This document shows positions 1-64,000 of a DNA stretch of 64,000 bases, one piece after another. Below the pieces are notes generated by a model, which was not told the origin of the DNA, made no database searches, and saw only the letters and a list, made by a program, of their open reading frames with translations. The position numbers were made by a program, and so were the translations under genes. This DNA comes from Lophium mytilinum (lineage: Eukaryota; Ascomycota; Dothideomycetes; Mytilinidiales; Mytilinidiaceae), in assembly GCA_010093605.1 (NCBI GenBank), contig MU004196.1, positions 584,255 to 648,254 on the forward strand, read 5' to 3'. The stretch's first letter is position 1. Every line of letters begins with the position of its first letter.

Positions 1-954
1 TGACGATAGTATGAGTAGACGCTCTTAATTTGGTATGTGAGAAGTACTTTATAAAGATCTACAATCTGATTTTCCAGCTGGTATCTCACTTCAGAAAGTT
101 CCCTGGCATCATCTGTAGATTCCTGGAGAAGGCTACTGAACAGGCTGCAGTACCAATTCATGTTTTTGATAACGTATTCAACGCCTTGGCGGTTGGTTTC
201 GGTTGCCTTGATGGGATTGGCAAGCATCTCCGGCAGTCAGCATGCGAAAATATCATTATGTAGACAAACTTACCTCCAAGGCAATGCAAACGCCGGTCCA
301 GGGTAGGGCAGCTTGGGGCGCGACCCCAATAGCGGAACTGATTATATCCCTGGCTATTAGGACCGGGCCCATAGTGCGGCTCATGCCTTCTTTCATTTTA
401 GCCTCCGGTGCGGTCTTGTCGAGACCGGTATAGACAAGCTGCTCCATTTGATGTCGCCTTTCGTCTGGGTCACTCTGGCAGATGTTATTTGCCTGGTGCT
501 CCGGTTCAGTAGAGGCACCCCTGTCCTTCTGCAAATTGTGAGACAAAATCCTTTCGTATTCGTCCAGGAGGGCCGGCTCCTTTTCTTTGAGGTCGTCGTA
601 GGCTCGATCCCAGAGTCGCTCGGACGGGCTTGCAGTACGAGTGACATTCGCGTGTGTCGACCCATCGCCAGAGGTAGCCGCTCGAGCATTTGGGAGCGGC
701 GAAGCGGACGTAGAGGTGGCAGTGGGTCCTTGTAGGAGGGGCGATATAGACTCGAGTAGAGTAGCAGGTAGAGGAACGCCTATGGTGGTTGTAGAGTTTT
801 GCATAGCATCTTCGGAGGTCGTCAGCACGACAGAGGTGCCAGTCGTACTTGCTTGTACAGCGAGCTGGGTTCGTTCTTTGTGTTTTTCCCGACCTGTCAT
901 GCCGCGACCTATTCGCGGAAGCCACTTCCGCCAGCATGATGATCGTTCCGGCAT
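1..954 (-). CDS. STAND/NLR-like protein, NWD NACHT N-terminal domain (partial, continues off left edge)
   Basis: This is the 5' part of a fungal NLR-like (STAND) gene; only the N-terminal signalling module lies in the window. Exon 1 is 954-274 and exon 2 runs from 227 past base 1. The 46-nt intron (273-228) has a GTAAGT donor and joins in phase 0. The text LWDRAYDDLKEKEPALLDEY followed by QAALPWTGVCIALE and, after the intron, NPIKATETNRQGVEYVI and ENQIVDLYKVLLTYQIKSV is characteristic of the NWD N-terminal domain that precedes a NACHT NTPase. The Met at 954 (MPERSSCWRKW) is preferred over the upstream in-frame Met at 1125, because these proteins usually open with a short basic segment, then a Ser/Thr-rich linker (here about residues 25-110). 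Family members are cytoplasmic sensors in programmed cell death and non-self recognition. The NACHT and repeat domains should lie left of the window. Confidence 0.85.
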
Positions 955-1614
955 GGCAGCTAGGTAAAGGATGGGGGTGATTGAGACAGCGCGAGTGAAG
1001 CAGTGTTGGTGGTAAAAAGTTGGACTTGAGTTGAAAAAGTGTGTTACATCTGATTTACTGAAGTTGAGCGGAGGAACTGATGTAGAATATACTAACGGAC
1101 TGGGGACGACCCCCTGCACGGCCATCCATACAGTCCTAATAGTCGTACACGTACAAAGGTAACGCAGTTTTGAGGAAAGAGGTCTGTCAGAAGCCGCCTA
1201 GTCAATTATTTTTGAGAGAGGTTGCCTCTAATGGATGCGACCACAGCACCAGACCTTGAGCAACCTGATGATTGGCCTTACTGATTCTAAGCTGCAGTGT
1301 CGGGACTGCGGTATAACTAAAGATGCTGGCAACGGTTGCAGCTGTGCTCCTCCCATTAGTCAATCAAGCCGGATCGATTATATTGCCGGATTATCGGTGA
1401 TTAGAAGCCAAGTTTTATCAACGTCCTTTAGAACCATTGCTAACAATACTTTCTGGAAGGTGAGACTTCTAGCCCTATTATTATTCTATCAAGAGGCAGC
1501 GTAAGCCCTATTCGAGCCCCAGAAGTTGTCAATGTTAGGTTGTATTGCTGAACGTCTAAAGTAATTAAGATATAGGGGTTACCTACGGCGTTCTGTCTAA
1601 CTCCACTATCCCCG
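955..1614. other. intergenic, no gene seen
   Basis: This is the upstream region of the STAND gene. Short open frames here have no recognisable domain or splice partner. Confidence 0.5.
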
Positions 1615-1693
1615 CCAATTTTCCCTTGCCAATTTTCCCTGCCAATTTTCCCTGCCAATTTTCCCTGCCAATTTTCCCTGCCAATTTCCCCTA
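1615..1693. repeat. 13-bp minisatellite, six units
   Basis: Six head-to-tail copies of CCAATTTTCCCTG are visible. The first unit is 14 bp, four are identical, and the last is degenerate. The last unit overlaps the stop codon of the decayed PQ-loop gene that ends at 1691. Confidence 0.9.
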
Positions 1694-2669
1694 CGAATAT
1701 CGCTCCGGAAAGTAACATCCCGGAGTGACGAGCCACAGCCCCCCTTGAACCACAGCGAATGCTGCGGCATCTACAACCGTCCAACCACTCTCCACAAACC
1801 ACCGCCACACGCTCTCCGTCTTAGACCCCGAGGCCCGCCACACCCAACTCACCGCCAGCACCGCAAACACGATACTCTGCGATACCAGCGTCGCCGAACA
1901 GAGCGTACTCACCTCGCCCTCTCCATCCTGGACCTTCTTGATCACCCGCCACTGCGGAAAAAAGGAGTAGAGGAGGAGAAGAGTAGTGAGCGGATTCAGA
2001 ATCACCGCGTGAAAGCCGAAGAAGAAGGATTCGAAGACGTCGCGAGAGGACATCAGATCGTGATGGTGTAATTCAGTGTGAGCGAAAGAAATAGCAGCAA
2101 TAGTCGGTACGAGGGAGAAGAGGAGGTAGGTGAGATACGCCATGAACACGGCCACCTTCGAGACGGCCGGGTCGGGGTCTTCAGCGGGCGAGACGAAGAG
2201 GGCGAGGAGGAGGCTGGAGGTGTTAGCGGGGATGGACTGGATGGATGCTAAGGTGTTGGAGGACTGACAGTGCGGAGGAACACACGAATACGATAGCGAA
2301 TTGTGCGATGTTGAGGTAGGAGAGGATAAAGAGGTGCGCGTTGTCTTCGGGGTCGCTGGTGAGGCCGTTGAAGGAAAAGAAGAGGATGACGGTAAGGTGG
2401 GAGGTGGCGGCGACGCTGGTGCAGAGGAGATATGGGAGGGAGATGCCGGTGCTAGAGCGGGTGCGGATGATGCGGTGGTATTGGGGGAGGTAGGTTAGGG
2501 AAGTCAGGAGGAGGAGGATGCTGGGGCAGTGTCAGAGGGCGGAATTGCCTACGGACATCGCGAGTTGGGACTAGACAAACGTGCTGGAGATATTGAGGAT
2601 TATCGTCCCCGGGGAGTTGGAATTGATGGGCGGGGGAGTTGGGAACGCGGGCGGTAGTGTAGCTGCCAT
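1691..2669 (-). pseudogene. PQ-loop repeat membrane protein, decayed
   Basis: Read on the minus strand, the region encodes a multi-spanning membrane protein with a PQ-loop signature (LTYLPQYHRIIRTRSSTGIS) and a second PQ motif (YSFFPQWRVIKK) near the C-terminus. That is the layout of the small lysosomal/vacuolar or SWEET-like transporter superfamily. The reading frame from Met at 2669 is interrupted by TAG (2571-2573), TGA (2532-2534) and a one-base frameshift near 2250-2272. Reading through these, the hydrophobic pattern continues without a gap, so they are not introns. The two stops fit CAG to TAG and TGG to TGA, i.e. C:G to T:A changes. The 154-codon frame 1691-2155 remains open and is the best-preserved part. 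Substrate unknown. An alternative is sequencing error, but three defects in 1 kb make a pseudogene likelier. Confidence 0.65.
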
Positions 2670-4177
2670 ATTTTGGGATCCTGCTCTCGGGCTAATTCAA
2701 AGATACAGAACCGATATCAAAGAACGAGGTCTTCATTTTTCAATCAAAATAGAATTAAGACAAACGCATGGAAGGAAAAGAATGGGACAACAGAAACAAT
2801 TCTCGATGTGGTGTCGTTGATCAGGCAGAAGTTCTAATCCCTGCGGCGGAGTCCTCGCCCAGGTTCTGCAAGTTGGAGGCACAGTATTAGAGTCACCTTT
2901 CTGAAGTTTGGGGGCCGGAACTGAACAACTCGCATGAAGAGAATGTTCTTTGTACTGCGTTCCCGAGATGCTTAGATGTCGCAATATGCGACCGACCGCA
3001 AGAGCAAGACGGTCGAGATTGGACTACGATCAAGAGGATGAGAATAGGACTCTGGAAGACCTCCGTGGAGGTGCTATGAATTCTAGATGCAAGTTCTCCC
3101 AGATCTAACCGCATGAGAGTTATAACCGCATGACAAAATGAGGATTTACAGCCGTGTTTCATTGGACGGCCGCGGAGGATCACTTCGCTCACATGAGACA
3201 CACGTGAATGAGTTATGAATCGGGTGTAAAACTTCCGTCCGACTCCAGAGATCGAGCTGGCAGGGGGCGTTTGGCTCCCATGGAGGATGCGGAAGTGCGG
3301 TTCAAGACTAAGCTGAAAGACTACACCATGGCTCCGCAGACATCTCTTTCTCATGATGCTCATCACCCTTACCTCATTGTAATGCTTTCCACCACCTCGT
3401 CTTACTGATTGTTGCCACTGATCTGGCTCATAGACTATCAGCATCGTCGTAGATAGCCTCCACCATCGCCAATCCACAGCACCGCTACCCAACCTCTCCT
3501 CGCCTCTACTCTCCTCTCGCCATGGGCTGTCTATGATGGCGGATTTGATCAGACCGCCGGCCCACAGGCCTCTCCATTGGGCGCTGTCGGTTCTGTGTTT
3601 TACCACCAACGCCGCCGACTCCAGGGGTCTTCCTCCGCGGGTCTTCCAACCATGAAGTCTGGCGGTGTTCCAGTTTCAAATTCGCATTCAATGACCCCAT
3701 TACTACAGGGAGAAAGCAGCTCACAGCGGGGGTGAGCTTTTATACGTGGGAGAAGTTGCTCTGCATGTGACATGGGAGACTCTCACATGACCTTGATCCC
3801 CTTCTGAATCGACCACTGGCCATGTAAGAGGGGTCTCGTAAAAGCAAGATAGAACGAAGGTTGAGAGGTAAAAGTTAATAGATCACTTCTCCTCTGGCTT
3901 ACATCTCTCTATCGTCTTCGAAAGATAGGCGGCCAGTACCAAAAAAGTGTACAGTATATCGAACCCAAAATCCTACCACAACGCCACTCAAAGAATTGCC
4001 GGGAATCCCCACAGCCGAACCACGGCGCGAATATCAATATTTCCCCCTCCTCGAACCCCAATCCCAAAACGCCAGATACGCTCAAGTAGCACACATATAC
4101 CCTCCACACATCCAGACCCCTGGAATAACGCAAAGTAACCCCATCCCTACTATCCCGTATTACTACACACCCAAACT
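2670..4177. other. intergenic, no supportable gene
   Basis: About 1.5 kb between the PQ-loop relic and the 3' end of the Zn2Cys6 gene. The longest open frame (minus, 2893-3609) is arginine/serine-rich with no domain and no plausible splice partner. From about 4120 rightward the plus strand becomes C-rich because the neighbouring gene encodes a glycine-rich tail. Confidence 0.5.
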
Positions 4178-6863
4178 CTACCCAACACCCCCGTTTCCAC
4201 CCCCATGCCCCCACCACTCCGCAAAACCCGCGCCCCCCGCCGTCCCCATCCTACCCCCTCCCCCTGCACCTGCCTGCGCCGTTCCCATCCCATGGCCCCC
4301 CTGCCCCGCAAACCCCATGTGATCGCCAGCCTGCTGCCAGCTCTCACTCATCTTGAAACCATCTCTCGAAAAATCGTCCCACTGGTCTACCGCCCCGAGC
4401 ATGTTGCTCAGATCCATCGGCGAGACGTGCATGTTGTTTCCAAGCAGTGGGACGCCCTGGCCCTGGAACGGCGTCCAGAAGAGCTGTTCTTCGGCCGGCG
4501 CGGCGGCGTTGCTCGCCTGCGCGTTATTGGGCGGGGATGCGAAGGTGAGGGGCGGCGACGTGGTGTTGGTGGTGGCGACGGTGCAGGAGCGGGGCGGAAG
4601 GGAGGAGGTGGTGGCGAGGGTTTGGGGGGTGAACATCGTAAGTGACTCTCTGCGGGTGGAGTCTTCGGGTGTAGCCGATGGGTACTCGGCTCGCGGGGGC
4701 TGGGGGCCGGTTGGCGGTGGGATGGCGTCGTAGGTCTCGAAGAAGTTTGTTGTACGCGGTCGAGGCGAGGTTAGAGGGGCTTCGTCCCCGACGGGGACGA
4801 GGGGGCTGGACTTGAGCTCGTCGGGGAAGGCGAGGTTCCATTTCTGGCAGAGGTTGTAGATGATCTTGAAGCAGCGAGCGGTGAAGTAACTTTTGGCCAC
4901 TGTTAGGATAACTGTGCCTTAATGAAGATTAATAGCAGAATGACTTACTGGCAGGTGGACATGTCTTCCATGGCGCGGAGGCCGGCAATGAGGTTTCGGC
5001 GGCCGACCGGGGTGGAGGAGTTGATAAGGTGGACGGTGGTTATGGAGAGAAGGATGTGGGTTAGTAGTAGGTTGCAAGATCGGAGACTGTAGTGCTGTCG
5101 ATATAGTCTCATAATGTCGGATACTGTATTTGCGCTGTTTATGCACACCTCGCGGGGTCTAATGTCGGAATGAAGGATGTCCACTTTCATGAGTGGCCTG
5201 AACAGATGGACGATGCACGTGTGGTAATACATGCTTTGTTCATATTAGTATATTGCAGCAACGAGCCGGCGCCAACTTACTGAAGTGTGAGAACATGCGG
5301 TATTGGCAGCACCTTATCATTCGGGTCAAGCTGAAGTGCTTTAGGTAACGACTTGTACCAGTTCTTGTACTTGCAATAGGTGTCGAGCAATCTACGGCTA
5401 GTAAACCGTTCTCTGGGCGCGTAGAACATGAAAACGGAGTCGCTGACTAGTTCCGACAGCGTACTAAACTCCTGAAGGAACTGCCGATTAGTGAAAACCG
5501 GCTGCGATTCGCGGGAAGCATCCAAAAATAGTTGCCCTTTCTCAAGGGCTACCGGTTCTTCAAGAATTGGCTTATCCAGATTAATGGCAGTACTGGGAAG
5601 CTGAGATATGCGTCCAATTGCTAGCGACCATGCCCTTCTACACATTAGTTGTGCATTCTGTCTTTTTCTACATGCATGACTTACGTATCGAACGTGAAGC
5701 AGCCCCAGAACGTGACTTTCCGGACTTCTATTTCAGACCGGGTCAGTCCTAAATTTGCTGAAGAGGAGTAATTTAGATGCAAGCCTAATTCCACCGCCAT
5801 CCTCATGCACCTGCCAGCATACATGAAACCAGAACTGTCACGTCCAGCAGATGGCTCCCGTAAGCCCATGACAGCTAGAGCTTGGACCGTAGTGAGGCGC
5901 GGCGACTCATCCTCGAAGAGCAGTCGTCGAGCTTCCGCAAAGAAATGGTCTCCAGCTGTACGGGGATTGCTTGGATCCGTTCGAGCGAGTGGCTCGTCGG
6001 AGGAGTGACAAGCGTAGGCACAGATGGCGTTCACCAGCAGAGGGCTGCAGTACTTCTGACGACCGGTCCTGAAGTCTTTGTAGAAGCATTCCCTAGAGAA
6101 AAGCACGTAGAACGGATGAGACCACTTGAAGTACAGCTCGAAGAGATGGTAGAGAAACTTAGTATCCTTGGTGACGGTGGTCCAGGTATCTACGTTCAAA
6201 GGTGCGGGCATAATGGTGTTAGGCTGAGTGTAGTTCTCATCCTCGCGCACCAGTCCCAGACTCGAGGTATGGCCATAGTGCCTCGATACACCAGACTTCG
6301 TCAAGGCGGGCTTCCCGATGAGGACGGCAAGGTCTCCCTCCAGCGAAGACGTCTGGCTCTCCAACTTTGGGGGCAGAGTTACGACTCTCCGCAGCGACTC
6401 AGCCAGCGAGTCCAAGTTGTCATCCCTCCGGATCTGGTGTATGATGTCCTGGATCTCCGACTCTGGCAGACTCCGAATGGACGCCACTATGATATCTGCA
6501 GCTCCCGAACTGGTCTCGGCGATGGAGGCACTGTCTCGCTTCACGGCCGTTTTCCCGCGACGGTTCTCGCTTTCGGCGTCGTAGTGGCATTCCGTCTTAT
6601 ACACGGCGGTGCAAGTTGCGCACACGGGGGTGCCGCCATCGCACTATTAAGCAGATAAGTCAGCAGCTAGTTCGGCGGCAGGCTCAATTCCAGATTCGCG
6701 ACACTCGCGCAACGGGACTTGCCTTTGACTTCCTTTTCCTACACGGCACACAAGCGCTCTGCACGCATCGCCGCTTGGATGTCTTTTGCTCGGCCTGGCT
6801 GCTGCTCGACGCCACCGGGGACTCGGTGGTATTGTCCTCCTTCGAGGCGACAGCACGCGCCAT
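4178..6863 (-). CDS. Zn2Cys6 transcription factor, NIT-4/NirA-like
   Basis: An 817-residue DNA-binding regulator built from five exons: 6863-6723, 6643-5685, 5637-5281, 5233-4949 and 4889-4178; all phases close. The N-terminal zinc cluster has cysteines at residues 38, 41, 48, 55, 58 and 66 (CVPCRKRKSK / CDGGTPVCATC). Its codons are split after KSK by a 79-nt intron with a GC donor (GCAAGT). A short dimerisation-like segment (SIRSLPESEIQDIIHQIRR) follows. The fungal-specific transcription factor domain spans roughly residues 200-480, and the tail is Gly/Pro-rich and disordered with a conserved patch (FWTPFQGQGVPL, SPMDLSNMLGAVDQWD). The cluster followed by a VASIRSLPES-type segment is typical of the NIT-4/NirA group, but membership of that group does not prove a role in nitrate control. 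It acts in the nucleus, with unknown targets. Confidence 0.88.
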
Positions 6864-7820
6864 ATTTCAGGAGGGAGTCGCGAGAGGAGAAGGGCGACGA
6901 AGCGTGAGGCGCGTAGAATATAGGATTCGCGATCTTCTACGGATCGCAGAGTGGAAGTGGGAGGCCTGAGTCAGGGACAATGCAATTCATGCTGCGCTAT
7001 GTACATCCAAAGCTCTGTTGCTCGTTCTGGGCGCGTCGATGAAGACAAGCTATGACGTTGCCGCAGCAGAGTCCTTGCAACCAGCTGCGGAGTGTGGAGG
7101 GACTAGCGAGAGAGCGGCAGCCTCGCGCGGCGGAGGATCATGAGGGGGGTGGGAGCAGTGGGCGGCGGGCTGCGAGTTGGGGAAGCGTATAGGAGGCTTT
7201 GAAATCCAACTGCCATGAAGGCTGCTTGCAGTATTCCCAGTATTCCCGAGGAGATGTTCAAGGATGCTACCGCATTCCGCGTCCCGCCCGTTGTACTCTC
7301 GGATCGAGTCGCCGTCCGCCTTCTCCAACCACAACACAGAAATTTCTGCAGTGCACAGATTCCAAATCCACGCGTTCTGGAGGCAGTTGCCGAGAGCTGG
7401 TGATTTAATCCTTGAGCACTAGTGTGGAGTGCTCTCCGGCAGTTCTTCGACGCCACAGCCGTCCCATCCTTACCATCTAGATAACCTCAACTTCGCCACA
7501 TCTGGACCATTTGTCATCTATTATCCTGTCACCAGAAAAACAGAAAAAGCAACGTTAGGATATCAGTCGATGCACGTTCAAAACATGCCTAGTCTGAGCA
7601 AGCAATGTAGAATGGTTCTTTTGGTGGGTTTGGTGGGAGAACTCTAAGAATGGGGAATCGATGTATTAAATAGGGTATTCAAGTCCAAGCCTACGCGCTC
7701 GTCGCAAATGCCACAATGCAGGCCTCTATCTATGCTGTTGAAATGACGAGATACTTGGAAACTATGGTCAATGAATTCAGGCAGCATCACTTCCTGTGCC
7801 TTGACAGCACACGCAAGTCC
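6864..7820. other. intergenic region, no gene seen
   Basis: About 960 bp holding the upstream region of the Zn2Cys6 gene and the 3' flank of the RhoGAP gene. Open frames on both strands are short and Ser/Arg-rich without domains. Confidence 0.5.
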
Positions 7821-10270
7821 CTATTTGTGCAAACCAGCTTCTACCAAACTCTTCGCGGTCCCCGCTCGCTCCTCATACAGCCTCCGCAGATCATCAACCG
7901 AAGCCTTCTTTAAGTTCAACTTATGAGGACGCGGCGCAAGTCCATTGGGAGGAGTCTGTGAAGGCGCCGGTTCAAACGAGGGCATCCGTTGAAGGAGTCC
8001 TGGCGACAACGCCCTAGGTCTTGTTGCTGGAACAGGCAGAGATGCCGACTTCGCAGGGGGCTGAGGGGCTGGCGGTTTGGCTTTGTTCAAAGAAGGGTAC
8101 ACAGGTCGCGCAAGGGATGTAATGGTTGGAGTCCTGCTCGCAGATGCGGGCCAGCTAGGCCGTCGAAAATTACTCACTGGCGCCTGTGGGTCCACAGAGC
8201 CGCGCCTTGTCCAGCTTGGACCTGTCGACTCTTTTGGAGAAGGAGATGATGACTCGCCTCCCTTTTCTACTGTCGTCTCAGGCGCATCCTTGGGGGACTG
8301 CACGGGCTTGCGCCGGATGGAATCAGTTGGACTTCCGCCGGTCATCCCAGGCAGCGCCATCCTGCCATCTGAAAACGCTCGCGATTGGGCTTGCGTGGCA
8401 TTCTCCGCGTTACCTATCTGCTCTGCTGTCAGGGCTTTCCTCTTGGGGAGTATGATTGTAGGAGTGGGAGGTTCGCCAGCACTGTTCGTACCAGATTTCT
8501 TCTCGTCTGGGAATTCTTTCCACTGAGAAGGACGAGGAGGAGCAAACCCATCAGCCACGTAGCTAGTTGGTGACTCAGCAACATCTAAAGGACTGTCGCC
8601 TACAATGGTAGAGTATCTAGGTGGTAGTAGCGTGTTTAGTGGAGGCGCCGGTTTTCGCTTTGTAGTTGAATCAGGGGACTCTGAAGAGCGCTGCTTCTCT
8701 ATCCGTCGGGGTGGCAGAGGAGGTGGCTGATCTGACGCCGCGGCAGCCTCGTTATCCTCCAGGATGATGCCGGTGAAGTGTTTCTCGTCAACATCTTCTG
8801 GCGCTTGGGTATACACTTTCCCTTCGAGTGGGTCTTCCCATTCATTGGGGTCTGTCGGGAGAGCGAGGTCCTTTTGGAATGCAGCCGGATCTATCATGCA
8901 ATTCTTTCCCAGGTCGTTAGGCCAGAGGTCGATTGCTGCCATCAGAATTCGCCTGACGATTGACGAAGTTTTTGCATCTTCCAGCTGATCTGGACCGCAG
9001 AGCAGCGTTGGAGCAAAACACACTGCGAGATTTTCCGAATTCATTTTGTTTTCATGCTGTCGTGCTGCTATGGCGGCTAGCAGTGGGAGAAGATGTCTAG
9101 TCATGATCTCGCGGGAGATAGAAGGAAGACTAGACCATTCCGAGGTTGGTGATATCAGCTCCGTAAGCCTTTCCAGCGACGGAATCTCATCAGGATCTCC
9201 AAATATTCTCTTTAGGTCTTTGTACGAAGATTGAGGGAATATTGGCTGCCGAAGATCCGCATACCAAGACTTGATCAGCCCTGCCGCCATTGTGACTCCG
9301 TACGCGTCCCTTTGATCAATTTCTCCGATAGCCTCTTCGATAGCATCAGAGCGTGGGTACTCAGGAATGGGGAGCGCAATCTGCCCCTCCTTCCAGACAA
9401 TAAACTTCTGTCCGCGATCATAAGCTTCCTTCAATATTTCCTTTAGCTTAGAGTGTGGCGGTATCCTGAACAGGCCCTCGGTGCCTATGTTCTCCTCCAT
9501 GAGAACGAAATTTGTAGCTTCTCGGAGCACACGGGGAAGCCTCGTTTGGCCTTGGCTAGTCTTTGGAAGGGATTGTCGGACCCCAAAGGCCCGTCGTCCA
9601 CTCGCGTAGGGGGCAAATATATCGTCTGACAGGCGGCGATCGTGCAAGTACGCCGAGGGCGGAATAAGCAGGTCTTCGATTGCGAGATGTAACGCCAGAT
9701 TGCTCAATGTGGACACTGATTACAGAATTCGTCAGTTCGAGCTCGATACAGTACGCTATTGAGTACAAGACACATACCGTGCACGATCTTTCTCCTAAAC
9801 TTTGGACTCACGATCGTGGAGAACATCTCGACTAGAATCCTGACCCAACTCCGCTCGTGGACAATGTAGAGCCTTTGCAATCGCTTTCTCATCGCCCTCG
9901 AAAGGACATGATATGCCTGTATGAACCATCCCCAGCCTGGTCTGTTCTTTCTGGCAGCTGTAGCCCCCTCGGAACCTCCTCCGGCAAAGAATATGACCTC
10001 GTACTCCGAGCCCTTCAAGAGCTCCTCTTCCCCCGGCAACCTCGCAAGTACGTACGGTAGCAGCGCGTCGAAATCGGCCTCGCGGGTATCGGGTAGGGCC
10101 GCGGCATTCAGTATGTAAATAGGTCTGCCATCTTTCGAGGTTATAGGCGAACGGTAAAGGACGCTGGCCGCTACTCGGGCGAGGGGTGTTGAATAGTCGG
10201 CAGATGTTTGCGGAGGAGGGACGGCACTGAGTGACGAGCTTCGAAGGCGGTTGGCAAGATGAGACCGCAT
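7821..10270 (-). CDS. CRAL-TRIO-like + RhoGAP protein (Ecm25/p50RhoGAP type)
   Basis: A 795-residue GTPase-activating protein for Rho-family GTPases. Exon 1 is 10270-9778, the intron is 62 nt (9777-9716), and exon 2 is 9715-7821. Residues ~30-190 resemble the divergent CRAL-TRIO lipid-binding fold (YIVHERSWVRILVEMFSTIVSPKF). The RhoGAP domain occupies ~205-410, with the catalytic arginine finger in TEGLFRIP (Arg ~248) and the conserved NLAVCFAPTLL segment. The remaining ~380 residues are Pro/Ser-rich with SH3-ligand-like PPLPPR runs. This order matches yeast Ecm25 and animal ARHGAP1. The role is inferred: switching off Cdc42/Rho at membranes during polarised growth. Confidence 0.9.
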
Positions 10271-10825
10271 GTTGAGGAGTTGTCAATGCCGTGACAGTGT
10301 TGGTATGGCTTTAGGTGGGCAGAACGCAGCCGGGTGGTGAATACCCAGGTAGGTCGCCACAAGACGTCTACGCAGAGCTGTGGCAATGGGCCGTTTGAAC
10401 GACTAGTAGAGAGGAGAGGCTAAAAACAAGAGAAAAGTCAAGCATGCGCAAATGAGGTCACTTCGCCATAAGGTTCGCCGCGGTCGTTGAGAGGATGCTC
10501 CAACGCGCTTCTGTCAACAGGTGGTTGTACCCAGGCGGGGCTTGCGTGGAAAATCAGGTTATGCTGTGCAATCGAGCTAATCTGCAGGCGAAATAGAGAC
10601 GAGGTGTTTCCTTCGTGTATCGTGCCCCGTCAAACATCGACGTCAGCAGTCTCAAGGTTCAAGGATTGCGAGTAGAGGAGGAGCGGAGCTGGAGTGTTGG
10701 GCTGCGCTGGCTACGGACTTGGCCCGCGCCTATTCTATTGATGCCAAGCAATTATGCGCAATCTCGAGGTCGAGTAAACAACCTCGTCACGCGGAGGGAA
10801 GCAACAGATATGTCAATGGGAGATA
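10271..10825. other. intergenic, upstream of the RhoGAP gene, up to the transposon insertion site
   Basis: Promoter-proximal sequence of the RhoGAP gene on the minus strand, then unique sequence of normal base composition. It ends at the TA dinucleotide (10824-10825) that forms the left copy of the transposon target duplication. No gene was recognised. Confidence 0.5.
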
Positions 10826-10863
10826 CCGTATAGTTTCGGAATATCCGGACGCCACCCTTGGCA
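10826..10863 (+). repeat. left terminal inverted repeat of the transposon
   Basis: 38 bp, identical in reverse complement to 14885-14922; preceded by TA. Beyond 38 bp the similarity continues imperfectly for about 15 bp. Confidence 0.95.
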
Positions 10864-11556
10864 GCGCTAGTAGGGGGCTCTAATTTTAATTCCTTATCCG
10901 CCGCACCCGCTCAGTGCCTTAGTACATTAATCCTCTATCTAAATATACCTAAATCTATATATCTTTCTATTTAATAATAGCCTATACAACTATAAATAAA
11001 GCCCTAATTACTTTAGGGGAATTTAAGGCAGTTTATATATATTTTTTCCACTTTTCTTATATATTACTTTACTAATTCTTATCTTATAGACGCTATACAT
11101 AACTTTATTAATTCTCCACGCTTTAAAATAGATAAGAAGTATATCCTTATCTATTATTAGCCTATAGATTAGACGTATAATATATCTAGAGGTCCCGGAA
11201 TCTCTCTCTAAGATGCTAAGGGATAATACTAAGGTTAGGTAAAGAAAGAAAATCGCGTGCCTATTAATACACGCCTGTAAGCTAGCAGGCGTGTTATTAA
11301 ATATATAATATGCCTAGGCTAAGGCTATAAGCGTCTAGATAGCCGCCTTAGTATTAAGTAGAAGATAAAGTTTAGTATAATAGTAGTATATATTTTACTA
11401 AGTTTCTAAGTATAGATTTCTATCTCTATAATAGTTGCATAGAGTTCTACTTTAGGTAGTAAATAGATTAGATAAACGCAATTAATTTAGTTCTAATTTA
11501 AATAAAATCTATAGAAATTTAAATAAGTTATAATTTTTTTTATAATAGACTGCATA

Positions 11557-12304
11557 AAATAGGAAGTCTATAGAAGGGCTGCGCAGTCTTGCTATAAATC
11601 TACTTAAGAGTAATAACTTAATTAAATATTTATTAATTCTTACGTACTTTTTACAGGTTAACAGTATATATACAGGCAAACAGCGCGCTTAATTATAGCT
11701 AGACTATATTAGTAGATTTAAGAGATTTATAGTTTAAAGATCTATATATATAGAATATTTTATAAGTAAATTTATCTAGTTCTAGTATAGCTTAGTAGTT
11801 AGTATAGTACTTCTGTAGATTAAATTCTTAATATAATAAGCTTAAGGAGCTTTTATTGCGGGAATTTAATCTGCGGAAGCATAGAGAGTAGAAGGTTAGT
11901 AGTACTCTTTTTATAGTTTAATTTCTAGCTAGACTGCTTTCTTTTTACTTAAATATTTATTAATCCGTACGCGCTTTTAATAGGTTAACAGCGTATATAC
12001 GGGCTAACAGCGCGCTTAATTATAGCTAGATTACATTAGTAGATTTAAGAGATTTGCGTACTAAAGAAAGTGTAATAGCCGGAGGCGTAGACTGTTTTTA
12101 TGCTCTAGGCCTATACACCTTATTTAAACCGCGAATCTCTTAAATCTACTAAGGTAATCTAGCTATAATTAGGCGCGCTGTTAGCCCGTATACACGCCGT
12201 TAACCTATTAAAAGCGCGTAACTATTCTATAATAATTAACTAATTTATTACTCTTAAGTAGATTTATAGTAAGGCTGCGCAGCCCTTCTATAGACTTCCT
12301 ATTT
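11557..12304. repeat. nested palindromic repeat inside the RIP-degraded transposon
   Basis: About 180 bp at 11557-11738 recurs in inverted orientation at 12122-12304. Shared landmarks are AGGAAGTCTATAGAAGGGCT, CTTAAGAGTAATAA, GGTTAACAG and AGTAGATTTAAGAGATT. A third, partial copy of about 110 bp lies in direct orientation at 11947-12057. The arrangement suggests a smaller element with long inverted termini, or a rearranged pair, inserted into the larger transposon before or during RIP. Confidence 0.75.
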
Positions 12305-12929
12305 CCTTATAATATACTCTCGGCAGCTACCGCCGGAGGACGTAGAACAGCTAATACTAGACGGATTAGAACGCGCTTTTAGATAGAATAAGGTATAATA
12401 TATTATAATTAACTAGTAGTTAGTCTAAATAGAAAAAGTATATTATATATATTAAAATAGGCGTTTATAGTAAGAATAATAAAAAATTAGCCCCCCCTTC
12501 TACTACTAGCCCCTTAGTTTACTCTATATAACGCCCCTGTAATTCTAAACCGCTATAACTCTACTAATATATATTATATTAAGAATCTAAGACTATAGGC
12601 CTATTACCTAAGTTACCGGCTTTAAAGCTAGAAGATATAAAGCTATTATGCGGCGTAGTTATAAGATTAATAGGGTTATCCGGAGTATTTAATTACAGTT
12701 CTAAAACCTTATTTTAGCGCTTAAGATTATACGCCATTAATAGCTTAATAATTAGCTGTTTCCGGAGCCCTAAGTACTTCTTAATTCTACGCTTTTTATA
12801 CAACTTAGTAAGCTATTTAATAGTTCCGTTCTTATACTAATAGCTATTTATCTTATTATCTCTACTTATAAAGTGTAGGTTATTATTATTAAAATTAGGC
12901 TCTTATTTAATGTATATTAAAACAATAGG

Positions 12930-14350
12930 TGCATCGGCCCACGTAGAGAGGTCCTATTCCTCTAGCTTATAGCCCTTAATGCGGAGCTTACTATTCTTGC
13001 TTCTATTAGCTGCTAGCAAGATTCCTATATCTTAGAATGCTTTAATAATAAGCTCTAGCCGTAATTAGAGTATCTTCTTAGCAGCAGAGACCGCCTAGGT
13101 AGTAAGGATTCTCTTATCCTCTAGCTTATCTTTCTTAGGCTTCTCTCTAATAGTATACCGCTTCTCTAGGAGGTCCTCTATATTCTAAGTAATCTACTTC
13201 TTATAGGGCTTATTAATAGCTATATTAAGAGGCTATAGATAGCCTATGCAGCCGCCGGGAATTATTAATATAAATACCTTATTTAATATAAGAAGGTTTT
13301 TAATAGCCTTAGTCTTATAAAATGCTGCAGCATTAAGTAAAAGAAGAGACTCTAGCGCGTTGCCTTCTGCGTTCTTATTAGCTAGAAAATAGGTTTCTAT
13401 TATCTAGAAATAGAATAGCGTCTTATTATTATATATATGCTCGTTAACGTGCATAATTATATTCTTAGAGTACTTTTCTCCTTTCTTTTTAATAATTATT
13501 CTAGCCTTAAATAATAAACCTTTAAATATTATTATAGGTTTATATCTGCCTACACTATTAGCGCAGATATAGAGTATAAGAGTAGCCTGCCGCTTATTAT
13601 AGCCGCTTTTAAAGACTTATATAGTAACCTTCTTAGCTTCTTTAAAGTTATAAGTATACTAAGTAATCTACTTATAAGGAATAGGCGTCTTATTAAGGTT
13701 TACAATTTAAGATAGAGAAAATTAATAGTAAATAGGCTATAGAGAGTTAAGAGGTTAATTAAGAGCTATTTTAAAGAAAGCCCCTAGAATAATTAGTTAC
13801 GTAATCTACTAGTTATATAGCAGAAACGCTAGTATATACTTCTTTAAGAGAATAGGCGGTTTAAAGGCCTTCTTTATAACTGCCTAGTATAAAATTTAAG
13901 TATAACTAAGGAAGCTACTAAACTAGCCTTTTAAAAAGGTAAATATAGTTTTACCCTCCTTATAGAGGTCTTTAAAAAGCTTATTTAATTGCCTTTAGAA
14001 CTAATAAAGGCGAACCTAGAGTCTTCTTTCCCTTTTAATAATAAATTCCTTATATAATCTCTTCTTAAGGAGGTTCTATTTACAGAAGTAGTTAATATAA
14101 GCTAGGTAATAATTTAAACGCGGCGTTTATAAAAGTAAATTAACCTATAACGCCTACGCTACTATATTTAACTTGCTAATCTTCTAGAAGCATTCTGCCT
14201 TATTAAACGTAGGTTTATATTAATTATAAGTAGGTATCTAGAGGGGATAGCTATAGAGAATATAGTCCCTTTTATAAGGTTATATATTAATACGGGTTAG
14301 ATTACACTATATAAGGACCTCTAGCTTCTTCTTAGTAGAGTACGTAGTTT
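12930..14350 (-). pseudogene. DDE transposase relic (pogo/CENP-B-like)
   Basis: Only fragments are readable, broken by many stops consistent with C-to-T change. Order on the minus strand: an N-terminal part too decayed to read (14.35-13.75 kb); the first catalytic block around LNKTPIPY (about 13,680-13,705); GYNKRQATLILYICANS and HVNEHIYNNKTLF; then LLLLNAAAFYKTKAI and IPGGCIGYL...INKPYK (13,200-13,330); and a C-terminal RILTT segment near 13,100. The order and spacing match fungal DDE-superfamily endonucleases. It is not functional. Confidence 0.7.
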
Positions 14351-14884
14351 ATTTTATCTAAACCGGCGTTGTGCGTATTCTTTTAGTAAGTATATAGTTA
14401 TCTAAAGCCTTTCTTTTCCATCCTATTAATACTAAGTCCCCTTTTAATAGACGCTTAGTTAAGCAGCCTATAATATTTAGATTAAGTTCTTAGAGTGCTA
14501 TTAAAGCTATATATAAGAGGAAATAGTATAGCAATAAGTAGTTAAAAAGATATAGTAAAGTAATAGAGGATAGATAAAGAAAAGGGTTTATTATTATTTA
14601 TAATTACTAGCTAGCTGTATATCCCCCCTAGGGAAATTATACTATAAATTCTCCACGCCTTAATTTTTGTCCAATTTCTATAATTCTAAGCGCGATTAAT
14701 AGGAAATTATAAGCTCTACAACTCTTCTTATATATATATAATTAAAAAGTAACGTTTTAGTAGTATAGTTATAGGCGTTAAAACGGGTAATAAGGGGAAT
14801 CGCGAAAATCTAATATAATTTTCTTATCTATTATCTATACACTAAACTACACTACGTTACCTGCCGATCACCCCCCTTGGAGCG

Positions 14885-14922
14885 TGCCAAGGGTGGCGTC
14901 CGGATATTCCGAAACTATACGG
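14885..14922 (-). repeat. right terminal inverted repeat of the transposon
   Basis: 38 bp, reverse complement of 10826-10863, followed by TA at 14923-14924. Confidence 0.95.
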
Positions 14923-15121
14923 TATGTGAATAGACTCATTTCCCCAAGCCCAAAGATTGTTCACTTGGAATAGTATTACAGGGTTTACAACGCCGGGAGC
15001 TTGATGTAAGCGGTTTGTGAGCCAACGAAGCAGTCCAATCACATCGAGTCTCGCCGTTGGCGTGTTCGTGTTATGCATTTCCCGAGACTCATTTTGTGAC
15101 AAACCATAGCAAAGTTTCGAC

Positions 15122-17277
15122 TCAGTGCTCATCAGACTCCTCATCTTCCGTGAGAGCGAGTCGATTCTCGTCGTCCTCATCCATGTTCGGATCAAACTCG
15201 ATATCTCGAAGATATTGGCGCAGTTGCTCAAGCCTCGTCGTCCGTTGCGCTATAGTCTCAGGCGCAACTCCGGATTCCCTAATTGCACGCTCCACATCTG
15301 CTGCCGTAGGCGGAGCGCCAGTCTCTGGGTTGATCGCTGTCTCTTCGAAGAGCCATGGTATTAAGCTTCGGAAAAACGACTGGAGGTTGGCATACTCGTG
15401 AAGAATGGTCGCTGTGTTCTCCATGTTTGAGTGGCCACGCCCGCCGGAGACGCTGAGATCATATGAAGAGAGGTTGTCCGTCGGAGGTAGTGGATCTGAA
15501 GTGGAAGTGTATCGGGCCGTGAGACGGCGACTTAGGAGGCCAATAAGCGCTGGCGTATCTGTCAAGATAACGTGTCGGGCCACTTGAACCTCGTCGAAGA
15601 TGACTTTGTCATGGGGCTCATAATCGGTCCAGTCACAGGTCGAAGCCACCTCTACCAAAAGGGAGGTAGCTTCTGGGGTATTCCAAAGATCCTTCGCCTT
15701 CGTAACATAGAGCTCGCAAAGCAGATTTTCGTAATCGCCTTCCGGCTCTTTTCCCCAGACTGGTTTGGGGATGGGGTTAATCTCGAGCTCTCTACACAGT
15801 CGACTTGCTATCCACGGATACTGCTGAAAGGCTGAACGCAACTTGGACCTAGCCAGCTCCGGTCTATTGTGCTGACTGTATGCTAGGCCAACAGAGGTTG
15901 CCAGATTTGGAGGCATGTGCCAAAGATCCTGGAGAAAATCAGAGCTTACAATGTCGATCAATTGCTTGGGCTGGCGGGCTCGGAGAGCAAATTGGTCAAG
16001 CACTAGACGTATGCAGTACGGATCGCCTTCAGGATCTATGCTTAACAACAATTTCGACCACTCGAAGGCCGTTCTCCAAGTCGAGCGCATGCCAAGGTTA
16101 GAGATATACCTCCATCCCGCCAGCCAGAACTCGCGGTTCTCGGGTCGCCGGAAATCCAGGCGTGCCTTTCCCTCGGAGAGATTCCTCGAGAACGTTGAAT
16201 GGACTGATCGACCGAAGGAGAACAGAGCTCGCTCCAGGAGGTCCCCGGACGTTGTATGATCGCGTTCTTGCTTGGCGATCTCTGAAACCTGTAGTAGCGT
16301 AGAGATGTGATACGCTAGAATAATGTTAGTAGGGGTGGGGCTCTAGTACGCATCGCGGGCCTAGATAATCGAGACACCTCGCGAAAAGGTATCAGAGTAA
16401 AGGAAGACCTACGATTGTTTCGAAGAAGCTGAATCATGCGGTTTGGATCCATAGACGCTACACATGCTTCGAATTGTTTTTGCACATCCTGATATGCCAT
16501 GTTGTGCACAAATCGATACTCGACCGTTCCATCTTTCCGCTTCTCCACCACTTCCATCCCGAGACCTCCAGAGGGGGCTCCAGGCCATTCTTCTTTCCCT
16601 TGAATGAAGATGTTCCGCCGACGCCATATGGCTGCTAGATTACGCCCGCCTTGCACATTTCCACGCACAGCACCAGCAAGACCGACCTGCTGAGCACCTC
16701 TACCTCGGCGTCGTCCACCAGCTGCTTCTGCGTCATCGTGTCCCTCCAGAGCAGCCCTACCGAATAATCTGCGCATCTCGTTGGATGCGTGTAGGTGTTG
16801 CGTGTCCACAGATAGGATAGAAAAAAGTTCTTGTACCTCCGAACTGATGGTTTCAGTTAGTGTGCCCGATGCTCCGTCTCTATTGGAATGAGAGCTCAGA
16901 GAGAGCGCTAGTAGAGCACGATCGATCTCATCAAGCTGCTGCGAGTTTGCGGACTCCTTCGTCTTCTTCTGAGGTACTGGCTCTTTTCCGCGTTTGCTCT
17001 TCTTCTTTCTGCGCCTGGCGGCCTTCGTGGTCCGCTGTTGTGGCGCTGGATCCTCAACTGTGGCTACTTCGTCCGAATTCTTCTCGCCTTCATCTGAGTC
17101 TTTCGCTTCGTCTTCGTCTTCATCATCCTCTCCGAGCATAGCGAACATGCTCGCTTTATTGCTTGGGGCGACGATGGGCTCGTCATCTGACTCATCAGTC
17201 TGTGGATGAGATAATTTTTCCAGCTGTTGCTTCTCTTCAAGCTCCCTCTGAGCTTTTCGGAGAGCTCGGGAAGACAT
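15122..17277 (-). CDS. RQC1: RQC1/TCF25 homologue, ribosome quality control subunit
   Basis: A 685-residue protein from two exons (17277-16413 and 16314-15122) with a 98-nt intron that rejoins LLRNN to PYHISTLLQVSEIAKQE, the most conserved stretch of the family. The N-terminus is acidic and then very basic (KAARRRKKKSKRGKE), as in Rqc1/TCF25. The C-terminal two thirds is the helical TCF25 domain (NREFWLAGWRYISNLG, SVGLAYSQHNRPELARSKLR, LLCELYVTKAKDLW). In yeast, Rqc1 works with Ltn1 and Rqc2 on stalled 60S subunits to help extract and degrade nascent chains through Cdc48. The start codon lies 241 bp from the divergently transcribed PP2C gene, implying a shared promoter region. The 3' end is 198 bp from the transposon end. 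Confidence 0.93.
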
Positions 17278-17518
17278 GTTTGCTTGGGTTGAAGTGTTGT
17301 GCTGGTGAAGGACGGTGGCGGCCTGTGATGTGCTTGATTAGATGATGCTTTCCTAGCGCGCAAACTACGTCACGTGCCTTGAGATCGGGATCGGCCCTAT
17401 TCACCCAGCACGGTTCGCCTTTACCTCATCAACCATCCGTCCCTCCCTCGGCTCTCACCTCACAGCGTCCAAATTCCCCCTCGACCTCCCCTCGACCTCC
17501 CCTCTTCCTTGCGTCCCA
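17278..17518. promoter_or_regulatory. bidirectional promoter between RQC1 and PTC5-like genes
   Basis: Head-to-head start codons are separated by 241 bp. The plus-strand half is CT-rich (17436-17510), as is common just upstream of fungal start sites. No TATA box is evident. Confidence 0.5.
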
Positions 17519-19460
17519 ATGCGTCGAGCAGCTATTCAAGCGTTTCGCTCTGCTCGCCGTCCTACTCTCCGCAAGTTTGTCAGAAATCGCAGCACCCCGT
17601 TCAGCCATGTCGCAGGGACGCGCTCTCTAACTACCCGGAGGGAGCGAGTGTCTATTAGTCTTTTGCACTCTTCCATGCTCTTCAGGAACTTCACGTACGC
17701 CGCAGTTGGTGCTGCTGTCGCCTCGGGTGCCTTTTACGCCATTCGCGGCACGAGTTCTACCTCCCCTATCGGCGCCGCAAACCCAATCTCAGCAGACCAA
17801 AGTCGCAGTCTTAGCACGTCGAATGCTTACGCGAATTCCCCCAAATCGGATCCCACTGGTACCGCAGCAGACAAGACCTCAGAATCTACTCGACGGGCTC
17901 TAGTGGTTGGACAGGGCTCATTATACACCGGCACGATTTCCGGTGACGGTCCACTATCGAAGGAAACGGACGACTACGGCAGGAAGGTTCTCGAGATGTT
18001 GACGCCGGAGCAAGCGACCCAGAAGCTTAGGAAAAATGAGGAATCATGGCTCGTTGGGAGAGGACAAGGCGTGGTTCGGTACGATGTGGTCCAAATCCCA
18101 AGCAACGATCCCATAGAGGATGACCATGCGGAAAAGATCATAGAGGTACCACAGAGTGTGGCCGCAGCGACCGAGGGCTCTTCGGCAAGTGACTGGATGT
18201 TCTGGGGAGTCTTCGACGGTCACAGGTACGAACCATCTGCAATGGCGGCCGTCCGGAAAGCTAATATGTAACAGTGGATGGGTCACATCCGCCAAGCTTC
18301 GCCAGACCTTGATCTCATTTGTAGCACGCGAGCTTGACTCGACATACAAATCAGCCCTCGCAGATCCTGCCTTGAAGTTCCCAGCTCCCGAGTCTATCGA
18401 CAAAGCGATCAAGCAAGGGTTTCTCCGCCTCGACAACGAGATAGTCCACGAATCCGTTGCAAAGGTTAAAAAGGCGCAGTCAAAACTTGTCGCAGCCGAA
18501 CTTCTGGCTCCTGCTCTGTCGGGGTCCTGCGCCCTTCTCTCCTTCTACGATAGCAGATCAAAACTTCTTCGCGTGGCCTGCACTGGCGACTCTCGAGCGG
18601 TCTTGGGAAGAAGAGCTGCGAGTGGGAAATGGACAGCGATGCCTTTATCAATAGATCAGACGGGCGGGACACCTTCGGAAGTGGAGCGGTTGCAGAAGGA
18701 GCACCCCAACGAGCCATACGTCACCAAGAACGGCCGGATATTGGGAGGTCTCGAGCCAAGCCGTGCTTTTGGGGATGCGATCTACAAATGGAGCCTGAAA
18801 ACCAATGAGGAGTTGAAACGCTCTTATTTTGGCCGGACCCACTCTAGCCTGCTCAAAACGCCTCCTTATGTTACCGCTGAGCCGATTGTCACGACTACAA
18901 AGGTCGACCCAGAAAAGGGAGATTTTGTGGTAATGGCTACCGACGGCCTCTGGGAAATGCTTACGAACGAAGAGGTCGTCGGACTGGTTGGCCAATGGCT
19001 AGACTCTCAGAGTGGTGGAAAGAACGCGAAAAACGGCCAGAGTGATTCGTGGCTCAAAAGCTGGTTCAGTACCCAAAAGGGCCTCCCAGTTGAACAAGGG
19101 GGGGCTGGAGACCCAAGTGGACAACGTGCACCCATTCGCCAACAGCAATGGGGCGCAAAGCCTCCCTACAGCGACCGCTTCGTCGTCGAAGACAAGAACG
19201 CGGCAACTCATTTGGTTAGGAACGCCCTCGGAGGGAAAGATCAGGATCAGCTTTCTGCGCTCCTGACTCTCCCCAGTCCCTACTCGAGACGATACAGGTA
19301 AGCATCCAAATAGACACTAGAATCGTGATCTTTTCTAACGGGTCCTAGGGACGATCTCACTGTCGAAGTTATCTTCTTCGGCGAAGGTGCCGGTAGCGGA
19401 AACGTCACTTTGAATAAGGAAGCTAGCGCCTCTCACTCAGACGTGAAGCCGAAGCTATGA
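17519..19460 (+). CDS. PTC5: mitochondrial PP2C-family phosphatase, PTC5/pyruvate dehydrogenase phosphatase type
   Basis: A 613-residue metal-dependent Ser/Thr phosphatase from three exons: 17519-18225, 18275-19297 and 19349-19460 (introns of 49 and 51 nt). The start (MRRAAIQAFRSARRPTLRKF) is an Arg-rich, acid-free mitochondrial presequence, followed by a possible membrane segment (YAAVGAAVASGAFYAI). PP2C motifs occur in order: VFDGH (~232), whose last codon is interrupted by intron 1; ACTGDSRAVLG; GGLEPSRAFGD; ATDGLWEML; and the final RDDLTVEVIFFG. The metal-binding aspartates are present. In yeast, Ptc5 dephosphorylates the E1-alpha subunit of pyruvate dehydrogenase; that role is inferred here from architecture. 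Confidence 0.92.
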
Positions 19461-20211
19461 TCCAGGCAGATCAATATAAGACCTCACAGAAATCCTTGAT
19501 ACCCACTCCTCAGTCGCAATACAAAATCTGGCGTAAGGAGTTCCACTTGGCATACCCATCAAACCCATCGTCATGGCTGGACTGGCGTTACCGTCTTGGG
19601 TTCGATCGGCCTCCCATATCCCGGCGTACACGGCGAGATTACATCTACACGTATCCTTGTTTCCTTTTGAGCAGTTCCTTTCAGCCTTTTCATCCTGATC
19701 CCCTGCAATTGAGGCGCGGATTACTTTCTGCTCAACGTGTTATGATTTTCGAGGCAAATAAGGTCAGCGTGAGCCGTAATTAGCGTTTAAGAGCCGAAAA
19801 GCGCCTCTTGAGTTCGTAGGGGTGAGAATCTTCGCGTAACATCTTAGATCGATGCTCTTTTGAAGCGCCGGCAATACTACTTCTAACCAAAGCATAGATC
19901 AGAGATCTATGCATGTCCCCAAGAACCCTATTGCCTAGCCATCTATATAGGCTGATTTGCGTATCTTTACATGCCGCTCGTTCTATGTGATAATGATTCA
20001 CGAGTGGAATCCCCAGCTAATTAACACTTTCTTTTTTACTCCAGCGACGGAGCCTCCCGACGTCCGCGCTGCAAGGCTGAGAAAAGCCTTGGAGTCTGCC
20101 GCGGCTCAGCCTCGACCCCATTCTCTACCTTCCCAAGTGAACAAGAAGGCTCGAAGTCGCAAACATTAGAAAGTCCACATTTTCTTATACGTTTCAAACC
20201 CAACAGGCCTC
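19461..20211. other. intergenic; possible orphan 3' exon at 20046-20169
   Basis: Most of this stretch is featureless. At 20020-20045 there is a convincing acceptor (pyrimidine tract ending CTCCAG), followed by a 41-codon open segment (ATEPPDVRAARLRKALESAA...) that ends in TAG just before the ankyrin-ZZ gene. No upstream coding exon was found, so it may be the remnant of a lost gene or part of an untranslated leader. Confidence 0.35.
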
Positions 20212-23200
20212 ATGAGTGACCCAATCTCTGTTGCCGGCACGGCAATTGGAGTGGTCTCTCTAGGACTCAGCCTTTGCCAGAATCTTGTTGATTACGTGGA
20301 AGCTTTGCAGGACCGAAAGAATAACGTTCGGTCGATCTTGAGTAAAGTAGATTGTCTCCGAACCTCTCTAGACATGGTCAAAGATGCAGTCAGTCACGTT
20401 TCACCCAGCCATCGGAATGTCGTCGATGCTGTGGAGAAGTGCCTTCGCGAGTCCGAGGCTGAGATGCGCCGCTTGGATGTGTATCTCAAGAACCTGAAGT
20501 GCGATTACATCATCACAGATAGCAAGAGCAAAAAGGTTAGATCGACCGCCCGAAAGCTCTTGTACCCTTTCAAGACGGCCAGCATCTAGAAGTTGGAGAG
20601 CGATATTCAAGCCATCAACGGTATCTTGGCAACTGCATTGCAGGCCCTTGGAATGTTAGTTACACCTTTCATAGTCCTCACATTGTCTCCAATCCACAAT
20701 TCACGCTATTTCGCACTTTTTTCGGCAGTGTATTGTAGAGGTCATATATTATAGCGATTTGACCTTGCGCGGAGGGTTGGTCCGACCGTCTTGTAGACAT
20801 CATGTCTTACTGTCCCAGCTTCTCTGTTTAAACCCCGGCTTATTCGCTTTCAAAGTTAACATTGCACTCACAGCGACATCGGTAGCACACACTCAGGGCA
20901 GCTTTCTTCGCTCATCTCTACATCGGCCACCACGTCTGCTGCTGTTGGTTCTGTTCTCGATGGCGTTGTGGCTCTCCGTACCGATGTCTCGAACCTGTCA
21001 TCAGACCTTTCAGTATCCGGTTCCTTGAACGAACAGAATCTCAACGAAGTTCGCCGAAATGTCTCAGTTATTATGCCAGAAGTGCACTCAGCGTTGCCTG
21101 CTATCAAGTACTCCGCAGCGGAAACGACGAAAAGCACGACTATCATTCAATCTGATGTAAAAGCAGTTGGACAGGACATTGGCCAGATTAAGCAGGAGAT
21201 CTTCGCATCGTCTAGTAGGCTAGAGCGAAACTCGGATCTTGTGCAGAGCCTGTTCTCCGAGCTCACCGAATTTCGATCAGATCATGCATCCCGGATGGAA
21301 AGTCTTGTAAGTAGCGACTGCCATCAAGCTCTGCTATGCTGACAATGTAGAAGGAAACAGAATTGCGCACTCTTCAATGTCGCCTACTATCAAAACCTGA
21401 CGCCCTGCGTACCGTCTGCGACGACTACAAAATCTCTCAACCACCAAATCGCAAACGATCTCGTTTTGGGTCGCAAGGAATAAGGCCCTCTCATGCTTAC
21501 TGTTGCTTGTTATGCAATTGTACTGCGAGCCGTTCCCTGGCCATAGGTCGTTATCTCTCGGGCTATCTATCCATATCTATCGAAAGGGAGGCTCATAAAG
21601 AGGTTCATGAGCAAGATTGCCCATTTCACAGCTCTCCAATGCGAAGCCGGTCCGTGAGGGCATCATTGTCTTGCTATGGGTCGTTCCTAGCTGGTACTTT
21701 GTCCACTGAGTTATCTTTCAGGACAGGCGCTGGTGGATGCTCGATCGCTCCATCCCTCTCCTACAGTAGGATCGTGGCATGGGATTCCCCCGCATTCTTC
21801 CTTCTGGAATGCGAAACGGACTACTTCATCCGCGATAGATTCTCAGTGCCACGGTACTATAAGGATACTGAAGATATCTTAGATCTATTGAATGCAGTGC
21901 CAACAAAGCTGCTCGAGATATTCGCTCGAAGACAGAGTTTACCGACAGATCTGAACGAACGAGGACAGTCGTTATGTCATGTAATAAAAATTTCCGTCCA
22001 ATAGCGTATTCTCAGATGCTTACCGTTGACAAAGGTCGTTATGAAACTTATAGACAAAAGAATGTGTAAAGACACCCAGACGGTTGAAGCTTTTCTTAGG
22101 ATACTTCGCGTTCTGGTTTCGGTCGGAGCTCCCGTCAATCGTCTTGACTATTCTGGCTGGTAAGCTATACCGTGGCGAGTCTAAGTCAACTTCTCTGCTA
22201 AGTGACTATATCAGTTCCCCAATGGATCAGTTTTGGCTTGAGATAGATCCCAATTATCCCTGTGACCTGGCACATATGGTGAGAAGTACAACCCTGGAAT
22301 TGATCGATGGAGGCCTAGACATAGGTCCGGAGTTCCAGCCATCTCATCATCTAGGTTCGTTTTATCAAAGCTGTCTATCGGAGTGCCATGAGCTTGCAGA
22401 GAGTAAGAACCCGTAAGATAGTACAATGACCGCGAACTAAGAACATCAGTCTTCGAGTGTGGTCTCCTGAGCATGGCAGTACTACGGAAGTCTGAAAGGG
22501 AGATGCTGTATATCCTATCGAAATCGCCGAAAGCCGTACAAGAAAGAAACAAATTCGGGCAGACGCCGCTGCACCTATCTTGCGATTGGGATCGAGGAAT
22601 GAAGATATTGATCGATGCAGGTACCGACATCGATGCGGTAGATTGCTGTAGTCGTCCAGTATTTCGTTACTGCGCCGAACGCAACTCCATCGAGTCGCTC
22701 GACCTCCTGCTCGAAGCTGGCTGTTATCTGTCAGGTCTCTGCGCCTTAGGGACTGTCCCTGCACTCTCATTCGCGTTTGAAGCTGCTTCTTTGGACATCA
22801 AGCGACTGTTAGCAAATTCAATAGCGCAACGGCGATACGGCTTAAAACAACTAGGGCTGGCTGCTTTGCCTATTCAGTCTCACCAGGCGCTTGGCCTACT
22901 TAATAGCGGAGCTTTGGATGGGAAGCTAGAGGGGCTCCTCGGTGCTTTGAGGACACAAAATATCCATATTCCATCGTTGTTCGAGAATCCGGGATATTTC
23001 GGACGTTGTTCTATCTATCATATGCGGGAACTCTCAATCGAGAGCGCAGAGACTTTGTACAACGCTGGATTCATTGACATTGACGCATTAGACGAAGACG
23101 GCTTGCCACCGGTTTGCTTTCATTCGATGCAAAGGTCCTATTTAGTTTACTCTTCGGACTTCTCTCTTTTGAATTGGTTCTTACTGAAGGGTGCTAACTT

Positions 23201-24191
23201 GAATGCAAGCCTTCGCATGAAGGTTGGCAACAATACGACTCGATCGTGGAAGACTGCGCACGTTTTAGCGTACATGCTCGGCCAGAACATGCATAATCCA
23301 GGTTCCGGCTGGCATGCAGAATGGTATCATACTGTGTGCTGTCAACTAGACCCGGATTGTCACGACATTATCGCCGGCAGCTGTATTGAAACATGCAAAA
23401 TCGAGAGTCCCGACAGTTGCACTTGCGGGTGTTCCTTGCAAGGGTGTACTTCAAGCACCTTCATTATTAAAGGCTTGATTAGACGGTCCCAGGCATCTGA
23501 CGGGTTCATTCAAATTCTCAGTCGCCACTGCTCACCAAACCAGACGTACTGGTCCTGGCAAGTACAGCAGGCGATACGAATCCTCACATTCAACGCATTG
23601 GGCTTGCGACACACTTGCTGTCTGTGGTTTTCATATAGGCCGTACGTCTCCGTTCAAACGCAAGAGGAGGTAGACGAGATCCGCGACGAAGACCGTCACC
23701 AACTCGAGCGGTTTGAAGACCTTGTCCAGGAATTCCAAATTGCATTCAACGAATCCGAAGAAACGTTACTGTCTTTTTTCCGCAACTACTGGACCCCGCG
23801 TATTGAAGAGGTGTTGAACGAACCCTACCCCGAGGACGAAGAAGAAATCCGACGAATCGAGAATATTGGCGTCGTCTTAGAGAGACCACCTCTTACTGAA
23901 CGCGAAGGTCAACTTGTACCAACTCCGTCAGTAGTCTTTGAGGACATCTACTGCGACAACTGTGACATGCTCGTAGCAAACGAGCACTTCCACTGCTGCA
24001 TCTGCAATTTTGACGACTACGACCTCTGCGCAGCTTGTTTCAACTCCGGCCTTCACTGTCATAGCAGAGACCACTGGATGATCAAGCGCTTCGTAAAGAA
24101 CGGCATAATCACCGAAAGTAATACTGAGCATATTGGATTCAAAATGAAGTTTAGACCTACTCCGAGGATAGCGTGTCAAGTGCTTTCATAG
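20212..24191 (+). CDS. HeLo-like N-terminal + ankyrin + ZZ zinc-finger protein (one in-frame TAG)
   Basis: Six exons close exactly in phase: 20212-20654, 20874-21306, 21351-21980, 22035-22159, 22215-22402 and 22450-24191 (1186 codons before the final stop). Residues 1-~150 are the fungal STAND-type N-terminal domain (MSDPISVAGTAIGVVSLGLS). A helical linker follows, then degenerate ankyrin repeats (RILRVLVSVGAPVNRLDYSG; FGQTPLHLSCDWDRGMKILI). A C-terminal ZZ zinc finger occupies about 23,947-24,085 (YCDNCDMLVANEHFHCCICN...CAACFNSG). A TAG at 20587-20589 interrupts exon 1 where a Gln would be expected (TASI*KLESDIQAING). Otherwise nothing is broken. Either it is a recent nonsense mutation (CAG to TAG), or the stop is removed by a 54-nt GT-AG intron (20536-20589) that is also in frame. 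Such proteins are thought to act in cytoplasmic recognition signalling. Confidence 0.8.
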
Positions 24192-25178
24192 GGGACAAGA
24201 TCACCGCACTACCCGCACAAGACCTACAAAGGCAGTATCGATGAAGTCGTCCGGGGCTGCTCAACTGCGGCGCATGCATTGTATGGCCTGTGCAGCCCGT
24301 TCACATCTTTCTTCTCTCTTCTGAAAAGACTATCAAGATATCATAGTATGCAATACGGAGCATACAACAACAACACTCTCTTCATAGTACGAGAATAGCT
24401 TGAGGTGAGTCACCTTACAAAAGCAGCCTTTAAGTCGTCCTTACTTGGGCTATATGTTTCAAATTAACCCCAATACCATCATTCACTAACGTGACCAGCA
24501 GCTCAATTGGTATTAAACTACCTTGAACGTAAGCCCACCCTCACCACCATCGATAACCCTCACCCGCGTCCCATATTCGATCATTACCTCTACCGTCGAC
24601 GTTTCCAACTTCAAGAACGTAGAGAGGCTCGGATGCCTACTAAAGAGGACGCATGCAAGTGGTGTGTGAGACTGAGAATGGCTGGTGAAGATGACGGAAT
24701 CAATTGGAAAATAGCGAACTTAGAGAAAGCCCTCGGGGTGGATACACCCTCAGAGAGGATGCCGTTTTGCTCCTAGGATGTACTTTTCTTCTTGCTCTGA
24801 GGCTATATAAAAACGGTTTTTCCTACTATCTAATTCTTCACTCACGCGTACCGTGACTCCTTCACTAGTATGAAGGGCGACCAAACATTCACGTCCGGAT
24901 GGTGTAGGCAGAGGGACATAGAAGGCTGTATTTTATCTTTTTCAGTCTTCCATAACATCTGTATCCCAAACACCGTCAACGTGCTTTATCCAGTAATTTG
25001 ATAAATCAGTCCTTGGTAACAACATCCTATGTATACCAGCTCCAACCCAGCTCGACCCCCCACCAGCCAAAACACCAAAGCCAGCAGTGACAGTTATATG
25101 GCATCAACCAATTCAACGCCTTCCACTCATATGTACCCAACTAGACCTCCTATTCCAGCATCCCACACTCTCGTAAAA
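24192..25178. other. intergenic, one weak small open frame
   Basis: A plus-strand open segment at 24507-24776 (about 90 codons, ending GVDTPSERMPFCS) follows a possible acceptor at 24500 (GTGACCAG). It has no ATG of its own near the start and no partner exon could be shown. The rest has no recognisable content. Confidence 0.3.
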
Positions 25179-26956
25179 CTACTCATTCACAACCTTCAAC
25201 CTCCCACCCGGACTCCTTTCCCCCCTCTGCTTCCCCATCGGCCCCCCACCAGCACCCCCACTCATATTAAGCCCCTTCTCACTGACTTTGTGCACCAGGT
25301 TTCCTAGTCGCGCGCTTGTCCTGCCGCCTTCTCTGCCCTGTCCCACTGCAGGCCCATCAGCAGTCACAGTCGTGTAATTGCCATACTGCGGCTGCCCCTG
25401 TACCTGCGCAGGCCTCGGCCGATTAACGTGCGCCAAATGCCCCGTCTCAATTTCAGATCTGCCAGCATCGATGACGGCCTGGTTCCTTGTACGCGTGGCT
25501 TCGGGTGCACCCATGTGGCGGTCGACGGAGCTGTTTAGGGTACCGCGGAGGGTTTCGCCGACGCCCTGTGATGATTGTCAGCAACATTCATCTCCATGGA
25601 GCATGAAAGGGAAATTGAGGGTAAGCTTACATGAATCCCCGCCGCCGCCGTCTTCAGATTCGCGAGCGTCGACCCACGACCCCCTCCGCCCTGCTGTCCC
25701 TGAGGCACCGAGTTCCGCGGACTCAACGCAGCGGGCACGTCAGGGTGGGATTGCGTAGGATAACCTCCCTGCTGGTGCGGTTGTTGCTGGAAGCCTCCTG
25801 GGTTCGCGTGCATGTACTCCTGCGCAGGCACCTGCACCGGCACGCCGGCGGGTGGTGTTCGGCCGGGGTATGAGAAATTCTGGCGATTTGGGGAGCCGGG
25901 TGTCACGGGCGATGTGCCGTATTGTGGCGCACCTGTCTGCTGTCCCGCTGGTATAGGTGATGAGTCGAGCTCTACGGACATTCTGTCCCGCATAGTGCTC
26001 TTGCTAGGGATTGGTGGTGAGTGTGATTGGTTGGAGGTGTTGGCTCCGGAACCGGTCATATGGGAGGGTTGTAAGTGGGGTGAGACAGAGGGAGCGGGTG
26101 GGTGTGGGCCGGTGGTGTTCGTGACATTAGGATGAGAATCGTTGGACTCGACTTCCTCGTTTGGCACCTGGACAGTCGTGCTACCTCCGGGTCCTGTATA
26201 ATCTCAGTATAGTGCCAGTGCAGACAAGTACATAACATACTGACCAGTTGTTGTAGTCGTCGTGGTTGTTGTGGTCGTAGTTGTCGTGACGGTATAGCCG
26301 GTTTGCGGGTCTTGGTGCGTTTCCTTCGCAATCATCTCTTGGCTATGACTGTTAGATAAACCTGGAGAAGCGCTCCGAGGAGCATTGGGAGGAGGCTGTG
26401 TTGGAGGGTTGTATGCAGGCGTAGATGCAGGCGGCGTGGGAGCCGTAATAGTGGTTTTTGGTGGAGCTTGGGGAGGGACGGGAGTGGTGGTTGGAGGTGG
26501 TCTCGGACGCTCTCGAGAGGATCCTCGAGGTATCTCACCACTGACCGGACGAGTGTTCGAATTACGGCGCTCAGCGCTAGAGAAACTAGGAGCTCCATTC
26601 GTATCGACCTCTGAGAAGGAGTTGGGGTTCTCGCTGCTTGCATACGCTGAGTCGGAAAATCGAGCCTCATTCGGCTCCTTGCGATCTTTGTCTTTGGAGT
26701 GGAAGGGGTTGGATAGACGAAAGCGAGACTTCTTCTCCTTGTCTTTCCTCTCCTCTGTATCGTTTAAGGGAGGCATTCTTGAGGTAGTGTCGTCTAAGGG
26801 GTCGGATGGTAAAGGTGGAACAGGGGGAGGGCCCTCGTCGAAGCCGCCTGCGGGGTTGGCTGTGAAGATAGGTGTAGTCCGCTCGGGCGATTGCGAAGCT
26901 GAGCCTACCGGTCTCCGTTTTATGAGTTTTGAACTAGATCTGGGGGGAGCGTTCAT
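25179..26956 (-). CDS. conserved disordered Ser/Pro-rich protein of unknown function
   Basis: A 553-residue protein from three exons: 26956-26245, 26193-25631 and 25565-25179; introns of 51 and 65 nt; phases close. It is mostly low-complexity: Pro/Ser-rich N-terminus (GPPPVPPLPSDP), basic and acidic patch (SRFRLSNPFHSKDKDRKE), a run of about 15 threonines just before intron 1, and a Gln/Gly/Pro-rich middle. Only the C-terminal quarter is compact: NLKTAAAGIH-GVGETLRGTLNSSVDRHMG and AVIDAGRSEIETG, straddling intron 2. I recall this block as conserved in other Pezizomycotina, without known function. No signal peptide or membrane segment. Function is not assigned. Confidence 0.75.
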
Positions 26957-27506
26957 AGTCGTTCACAGCCGATATCTAAGTAGAACACAATTCGAGATAA
27001 CAAGAGGAAGAAATAGCTTGAAATCAGCGGAACACGCTCACCATAATCAAGACAACGGCCAGTGATGTCATCCACGTACTTGACGCCACAATGATGTGGC
27101 TGGTGAGCGTTAGCGTTGATGCTTGTCCTTGTCGGGTGATCGTCTCGGACGATCATGTCTGCAAACAGGCTCTGCAGACGTAGCGACAGCCTATCGAATT
27201 CCGTTCACGACTTGAGGGCGTTAGAGCTAGCACTCGATGAGGTAAAGCATCTGACCGCTTTACCACATTGAGACCCACGATGTCATGGCTGAATCCTTCA
27301 AAATGTGACCAACAGCCTAAATTATGCTACACATGCAGCGGAGCAGTATCATGGATCTTTGAGTGACTGGGTAAGGGAAAGCATATAGGGAGCGAGAAAG
27401 AACTATAAGCTAACCCGTCAAATAGTACGTCCTGTTTACCCTACTGTGTTGATCACATTCCAGGCAGATGTTGGACTTTTAAACTTGAGAGCTTTTGGAA
27501 CAAGCA
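26957..27506. other. intergenic, no gene seen
   Basis: 550 bp: the upstream region of the disordered-protein gene and the 3' flank of the F-box gene. Nothing further was recognised. Confidence 0.5.
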
Positions 27507-28421
27507 TCAGTCAAATTTACTACAAAAGCAATCCTCCTCAGAGTCTTCAGCTAAGATGGCTCCCTCTGCTTGCGTCAAATCACTCTTCCACTCCCAAGGA
27601 TGCAAGGGCAGCGATCTGTCCATGACAGCTTCCATATTGCAGCTTCTCCAACCCAAATGGGGATATCTTGTCCCATCCGCTTGACTCCTAAATTCGAGAT
27701 TTTCTCGGCTTTCGAAATCTTGACATTGGAAGGAATCGCGGTTCTTGTAGTACAGTTCCACATCGATTCTCCCCGCGTTACCGTGGGCTTCATGAAGTAT
27801 CCACCGTACCCCAAAACTCGCCTCGAATTGGTCAGCAGGCAGAAGAGCCAAAAAGCCCTCCACAACATCGTAGAGCAGGCCCATGGTTATTCCTCCCTCT
27901 TGCTCTATCTCCACATAATCCCGAGGTTTTTCATTGCGCGGGGCATGCCAGGAATCCCCGATTCGCGAGAAATGCGACCGAAGGATGGTCAATTTTGTGG
28001 GTGGGGGCTGAATAGGCAGCATATGTCGCCAACTTGCCTCTTTCCTCAAGAGTACCTCTCTCCGAGACGTTGATCCGAACCATGGTAAGCCAATAATGCT
28101 GTGCCGGCTAGGAACGCTCTCGCGATCGGCTGGATATGTGAACCATGGCCGGAATTGCTCGATGAGGATGTGATTTGGCTCCCAGGCATACGACGCGGTC
28201 TTGGGTTCTGGGCGCAAGTAGAGGGCGCGTTGGAGAATAGGTGAGGAGCGAATCGTATGCCAGAAGCTACGTGAGACAAGCTGCACAGAAAGGAGGGAGT
28301 GGATCGAGAGCGGGAGAAGAATGAGTTCGAGGAGTTCAGGGATTTCGAACACACGTTGGGTGGGTGTGGCCATTGCAATGATAAAATTGCTAGAGGTTTC
28401 TTGATAGGGGATTGTTGACAA
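27507..28421 (-). CDS. F-box domain protein
   Basis: A single-exon frame of 304 codons. The F-box (VFEIPELLELILLPLSIHSLLSVQLVSRSFWHTI) sits at residues ~24-58, followed by SSPILQRALYLRP, the usual continuation in the large fungal F-box families. Because homologues begin just before the F-box, the second Met (28373, MATPTQRVFEIP) may be the true start, giving 288 residues. The C-terminal half has no known substrate-binding repeat. The expected role is substrate adaptor of an SCF ubiquitin ligase through Skp1. The RIP-degraded element lies 259 bp upstream of the first Met. Confidence 0.82.
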   Translation of the reverse strand: MSTIPYQETSSNFIIAMATPTQRVFEIPELLELILLPLSIHSLLSVQLVSRSFWHTIRSSPILQRALYLRPEPKTASYAWEPNHILIEQFRPWFTYPADRESVPSRHSIIGLPWFGSTSRREVLLRKEASWRHMLPIQPPPTKLTILRSHFSRIGDSWHAPRNEKPRDYVEIEQEGGITMGLLYDVVEGFLALLPADQFEASFGVRWILHEAHGNAGRIDVELYYKNRDSFQCQDFESRENLEFRSQADGTRYPHLGWRSCNMEAVMDRSLPLHPWEWKSDLTQAEGAILAEDSEEDCFCSKFD

Positions 28422-28616
28422 AAGGGACTATACGTATGTAACGTCGTGGCTGATGTAACGCACTGATCAGAAGTAGGTGGAATTGTTCCCCAAGGTGAGG
28501 GGAGTGAAGTAGGGGCGATGAGATTAAAGTCGGGAGGCATTGAATTAGACTATGTGGGCCGATCACGTGCGACGTCAACTGCAACCTCCATCAACCTTAT
28601 CTCAGTTGCCCTCAAA

Positions 28617-28675
28617 CCCTCTACCGAGGAAGGCCCGTCATCACGGCACGTGATGACGGCATTCCTTATAGAGGG
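28617..28675. repeat. long imperfect palindrome with perfect 11-bp core
   Basis: CCGTCATCACG (28635-28645) and CGTGATGACGG (28649-28659) are perfect inverted copies around a 3-nt loop. Outward, CCCTCTA...AGGAAGGC (from 28617) pairs imperfectly with GCATTCCTTATAGAGGG (to 28675). The core carries CACGTG and two CRE-like CGTCA half-sites. It lies between the F-box gene promoter and a RIP-degraded element. Confidence 0.8.
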
Positions 28676-28679
28676 TCTA

Positions 28680-29338
28680 AGGACATTTAGGCACAGTTTA
28701 TAAGGAATAAACAGCTAAAACAGCTAACCTTTAACGCTGCATCTTAACCCTTAATATAATACTAAATAGCCTACTATAACTATAAGGCGCTAGCCTATCT
28801 TCTACTCTATCTCCTGCATTTAATACTAAGTTTAGCTATACTATAACGCGCCTATATTTTTAAGAAAGTAGAGCCTATACTAAAAAGTATATAGGCGTAC
28901 TAAGAAATCTTTTAATACTATATATTAACTATTAATATAACTCTAAATAGCCTACTATAACTATAAGGTGCTAGCCTATCTTCTACTCTATCTTCTATAT
29001 CTAATACTAAGTCTAGCTATACTATAACGCGGCTGTAATTCTAAGAGAGTAGACGTATGCTAAAAGGTATATAGGCGTGCTAAAAAATATATAAAGAGAA
29101 ATAAGGTATAGTAGTCTAGTTTTAAAAAATATACTTTTAACTTTAATACTATATATTAACCCTTAATACTATAGCTAGCTAGGTATAACTCTTAAAAGAT
29201 AGTAGAGAAAAAACTTATAATTAAAATATATTAAATACTAAGACTATAGCTAATAAATTTACCTTATAGTTAATATTTAAAAAAGGTATACCTCTTAAAA
29301 ATAGACTAGTTTACACTAAACGGGCGCCCAAATGTCCT
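28680..29338. mobile_element. small RIP-degraded TA-flanked non-autonomous DNA element (MITE-like)
   Basis: A 659-bp AT-rich island with little CA/TG. Short inverted termini are visible: AGGACATTTAGGC at 28680-28692 and its inverted near-copy (one mismatch) at 29326-29338. TA lies on each outer side (28678-28679 and 29339-29340). Inside, a segment of about 180 bp is directly repeated with an offset of 181 bp (from about 28761 and 28942; landmark CTAAATAGCCTACTATAACT). There is no coding remnant. Size, TA duplication and termini fit a MITE of the Tc1/mariner type, later hit by RIP. Confidence 0.7.
28761..29110 (+). repeat. two direct ~180-bp repeats inside the small AT-rich element
   Basis: Copy 1 begins near 28761 and copy 2 near 28942. 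Both carry CTAAATAGCCTACTATAACT, GCTAGCCTATCTTCTACTCT, AATACTAAGT and TATATAGGCGT in the same order. They differ mostly by transitions, as expected after RIP. Confidence 0.75.
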
Positions 29339-29340
29339 TA

Positions 29341-29797
29341 GACGCGTCTCCGAGGAATTTTGGGGGGGTGGTAGGAGGGCTGGGGGCTGGGGGCTGAGGG
29401 CGGCAGGTAAGGGGGTGGGGCGGGCCTTACTGTATTGAGTTGGAAATGACTCGGAGACGCGGCTGAGGCACCTGAGATAACATCAACCTAATGATGATCT
29501 CTGAATGCTTCACTTTTGTATGATAAGTTATATATCTGCTAAAATGGACTCTCCGTCACAGCAAATAATGACCTTCAAACCGTAAACTCCTGATCGAAAT
29601 GATGCCTTAGCGAATCAGGCACATATCCCGAGGTCAGCATCAAGGCTCAGCCTCGTAAGCCGCCACCCTCCATAGCCACTGTACAGCCTTGTCTACTCGG
29701 AACAAAAAGATGGCCAGAGCATGGTTCGAGTGGATAGAACGAAATTGACACTATGATGTCTAAACACTGAGGAGAAATCCTCCAACGACTTAGCATC
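29341..29797. other. G-run cluster between 12-bp inverted repeats, then unique upstream sequence
   Basis: CGCGTCTCCGAG (29343-29354) recurs inverted at 29450-29461. Between them 29362-29425 is G-rich on the plus strand with many runs of three to seven G, a strong G-quadruplex candidate. From about 29470 to 29797 the sequence is ordinary and forms the upstream region of the next gene. Confidence 0.7.
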
Positions 29798-32700
29798 ATG
29801 GCCGAGATCGGGCTCATAGCGTCCGTCATCCAAGTCGCCGGCGCAGGCCTTAAGCTCGCCGACACGTTATACCAATACGCCGAAGCTGTCTCAACCGCCG
29901 ACAGACGCATTAAAGACATCGCTAGAGATGTCAAATTGACCTCGCGCGTCATCGACGAGCTAGGAAGCATCTTTAAGCAGGACGAAACCGCGTTGTTGCT
30001 CTCCAACAATGCCGTCAGTACAGCCCAGGAGACGGTGCGCGAGTGCTCCAGTCTATTCGAAGAGATGGACGCCGCGCTCAAGAAAACGAAGAAGAATACG
30101 CTGGGAAGATTCATGATGCCTTTCCGAGAGCCGAAGATGGAACTTCTCCGCGCGAATATCGATCGCTTGAAGAGCACGTTGCAGTTATTGATGCAGGTTT
30201 TGACGCATGCGTATCAGGTGGCTTCTCAGTATGTTTTGAAGATCAACAGCTACTATAAGCACCTAGCTAATGACGGCATATAGTAAGGCGCCGAAAGAAG
30301 TGGTGGCAGTCCAGCGCCATAATATCAAGGTTCTGATTAAGGCTAAAAAGGAATCTACGAAACGATATCAGGAGTCCTTAAGAAGCTACAGTATGAGTGA
30401 CGAGAGCACAGTCTTGAAGTAAATCACGAAACTTTTGTTATCATCGAGTTCGTAGACTGACATTCGCAGTGACGACGAAATCTCTATCAACACGAAGGCG
30501 CTCGGCACGTCGACAGAGAAAGGCAGTGGATTTGTCACAACCGCCTCCTCGATTAGCTCAACCATCACCAAGACAAGCCTAGCGTCATGTGTTGCACATA
30601 TCCAGAAATTACTGAACGATATTGAACTCGTGCAGCATGCGCTAAACTCCAACATCGAAGGCGAAGACGCTTCAGAACACGAACAGGCTCTTGTCGGCTC
30701 CTACTTTAGTGCTCGTAAACACCTCGACACCATCATTCTCGGCGGCTCGGGCCCAGGGAGAACCGACTCAGGCCTCTCAGAGGAGACGCTAGTAACGCCT
30801 CAAGGAAGAAATAACAATCAACAAGAGAACGCCGCAATGCTCGCCCCTCCACCTGAAGAGACAAAGCCGGCGGTAAAGTTCGTTGATGCCATAGGGAGAA
30901 AGTTCGCTTTCCCATGGCAGTCAGCCAAAAGTTGGAGCGTGAGCCCACCCACCCTTCTTTAATTCGGTTGCAATTCCCTGCTCTTCCTCCTTTCTAATAC
31001 ATTCAAAGGCAACACAAGGGCTGATCAACGCCGGCTTCGCTCCTATAGAAGGCTTGAACGAACACGTTGAGGCTGGCCACTACGACCTCGTGGGCCCGGA
31101 CGGCGAAATCATTCTGCCCCAAATTTGGGAAACCTTCATCGAGCCTGGTATGACTGTCAAGATGGAAATGTGGCCAATACCTCCACCGCCTCCACCACTT
31201 CCGCCAGCCATGGGGCCAAGTATGCCGGGTCCTCTTGATACCGGCACCTCGCAAGATCCGTCTGTACTACATGATCCGTTGAGGATACCAACAAAACTAG
31301 GACGGGAGCGTGGAAGTGCCAAAAAAGCAATAAAGTCGGGGGAAAAACCAAAAAGCACGACCAGCCCCCTCCCACCTCCACCTCCTCCTCCTCCACCCCC
31401 ATCCCTTCCTCCCTCAGACCTCAAAATAGAGTCTACACTTGCCAAAAAGACAAAGAAGTCGAAGAAGAAGTTAAAGAAAATACCAAAAGCCGGAATTCTC
31501 TGGGCATCTGGAAGCACTTCGCCGCCCGATTCGTCCGCAAAAGACGAAGTGAGCACAAAAAGCACCGCAAGAATGGTAAATGTAGGACCTGACTACGCCT
31601 TCCGAGAACGCGCTCGAAGTCGCTCAAGAGAGCGACAAACCTCTCTAGAGCCGGAGCATGGGAAAGCTAAGGCAGAGCGCGAGTCGGTGGAGATAGCTCG
31701 TGAGCAGATTCTGCGAGGGAGGATGGAGGAGCTTTCGAAGAGGAGAACGAATTTGATGATTACCAAAGATGAGGCAAGGCGCAACAGAAAACATGTACGC
31801 ATCGAGCTCGAAATGGATCACCTTAGAGAAGACATGGAAAGGATGCGCTATAATGCCAGAAGGGAGCGTGAGGGTGAAGAATCACTCCGAAAGCGAGAGG
31901 AGGAGGAAGAGGCTATGCGAGAAGAGTTACGTCATAGGCAAAGGAACGAAGAGGAAGCTCGCAACGAGTTCGAAGAAGCTCTCCAGAGCAGGGAGCGGCC
32001 CGCTCGTTCAAGATATCAGTTCGAACCTGATGACTCCTTGGACGAAGACGAAAGCAATCTGGACGCATTTCTAGGCGCTACGAAGCGGCTGAGCGCGCTA
32101 GCTAGAGTCACAGGCCAAGAAGTGGACACGCAGAACACAAGTATCTCGCGAATCGTCACAAAGACAGATAAAGTCGATGACCAAATTGCTCTCGTAAGCC
32201 CACTCGTCACCATTTCTTGACTGAAATAGAAAAGATCCACTAATATACCGAACTATAGAATCGACAGCGACTTGATCGAATCGGGTTTGATCCTCCCAAA
32301 CGACCCCAATCTCCTCCCAAACCCTACAGCGCCCAAGGAGGCCTCCACGTTGGCGACAACGACATCGACTTTAAGCTCGACAACTACTATAGAAAATCCA
32401 AAAATACTGACTATAGTCCCCACCCCAAGGCGGACATCTTCGAAGCTAAAATAGCCAACGCAGTCGACGACAACACCAGCGACTCCGAGTCGTTTGTGTT
32501 TACCGCGGATTTTCTTGCCTCGGATTTGGACGCTGCTCCAAGTCAAGGCAAACGTCAACATTCCCCGGCCCCCGCAGCGGCCGCGGTTTCAGGATTGGTA
32601 GAGTACGGGTCCACTGCCTCATTCACCCCAAGTTCGGAAGCGGAATACTCTGAAGGCGAAGAGCTCAGCTCTCCTGATATCGCGATCGACGGCGAAGTGG

Positions 32701-33176
32701 ATGATGCGGAGGCCGTGCCACCGCCCTCTCAGCCTGCCCCGAAGCTGCGCAAGAGGACCAAGACGGGATGTTTGACATGTCGTAAGCAGAGGATTAAGTG
32801 CGGAGAAGAACGTCCTATTTGCAACAACTGCATCGACTCGAAACGTCTTTGCGAAGGATACAACCAGCGTGTTGTTTTTAGGGCGCCCACCGGAGAGTGG
32901 CCCAACCATCCGTCCACTGTCAACACACTTCCCCGGTACAGTTCAATGTTTTCCGGGGCCCGCCCTCAACAGGTAGAAGAGTGGGAGACTGGAAAACCCA
33001 GTAAACGGGATGCGAAGATGCAATTCATTGATGTTAAGGCTGGGGTTGATGAGGATGACGAAGATGACGACGAGGGCGAGGAGGATGCTGAGGTGGATGA
33101 CCTGTTGAGTGAATGGACGACGCTCAAGAGGGAGGAGTATATGGAGGGAGGGGTAGACGTGAGAGGGGAGGCGTGA
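29798..33176 (+). CDS. HeLo-like / ubiquitin-like / SNARE-like / Zn2Cys6 composite protein
   Basis: A 1045-residue protein from five exons with exact phases: 29798-30228, 30284-30418, 30470-30938, 31009-32193 and 32259-33176. Residues 1-~200 form a fungal STAND-type helical domain (MAEIGLIASVIQVAGAGLKL). Residues ~325-405 form a ubiquitin-like domain (KFVDAIGRKFAFPW; HYDLVGPDGEIILPQIWETF), followed by proline runs. Residues ~540-680 are a charged coiled coil. Residues ~695-749 match the Q-SNARE heptad pattern (GQEVDTQNTSISRI, zero-layer-like Gln ~720), cut by intron 4. At residues 911-938 lies a Zn2Cys6 cluster (C-x2-C-x6-C-x6-C-x2-C-x6-C; KTGCLTCRKQRIKCGEERP). The tail is acidic. Exon 5 has no ATG before the cluster, so the cluster is not a separately started gene in this frame. 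Function unknown; the parts suggest signalling that ends at DNA. Confidence 0.85.
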
Positions 33177-36086
33177 TTTGCCTTGCTTAGATGGATGTAC
33201 GTAGCATCAAAATCCCAAAAGAATAAATGGCTGGAGCCCGGTTCGAACCTGGTCCTCGATGAGCGACCGAAGAAAAAGCAACGCAGGACATCTTAAACGT
33301 TTGGTGACTAAAAAACAATGGAAAGATGTCTCGACAATTCCTTCGCCAGTAGGCAAAGGGGTATGTACCTGTCAAAATTCCAAGGTTGAGGACGAAAGAA
33401 TAAAGCAAAACATATACCTCAGTGAAACGAAACTGTTTGTACTTCGCTGCCCACACCCTACTCCGATTATATTTTCTTTTCACCATATCACGCAAGAGGT
33501 TTTCCACCGATGTAGTGCAAAACCAAGTGCGAATATGCCAGTGATCAGCGATCTACTGTCTCCGCCTAGCGTGCATGACACGATTCTACTGTTGTCTATC
33601 CCAAAACAAAAATCCCAAAACTATGCAACCGCCCAACCTTGTTCTAGAAATCACGATAAACAACCTATACAACCAGCCCCTTCGACTTCTAGAAAGCATG
33701 ATACAGCCCATTCACTTCCCTGTTTCGAAGGTTGCCCCCTTCCACGCATAAGTGCAGTATGACTTGAATCGAGGTTTCCGTGTAGACCAAGCCCTCTATT
33801 ATGAACTCCCGATCCACTTCAAGATACCACCAAGTGACCTTGAAAGTCAGTCTAGACGGTGAGGTTCTAGATTCCACCTCTACCCATCCATACCCTTAGC
33901 CTCACCTCCCATCCCCTCTCCCCCCTCCCCTCTCCTCAATCCCTCAAACCCATCCGCCCACCTCAAACCCCAAAATACACAAGTCCCTCACCCAGCCCCT
34001 CCCCTCCATCACATGCCCGCCTCGGCTCCCTCCCCCAGCGCCCAGCCTCCCTAAACCCCATCACCGAGCTTCCCTCGCCGAGCTCCACTCCCCCGTCCCG
34101 GCGTCCAGGAACCAGGTGCCCCGGAAACCCTGTCCCTGCCTCTTGCAGATTGCACCCGCCGTCTCCAGATCCTACGCGCTGACGCCATCCCGGCCCGCGC
34201 GTTCGCGTTGTCAGATCAAGATGACCGCGCTCGGCGCCGAGATGCGGGCTTGGCGGTAAGGGCGGCGGATGAAGGGCGGCGGTGCGGGTGAGTAGCGCTG
34301 AGGCGAAGGGCTGGGCCCTAGGTTTGGCGGGAGGGGTGGGTGTTGGTGGAGGTGGTCGGACGAGGGTTGTAGTGGTGGGACGTCGGGTAGTGGGTGCTGG
34401 GCGGCACTAGGGGAGAGATGGGCGGAGCGCCATCGTGCCGAGAGCGGGCGGGATGGGAGGAGAGGAGGAGAGAGCGAGAGGTGTGGCTGATTTTCGTAGC
34501 TTAGGGTTCTTGCTTCCGCTTTTGGAGAGTTGGGGTGCTGGCTTTCTTTTTTTCTTTAGACGGGATATGTTGCGGCTTGGTTTGAACAATTAGGTCAAGA
34601 GTCCGATTCTGCCTGTATGGTCTTTTTCTTTGAAGCTAAGAGCTTTGGGTGTGATGGGCCATTCTCCACGGTGGTTTTTGGGGCTGTCGGACGGGGAATG
34701 CGAGGCCCTAATTCTAGACGTCTCGTCCTTCACATTGTTCTTGGGACTTCATAGCTGTACGAGACGATTGCACACGGTAGAACTGTAGTCCTATCATGGC
34801 GAGACCTTTAGGAAGTTGACCAGATGTCGTGCTTTTTTGCATTGATAGACGCCATTCTGGGATTACGAAGCTACCTTAGACCGCGTAGAAGTAGCTATCT
34901 TAGAATGAGCAAGTCAAGATGCTGACTCCGACTGGCTCGTTGGTCTTGCGAATTTCGAGGGCACGAGGCCTCATTTGACGGCTTGAAGTACATCTTTTAG
35001 GCGAGTAGTTGCAGTGCTTTGTTTCGAATGTTTCCATGATGGTGATGGCCCCGATCATTCTACTAGTACCGAGCTACTTCAGACGGAGTGATGATAGCTC
35101 TGTGTGGATGAGTGATCCGACACATTGATTTGGGCTAGCTCGTTATTTACACTGGCCTTCGGATATTTCAGTCCGCTAGGCTACCTTAGACGGCTTGATA
35201 GTAGCTCCACAGACGAGCAGATCCACGGACCTAATTCCGGAGCCTCATCGTTGTGTTGTTTTGCCGAGCGCTCATTTAAGTTTTTCGTCACTGTCTAAGG
35301 CAACTCAACGGGCGTCTAAGATCTAGGTACCATGTCAAGCCTGATGCCTTGAAACCTGGGCTGTCTCTGAGGCAATACCCTGATTTAGCACGTGCAGAGT
35401 TGAACAGTGTACATCTGAAACCTCGGATCTGCCAGAGGTCTTCTGGAATGATATTACATCTTCCAAAATGAAAGCACAAGAACAAGAGGAAGGATCTAGG
35501 TGGCTGGACTTCCATGTGCGAGAAACATATGACTTAGCATTCGGTATCTCTCTGGGAGTCATGCACACTGTTTGGCACTGTGTGAGGTGGCCCCGTAGGC
35601 TTCAAAAAGATGATGGGGATGTAAAGTTCCATACGGTGCAAGTTGTACTGCTTTTTGACCGAGGGGCCACCTAGCGCGGGGGTTTCTCCTGACAGTGGCA
35701 TCCGTTTAGCAAAAGCGCCGCCTATGCGGTTCAATATCCCGAGCCCAACCACGAAATCTACTAGCATGCTAAATCGACGTGGTTTCAACGCGTAGGGGTC
35801 GATATCCAGACGAGGGACAAGAATAGGGGCTTTATCGTCACGTTTTCTTTCCATTTGGTAGTAAATTGAACCACACGACCACGAGAACTATAGGAACTCT
35901 CACCCAGTGCTGACTTACCGCTCCCTCGATCGTGAACATAAGGTCGGCAAAAAGCAACGCCGGGTGCACGTGGTCACGCGCTATCGCGCCAGCGACCTCA
36001 CTCCTCACTTGCTTTTGCTGCCGCCTTTTGGACTTCCTTCTTCTTGTTCTTGTTCTTCTTCAACTTCTTCATCAAACAACGACACC
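33177..36086. other. gene-poor stretch with strand-skewed tracts and degenerate repeats
   Basis: 33177-33870 is ordinary sequence with no gene. 33878-34150 is strongly C/T-rich on the plus strand, and 34250-34475 is strongly G-rich on the same strand, so base skew flips near 34.2 kb. 34865-35230 holds about four degenerate units of roughly 100 bp. A minus-strand frame at 35534-35854 (106 codons) has no domain. 36000-36086 is the pyrimidine-rich leader of the small gene that follows. Confidence 0.5.
34865..35230 (+). repeat. degenerate tandem repeat, period about 100 bp, about four units
   Basis: Related segments start near 34870, 34970, 35070 and 35182. Each has GCTACYTTAGAC-like text, then GGCTTGATAGTAGCTC-like text, then GAGCAGATCC-like text. 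Units differ at many positions. The repeat is non-coding in all frames. Confidence 0.5.
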
Positions 36087-36485
36087 ATGGCTATCAGAGC
36101 CTTCCTCAAGCGTTGGTTGTCCCGGGGGCAGTGGCTGCCGTAAGTACCCCTTTTGACGACGCGTTTGATATCAGCTCTAGCGAGGCTTTGTACTGACTAT
36201 ATGTATACAGCGTCAAGACCACTCCGGCGGCTGCAGCCGACTGGGACTGGGAGCAGACGTTCGCTGCTCCCAGTTCCAGCCGGCCGGCGGTTGCGGAGGA
36301 AGAAACCGGCGAGATCGTAAGATATCGCGGAGAGTTTCGCTGGTGCCTGCGAAACGAAGCGGTAAGCTTATCTTTCTGTCTTTGCCTTAATTCAACGGTT
36401 ACAGATTCAGGATTGGACAACCAGGAGCAAAGCCATCGACTTCCCTCTCCGGATTAGGATGCCAGGAGCCCGGATCCGGATTTGA
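36087..36485 (+). CDS. small three-exon gene, 94-residue tryptophan-rich protein of unknown function
   Basis: Exons 36087-36139, 36211-36361 and 36405-36485 join in phase through two canonical introns (GTAAGT...TATACAG, 71 nt; GTAAGC...GTTACAG, 43 nt). The ATG has an ideal context (GACACCATGG) after a CT-rich leader. The product starts with a short amphipathic basic segment (MAIRAFLKRWLSRGQW), then an Ala-rich and acidic stretch (ADWDWEQTF), then YRGEFRWCLRNEA and a basic tail. Six tryptophans in 94 residues is high. No family is recognised. An alternative acceptor at 36410 would drop two residues. It could be a lineage-specific protein or a chance assembly; the clean splice sites favour the first. 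Confidence 0.45.
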
Positions 36486-39400
36486 ATTTAGAAAGAGATA
36501 AGAGATGGATGACGATGTAAGCTGAGAGAAAGAGATAACAGATTTGACGATGTTGATAACTAAGGAAGATCCTCCTGGGCTATTCGAAACCTACACTCAA
36601 GTGATGTCAGAAGCACCGAGTCCAAGATCACGCTGGATCTTCGCACTATCAAAAAAGCAGTTCAAACAACCTTATCGTCGACTCGCGCAGATCCAGCCAA
36701 TGCCAGAACAGTCGCGTGGAGCTACCAATCTTGCCATAGGCTTCGGCCGAATAAGGCGCTACCCCTCACCTTCTTTCGACGACGCCGCTGTTGCTCGATC
36801 GGCACGCTGCGAGCGAATCAGGCGCGTCCAGCACGATAATCAGGCCATGCGACGAATCAAGGCGGGGCGGACTCCAGGGCTTGCTTCTGAGAGGTTGGCT
36901 GTCCGTTGATACATATTCAGGGCGGGAATATGTATGTACAGTGTGGCAGCGTCTCACACCGACATTTGGCATCCCCGCGCGTTAACGAGGGCAATATGAA
37001 AGTCAATATTCGCGCCTGGCGACGGCGGCGGCAAAGTAGGTGCGAGGGCGCCCAAATCGGTCCCGCGGAGACTGGGATCGGAAGTAAACAGCCGCTGGCG
37101 GGTGGTCGAGGTGGTGCGAGTGTTGGGAATCGCGGAGAGGAGGTCAGAGTCATGGCCACGGGTACTTATCGAATAATCCCCCACAACGAAAGCGAGTGCC
37201 TGCAAGCGAATCCCGCGGACGGCGAGCACGCTAGCCCGCAGCCTATCCAGAGGAGGATAGGCTTGCCACGTGTTGCAAACCCTGCTCGCGCGGGCTTTGG
37301 CCAACGGCCATGACTCGGCGACCAGAAAGCTGCCCAGGAGAGCCGATTCGCCGGATGATCTACGGCAAGCCGTAGGGCAGAGACGGGATTCTGAGGGCCT
37401 GAAGGCTGCGGAGGCTTCAGCCCACGATACACATCCAACGAAGAGATCGTGAACGCGTGCAGCCATCATGCAAGCCTCAAGTTGCGTGCGAGATCCAGGC
37501 CTCTTGGCCCAACAGACGCATCCCAGCAGTCCATGCCCCCAACCAGCCTGTCCAGCCTTGCTCCTTGCAAATTGTCGAAGCGATGCAAAGGCTCCCCCGT
37601 TCTCGCAGTGACCCCCAGCACCGCGTCGACGCAGCAGTATGGACCACAGGCGCTGTGCGCTGCGGAGACCGAGTGAGCGCGCCTGGCGCTGATATTTACG
37701 GCGGGTATCTCGGAGGAGGCCCATCCCAGCACGTCTCTTGCCTCGCTCTTTGCGCTCTGCGGGCTTCCTCGGCCTATTGCTGGTGAGGCGCGAGCGGTTT
37801 CCACTAGCCATGCTGGCTGCATGCGGACACGAGGCCACAGTCGGTCCAGCGTGTCATATGCTCCACCAACCCGCTCGCTACTTGACCGCAACAACGAGCG
37901 GAATAGGCCCGCCAGATATCGGTGATCGGCCCAAGTGCCGTCCACGATGCTGCCGGGAGCACTGCCGGACGCTCTGCTGCCGGCAAACCGGGCCTCGAAG
38001 TGTCGACACTCGAGGGCGTTTCACAGCCCCTTGCCGATGATGCTGGCACGGCGACACGCAGGACACGAGGGCGAAACGTGGGGGGCGTGCGCTGGGGCCG
38101 AGTCGGAGATTTCGCCAGGCTTCTTGCCAGATGCGACTGGTGCTGATGGGCGAACGTTCTGCCCGGCTTCGCTGCTAGCTGCTTCGGCATCCCGAACCCC
38201 TGACGGCTCGGCACACAGCTCCTTCGTCTTGTTCTCCCGCCCACGCTGACCAACCGCGCCGACTAATGCCTCCGCCAGCGTCCCCACCAGCGTCTCCACC
38301 CTGCGCAAGAAGCACATCTCAGACATGCGGGCAGCCGGGCCATTCCGCCGCTGGTGCCGGCGGAGAGGAAGGCTTGGTTGTCGCGGGAGGCCGCGCCCGG
38401 AAACCCTGAAACCCTGAGGGCGGTGGAGGCAAGGAGCTCCTGGCCGCGGGAGAGCTGGGCTCATGTCTCGCAGCCGCAAGCAACGTGTCTCACTGCGGGG
38501 ACGTCGCACACGTGGAGCGATCAGTCGAGAAACATGTCGTCAGGCCCGCGTCCATCCACAACACACACCCAGCCGTCGCACTGCGTTGCCGGCGCGGCAG
38601 ATGTCACGTTTGCCGCATGGGCCTGAGGATCTGCGGCACGCGAGCCGGTTGGTGTTTGCGCGTCGTCGGCCTCGTGTACGGTGTGCGTGCTGTGCGGCCT
38701 GGCTGCCCTGTTGCCTGTCCGCCGCTGAGACGAGGCGGTGCTGGGTGTGGCATGCGGAGGACCACGGCCCTGACTCTCTGCTCCTGAGCATGAGATGAGG
38801 TTGTGCTGCCGCGGAATGTGGGCGGAAGGCAGGAGGCGGTGCTGACGGGAGACTGGTCGGTCGGTCCGGGCCAGGGTGCAACGTGGAGGGCACGTTGTTG
38901 TGGAAAATTGTGGAATGGAGCTAGCAGCCACGTCCCGCACCGTCAGCGGCTTCAGGCATCAAATCCTCCAGCGCCCGTCTCGAGCCAGGGCGCTGCAGGA
39001 CCGTCAGGTTAGTGACTCCAAGGGACAGAGCCGCAGTCCAGGCCGGCGATGCGCGCAGCCGTGGCCGCTGTTGCACACGACGGGGCTTTGAGGAGGGCAA
39101 AACGGCGGTGCAGCCGTCGAAACCCGGTTGACCTGGTGCCGTGCTGCTGTCTGAGAGGCCACGGCCCCGCTGCAGAAGGTATCCCGGCGACAACGTGCTG
39201 TGGAGCGCAGACTCGCAGATTCCTCCAGATGCAGAGCTGTCGTCAAAAGTCATGCAGCGCCTCTTGTGAGCCATGCAGCGTCGCCGCCCGCGATCAGCAC
39301 AGTATGCAGGCGCCATCGCCGTCTTCTCCGCCGCGTCGGCGAGCCCAGCGAGCCGGTGTCGACGGACCCGTCGAGGGTTGTTTGGCTTTGGCGGTGCTTG

Positions 39401-39963
39401 CTGGCGGTGCCCGTGATAGTAATCGGCGAGACTCTGTGCGGCGAAAGGGGCTTGCGATCCCGCGTCGGGGAGCTCCAGGGCCTCGTTGGACTCGTTCGGG
39501 GGCCTCCACGTGGGCATGCTACGGCGTGTCGCTGAGAGGAGTGGTGGTGCTGGCCCGATGCCGCTGTGGTGCTTTTGCAGATGCGCTGCAGATTCTCTGG
39601 ATGCTCTGGATGCTTGCCAGAGCGCTGGAAGAGGCGTGGAGGTTATAGCCTGCGAAACATCAGCGCCCCATCCGCTCGTTGTACCTCAGCACTCTGCTCC
39701 CAAATTGCCGTCCCACCGCGATCTGCAGGGATGCCTCGTGGTCGCCCGCCATGGATCGCGTTAGCTCTGCCCTGGAGTCTCACGGCCGGGGGCGCTGGAT
39801 CATCACCAGGCGGGTTTAGGGCAGGCCAGTGTCGTAGGCCCAAGCCAGCGTGCAGGTAGCTCTGAAACACCCTTGCTCGTACCCACTCCGTCTGCGACCT
39901 GCCCAGGTCTGTGAGGTGCTCTCGCTGAGGAGCGCTCCTACCCTCACCCGCCCAGCATCCCAG
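36486..39963. other. GC-rich stretch of about 3.5 kb without a supportable gene
   Basis: Between the small gene and the RGS gene the sequence is GC-rich, especially 36.9-39.85 kb. Long open frames appear in all six frames simply because stops are rare. None shows a domain, a hydrophobic core pattern or matching splice sites. It could be a long untranslated leader or regulatory region of the RGS gene, a non-coding RNA, or recent GC-biased sequence. Confidence 0.5.
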
Positions 39964-42595
39964 ATGCCGTATACTACCTCCCCCTTCGCCTCACTCGACT
40001 CCATCTCCCCACCACTCCTCCCACTGCACTCCCACTACACTGCCCGCGCGCCCTCCCTCAGCGACACTGCCTCTGCTCCCGCTGCTGCGACTACTCACTC
40101 GTCGACGGCCCGATTGTCAGCAGCCTCGCTGATTGTGACCTCGGCCTCCGCTGCTGGTGAACTCTCTTCCGCCAGCGACACCACCGCGGACCCCAATTTT
40201 CAGCGAGCCGATCGAGCCCCGAGCGACCCCCGCCGCCTGTCTCGTCGCCTGCCGCTGCTGTCGAGGAAGCCGTCGCGCCCAGACGTTGCAGCACCCGACC
40301 ACCAGCAGTCCGCATCGTCGAGCACCTCACCCGCCCACTCAACCGTCTCTACGCCCTCACCACTCGCAATTCAGCAGCCGGCCCGCCCTTCTCTTTCGTT
40401 GCCGCGAGCCCGCGACAGTTCCGCCAGCCTGGGCTCGATTGCTGCAGAGGCACGCCCGCCGACGCAGAGGAATCCCAGTTCGGGGTCGCTGTCTCAGACC
40501 GCCTTGTCGCCGCCGCTGGCGCATATAAACAGTTCCCGCAAGTCCAGCGAGGTGCCCGCTTCTTCTGTCGCCAACCGCCGCGGGAAGCTCCAGCTGTCTC
40601 GTTCGCTGTCTCGGCTCGAGTCTGGCCAGCGTAAACACAGTACTTCAGGCGTGGCCCAATCGCAGACCGCCAAGGACAAAAAGATGCATCAAACGTCGTC
40701 GAGGCTGCTCCGTATGACGGACGATGAGCGCCCATTCACTAGAGTAAGTGCAAACATTTTGTCGTGTCCCGGCGTGGCCCGGCTTCCGCTTTGGGCAGCC
40801 ACGTTTAAACAGCCGCGCTCCTCGACCACCAACCTCGCTCCCCCACCATTACTTTCCTTTTCACCTCCACCCACCTCAATTCCTTGAAGTCCCCGCCAGG
40901 ATGCCCGCTATGGACTGGCGACAGACCCTCAAAATGGCCCTGGAGGTCACTAACCCAAACATGGCCGCCCACAAAGGCACTCCCGCAGGACTCCTGGCAC
41001 GTCGAGAAGCGTTGGAATTGGCCGAGCGAATCACCTCCGCCCGCACCCGCGGCTGGCTCTCTCAGGTTGTCCTCTCCTGGATCAGCTAACTTTTACTATT
41101 CTGGATCTCGCATTTTGTAGTGAATTGGCTTAGCTAACGTGCATCTCATCTAGGACTTCAAAGATCTCTTCTCAACGCTCATGGTATCTCTCCCACTCAT
41201 TCCGCACCGCGTGCGCTTCCACATGATCGACCACACCTTCACGACCGAGGAGGCCATCACCAACCTCGGCAGTCTCAAGTTCTCCCAGTCCAACCGCATG
41301 CCAGACCCCAAGGACTCCTCCCGCGTCGTAACCACGACCACAACAACCACCTTCTCAATGGCGAAAGAGATGGCTCGCTCAGTCTGCCAGAAGTTTCTTG
41401 ACGCTCGGTTCATTGAGTCGGTGGATGGCAAGTCGGACTTCAACAGCAAGAGCTCCGTCTGGCAACTCACCCCCAAGGGCATCCACATCCTCGAACGCTT
41501 CTGCAACCGCAATGGCATCCAACAATCACATGTTCGCGACGTGACCAACTCCTCTCGGAATGCTGGAGCCCTCGTGGTTCTGGAACGTGAGCACGAGACG
41601 GATAGGCTAAACCGCGACGGGGACACGCTAAAGATTCTTTTCTCTCGATTCGTCGGCCACAAGGCAAATGATGAAGGAGGCTCCGACTCTGACTCGCTAC
41701 ACGAGTTTTGCCGCTCCAACGTCGGCGTCAGGATGATTCGGGAGCGCCGATTCAATGACAAGCTCTACCTCTACACTTTCACCGGCAAGGCTACCGTTGA
41801 CTGGCTCATGGACTGCTGCAGCATGGTCGACAAACGCGAGACGTACGAAGTCGGCGGCTTGTTCCTCGAGCAAGGCTTCATGGCTCCGGTAGAAGGCTAC
41901 ACTCCTCGTGATCGGTTCGTGGCCTCGAAGCAAGCTATCTACTACGTCACCCCGCTCGGAGAAGAAGTCGCGGGCTGGATTGCCACTCCTGAGGGCTCCG
42001 TCAACGGCGAGGCTAACGGCAAGCCCCGTGACGGTACGATGCGAGATTCCAATGCCAATCGCATGGGAGTCATCATCACCAACCCGGCAGCACGTCTCCT
42101 GTTCCGCGAGTTCCTGCAGGAGAGCCATTGCGCAGAGAATCTCTCTTTCTACCTCGAAGTTCAAGATTTCACCAAGCAGTATAAAGAGGCGAAAGCTATG
42201 AGCCCAGCCCCCAAGGTCGAGGTCATCCGCGAGACATTGGCTGCGGCGTACAGCTTGTACAACGCCTTCCTTGCCCCTGGTTCTCCGAACGAACTGAACA
42301 TCGACCATAGTCTCCGGACTCAACTCGCTAGCCGCATGACTCGGGCAGTTGGTGACGATACGTCAATGCTCAAGAGTCTAGATGAGGTTGCACTCCTGTT
42401 CGATCGTGCCCAGAACTCCATCTTCAAACTGATGGCCAGCGTAAGGATCCCCATGATTAGTCTATTCCTCTACTTATTACTAACTTCAGTCAGGATTCCG
42501 TGCCCAAATTTGTCCGGAGCCCGAAGTATCTACAACAGATCCGAGAGCGCAATCTGGAGTCTTCCCTAGGAGCACCATCCCGCTCATCACCATAG
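39964..42595 (+). CDS. flbA: regulator of G-protein signalling, FlbA/Sst2 type (DEP-DEP-RGS)
   Basis: A 722-residue GTPase-activating protein for a heterotrimeric G-alpha subunit. Exons are 39964-40743, 41154-42440 and 42494-42595. The first 260 residues are Ser/Pro-rich and end in RMTDDERPFTR. The exon 2 text (DFKDLFSTLMVSLPL, SLKFSQSNRMPDPKDSSRVV, TTTTTTTFSMAKEMARS) is near-diagnostic of FlbA. DEP domain 1 is at ~275-355, DEP 2 at ~455-540 (YTFTGKATVDWLMDCC), and RGS at ~565-695 (LLFREFLQESHCAENLSFYLEVQDF). The last exon encodes DSVPKFVRSPKYLQQIRE. In Aspergillus, FlbA inactivates FadA, ending vegetative growth and allowing conidiation. Intron 1 is unusually long (410 nt) and may hold an alternative first exon. 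Confidence 0.95.
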
Positions 42596-44761
42596 ACGCC
42601 GACTTTAATCGGCTCCTTCCGGCGTCCGTACGGCTCATGACTTTTCCCTTCGACAGATTTCACCCACGGTCTTCCCACGATTCATACGGAACTCCCCGAT
42701 CTACTTCTGTTGCGCAACTGCGCCAGCAAATCTTCTGGCCCTCTGCCCACATCCTTGTTCTTACTTTACGTCAAGGATATCCATGGACCGCTGAGCAATC
42801 CCATCACATGCTGTCATCTAACACCCCTTCTGAACAAGGGGAGCTTTGGATGATGGATGGCAGGAGACTTCCCTCCGACATTTCTGCATGCATCCTCTTT
42901 TTCCTTTTTATTCACCGAATTCCCCCTTTGATCAACTTCATTGCATGGCACAGCTTAGAAGCTTTGGCGTTTCACGGTACCGGAAAATAACTCTCTCCCC
43001 ACCAAATTCACTCTTCCGGCATTTTTCTCATGGGTGGGGCTGGGTGGCTATTTGCTTTGAACTTTTTTTTTCGGCTTTGCGACTTTTCCTTTTCTCTCTC
43101 TACATGCTTGTTCATAAATCATCTGCCTTTTTTCTCGAGTGTTGCTCGTAGAGGAGGAAGTCTTTTTTCTTTTCTTCGACTGCACACTATTATCCGACCG
43201 AAAAGGATCCGGCATATTCCCACTCCAGTGGGTTCTGCGAGGAAACGAAAACGGTCGAGAGCTGGAGAGGGGCGGGTAAGGCATAGCAGAAGAGAACGAC
43301 CCTAACCAAGAGGGGGTGAAGAAGGATTGGTGGAGCATCGGATGTATGATAAATTTTTCATTCCCACTTTAGGAGATTCCTAAACCTCCTGAATATTCCC
43401 GGAATGAAGATAAAGCTACGGCTAGATTGTTTGCAAAACAACTCCCCCTTTTTTTGCTCTAGTGCGGCTGCTTGTAGTGCAGGTGGGTGCGATGTGAAAA
43501 TGTGGAGTGTGGTGGGTCTTGGCTATTACGTCCAGAATCGTGGGTAGCGGCTGCTTGCATGCGCGGCGCGTCAGGGCGTGTGATTGTGATTGTGATATCG
43601 ATGAGCGCCGCACGCAGCTCGTGCATTGATTGCATGTGCGGTGTGCGCGTGCCGTGCTGCCCATAATGGCCGCAGCTGCTATTTTTATTGAGTAAAGCGG
43701 GAGGGGATGTCGCCACGCGCTGATCGCTGCTGCGCAACTCGGGAATAAAGATGCAGGTGGTAGTCAGTAGAGGAGCACGCGTGGTGGGCTCGGGAAACTC
43801 GGGCGTTCAGAAGGGGTGGGTATATGTGTGTGTATGCAGGTGGGTAGGGGCATTTCATCTATAGACAGGCGATTGACAGGCGAGGGCCGTGGTGAGTATG
43901 TATGTGTGCTTTTTGAGAAGGTGGGGAGGGGGGCTTGGCGGGCGGGCGGGCGAATACGAGAAGCACGTGGGATTGAGAAGGGGTGGGGAGGGGGTTGGGT
44001 GGGAATAGGGATGGAAAGGGAGAAAGGGGTGGTCTGGCGCTGGATGGAGTTTCAGTTGTCGGGGGGGTGATGTTGGTCTGCCTTTTGAGGCTCTTGGCGT
44101 CGGAGAGTTTATATGTAGTAAGTAGGCACGTGGTAGGTAGGGAGCCTTCAAGCACTACTAGAGCCTGCGGAGAATATTAACCTCTTAATTTATATTATAC
44201 TATGTATAGTGGTAGATTCTGCTAGGAACTGGAGACTGCGTTGTGCAGAGGCTACCTAGCTTTGTAGATGTTGAGTAACTTGGTGGTATAACAAGATAGC
44301 AAGAGGACTAGAACGGAATGCTCTACTGTTGCGCCTATATAGTTCAAAACAGAAAACACTATGCTTAGATTTGACGATAAATTTCTTGGGCCTGAGCAGT
44401 GTTGATATCTTATAGGACTAAATCTTGTCCTAAGTTGTTCAATTCTATACCCACGTAGCACATCTTTAGAGCCTTCTTCACTAACGTGTTTATAGATTCA
44501 GTCGTTTTGCTGACCATCCTTGATAGTCATTAGCGGTGATAAGGAAATTAATTCTTCATGTGAAAGAACCGAGGATCTCAAATATTTTTTTGCTTTTTGA
44601 ACGTCATTCAAGTCATAGAAACATGTTATAGAGCCAAGATTGCTTTCTAATTGTAAAGACCTAATGATCAGCGCTCATCGCTAGAAAAGTTACGCTTACA
44701 ACATCATTACGCTGCTTAAAGCTGCACAAGCTAGAGAATTCCAATTTCAAAAAACACAAGA
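42596..44761. other. intergenic, no gene seen; G-rich tract
   Basis: The 3' flank of the RGS gene, then ordinary sequence. 43770-44070 is G-rich on the plus strand with many runs of three or more G. From about 44150 to 44760 the sequence is AT-richer and featureless. No domain-bearing frame was found. Confidence 0.5.
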
Positions 44762-45845
44762 TCACTCGAGCTCAAAGCGCTTTTCGCCTAACCTCACCAC
44801 TGTGAAAGGAGCATCTCCCAGCTCCACCGAATCGTTCTTCCCTAGACTTGTTTCAACTACAAACCTCTTTGGACGAGTCACCGCTTTCAACGGTTTCCAC
44901 AGGTCCTCTTCCAAATCAGCATCCAACACTGACACAAGATCCATAGGGTTAGACGATGTGCACAGATCTACGAGGCGCACGTTTAGCTCTCGCAGTCCTT
45001 TCATGCTTGCAATGACACGCCATGCCCGTTCCCAGATGAGCTTATCGTTGCAGCCGGCCCAGTTGCTTGAAGTCGGGTCGAACTTGAGAAACACGAATGA
45101 GACGTCAATGTCTAGTCTCTGGATAGAATGAAACCGATGCGGGAGTACGGCGGCGGAGAATGCGGTGATGGGCTCAAAGGCGGCAAAGGAGAAGGTGTTC
45201 AGGGTATAAAGAGCTGGAATCGCCTCGGAGTAGCTGTAAAGGTTAGTATCGGGTGCTCGAAAGCATGCTTGAAGTGCTGTGGATGGACATTTACATTCTT
45301 CGGCATGCCAATGGGAGTGCCAAGAGTCCTTCTGTAGCCGGCGAGACGTTACTCCAGCCATCGAGACTCGGAACTCCGTAATCGTAGAAATCTAACTTGG
45401 TGTAACGGTCCCACCCAAATAGCCTCCAGCAATCCTGCTTAGAGTGCGAAGGATCTTTGCATTTCATGTGCTCCAACTTTCGGTCGTCTGGGTTCGGCCG
45501 GACATGAATCTGGCTATAACCCAGCGCGGCTTCCCATATGAGAAGGCGTATCTCAGCAGGCAGTTTGTTGTACAGTGGAGATTGAGATTGGTCGAAAGTC
45601 ACTTGATCAGAGTCCGAATTCTCTTCGCAAGTGAGAGATAAAGCCCGTTTCCGCCGAGATGGAAGCGGTTTGACTGATGGATTCGAAGGGCCGTCAGGGA
45701 AGTAGCCGTGACTAGGTGGCGGGCCAAGCGGTATCAGAGGCGATATAAGGCCTTTGCTGAGCCGTCGGGGGATATCGGTGAGATGCATTCTCAACCTCAA
45801 GCTACGAAGTATTAGCCTGAACATTTCTTTCGTTGATTTACGCAT
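44762..45845 (-). CDS. DUF7730-type protein of unknown function
   Basis: A 340-residue protein from two exons (45845-45295 and 45233-44762) with a 61-nt intron that joins LALPLACRRI to YSEAIPALYTLNTFSF. The stretch LYNKLPAEIRLLIWEAALG followed later by LPLACRRIYSEAIPALY and LPHRFHSIQRLDIDV is the signature of the large fungal DUF7730 group. Members often look like F-box relatives, with a short N-terminal helix pair and LRR-like tail. The first 90 residues are basic and disordered. Biochemical role is unknown. It stands alone, with gene-free flanks on both sides. Confidence 0.82.
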
Positions 45846-48800
45846 GTTGAATATGCAATGTATTCAAACTTGTGCAAGATCAATGGAGTATAACGGAAAA
45901 CGATTGTAGAGAATCATCCATCGTGAAAGAGAACCATGTCGTCATTTCGCCGAGGCATTCTAGTGTTGAACTTCTGACGAGACCGTGACGAGAACCTGAA
46001 GACAACTTGGGGCTAGAGATATGCCCCGATCGACGCAAAGTATGACTGCAAATGAAGCTTTTACAAGCTGAAACGAACTCCTTTCTTACCTTTCCGTATA
46101 TTGAGTGAGCCAAACTATGAATACGCTAAGATTGGACAGCACGATGAGCTGGAGGAAGGGGACTGTGAAGTTGCAACTGCGGGGGACGGGGACGCGGGCG
46201 GCTTATGAGACTTGGAGATAGATCTGCATGGTGACGACTATAAGAAGACACAGCCCAGGTCCCTGGCAATCCTTCATGCATGATCAGCATTACAACAGGA
46301 CGGTAGTCGGCGCTGATGTTGGCCGTTTTGCCTCCTCCAGGGTTATCCCAAAGGGGGCTGTTTCTTAGGCCTACGCATTTTAGCCGGCCGCGAAGGACTA
46401 AGTCTTGAAACCCTACATTATGCTCGCACTGAAAGCTTGAGGGTTATAGTATAGCCGGACTTTGAAGATAAAGATGATTGAAATACGATTGGAGGTTTAA
46501 AAGATCCTTTTCCTTGCAAGATCATAGGAAGAAATGAAGTATTCGCTCCCTTGGCATGGTCCCAGTTAATATCGAAGAGGGTCTAGTTTCAACGACATCG
46601 CTTTCCGTCGATCCCAGCGACCTCTCTGCTCCGACTTCATTCCATTTCGCTTCCAGACCAGAGCGGTTCCTGGCTGATCAAACCAATAACCGCTCTTCTA
46701 GAAGCATTAACACTGATGATCTTACCAATTCAGATTCAGCGAGGCCCAAATAAGGCCATTGCCAGGAACTGGCGACACAGTCTCCTGGGCTGCGCTACAA
46801 GATCGCCCCCATTGCGTGCTGCATATTCGGACATGTGCGAGCTACGCCTGAGAGACGAACGGTCTCGATGGATCTGATGCTAAACACAACGGCATCGTAC
46901 TCGGGTGACCTCAAGAGCTTCCCTCGCCTAGGCATCTAGCTCGTGTGCCGTTCGTGAAGGGTCTCCTTCGTTGGATCGGAGGTCCTTCTCTGACAAGCCA
47001 AAACTAAGATATGGTATAGCTAGTTCATACTGCTTGTTTAGGCGTTCGGCATCCGAGGCTCGCCGCGGGACATACCCCGGCTAGGATAAAAGAGTCGAAG
47101 ATTGAAGAAATCTTACCACTATGAAGCCTTCTCGCTATCCGGGCCGCAATCACTAAGTCCTACTATTGAACTGGAAGCCCTGTAGATCTGGAACACGGGA
47201 TTCTGAAGCAATGGCTGCGCCGAATCTTCGGGCTAGAAGCAAGGATCTGATAATACGCAGGCACCCACAGAAAAAATATCTCTTAGCCCTTCGTATCCAG
47301 CTCTAGATATCGATAAGGATGAAACCAATGGACAGCTTCGAGTGATGAGAGCTGTAGCGAAATACTTAGCACCACATGCCCTCCAGGGTTTTCATACACT
47401 AGCCTAGTGCCCTTGTCAGGAATTGCCGAATTATGGCTTTCCTATAGATTCGACAGCAAAGTCACGCGTAAATGTTTCCTATAGATTCGACTGAGAAGTC
47501 GCGCGGAAACACAATAAGTCCATCGTCACGGAGTAGACCGCCCGGGGTTTCTACACTCTCCCTCGCGGAGAGTAGTCTCTTGCTTTTTGAATCTCATTTG
47601 TTTTTGCCCCTTGGTGCCAGGCAAAGCCTATGCAGCATAAATTGTCGACAGAGAATTCTTCGCGATGGCTCAAAAAAACAACCGTCGCACAGATTTACCT
47701 TTCGATGATTCTGCCTGCATTCAGACCAAGCCTCGTAAATTACTCCGAACGTACGTACCAAAACACCTACGCGTGCCCGACTAACCAAGCAGGTGCCGGA
47801 CCGAACCCCGGAGGCGCGGTTCAGGACGAGTTTCAGTCGTAGGTAAGTGTTCACATTTACTATCAAAAGACAAAAGCTCTACTTACTGGAAGTAGCTTCC
47901 CTTTTATACGAGAGCTAGTTTTTGTGCGCTTTCGCTATATCTAGGGCGTTTGAACCTATGGGGCGGAGGAATATAAACTTTTAGCTAGGAAGCACGAGAG
48001 CTGTACTCTTACATAAAGTCCACGAACGGCTCGGGCCGTCCGCCGAGCAAATGCTTGTTAAGCACTTCGGAAATGTTTCCAGCCAGTAAAGCGCGGGAAC
48101 GGCGAATGTTTTGAGCCTCGCGGTGGTCCCCTTGGGTTTCATCTTTGCACTCCGCCGCAATGCTCGGCTGCGTCCAACTACCTTCAGACCACCACTTGCA
48201 CCACACCACCTTCAGCATGCCTACGTCTTCCGCGGCCGAATAGTAAGAGCCTGCAGTACAAGCAAGGCGGTTGCTTTATGGAATTACAGAACGCCACATC
48301 CAGTGGGTCTCCTGCAGACCCGCCCCCTGCACCTTCTGCACCATATTCGTTGGTCGAGGATTGAAACGTTGGACACGCGCAAATGCGCGCAAGAACCCAC
48401 AACCAGAGACGGGGCCGAGCCGCGATAAAGAAGCGCAAGCCTCCCTACGTTGTCTACCTAGAGCACAGAGCTCGTCACTGGCGTCTACATCTACTCCTCT
48501 TTCTATTCTACCGTACACCTACAACGCCATCGCTCTGATCATCCGCAGTCAGAACGGTCTCCCTTCTATCAATATACCGAGGATGCTTTCTTTTCAGGAG
48601 ATTATACAGCTCTTGAGTTTCTTCGTCCAAATATTTCATTTCTCCTGGGATGCTTTCCCACGAAGCGGACGCCAAACTTCCCCACACGCTTCTGATACGA
48701 CTCGAGAGCAGAATCCTTCCTGTTTGTTACCGGTAGTACTCGATAGAACCTCGAGCTGACTCCTCCCAGCTTCTCAAGGGCCCGAAAACCCTGTGGAATC

Positions 48801-51063
48801 GTACGAGTTCTTTGCGCTATATAACCCGCGCGAGACAGATCAAAGGCGAACGAGATTCCCCCCATACCACGGCCCCTTGATCCCACTCGGTCGACTTGCG
48901 TCTAACGGTCCACGTGGAACAAGTAGCGATGATGGAGCCAGCGTCTTCAACAACGATTTCGCCGGCCATGAGACCTGGCTTTATCGTTCACTTAGTTTGC
49001 CTCGTGGATGGGGCACCATCTCCTCAGACAACAGCATCACATATAGACGTCGAGCAGTCTCAGCGTCAATAAGCGCGGTCTGATATCCGGGGCCACTGAA
49101 ATGCGTGGATATACAAGAAGCGTGATCACAGGAGAATGTAGTATTTGGAAGTTCACAGGCACCGCAGGGTGCAGATGTACACTGAATAGGATATCTGAAC
49201 GGTAAAGACGCGTGCTGGTCACGCACTTTCCCTTTCGCTACGGGTGGGAGGATATGTCTAGGTTCTTTTTATAAAGTTTGGTGATCTCACAACGCTCACA
49301 TCTCGTATGTCAGGTTCCACAAAAGAAGGAAATAGGAGGTTCGCTAGTAAAGAAGCATGTATCCTCTAGGTTAACCAGAAAGCAATTCAAGAAACTCCGT
49401 ATGCCCCGTCAAGCTCTTTCAATTACCGTAAAGGTACCAAAACAGGCCCCAACTTCGTCATCCACGAGTGATCCGAGCTGTTCTGCGGCTGGTCGCCCTG
49501 GCATTTCCCCTCCTCCACAGCTCCTCGACAACCAACGATGTTGATAGCACCAACGACGCCAGCAACCCCCTCAACACAAACACACCCATAATTGGCCCTC
49601 ATAGACCCCTTATTAACATCCCTCGAACCCGTTCCCATCCCAAAGAAAACCTCATATAACGAACCCCACCCCATTCCTCCCACACAACCTGCCATCTAGC
49701 AACCCACTCCCGCGGCCCCAGTACCGCACGCCACGTACCCAACCGCTCCAAAACCCACCCCCAGCGCGCGCCCTAGACTAAGCTAGTAGCAGCAAGATGC
49801 TATCCAGCTCATCGAGGCCCTCTCGCATCAGAACGATTGGGAACATCCAAATCATCAGATTTCTAAATAGTCACTTGACCTGATCGTATATCACGTGCGA
49901 CGTGGATCTATCTTATTATAAAGACGGACTGCTTTTCGACTTCTTACCATCTACAGTGTGTTCCGCGAGGCGGGTCGACGTTAAAAAGGCGACCACATTG
50001 AAAGCCATGGTGCGGTGTGGTGGATTGGATGGTCCGGTGTTCAAAGTTTAATCAAATATTCCCCTATGAGAGGAGGGAGAGAGGAGCGGGGAGAGGAACA
50101 CACTGAGAAACGACGATGTTGAGTGTTATTGAAGAATGGTGGAACTCAGCAGAGTATAGGAATGATAGCAATCACACTGATCCAACGAAGAGACTCGCGC
50201 CTTTAGCAAGCGATAGAGATATCGAAGAGCATGAAAAGATGCTGGTGCTAAGTATCAGAATCGAATGGTAGCCCACCGCTCCCCCAGGGTCATGATTCAC
50301 CGCTCCAAAGAATTTTGAAGGAACCTCCCAACCCGCCATCGCATGGTCCGTCTGACTTTTTTGATCAGCCAAACGCAACGCACTCTGTGGCTCAACATCT
50401 CGACTCCCCGAGAGGTTTTATAGGTACTCAATCAGCATAGTAACGTGACGATCTAAGTGATCTCAGCATGACTAAACGATGATATCATATTGCAATATCA
50501 CAATCTGCCCCCAGGACAGCTCACCCGCCCTCGTCTATCCAGAACACTACGCCCCCTTGGCATCAGTCCCCACCGCCCAAAACCGATCAACCTCCCGATT
50601 ATATTATACAAAGGCCCATCTCGCACGCCTACCCTCCATTCCATGGAGCTCATACGCTCATAGCCAGAAAACGATCCAGAGACTGTTCATAACCGTCTCT
50701 CATATCCCCCGCCCGGATTCCCAGTATGCAAACCGTAAAGTGATTTCAGAACGAAAAAAAGAGAAAAAAAGAAAAAGAAAAAAACGCATCCAAAAGCCAG
50801 CCACTCCGGAATTCCTTCATTTCGGAATTGTTTGGAAAGATGCAGACGCCGCCCACCATCCCATCCAATCCAAATGGAAAAATTCCATGTTTTTTTCAAC
50901 ACCGGTCCCCCCCACCTCCCCCTTTTTCCCAAAAACTCCAATACCCCATGGACTCCTTTTGGCTCCGGCGCTCGAATGATATAGTACAGAAAAGACAGTG
51001 CTTTGCAGGATAGGGGAGATGCTTGTATGCTAGTGCTCGCTTCTTTCGAGTATTGCGAGCGGT
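45846..51063. other. 5.2-kb gene desert
   Basis: No open frame longer than about 165 codons, and none with a domain. The best frames (50479-50979 plus, 48793-49083 plus, 48981-49226 minus) are low-complexity or unmatched. Near 47440-47510 a segment of about 37 bp (TTTCCTATAGATTCGAC...) is tandemly duplicated. 49500-49790 is C-rich on the plus strand. Base composition is not RIP-like. Confidence 0.5.
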
Positions 51064-54000
51064 CTAAGACGGTGGCGTTTTCGGGTGCGAGTTTGGCCCA
51101 AGCATGGACGGGATGGGTTTCCGTCGTGCTTTCATCTGAGGCATCCGGGGCACGCCTTGGATGACTCGTGGCTCTTTCATGAGGGTGGGGTCCAATTTCG
51201 CAGGAACTAGTGGGGGGCTCAAGTTAGTTGAATGTTGGACATGAGCTGACAATTGTCTTTGGCTTACTTCTGCTAGTGACCTGCCGATAATCTCCGGGAA
51301 TACGGGCGTTGGGAGGTGTCGCAGCAGCAGAACGCCACAAGTGGTCGTTTGTATCAGATAAGAAATCCGTCGTTGACTTGTGGAAGAAGGATGTGCGACC
51401 ACGATTCTTCTTGGACAGAATGATCTGATCGAAAAGCTTGATAGTAGGGTCGTCCGGGCGCTTGCTCTCACGCTCATGGATGAACTCGTTGAAGGCTGCA
51501 AAATAGGTTAGCTCACGGGTCAAGGCTTGCTATCTTGTGCTCACTGACCTTGTGTATCTTGAAGAGCCCTAATATAGTCCGCAGTCTCATGAGGCAGGCT
51601 CTTCTGGAACTCGTCCATCTTGAACCTGTATATCAGCCCAGACTTCTTCTGATCGCCAGACGCTGGGTACAAGTGTCGGCGGTAAGTGTAAACGAGACTG
51701 GCGAAGCAGCGAACAAAAGCCGCTCGAACCTGGTCCGCGCGAAACGCCGAAGGACAGACCACAGCAATTTGATTAGCGCATCGCCCGTGGGCACAAGCAC
51801 TGCAGCCTGCGGAGATGTCAGACGCATGTAAGGTTGCACTGCGTGTGGGTTACTCACCTGTACACCTGTAAATTCCCTCGTCCGATTTTTCATCGCACAC
51901 AGAGCAAGTCGCCTTCTCATCATGCGGCCTCCAATGCAGACAATGCCCTTCAACCCAACGCACAGTTTCAGTGTTCCGAACAGGCTGCATGAGCATCCCG
52001 GGCATGATGGTGGAAGCGGCCAGGGTTGACTGGGCGTATACAGACGGGGCGTACGAGGACGGAGCCCGAATCTCATGGCTCAGCGTCGATGTCGAAGCGC
52101 TAGGAGCATGCCCAAGGAAGGGTTGGCTAGGACGTCGAAGAGTTGGGACCCGCTCAAACCCGAACTGTTTAACCTTGTTAGATATAAACGTAATGGCAGA
52201 ATCTTTAGAGTGTACCGAAGAGCTCCTCCTGGATGAGGTCTCAAAATGCCCTGATCGCTTTTCTCGCAAATTTGCCTGCAGAGCATACGCAGAGTCGCTT
52301 CTAGAAATTGGAGTGGTGGGCATAGGCGGGAAGGCCGTAGAAATTGGTGATATTTTAGGAGAAGGAGGAGAGCCCGTTTTCATCGTAGACGCTGTGGATG
52401 GCCTTTCATTGCCACGGCTGTGATCGTTTCTAGATTGTAGGAAAGCATTAAATATCATAGGCTGAGCACCGGAAGGCTGGTTGGTCCCAAAGGACGTGGA
52501 ATTCAGTCCAGCGTAAGTTGCTAGAGTGGAGGGGGCGGGTTTGTGGGTGAAGACAGTCGGGTTTTCTGAAGAGAAAGCGTCGTGAGGAAAGGCCTCTTGA
52601 GCGTACGCAGGAGGTCCTACAGGTACGCCATATCGGTTGTGATGAGGCGCAGCTAGTTGAAGCAATGAGACGAGCTTCCTTCGCTGCTGACGAGGTAGAG
52701 AGGTTGGAGGACCAAAGTTACTTCCCACAGAATCGTGATCCAGGTCCACAAGAACGTACTCATCTTCGGGGTAGTCCGCAGGCTCGTATCTTCGCTCTAT
52801 ACCGACGATATACGGGCACGGCGCTTCTAGAGTCTGTACGAGACGAGCTGGAAGCACAGGGATGAAAACACCGGCCCACTTCAGCGGATATAGGAGGTTC
52901 GCTAGAGCTGCGCTGGCGAGATGCAGCATAGCGGTGTGATCTGACAGGAGGATGATCCTTGCCTCTGTCAGGACGTACTCGAACAAGGTGACGATATTCG
53001 GGATCGAAAGCGACCTAAAGAGAGCGTAAAGATCGGTGTTCCGGGAGCCAGGCAGTTCGTTGACAGCCTCCTTCCGTGCGTAAAGGCGAAGCTCTCGGAT
53101 TGCAATCTCCACCTGGGTGATCGAGGTTATTGGACTCAGCGCTTCGGCACAGAGGTTGACGACGTAACGCTCCAGGGGCTGCCACATTCCGATCTTGGGT
53201 GAGCTTGCGGGCACTCGGAGGACTCCTCCATGCGTCATTGGAACCACGACCGCCTTAAGCCACTCTTTCCAAAAGCTCGTCATGCCACCGTCTCGTCCAA
53301 GTACTCCGTAAGCTCGAGGTATCCACAGCCCGGTCTCTCCATCGGTAAGTCCTTCGATTTTAGAGGCAGCGGCGTGCCTCACTGGTCGCAACAGATCCGT
53401 CATCAGGCCGATTTTCTCCTCCACAGCGCTGATATCGTCTTCCAGTTGATCTCGTTCGTCGGAACCGGACGCCACGGTGGGCAACAAGGCGAGTAGTCGG
53501 GACAGTTTTGCTCTCTCTCCAGCCAATCGTTCACCAAGGCTGCTAGCTAGTTCCCTCTCCTCCGTGTTCATGTTTGCTCTTCGCCAATCCTCACATTGCC
53601 GCTCCAGACCTTCAGCCGCTTTGGCATTTAGAGGTAGCCATGTTATGAGGCATATACCATGGAGTTTGGAACTATCCCCATTCGTCATGGCAAACCCATG
53701 CCAAGTCGCTCGCGGTCGCTCGTCGGAGGACATGACTTTGACGTCGTTCGGGAAAGCAAACATAGGCACGTAGTCTGGGAATGGGTTCCGTCTTCGTAGC
53801 TCTTCCACCATGTTCTTTGGCGGATATCGATCCAATAGCACAGGCTCGTAGCTCCGCAGAAGGGGATGCATATCGGGGGCGGTTTGGAAGGGCTGCGGGG
53901 CAGGGATGACTGAGTTGTAGCCACTCAATCGCTTGGAAGTGCGTACTGAAGCTTGCGGGGTGTCAGCATTCGCTACCATCTCAATTGCTCTAACATATAG

Positions 54001-54607
54001 ACGTACCTTGACGGGCCATTGAGGGCTGCCTCTTGAGGCTGCTCATGGTCGAGATGCGCCTCCGTATGCTGCCCACGCCAGACCTCAGGTTCCCCACATC
54101 TTCGTTCACGATGCGCTGCGGTTTAGGCCGTGGCTTCGAGGGCCGACTCTGCTGCGGAGCAGCGCCGGCATTGTACTGGATCTCCTCTAGGAACGTGTCC
54201 CGCTCGGATGCAAACTTGCGGAGGGCCTGCTCGAAGTCGGCATCGCTGAGGCCTGAGCCTGTCTGCACGCCCTTGATGGTGGTGCTGCTCCTGTTGCTGG
54301 CTGATCCCTTCGCATCGGGGCCAATGATGCTGCCAATGGACTTGCGAGGCTCGAAGCTTAGGCGGGCAGATCTGCGGTTCGCGGCGTCGCCATTGGGGAA
54401 GCCTTCCTGCGAGGTCGGGCGAGTGGTGGAGTCGGTCTCCAGGGCCTTGTCCTCCTCAATTGTGGCATCGACGTCGACGGGCGGGGCCTGGACGCCGTTC
54501 GACTGGGCGCGCTCGTCGAAGACCTGCTGGGACTCGACGCCGCATATGAAGAAGTAGTCGGCCAACGGCGCAGACGACGAGTCCTGGGCGGACGGGGCTG
54601 GAGCCAT
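51064..54607 (-). CDS. DENN domain protein with C1-like zinc finger (Rab exchange factor family)
   Basis: An 1107-residue protein from five exons: 54607-54007, 53951-51858, 51806-51549, 51495-51268 and 51206-51064; introns of 51-61 nt; phases close. It opens ADYFFICGVESQQVFDE, typical of AEX-3/DENN proteins. The upstream DENN part (YVPMFAFPNDVKVM...WHGFAMTNGDSSKLHGICLI) lies at ~225-340 with a coiled coil inserted after it. The core DENN (SIPNIVTLFEYVLTEARIILLSDHTAMLHLA; WAGVFIPVLPARLVQTLEAPCPYIVGI) lies at ~480-600. A C1-like finger (HCLHWRPHDEKATCSVC...CSACAHGRC) sits at ~870-915. The tail is conserved, with RTSFFHKSTTDFLSD. DENN domains exchange nucleotide on Rab GTPases in vesicle traffic; the target Rab is unknown. 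Confidence 0.93.
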
Positions 54608-56464
54608 GGCGGTTGCTAGAGCATGGGATGTCGCTCGCTCGATGCAAGGAAACGAGGGTGAATGGTGAGAGCGCGTGGCGGGCTGCTCATATCATTGCTC
54701 GGAGGGAGAAGACGAGGGGAGCGAGTGGGTTAGATGGCTCAACGGCGGGCACGGTGCGTGGCAGGTGGACGCGGAGCTTTCTCGTGTAACCGTGGAAGTG
54801 TGGTGCTGGGTAGGGCGCCGGTGTCGCGGTGGAGCGGACGCGGTGAAGGGGATTCGGCGACTGCTGGGGCTTGTATGGGGCAGCACCTGCAGCGCGCCCG
54901 GTTGGAATTGGGAGCAAAACAGAGCAGACGGTGGGTGTGGAGGATGAAGTGGTGTTGGCAATTATGGGTTAGACGCGAGGGTCCCTGGCCGAAAGATAGC
55001 ACTGAGATGCACGCAATGGCCGATAATTGGCCCCATCCCACCACGCTCACAACGGCCGGCAGAGTAGCACTGCGATGGCAACACCTACGACGACAGCAAC
55101 ACGATCGGACCGCGCGCCGCAAAGAGACGGCGGCGTCAGCGCGGGCAGCTGGGGACGTTTGAGCGGCAAACCTCATCATCGGGGGCTCTACGAACTGCCA
55201 AATGCGATACCCAGCCTGCCACACCTTCGCCCAAAGCGAGCTCCCCCTCAGGCGTTCCTGAGTCTAGCCTGCGAGTTAGTGTGCCTCTTCAGGGGCGGCG
55301 CGAACACGCAACCCACCATTGATCGCCCGCCGCAATCAATCTGCCTGCACGGCACGGTGAAGCGGCTCGTCCACGACAATCTACCAATCTATCTCCAACT
55401 GCACAGCACTACACAGACACATGGCGACGGCTGGCGGCAGAATCAGACGTGAAAACAGGGCGGGAATAGGGCGCCAGGCCCAGCAGCCGCCATCTTCATG
55501 TGTTTATCGATGCGTGTCTCACGGCTAGGTACAGGCCATGACGCCGTCCCTGGTCGGTCGAGACTCCGGAGCCCCACCCGTGTACATACGTACCGCTGTG
55601 CGCATGCAGCGGGCTACTTGCAAAATAAACCCCGAATTCCCTTTCACCTCGTCCAGCCCTGCAGTGGCGGCCTCATCGCATTCACAAAACCCCACGGCGC
55701 CCCGTCGCCCGCCCGTATGCTGCTGCACACTTATCAGCCCGGCGCCGTTGCGACCTGGAGAAGATACACCAGACTCCAATCTGGGAATCGCCTCCCCTGC
55801 TCTCGCACTAACAACGCAGGGCCCCTGGGCCGGCGACGCTGCTTGGCCGCAGCTCGACTATACTTTTAGAACACACTATCCCCAGAACTACCTCTCCTAG
55901 ACTCTCCTATCCCTCTCGTGAAGCAACATCGCGTCCAGTCGCGTCCAGCCGCCTCCTTTCCCGCGTCGCCTGCAGCTCTCCCACGTGAACGTGTACGGCG
56001 TGACTACAACCTCAAATGTGGTGTCCGCCGACGGCTTGCTGCATCTCTTTAGACGTCCCCTTCCATCAATCCCACCCCGGGCTGTCAACGCTCGACCCTG
56101 ACACGGTGCCGGCTAACTGCAGCACGGCCTGCACGATTGAAGCTAATCTGCCAAATCAACGCCATGAGATCTTCCGTAACACCCTAATGACCGCCCCCAA
56201 CTTCCACCAGCCGCTTTGCAGACCGCCGACGTTTGGTGCAACAAAGTTCCGAAACAGCCTCTAGCTCCCGTGACTGGTCGCCAAATAGCGTGACAGTAGT
56301 CTGGGCCTCCCTCATGAGTGAGTAAGGGTCTATTTGGAATCGGAGACGGAGACAGTGCCGTCTGCTGCTTGTGGCTGCGGAATGCCCCTGTGCTAGTTGC
56401 GGAGGTGGAGATAGAGACGTGTGGTGTTGAGCTCCCTACTTTGCACAGTTGTGCCACCAGCGCG
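54608..56464. other. intergenic, GC-rich, no gene seen
   Basis: About 1.86 kb upstream of the DENN gene and downstream of TRAPPC13. Many overlapping frames exist on both strands, none with a domain. Confidence 0.5.
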
Positions 56465-57542
56465 TCACCGTCGACTGGTGAGCCACCCCGTGCTCAGCGA
56501 GCCGCGATCGCCCAACGCACTCCGCCATTGGATGGTCAGCTGTCCAAGCACCTTTCGCGGGTCGCCTGCAGGTACCCGTCCAACGCTGTCGTTGGCCTCG
56601 GCGTCCTCTTGCTCCTCGAGGAGGAAGGCGACTTGGATGACATCACGCGGATTCAAGATGGGCGAGTGTGCGGCTTCCGGGCCTGGGACTCGCAGATCCC
56701 AATTCAGTGACGTTGACTTGAACGGTGGCTTGGGATTCACATTGACAGCCTGTGAATGAGAGTCAGTGACTAATGTCAGTGACGAGAAAGAGTAGACTCA
56801 CCTCCAGCGAGACGGCGCTCTCGCCCATATTCTCCAGCTGCGCTTCCAGAGCATATTTCGAGAGCCGTCCCCGTGTCGGCAGATCCCCAGTCTTCGTGCG
56901 TACGCTCAGAAGCTGTTGGGCGATGAACTGATACAACTTCCTAAACGTCCGAACACGGCCACTTGCAGCCTTCCCTTCACCAGCCAGCTGTGTCTCCGTG
57001 TACGTGACTGTGACTGCAAGGACGTGTGGCCCCTCCTCCTTAAGCTCGAACCGCAAGATCTTCTGCAATGATTCACCGGGGCCTGGCGACACTTCCTCCT
57101 CTTCTTCGGCCCCAGCCAGATCCAGAGCCACTCCTGCTGCGACCGAGGGAGTCTGCATGTCCGCTGCAATCCTGACTCCGCTTATGGAGCGTGCATGGTC
57201 CGACTCTTCTAGCTCGTTGTTGGCACAGAGAGTGCACGAGAAGTTTTCTCCCACATAAGCGCTGCCGAACGCCTCGGGGAGGTTCAGTACAGGACTGACG
57301 ATGAATTGGTCATGTATATTGTCGGACGGGTAGCTCAGCGAAGCTTTGGGGGAGATTCCGAGGGCGGTCGAGTGTGGGAGCGGGTATTGGTATGCCAATG
57401 ATGGCCTTGATAATCTTGAAGAAGATATGTATTAGCTCAAGCCTCGAGGATTGGAGACAATCTCTTACCGAAGGACCTTCAGGCTGACTGTGTGTGGCCC
57501 CTTGAGGCCCTCGCCCATGGACTGGGTTCGCTGGTGTGCCAT
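56465..57542 (-). CDS. TRAPPC13: TRAPP complex subunit TRAPPC13 (DUF974)
   Basis: A 323-residue protein from three exons: 57542-57469, 57414-56802 and 56749-56465 (introns 54 and 52 nt, phases close). MAHQRTQSMGEGLKGPHTVSL-KVLR opens the first exon. Exon 2 carries FIVSPVLNLPEAFGSAYVGENFSCTLCANNE and the LEAQLENMGESAVSLE segment. Exon 3 has VNPKPPFKSTSLNWDL, DVIQVAFLLE and LGQLTIQWRSALGDRGSLSTGWL. This is the full family pattern of Ig-like beta-sandwich subunits of the TRAPP tethering complex, which activates Rab1/Rab11-type GTPases at the Golgi. It is divergent to the small SET gene, with about 175 bp between start codons. Confidence 0.93.
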
Positions 57543-57716
57543 TACAGCAACGAGGACGATGGTGGGTTGTTGTTCAGCGGAGCTTCGAGTAATGTAGTGG
57601 GGTTTACAAATCCTCCCTATTGGCCGGTAGCTCGCCAAGGCCGCATTAACTTTGTCTCCAACTTATTTCTTAATTTTACGGAACTTGAGAACAGGCCTGG
57701 CCCTGGTCCTAGAAAG
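57543..57716. promoter_or_regulatory. bidirectional promoter between TRAPPC13 and the SET gene
   Basis: Head-to-head start codons are 174 bp apart. No TATA box or other motif is evident. Confidence 0.4.
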
Positions 57717-58364
57717 ATGGAGTCCGCAATTAATGATAATCCGATAGCATTACACCGCTGCGCGGACATGGTCATTCTATCCAACACTCCAAAAGGTCGT
57801 GAGGATCTGCCTAGCTCGATTTGATATATTGACGGAAGTGCAGGGCGAGGTGTATTTGCTACTAAAGACATCCCAGCGAGGACAATCATAGATGTCTGTC
57901 CCGCTCTGGTTTTAGGCATAGGGGAAAACGAGGAACATATCAGACACACCTCGTTATACCACTACACCTAGTAAGCGACCTTTGATCATGATTGTTCTTC
58001 GGACGGGGTGAACATTGATACTATTATGCAGCAATTGGCCCATCAAGGATGAAAGCGGTAGAACTAGAGTTTCACAGGCCGTGATCTTCGGCCTCGGGTC
58101 GATGTTCAATCACAATACCGATCAAAATGTAGGCTGGGAACGGGACACTGAGCGCCTTTTGGTCTCATATCGCACTCTCCGTAACATCACCGCTGGAGAA
58201 GAGCTCTGTGCGTATACTAGATCTTGTTCTCCGGGAAGCCTCTAACATCACCCCTAGGCATCAGCTACGGACCTCGGTTGACTTTCAAGGATGCAGATGG
58301 TGAAACCAACGTTCTCGAAGAAGAAGACGGACTAGAACAGTTGAATAGAATACAGCTTGGGTAG
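57717..58364 (+). pseudogene. small SET domain protein, with one in-frame TGA
   Basis: Three exons (57717-57970, 58032-58207, 58258-58364) close in phase to about 178 codons. The SET domain is nearly the whole protein: AGRGVFATKDIPARTIIDVCP (SET-N), then FGLGSMFNHNTDQNVGWERD (the NHxxxxN-type cofactor motif), and NITAGEELCISYG at the end. A TGA at 57822-57824 lies just upstream of the first SET motif (SSI*YIDGSAGRG), and no ATG follows it before the domain. It fits CGA to TGA. All later splice sites and motifs are intact, so decay is recent, or the stop is polymorphic or misread. Intact homologues are presumed lysine methyltransferases. Confidence 0.7.
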
Positions 58365-58575
58365 TGATTACACCTGACCTATCGCTACAAAGCATAAGAA
58401 GTCTGAGACGTTCCTCCTTCGCACCAGGAATTACGCCTCCCGAGTTCCACCATATCCGGATACGCACGAAATGGAATCTATGCTGAATCAAAGGTACCGC
58501 CGAACTTAAACGCCGATAAAACAGAGTCAAGCAACCACAATTCCAAAAACCTGCCAGTTGCAGTTCTGGTTCGCA

Positions 58576-60405
58576 CTAAGTCGCAGCAACCTCGGTCTTT
58601 GCCACAAGGTCATCCTCGTTGTCAGATTGATTCTCTTCCGCTTCCGTGCGGAGTTCGTATAGAAGCTCGAAACACTCTTCCAGCAGCCCAGTGACGCTGC
58701 CCTGTCCGTCTGGTATGTCTGATCCAACCATGAACTTGCCATCTACCCTCATGTTGTCGATCGAGTTCAGCTTCATGCTGTAGGGGTAAAGCTCTCGTGG
58801 GGAGTCGATGCCTCCGGATTTCTTCACTTCTACTAAGCATCGTTTCAACGTATTGAGCTGATTGTAGATCGGTAGCAGGGCCTCCGAGACGGGTTCGGAC
58901 GAGATGATGAGGTGGTAGATGATAGCGTAGCTCTTTCGTAGTAGGTATAGAAGAGTCTAGCACATTGTTAGCGCTACTTCACAGGCTCTGTAGGAACAGC
59001 CTACTCGTTGAGCATGTAGATCTGCCGGGACGTTCGAAGCATCCAGGAAGTTTCCGTTGACACGAGCCTCATCTATCCGGTCAAGCTGTCGTTGGAAGCT
59101 GTAAAGGTCCGTCTCCCTCAGCGACCAAGCTTGAGTGAGAGATAGCTTTTCCAACTTGTTGCGAATGTCCAGCAATTTGTCGTAGGTCTCTTGGAATCTC
59201 TCATCGATCTTTCCCTGCCTAGACAAACTGTAAGTCTAAATGAGGGCAAGATTCGGAGACTACGTACTTTTGTTTAATGAGTTCAGTCCAAAGAAAGCAT
59301 CTCGAGAGCAACGTTGCAACGAGATTAGTGGCCTCCGGGGCAGGCTCGGGATGTTCGATGGCGAGTTTCAATTTCCGCGCCATCTCCGCCAACTGCTCAT
59401 CCATCGTGCCCTCGGTCTCAAGTGGGACGACTCCATCTGCAACTAGGCTTTCCTGAAGCTCCACAAGCTGCTGTCGGAACTCTTCAACTTCGGCGGTTGG
59501 GAACTGTGAAGCTTTAGTTAGGTGTCAAAGTAAGGCCGAATAATACTTCAGTACCTTTGATCTGGTGTTGCAAGCAGACAGGGACCGGAGGATGGACACC
59601 AGTTTGTCGTACTTCGGGCGCAGTTCCGGAGTTAGGTGAGACAGGGACAGCTCTAGCTCTGAAAGGATGTCTTGACAAAGTTGAATCCTGGCTTCCAGAA
59701 GGGTCAATAAGTTGGGACTGTAGCTTTCTCGGCCCCTTTCACAGTAATCTCGGGATTTCTGCAGACTGGTACTGATAGAATCCAGGTCCTTCGGAGAGAA
59801 GAATGACGCTTCCTTGAGATGTTCGAGTAGACGCTGCAACAGTTGATAAGCAAGAGCCCATGAAAGCCGGTGTTTTATTCGTTACTCACTTTTATCGTTG
59901 ATATGGCGGAATATCTGGAAGCGCAAGTTAGTCAGCAAGTGGCAACAGTGGCAATCATGGATAGGAATTGATGTTGCGTACACAGCAGGTGCCTCGTGGT
60001 TTTTGCCTATTGTCAAGAATGATAGCGAGATGAGTTGGAAGCAATCATCCAAGACCGTATCGACTAGTGATTGGCCGAGGTAATCAGCGGCATGTATCGT
60101 CAGTTCGTTCACGGACAAGTACCTCTGTTCTGCTCATTGCGCTTGTTCGCCCGGAGCTCGTTGAGTATGGTCACTTGCTCGATGAGTTGATTGTACAGGG
60201 CTACTACATCCTCCGACTTGACATAGGTCGACCTGTCCCCTTTCAAGAGCTCGAGGTCCGTTCGAATGGAGAGCAGCTTGTCCAAGATCGGCTGCTCGCG
60301 CGGATCCAGCGGTATGCGCACGGCGGGAGAGTCGGTCATTGTTGGTTGCGCTTCAATCGTCGGCTGGGTGGGTGTGCTTGAGATATCGTGGGCGTGCAGT
60401 ATCAA
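58576..60405 (-). CDS. DUF2408-family protein with a 25-nt microexon
   Basis: Seven exons: 60405(or 60339)-60123, 60063-59982, 59914-59890, 59833-59555, 59503-59268, 59218-59005 and 58956-58576. From the Met at 60339 (MTDSPAVRIPLDPREQPILDKLLSIR), which fits homologues best, the product has 477 residues; the upstream Met at 60405 adds 22. The protein is wholly alpha-helical in pattern, with repeated motifs such as DKLLSIRTDLELLK, YDKLLDIRNKLEKLS and LEECFELLYELRTEAEE, ending acidic. The 25-nt exon encodes VYSAISTIK and is required to keep the frame between GKNHEAPA and RLLEHLKEASFFSPKDLDSI. The family is conserved in fungi with no settled function. It is divergent to the ribosomal P1 gene. Confidence 0.85.
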
Positions 60406-60678
60406 AGCGGCTGTCTCAGGAACTTTTTGGTGAGGCGGGGAGATAGATTGACATCACCGAGAATTGAGGGGCAGGGCCGTGGAAGCCCGGGGGGCAAAGA
60501 AAGCTTGGTCTCGTGACGCGCTTTGGCTCGGCCTGGAACACTTTACAGTACGCCGTATTATTCGCTTAAGCTTAGCGCCGCTGTCCGAAGCCCACAAGAT
60601 GGACTACACTCCAAAAGTTCCTCGTCGACCGCGCAACTCCAGACACCGACGTATCACGACTCTCTTCACTCTGTCGAA
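60406..60678. promoter_or_regulatory. bidirectional promoter between DUF2408 and RPP1 genes
   Basis: 273 bp between divergent starts (340 bp if the inner Met of the DUF2408 gene is used). The plus-strand side, 60570-60678, is pyrimidine-rich, as usual upstream of ribosomal protein genes. Confidence 0.45.
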
Positions 60679-61189
60679 ATGTCAACCGCCGAGCTCGCAA
60701 CCTCCTACGCGGCCCTCATCCTCGCGGATGACGGTGTCGATATCACCGTATGATTCCCCCGCGATCTTCAAGTTACTTAATGCTAAATTACCCCAGGCCG
60801 ACAAGCTCCAATCTCTCATCAAGGCCGCAAAGGTCGAAGAAGTCGAGCCAATATGGACAACCCTGTTCGCGAAGGTGCGCATACAGCGGGGTCAATTGAA
60901 CAATTGAGGGACAACGGATCTGATTCGATACAGGCGCTTGAGGGCAAGGACGTCAAGGACCTCCTACTGAACGTTGGCTCAGGGGGCGGAGCCGCCGCCT
61001 CTGCCCCATCAGGCGGCGCTGCTGCTGCCGGTGGTGCTGCCGATGACGCGCCAGCGGCCGAGGAGAAGGAAGAGGGTACGTAGGACTTTGGAGCTGCGAT
61101 GTCAATTCACATACGAACAGTGCTAACATGTCCAATTTACAGAGAAGGAGGAGTCAGACGAGGACATGGGTTTCGGTCTTTTCGACTAA
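60679..61189 (+). CDS. RPP1: 60S acidic ribosomal protein P1
   Basis: A 111-residue stalk protein from four exons: 60679-60747, 60797-60874, 60934-61075 and 61143-61189; introns of 49, 59 and 67 nt. The product reads [20 protein letters not shown], then [40 protein letters not shown], an Ala/Gly hinge, and the invariant acidic tail [13 protein letters not shown]. The [10 protein letters not shown] segment marks P1 rather than P2. P1/P2 dimers bind P0 on the large subunit and recruit elongation factors. Length and intron positions are ordinary for filamentous fungi. Confidence 0.97.
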
Positions 61190-62583
61190 GCTTCTTCATC
61201 ACCAAAACGAGTGTGCATTTTGCCTTGGTCGGCGTCTCCTCATTACGGCGGGTTGGCTGTCTATCCCAATACATCTCCCATTCCCTCGGCAGACTCGCAG
61301 CCACTTTTTCCACCTGTGAACCTGGCTCGCTTTGTACAATCGAACGTCATCCACGGATCCGGATAGATGAATTGAGGGGTTGGACTGGGATTAGCTATGG
61401 GTTCTGAAATGAAAAGAGTCGAAAAGTGCAAATATGTTCTTGGGCAGTGAGACCTTCGCCATCGTATGCTTTACGCCACAGCAAACACGGGATTGAAGAA
61501 ACACCGCTGCAGCTAATATCTCGAATTCAGTCCACTATTACACAGGGCTATTTTAAGTATCGGCATTCGAGGTACAGCACTATGAAAGGAATTTGACAAT
61601 ATTCATAACGTCCGTATAGAAACTCGATAGAGAAATGACCAATGATAAATATCCAAAACAGGTCTGAGTTCGGTTTTCGAATTTTTCTGATATTCTTCTC
61701 GCTTGGACTGGAGTAGGTTAGTGTTGGCTCAATAGTTTTGGGGCATACATCTCTCCACTGTCGTACAGAACTTCACGTGGAAACAATTCCATCAGAAAGT
61801 TGCAGAGGTAAGCACTACGACAAAAGTCTGTGCACGCCATCATCTTGCTACATCTCGATAACATACTAAAGGGGCCCAGAAAACGACAGTGTAGGCCGAT
61901 AGATCGTCTAAAACGCTCACATTTTTACTATTCAGACAATCACGTCTTTTCCGGTTTGAGATAAGACACCGAAGCACCTCAGACAGCTGCGAAAGATGTG
62001 CATAAAATTGTGTTTTGGTACAGTAGCTTACTCCTTCACTGAGCCTAATGAAAGCACAGCTCTGAAAGCTCTGAAAGCTCCGCAAATCCATCATCGAAGG
62101 TAGCATGAAGACTGCCATGAACGCCACAAACATACTTACTGGAATCATCTCCAATACCTCCCTCGTAATCCGTTCCAGCGAGCATCGTCGTCGTTAGTCT
62201 GTTCACAACCATCTGCCAACTTCCAAATCACATCAGCACCTCATTAGTACCACTCTCCTGCTTTATTGGCGATGCCACTTGCGCGATACAACCAGCGGTT
62301 TACAGGATTCATGAGCAGCACCGAAGCAATGGTGATCTGGTCGGCGAAAGTCATGAGGCAGGTGCGGGTCACATTGGCTCTGACCTTCCTCACGTTGGTC
62401 TAATCGCTGCTTCTTCGATGGTATGCCTGCTCAATACCGCCTGTCAACAGGCGTGGCTCTCCGAGCATTCTACAACACTTCTATCACACCATCAATCACA
62501 GCAATCACATCCATCGTTTCACATCACACATCGTATCGTATCACATCACTACATCGCATCGTATCACTGCATTGCATCGCGCC
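61190..62583. other. intergenic, no gene seen
   Basis: About 1.4 kb. 62490-62583 is a low-complexity ATCACATC/ATCGTATC-rich stretch immediately upstream of the next gene. No domain-bearing frame was found. Confidence 0.5.
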
Positions 62584-63877
62584 ATGACGCCCAACACAAC
62601 TGGCAGAATGAGCAGTCGGTCTGACGAGGTCGATTCCAAAGACGAGAGAGGCAAGGGCGCGGATCGAGTCGACTCAGGTGGGGAGCATGAGAATGGGGAT
62701 CATGAGAACGACGAGTATACGAATGGGGAGCATGAAGACGGGGAGCATGAAGAAGGGGAGAACGACGACTGGGAGCATGAAGACTGTGAGCCAATTCAGG
62801 CCAAATCCAAGTATCTCCGCTTACGGGCCAGGGGACAGCTGGTTGTCCCTCCTTGGAGCGCAAAAGAGTTCAATCGCCAAACTCACCACCAAAGAGAAAC
62901 CCAGGGCTGTGACAGCCAAAGCGTCGCAAGTGTTGGAAGATTCGTGGTCCGTGGTCTTTTTGAATGGCCTGCCCGAGGTCACCAAACCGGTCGCCAAAAA
63001 GCTCGGCGCAGTTCTTAACCGTTCCCGCGTGTTCGACCTCGTTGATCAGATGGAGTCCAAAGTAGGCAAACAGGATTGTGACGACTTCATAAAGAGCTCT
63101 TTCGATAGTTACAAGCCTGCTGAACCTCCCAAGAAGGCTTCCGAACCTCCTCAAAGCGTTTTTCGACCTCCTAAAAGGTGGGTTATCTATACTTCCTGCC
63201 TAGAGAAGAATCCAGACGACACCGCTATATTCCTACGGATTGTGGAACTTGCTCGCAAAAAGAACAGGCGAGTCTTCTGTATCAACTTGAATCTCAGTCC
63301 CAAGATCCCCAAAGGGAAGAAATCGGAGAACACAAGTCCCAGGAGAGCGTCCCGTGATCTCATTGCTAAGAGTCGATTGATCACACCATCCGAGATGGAG
63401 CTTAAGGACACGGAGATCTTTCTTAATCTGGACACCACAAGCTGTACGCCTGAAAGTGTCAAGATACTTCTGATCCGTGTTATGGCATTAGTCCACAGAG
63501 CCAACGAGGCAGTCATTGTCATTGGGGACCAACCAGAAGATGAGCAGCTGAAGGACGTCGTGGAGATGTTAGGAAGGCTAACTAAAAGGGGACTGTTTCT
63601 TTTTAACGGCAATGGACTCCGACAATTTCCATTGGGAAACCCCTCGACAAAATTGATGATCGATGAATTGAACGGATTTCTCAATGGACTGAAGGGACAG
63701 CCTCTCTCAGTGGTGGCGTCGCTAATAGAGAGCTTCTCTTCCAAAGATCCAAAGGCTGCCAAAGACTCTGAGACAATCACAGATCCAAAGGTTGATAAAG
63801 ACTCCAAGACAGTCAAAGATTCAAAAGCGAGCACAAACCTAGAGGCAAAACACGGCACGGAGACAGCAGGGGCCTAA
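62584..63877 (+). CDS. orphan acidic-repeat protein, 415 residues, unknown function
   Basis: Two exons, 62584-62785 and 62832-63877, are joined by a 46-nt intron (GTGAGC...CTTAC...CCAG) that brings the two long open frames into register. Residues ~30-66 are a tandem acidic repeat built on GEHE/GEHED (NGDHEND, NGEHEDGEHEEGEN). The middle (~75-335) looks globular: EDSWSVVFLNGLPEVTKPVAKKLGAVL, then WVIYTSCLEKNPDDTAIFLRIVELARKKN, VKILLIRVMALVHRANEAVIVIGDQPEDEQLKDVV and MLGRLTKRGLFLFNGNGL, with alternating beta/alpha character. The C-terminal 45 residues repeat DPK/KDSK. I recognise no family. The alternative start at 62678 in the exon 2 frame reads through the acidic repeat in the wrong frame (Met/Gly/Ser-rich) and is less likely. 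Confidence 0.65.
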
Positions 63878-64000
63878 AGACTCACAGCGCTCAGAAACCG
63901 AAAGAGGACAAGGAGGAGGCTTTTTTAGAGAGAGCTTGAAGGGACTCTAATCATCGTAATTTCCCCTCTTATGGGCGGACGTCTATTTGCTTACTACCGC
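63878..64000. other. 3' flank to window end, nothing seen
   Basis: 123 bp downstream of the orphan gene. Confidence 0.4.

Follow-up and report, generated by a model that had tools for sequence, protein, structure and literature searches.

How does a single fungal gene come to encode a helical N-terminus resembling death-signaling domains, a ubiquitin-like domain, a SNARE-like coil and a Zn2Cys6 DNA-binding cluster, and what might such a protein do? The question is raised by a gene of Lophium mytilinum that lies within a stretch of 64,000 nucleotides (the window; positions are counted from its first letter, and all features are on the + strand). A sequence-only reading of this DNA had proposed that one gene joins these modules in this order to form a one-protein pathway from sensor to promoter.

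Gene model and reading frame

The gene consists of five exons at 29798-30228, 30284-30418, 30470-30938, 31009-32193 and 32259-33176, which splice to 3138 nt and close in phase to 1045 codons and a stop, as had been claimed. All four introns are bounded by GT..AG and measure 51-70 nt, and a branch-like CTAAT or CTGAC can be read near each acceptor. On sequence evidence, this five-exon gene with normal introns is real. Exon 5 had been described as holding both the last SNARE heptads and the zinc cluster, with no ATG ahead of the cluster in its frame, and both statements were borne out: the heptads lie at 32259-32282 and the cluster at 32763-32870, the in-frame codon preceding the exon is TAG, and the first ATG (32946) is found 3' of the cluster. 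With no ATG ahead of it in frame, the cluster can only be translated together with the upstream exons. The DNA upstream of the gene is AT-rich and repeat-like, and searches of viral_contigs detected no relative of either exon 1 or exon 5.

Modules of the protein and their relatives in the same genome

Exon 1 encodes a helical N-domain (residues 1-143) that defines a family of three genes, i.e., the window gene, one paralogue on C13 and one on C19 (C19 gene 1). The domain is 87% identical to the C19 paralogue and 42-45% identical to the C13 paralogue, and is under constraint (kA/kS 0.04 at a kS of 1.75, exon 1 versus C19). The family-specific N-terminal region continues through exon 2, where residues 148-191 share 70% identity with C19 gene 1, and a second family-common region follows at 30543-30779 (residues ca. 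214-292); residues 189-295 are 53% identical to C19 gene 1, and the C13 frame matches weakly (E 0.004).

This N-terminal helical domain is probably HeLo-like and of a cell-death type. Profile PF17111, the HeLo-like model (current name PigL_N, earlier Helo_like_N), scores 17.1 bits on the whole window protein, 20.0 bits on its N-terminal 297 residues and 24.4 bits on the C13 paralogue, all below the cut-off of 27.2. Comparison of the three family N-domains by hhalign with seven further HeLo-like domains encoded in this genome gave 99.2%, a test of homology that is partly circular because the seven domains were chosen from the N-domain's own matches (nine further matches of the same search, two short ones dropped; the sequences of two of the seven have a stop, shown as X). 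PF17111 also matches six of these seven loci, with scores from 89.6 to 18.1 bits. A single-sequence AF2 model predicts four long helices (pLDDT 72.5); a Foldseek search with this model returned nothing at E <= 0.001 (best row E 5.2e-3) and no HeLo or MLKL entry by title among the best 50 of 654 rows. The best PDB match of the N-terminal 297 residues, a PI3K regulatory subunit (E 0.011), was judged to reflect coil similarity. To regard the protein as defense-type rests on the HeLo-like assignment. Pfam matches to NACHT, NB-ARC or C-terminal repeats were found nowhere in the 1045 residues, and with neither a nucleotide-binding nor a repeat domain the protein is not an NLR.

Among the modules read from the sequence alone, a Pfam scan of the spliced protein recovered the ubiquitin-like domain and the zinc cluster, while the HeLo-like model stayed below its cut-off and no SNARE model was found. 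The ubiquitin-like domain (ULD_2, PF22893; E 3.3e-29, 101.3 bits, cut-off 24.5) is split by intron 3 into halves at 30861-30938 and 31009-31179. Its nearest relative is a gene on C4 (48 of 87 residues identical) that has an intron at the same position and in the same phase 0. A ubiquitin-like domain near a HeLo-like one is not unusual in this genome: matches to PF17111 and ULD_2 occur on one strand within ca. 0.1-0.4 kb of each other at loci on C3 (where the PF17111 match is below its cut-off), C10 and C15. These loci were rejected as the source of the domain, since those on C3 and C10 are only 26-30% identical and the one on C15 remained unmatched over the domain; furthermore, the matches there are unbroken, whereas the C4 gene has the same intron. 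Behind this domain, a polyproline, basic and coiled middle (31180-32004) extends at its end into the weaker flank of the Sec9 match described below. A genome search for a donor of this middle (ca. residues 411-677; 250-residue query excluding two polyproline runs, E <= 0.01) found only the gene itself.

The SNARE-like coil corresponds to the C-terminal motif of Sec9. Its first part (32011-32193, residues 680-740) includes the RYQFE lead and the zero-layer Gln, and its last heptads NRQRLDRI (residues 741-748) open exon 5. Sec9 is the nearest PDB relative (E 7.8e-6), followed by SNAP-25, and identity to the genome's own Sec9 (C5) reaches 64% over the motif and 36% over a wider match (residues 599-740). 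Intron 4 agrees exactly in position and phase (0) with the last intron of this Sec9. Placing the layers at the usual spacing of SNARE motifs, 14 of 16 compared positions carry the same residue as the own Sec9, the zero-layer Gln among them. The C-terminal motif is the only Sec9-type motif recognized in the PDB and genome comparisons. Further downstream, a Vac7-like motif (32385-32600, residues 783-854; PF12751) passes its Pfam cut-off (E 3.8e-7, 30.3 bits, cut-off 28.7) over profile positions 61-119 of 383 only. The motif, which the sequence-only reading did not name, is weak in a genome-wide search (E 0.048), and the fungus's own Vac7 is a separate gene on C9.

The Zn2Cys6 cluster proper (PF00172, Zn_clus; E 1.9e-6, 28.3 bits, cut-off 21) sits within a larger piece resembling a canonical regulator (32718-32966, residues 894-976). 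Its nearest relative is the regulator at C19:788075, with 86% DNA identity over 250 bp and 68 of 83 residues kept; in the PDB, the cluster has weak matches to PUT3, HAP1, GAL4 and others. Unlike the window protein, this regulator carries its cluster (Zn_clus) near the N-terminus and has a full regulator domain (Fungal_trans_2), while Pfam finds neither Fungal_trans nor Fungal_trans_2 in the window protein. Behind the cluster, a short, acidic C-terminal tail (EVDDLLSEWTTLKREE, 33090-33137) resembles that of C19 gene 1 (E 0.003).

The predicted protein is thus a mosaic in which the N-domain and tail of a family enclose pieces like other genes of the same genome, namely a ubiquitin-like protein (C4), Sec9 (C5), Vac7 (C9) and a Zn2Cys6 regulator (C19). 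This resemblance had been missed by the sequence-only reading. Its domain order and its view of a single gene are supported, with both ends of the protein resembling one paralogue (the tail weakly), two captured stretches carrying the introns of their donors, and a cluster lacking a start codon. Two control proteins showed no mosaic pattern, only a family-type or a reciprocal match.

The paralogues carry pieces of their own. On C13, a single intronless frame of 1255 codons holds a set of pieces other than that of the window gene, among them an NF-YA stretch (24 of 56 profile positions; no donor located), a regulator fragment and a different zinc cluster. Two of the three paralogues hence have zinc clusters, but with different nearest relatives: the cluster of the window gene is closest to one on C19, that of the C13 gene to one on C8. 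None was found in those frames of C19 gene 1 that were scanned. Pieces outside DNA-binding domains occur in the C13 and C19 genes as well; over the family as a whole, such pieces comprise the SNARE and Vac7 motifs and stretches in which Pfam has no domain. On C19, the HeLo-like gene and the zinc-cluster regulator occupy two distinct frames ca. 3.6 kb from each other; a simple deletion fusing C19 gene 1 to this neighbor was rejected because the tail follows the zinc cluster in the window protein but precedes the regulator on C19.

Duplication of the pieces from other genes of the genome is supported by these comparisons, and the putative copies have diverged from their donors at different times. 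Synonymous divergence was countable in three of the pieces, which together have 45 non-synonymous changes among 93. Neutral copies would be expected to show more (P 0.008); taken singly, none of the three tests is significant (P 0.13, 0.05 and 0.11).

A candidate sensor with integrated baits

The reading that we favor, with somewhat less than even confidence, is that of a HeLo-like surveillance protein of mosaic build, which has baits integrated into it and no nucleotide-binding domain. Each piece would serve as a substitute for the cellular protein it was copied from, and a bait could be engaged or modified by an intruder's effector, by a mycoviral or competitor protein, or by a non-self partner after hyphal fusion. 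This would free the N-terminal helical domain to oligomerize and to attack a membrane or signal, with regulated cell death or a localized alarm as the outcome. The broader proposal, which we advance more tentatively, is that there may be a class of fungal immune sensors lacking a nucleotide-binding domain that have repeatedly captured short fragments of self proteins as arrays of baits for a HeLo-like death domain. The fragments would be of SNARE, ubiquitin-like, vacuolar, regulator, CCAAT-factor and disordered kinds, and the window member would bear the piece of Sec9, a protein that separate NLRs survey in other fungi.

HeLo-like domains are described as membrane-targeting cell-death domains (PMC12881547), and Sec9 as a protein surveyed by NLRs of the PLP-1 type in a pairing that arose repeatedly (PMC10197012; PMC12881547). 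The PLP-1/SEC-9 allorecognition system of Neurospora and its independent counterparts, as far as these accounts describe them (PMC10197012, PMC12881547, PMC11138114), resemble the mosaic in the choice of Sec9 as surveyed protein; they differ in that guard and Sec9 are two proteins with a patatin effector, whereas here a Sec9-like SNARE piece lies inside a HeLo-like protein. Sec9 is, in these same accounts, the only one of the four window baits whose parent is a guarded protein. HELLP-type HeLo-like executioners share the probable N-terminal helical domain (PMC12881547), but the C-terminal part of the window protein is the mosaic. Integrated decoys have been proposed for fungal NLRs of the Sordariales, and the likeness to these and to plant decoys, as presented there (PMC12258605), is a defense-type signaling protein carrying copies of other cellular proteins; the Sordariales examples include a kinase piece like CHK2/PRD-4 and, as common extra domains, zinc fingers. 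Compared with these NLRs, the mosaic protein has no NACHT, NB-ARC or repeats, bears several short baits and has an N-terminus that is only HeLo-like. Among the matches listed by full-text literature searches, no title or abstract start describes a Sec9 piece or a zinc cluster within a HeLo-like protein.

If our reading is true, fungi make multi-target tripwires from copies of pieces of their own proteins, which the literature cited here describes as known in plant immune receptors and only proposed for fungal NLRs. From the captured pieces one could then read off which targets the enemies of the fungus attack. Co-option of Sec9 would also connect a decoy route with the incompatibility systems that have repeatedly been based on Sec9, making the choice between guard and decoy directly testable in fungi.

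Alternative explanations

A different reading, in line with the sequence-only proposal and in our view unlikely, is that a single protein acts both as sensor and as transcription regulator: on release from a membrane or SNARE partner it would enter the nucleus, where the zinc cluster would bind DNA and the acidic tail would activate. The Pfam-level cluster with its well-kept regulator residues speaks for it, as does the recurrence of zinc clusters of different relationship in two paralogues. However, the regulator domain present in the C19 relative is absent here, C19 gene 1 has no zinc cluster in its scanned frames, the NF-YA match on C13 is partial, and the non-DNA-binding pieces of the family, which the C13 and C19 genes also hold, are left unexplained.

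Also unlikely is evolutionary noise, i.e., a tolerant middle of the gene that gathered duplicated fragments through DNA repair or transposition with no function. Pieces of different age from unrelated proteins would fit, together with the AT-rich, repeat-like DNA upstream and constraint tests that are singly non-significant. However, frames of 1045 and 1255 codons are still open, the combined constraint test is significant, and the zero-layer Gln of the SNARE and the zinc-cluster match have been retained.

We find it rather improbable that the protein is a competitor whose captured pieces mimic and dampen complexes of Sec9, Vac7 or the regulator without death signaling. SNAREs, ubiquitin-like domains and NF-YA stretches are interaction modules, and the SNARE layers are mostly kept, but a constrained HeLo-like N-domain would go unexplained, as would the domainless pieces. 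That the gene model fuses two adjacent genes, as the separate C19 frames might suggest, is very improbable given the stop ahead of the cluster frame with no ATG before the cluster, SNARE heptads that span intron 4 as in Sec9, a family-like tail 3' of the cluster in the same frame, and a C13 paralogue with pieces and cluster in one intronless frame.

Apart from the favored reading of a surveillance protein with baits, i.e., with any immune function set aside, the serial capture of gene fragments in frame, introns included, by three paralogues would be a good natural case of the origin of new multidomain proteins.

Gene model and domain content

The assembly (43.2 Mb, 24 contigs) has a fungal look: its spliceosomal introns are short, and the Zn_clus matches listed number at least 149. 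In it, the five exons of the mosaic gene (29798-33176, forward strand) splice into 1045 codons without a stop, as had been proposed from the sequence alone; all four introns are GT..AG and 51-70 nt long. The zinc cluster indeed lacks its own start: a TAG directly precedes the last exon in frame and the first ATG (32946) lies behind the cluster, so that it can only be translated together with upstream exons. The domains named by the sequence-only reading were recovered as Pfam ULD_2 (residues 320-402, E 3.3e-29), Pfam Zn_clus (residues 909-944, E 1.9e-6) and a coil at ca. residues 679-746 matching Sec9 (E 7.8e-6) and SNAP-25 in the PDB, with the Sec9 match beginning before the SNARE motif, already at an RYQFE stretch. 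Residues 794-854 additionally match the Pfam Vac7 motif (E 3.8e-7; 30.3 bits vs a cut-off of 28.7), while Pfam found no nucleotide-binding domain or repeat in the protein.

The proposed HeLo-like N-terminus is likely but not proven. PigL_N (PF17111, formerly Helo_like_N according to an excerpt of PMC9815663) matches residues 4-136 but scores below its cut-off both on the whole protein (17.1 bits) and on the N-terminal piece (20.0 bits). Modelled alone, the exon-1 domain forms four long helices (pLDDT 72.5); a Foldseek search of the PDB gave nothing at E <= 0.001, its best row being 7x8v, from an entry on rice PBI1 (E 5.2e-3). A profile of three N-domains, from this gene and its relatives on contigs C19 and C13, aligned at 99.2% probability with seven further HeLo-like domains from this genome, a partly circular figure because the seven had been chosen from N-domain search matches. 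That search (E <= 1) listed 12 places including the query; apart from the C19 and C13 genes, none of the others is close.

Loci on C3, C10 and C15 also pair a HeLo-like with a ULD_2 match, both on one strand and separated by ca. 0.1-0.4 kb, so this combination recurs in the genome. Another HeLo-like candidate at 20212-24191 (forward strand) carries ankyrin repeats together with weak matches to PF17111 (E 0.003, under the cut-off) and to a ZZ-type zinc finger; by eye, its first frame contains an apparent in-frame stop near 20589.

Origin of the pieces

Comparison of the protein with stretches of the same genome revealed a mosaic. Residues 1-143, 148-191 and 189-295 resemble C19 gene 1 (87%, 70% and 53% identity), as does the C-terminal tail, EVDDLLSEWT, compared with EVDELLKDWT (33% over 43 acidic residues, E 0.003). 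Between them, residues 310-402 resemble a ULD gene on C4 (48/87 residues identical over the domain) and residues 680-748 the C-terminal SNARE of Sec9 as encoded on C5 of this genome (64% identity, 39/54 in the motif); a weaker alignment (36%) reaches back to residue 599. With the layer spacing that we take SNARE motifs to have, this piece retains the zero-layer glutamine and 14 of 16 compared layer positions. Residues 783-855 resemble the genome's own Vac7, encoded on C9 and identified as such at E 5e-138; the resemblance has E 4e-8 when only that locus is compared and E 0.048 genome-wide. Finally, residues 894-976 correspond to the N-terminal zinc-cluster region of a canonical C19 regulator (68/83 residues identical, DNA 86% identical over 250 bp), which has its cluster near the frame start and a Fungal_trans_2 domain further on.

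Intron 3, inside the ULD, shares position and phase with the C4 gene's intron (KSWS|ATQ vs KTWK|GME), and intron 4, in the SNARE motif, with the last intron of Sec9 (QIAL|NRQRLDRI vs QIAM|NRARLDRI), which ends one residue after this stretch. These preserved donor introns point to copying of genomic DNA rather than of processed transcripts. Read by eye from the sequence, intron 1 corresponds in position and phase to the C13 paralogue's first intron. Elsewhere, ULD loci include a tandem pair (C18:258050-259689, second copy below cut-off) and a C4-type ULD (C11:1312560-1313431) whose second part is matched with internal stops, which may reflect decay of the copy or an intron, with a second ULD adjoining.

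In the C13 paralogue, what seems to be intron 1 links a HeLo-like domain (42-45% identity to ours; PF17111 24.4 bits) to a single open frame of 1255 codons. This frame contains pieces resembling L060, a large C13 protein (72% over 57 residues), the C1 regulator L059 with Fungal_trans matches (46/56 identical) and another C13 gene, L062 (36%, repetitive), as well as an NF-YA stretch (PF02045, 29.7 bits, cut-off 27; 24/56 positions) without a donor among the listed genome matches at E <= 0.001. Its zinc cluster is closest to C8:1119259 (46%), perhaps through no more than family resemblance. In C19 gene 1, a piece of 67 residues is 55% identical to a C4 frame that has no Pfam match, though one tblastn did not report this piece, and a domain in common with a C8 gene (51%) may be a family domain rather than a capture.

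Controls comprised three query proteins only. L060, itself a donor (753-residue frame, no Pfam domain), returned only itself and the C13 piece at E <= 0.001. A DENN protein from the window (729 residues) returned itself and one match (35% over 157 residues, in and behind the DENN domain). The ankyrin/ZZ frame of the second HeLo-like candidate returned itself and three matches (29-38%) as well as a C23 frame over 76 residues at its ZZ end (55%), which may be another shared piece.

Unequal synonymous divergence suggests that the pieces were acquired at different times and that the zinc piece was the last to arrive: kS is 0.38 for the zinc piece against the C19 regulator and 1.75 for the N-domain against C19 gene 1 (ca. 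18/58 vs ca. 66/97 synonymous differences per sites, Fisher P 1e-5; borderline at four-fold sites alone, 10/34 vs 30/58, P 0.05). The ULD and SNARE pieces are saturated or close to it. On C19, the regulator follows gene 1 on one strand at a distance of ca. 3.6 kb from the gene's end, making the closest relatives of N-domain and zinc piece neighbours. We take such adjacency to be unlikely by chance in 43 Mb; it suggests that the gene family once lived beside its donor.

Possible function and selection

The simplest account that takes in every piece, the non-DNA-binding ones among them, is of the protein as an array of baits on a death or signalling domain. The baits would sense an interference, the N-terminal domain would then be released, and the released domain could kill the cell. 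Excerpts of PMC10197012 and PMC12881547 describe surveillance of Sec9 by the NLR PLP-1 and several separate origins of Sec9-based incompatibility, the latter paper also presenting HeLo-like domains as membrane-targeting and lethal; part of PMC11138114 reports further SNARE pairings in allorecognition. An excerpt of PMC12258605 considers integrated decoys possible in fungal NLRs, with a CHK2-like kinase piece as one example, and describes zinc fingers as common extra domains. The strongest functional rival remains the transcription regulator of the sequence-only reading, a one-protein path from sensor to promoter, which we retain because two paralogues carry zinc clusters that differ in their closest relatives.

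The strongest null explanation is that the captured pieces are evolutionary noise. If copies were neutral and donors perfectly constrained, ca. 0.6 of changes should be non-synonymous; the three countable pieces show 45/93 (combined P 0.008; singly 0.13, 0.05 and 0.11), with kA/kS against their relatives of 0.25 (zinc piece), 0.19 (C1-regulator piece) and 0.23 (L060 piece). Four other pairs (SNARE, ULD, Vac7 motif, C19 vs C4) were excluded for being at or close to synonymous saturation. These counts are modest evidence that the copied pieces have been maintained. For the N-domain, kA/kS is 0.04 at nearly saturated kS.

Just upstream of the mosaic gene, ca. 28900-29330 appears AT-rich by eye, and 11001-15000 is AT-rich as well (28-34% GC over 11-15 kb); these stretches could be products of repeat-induced mutation.
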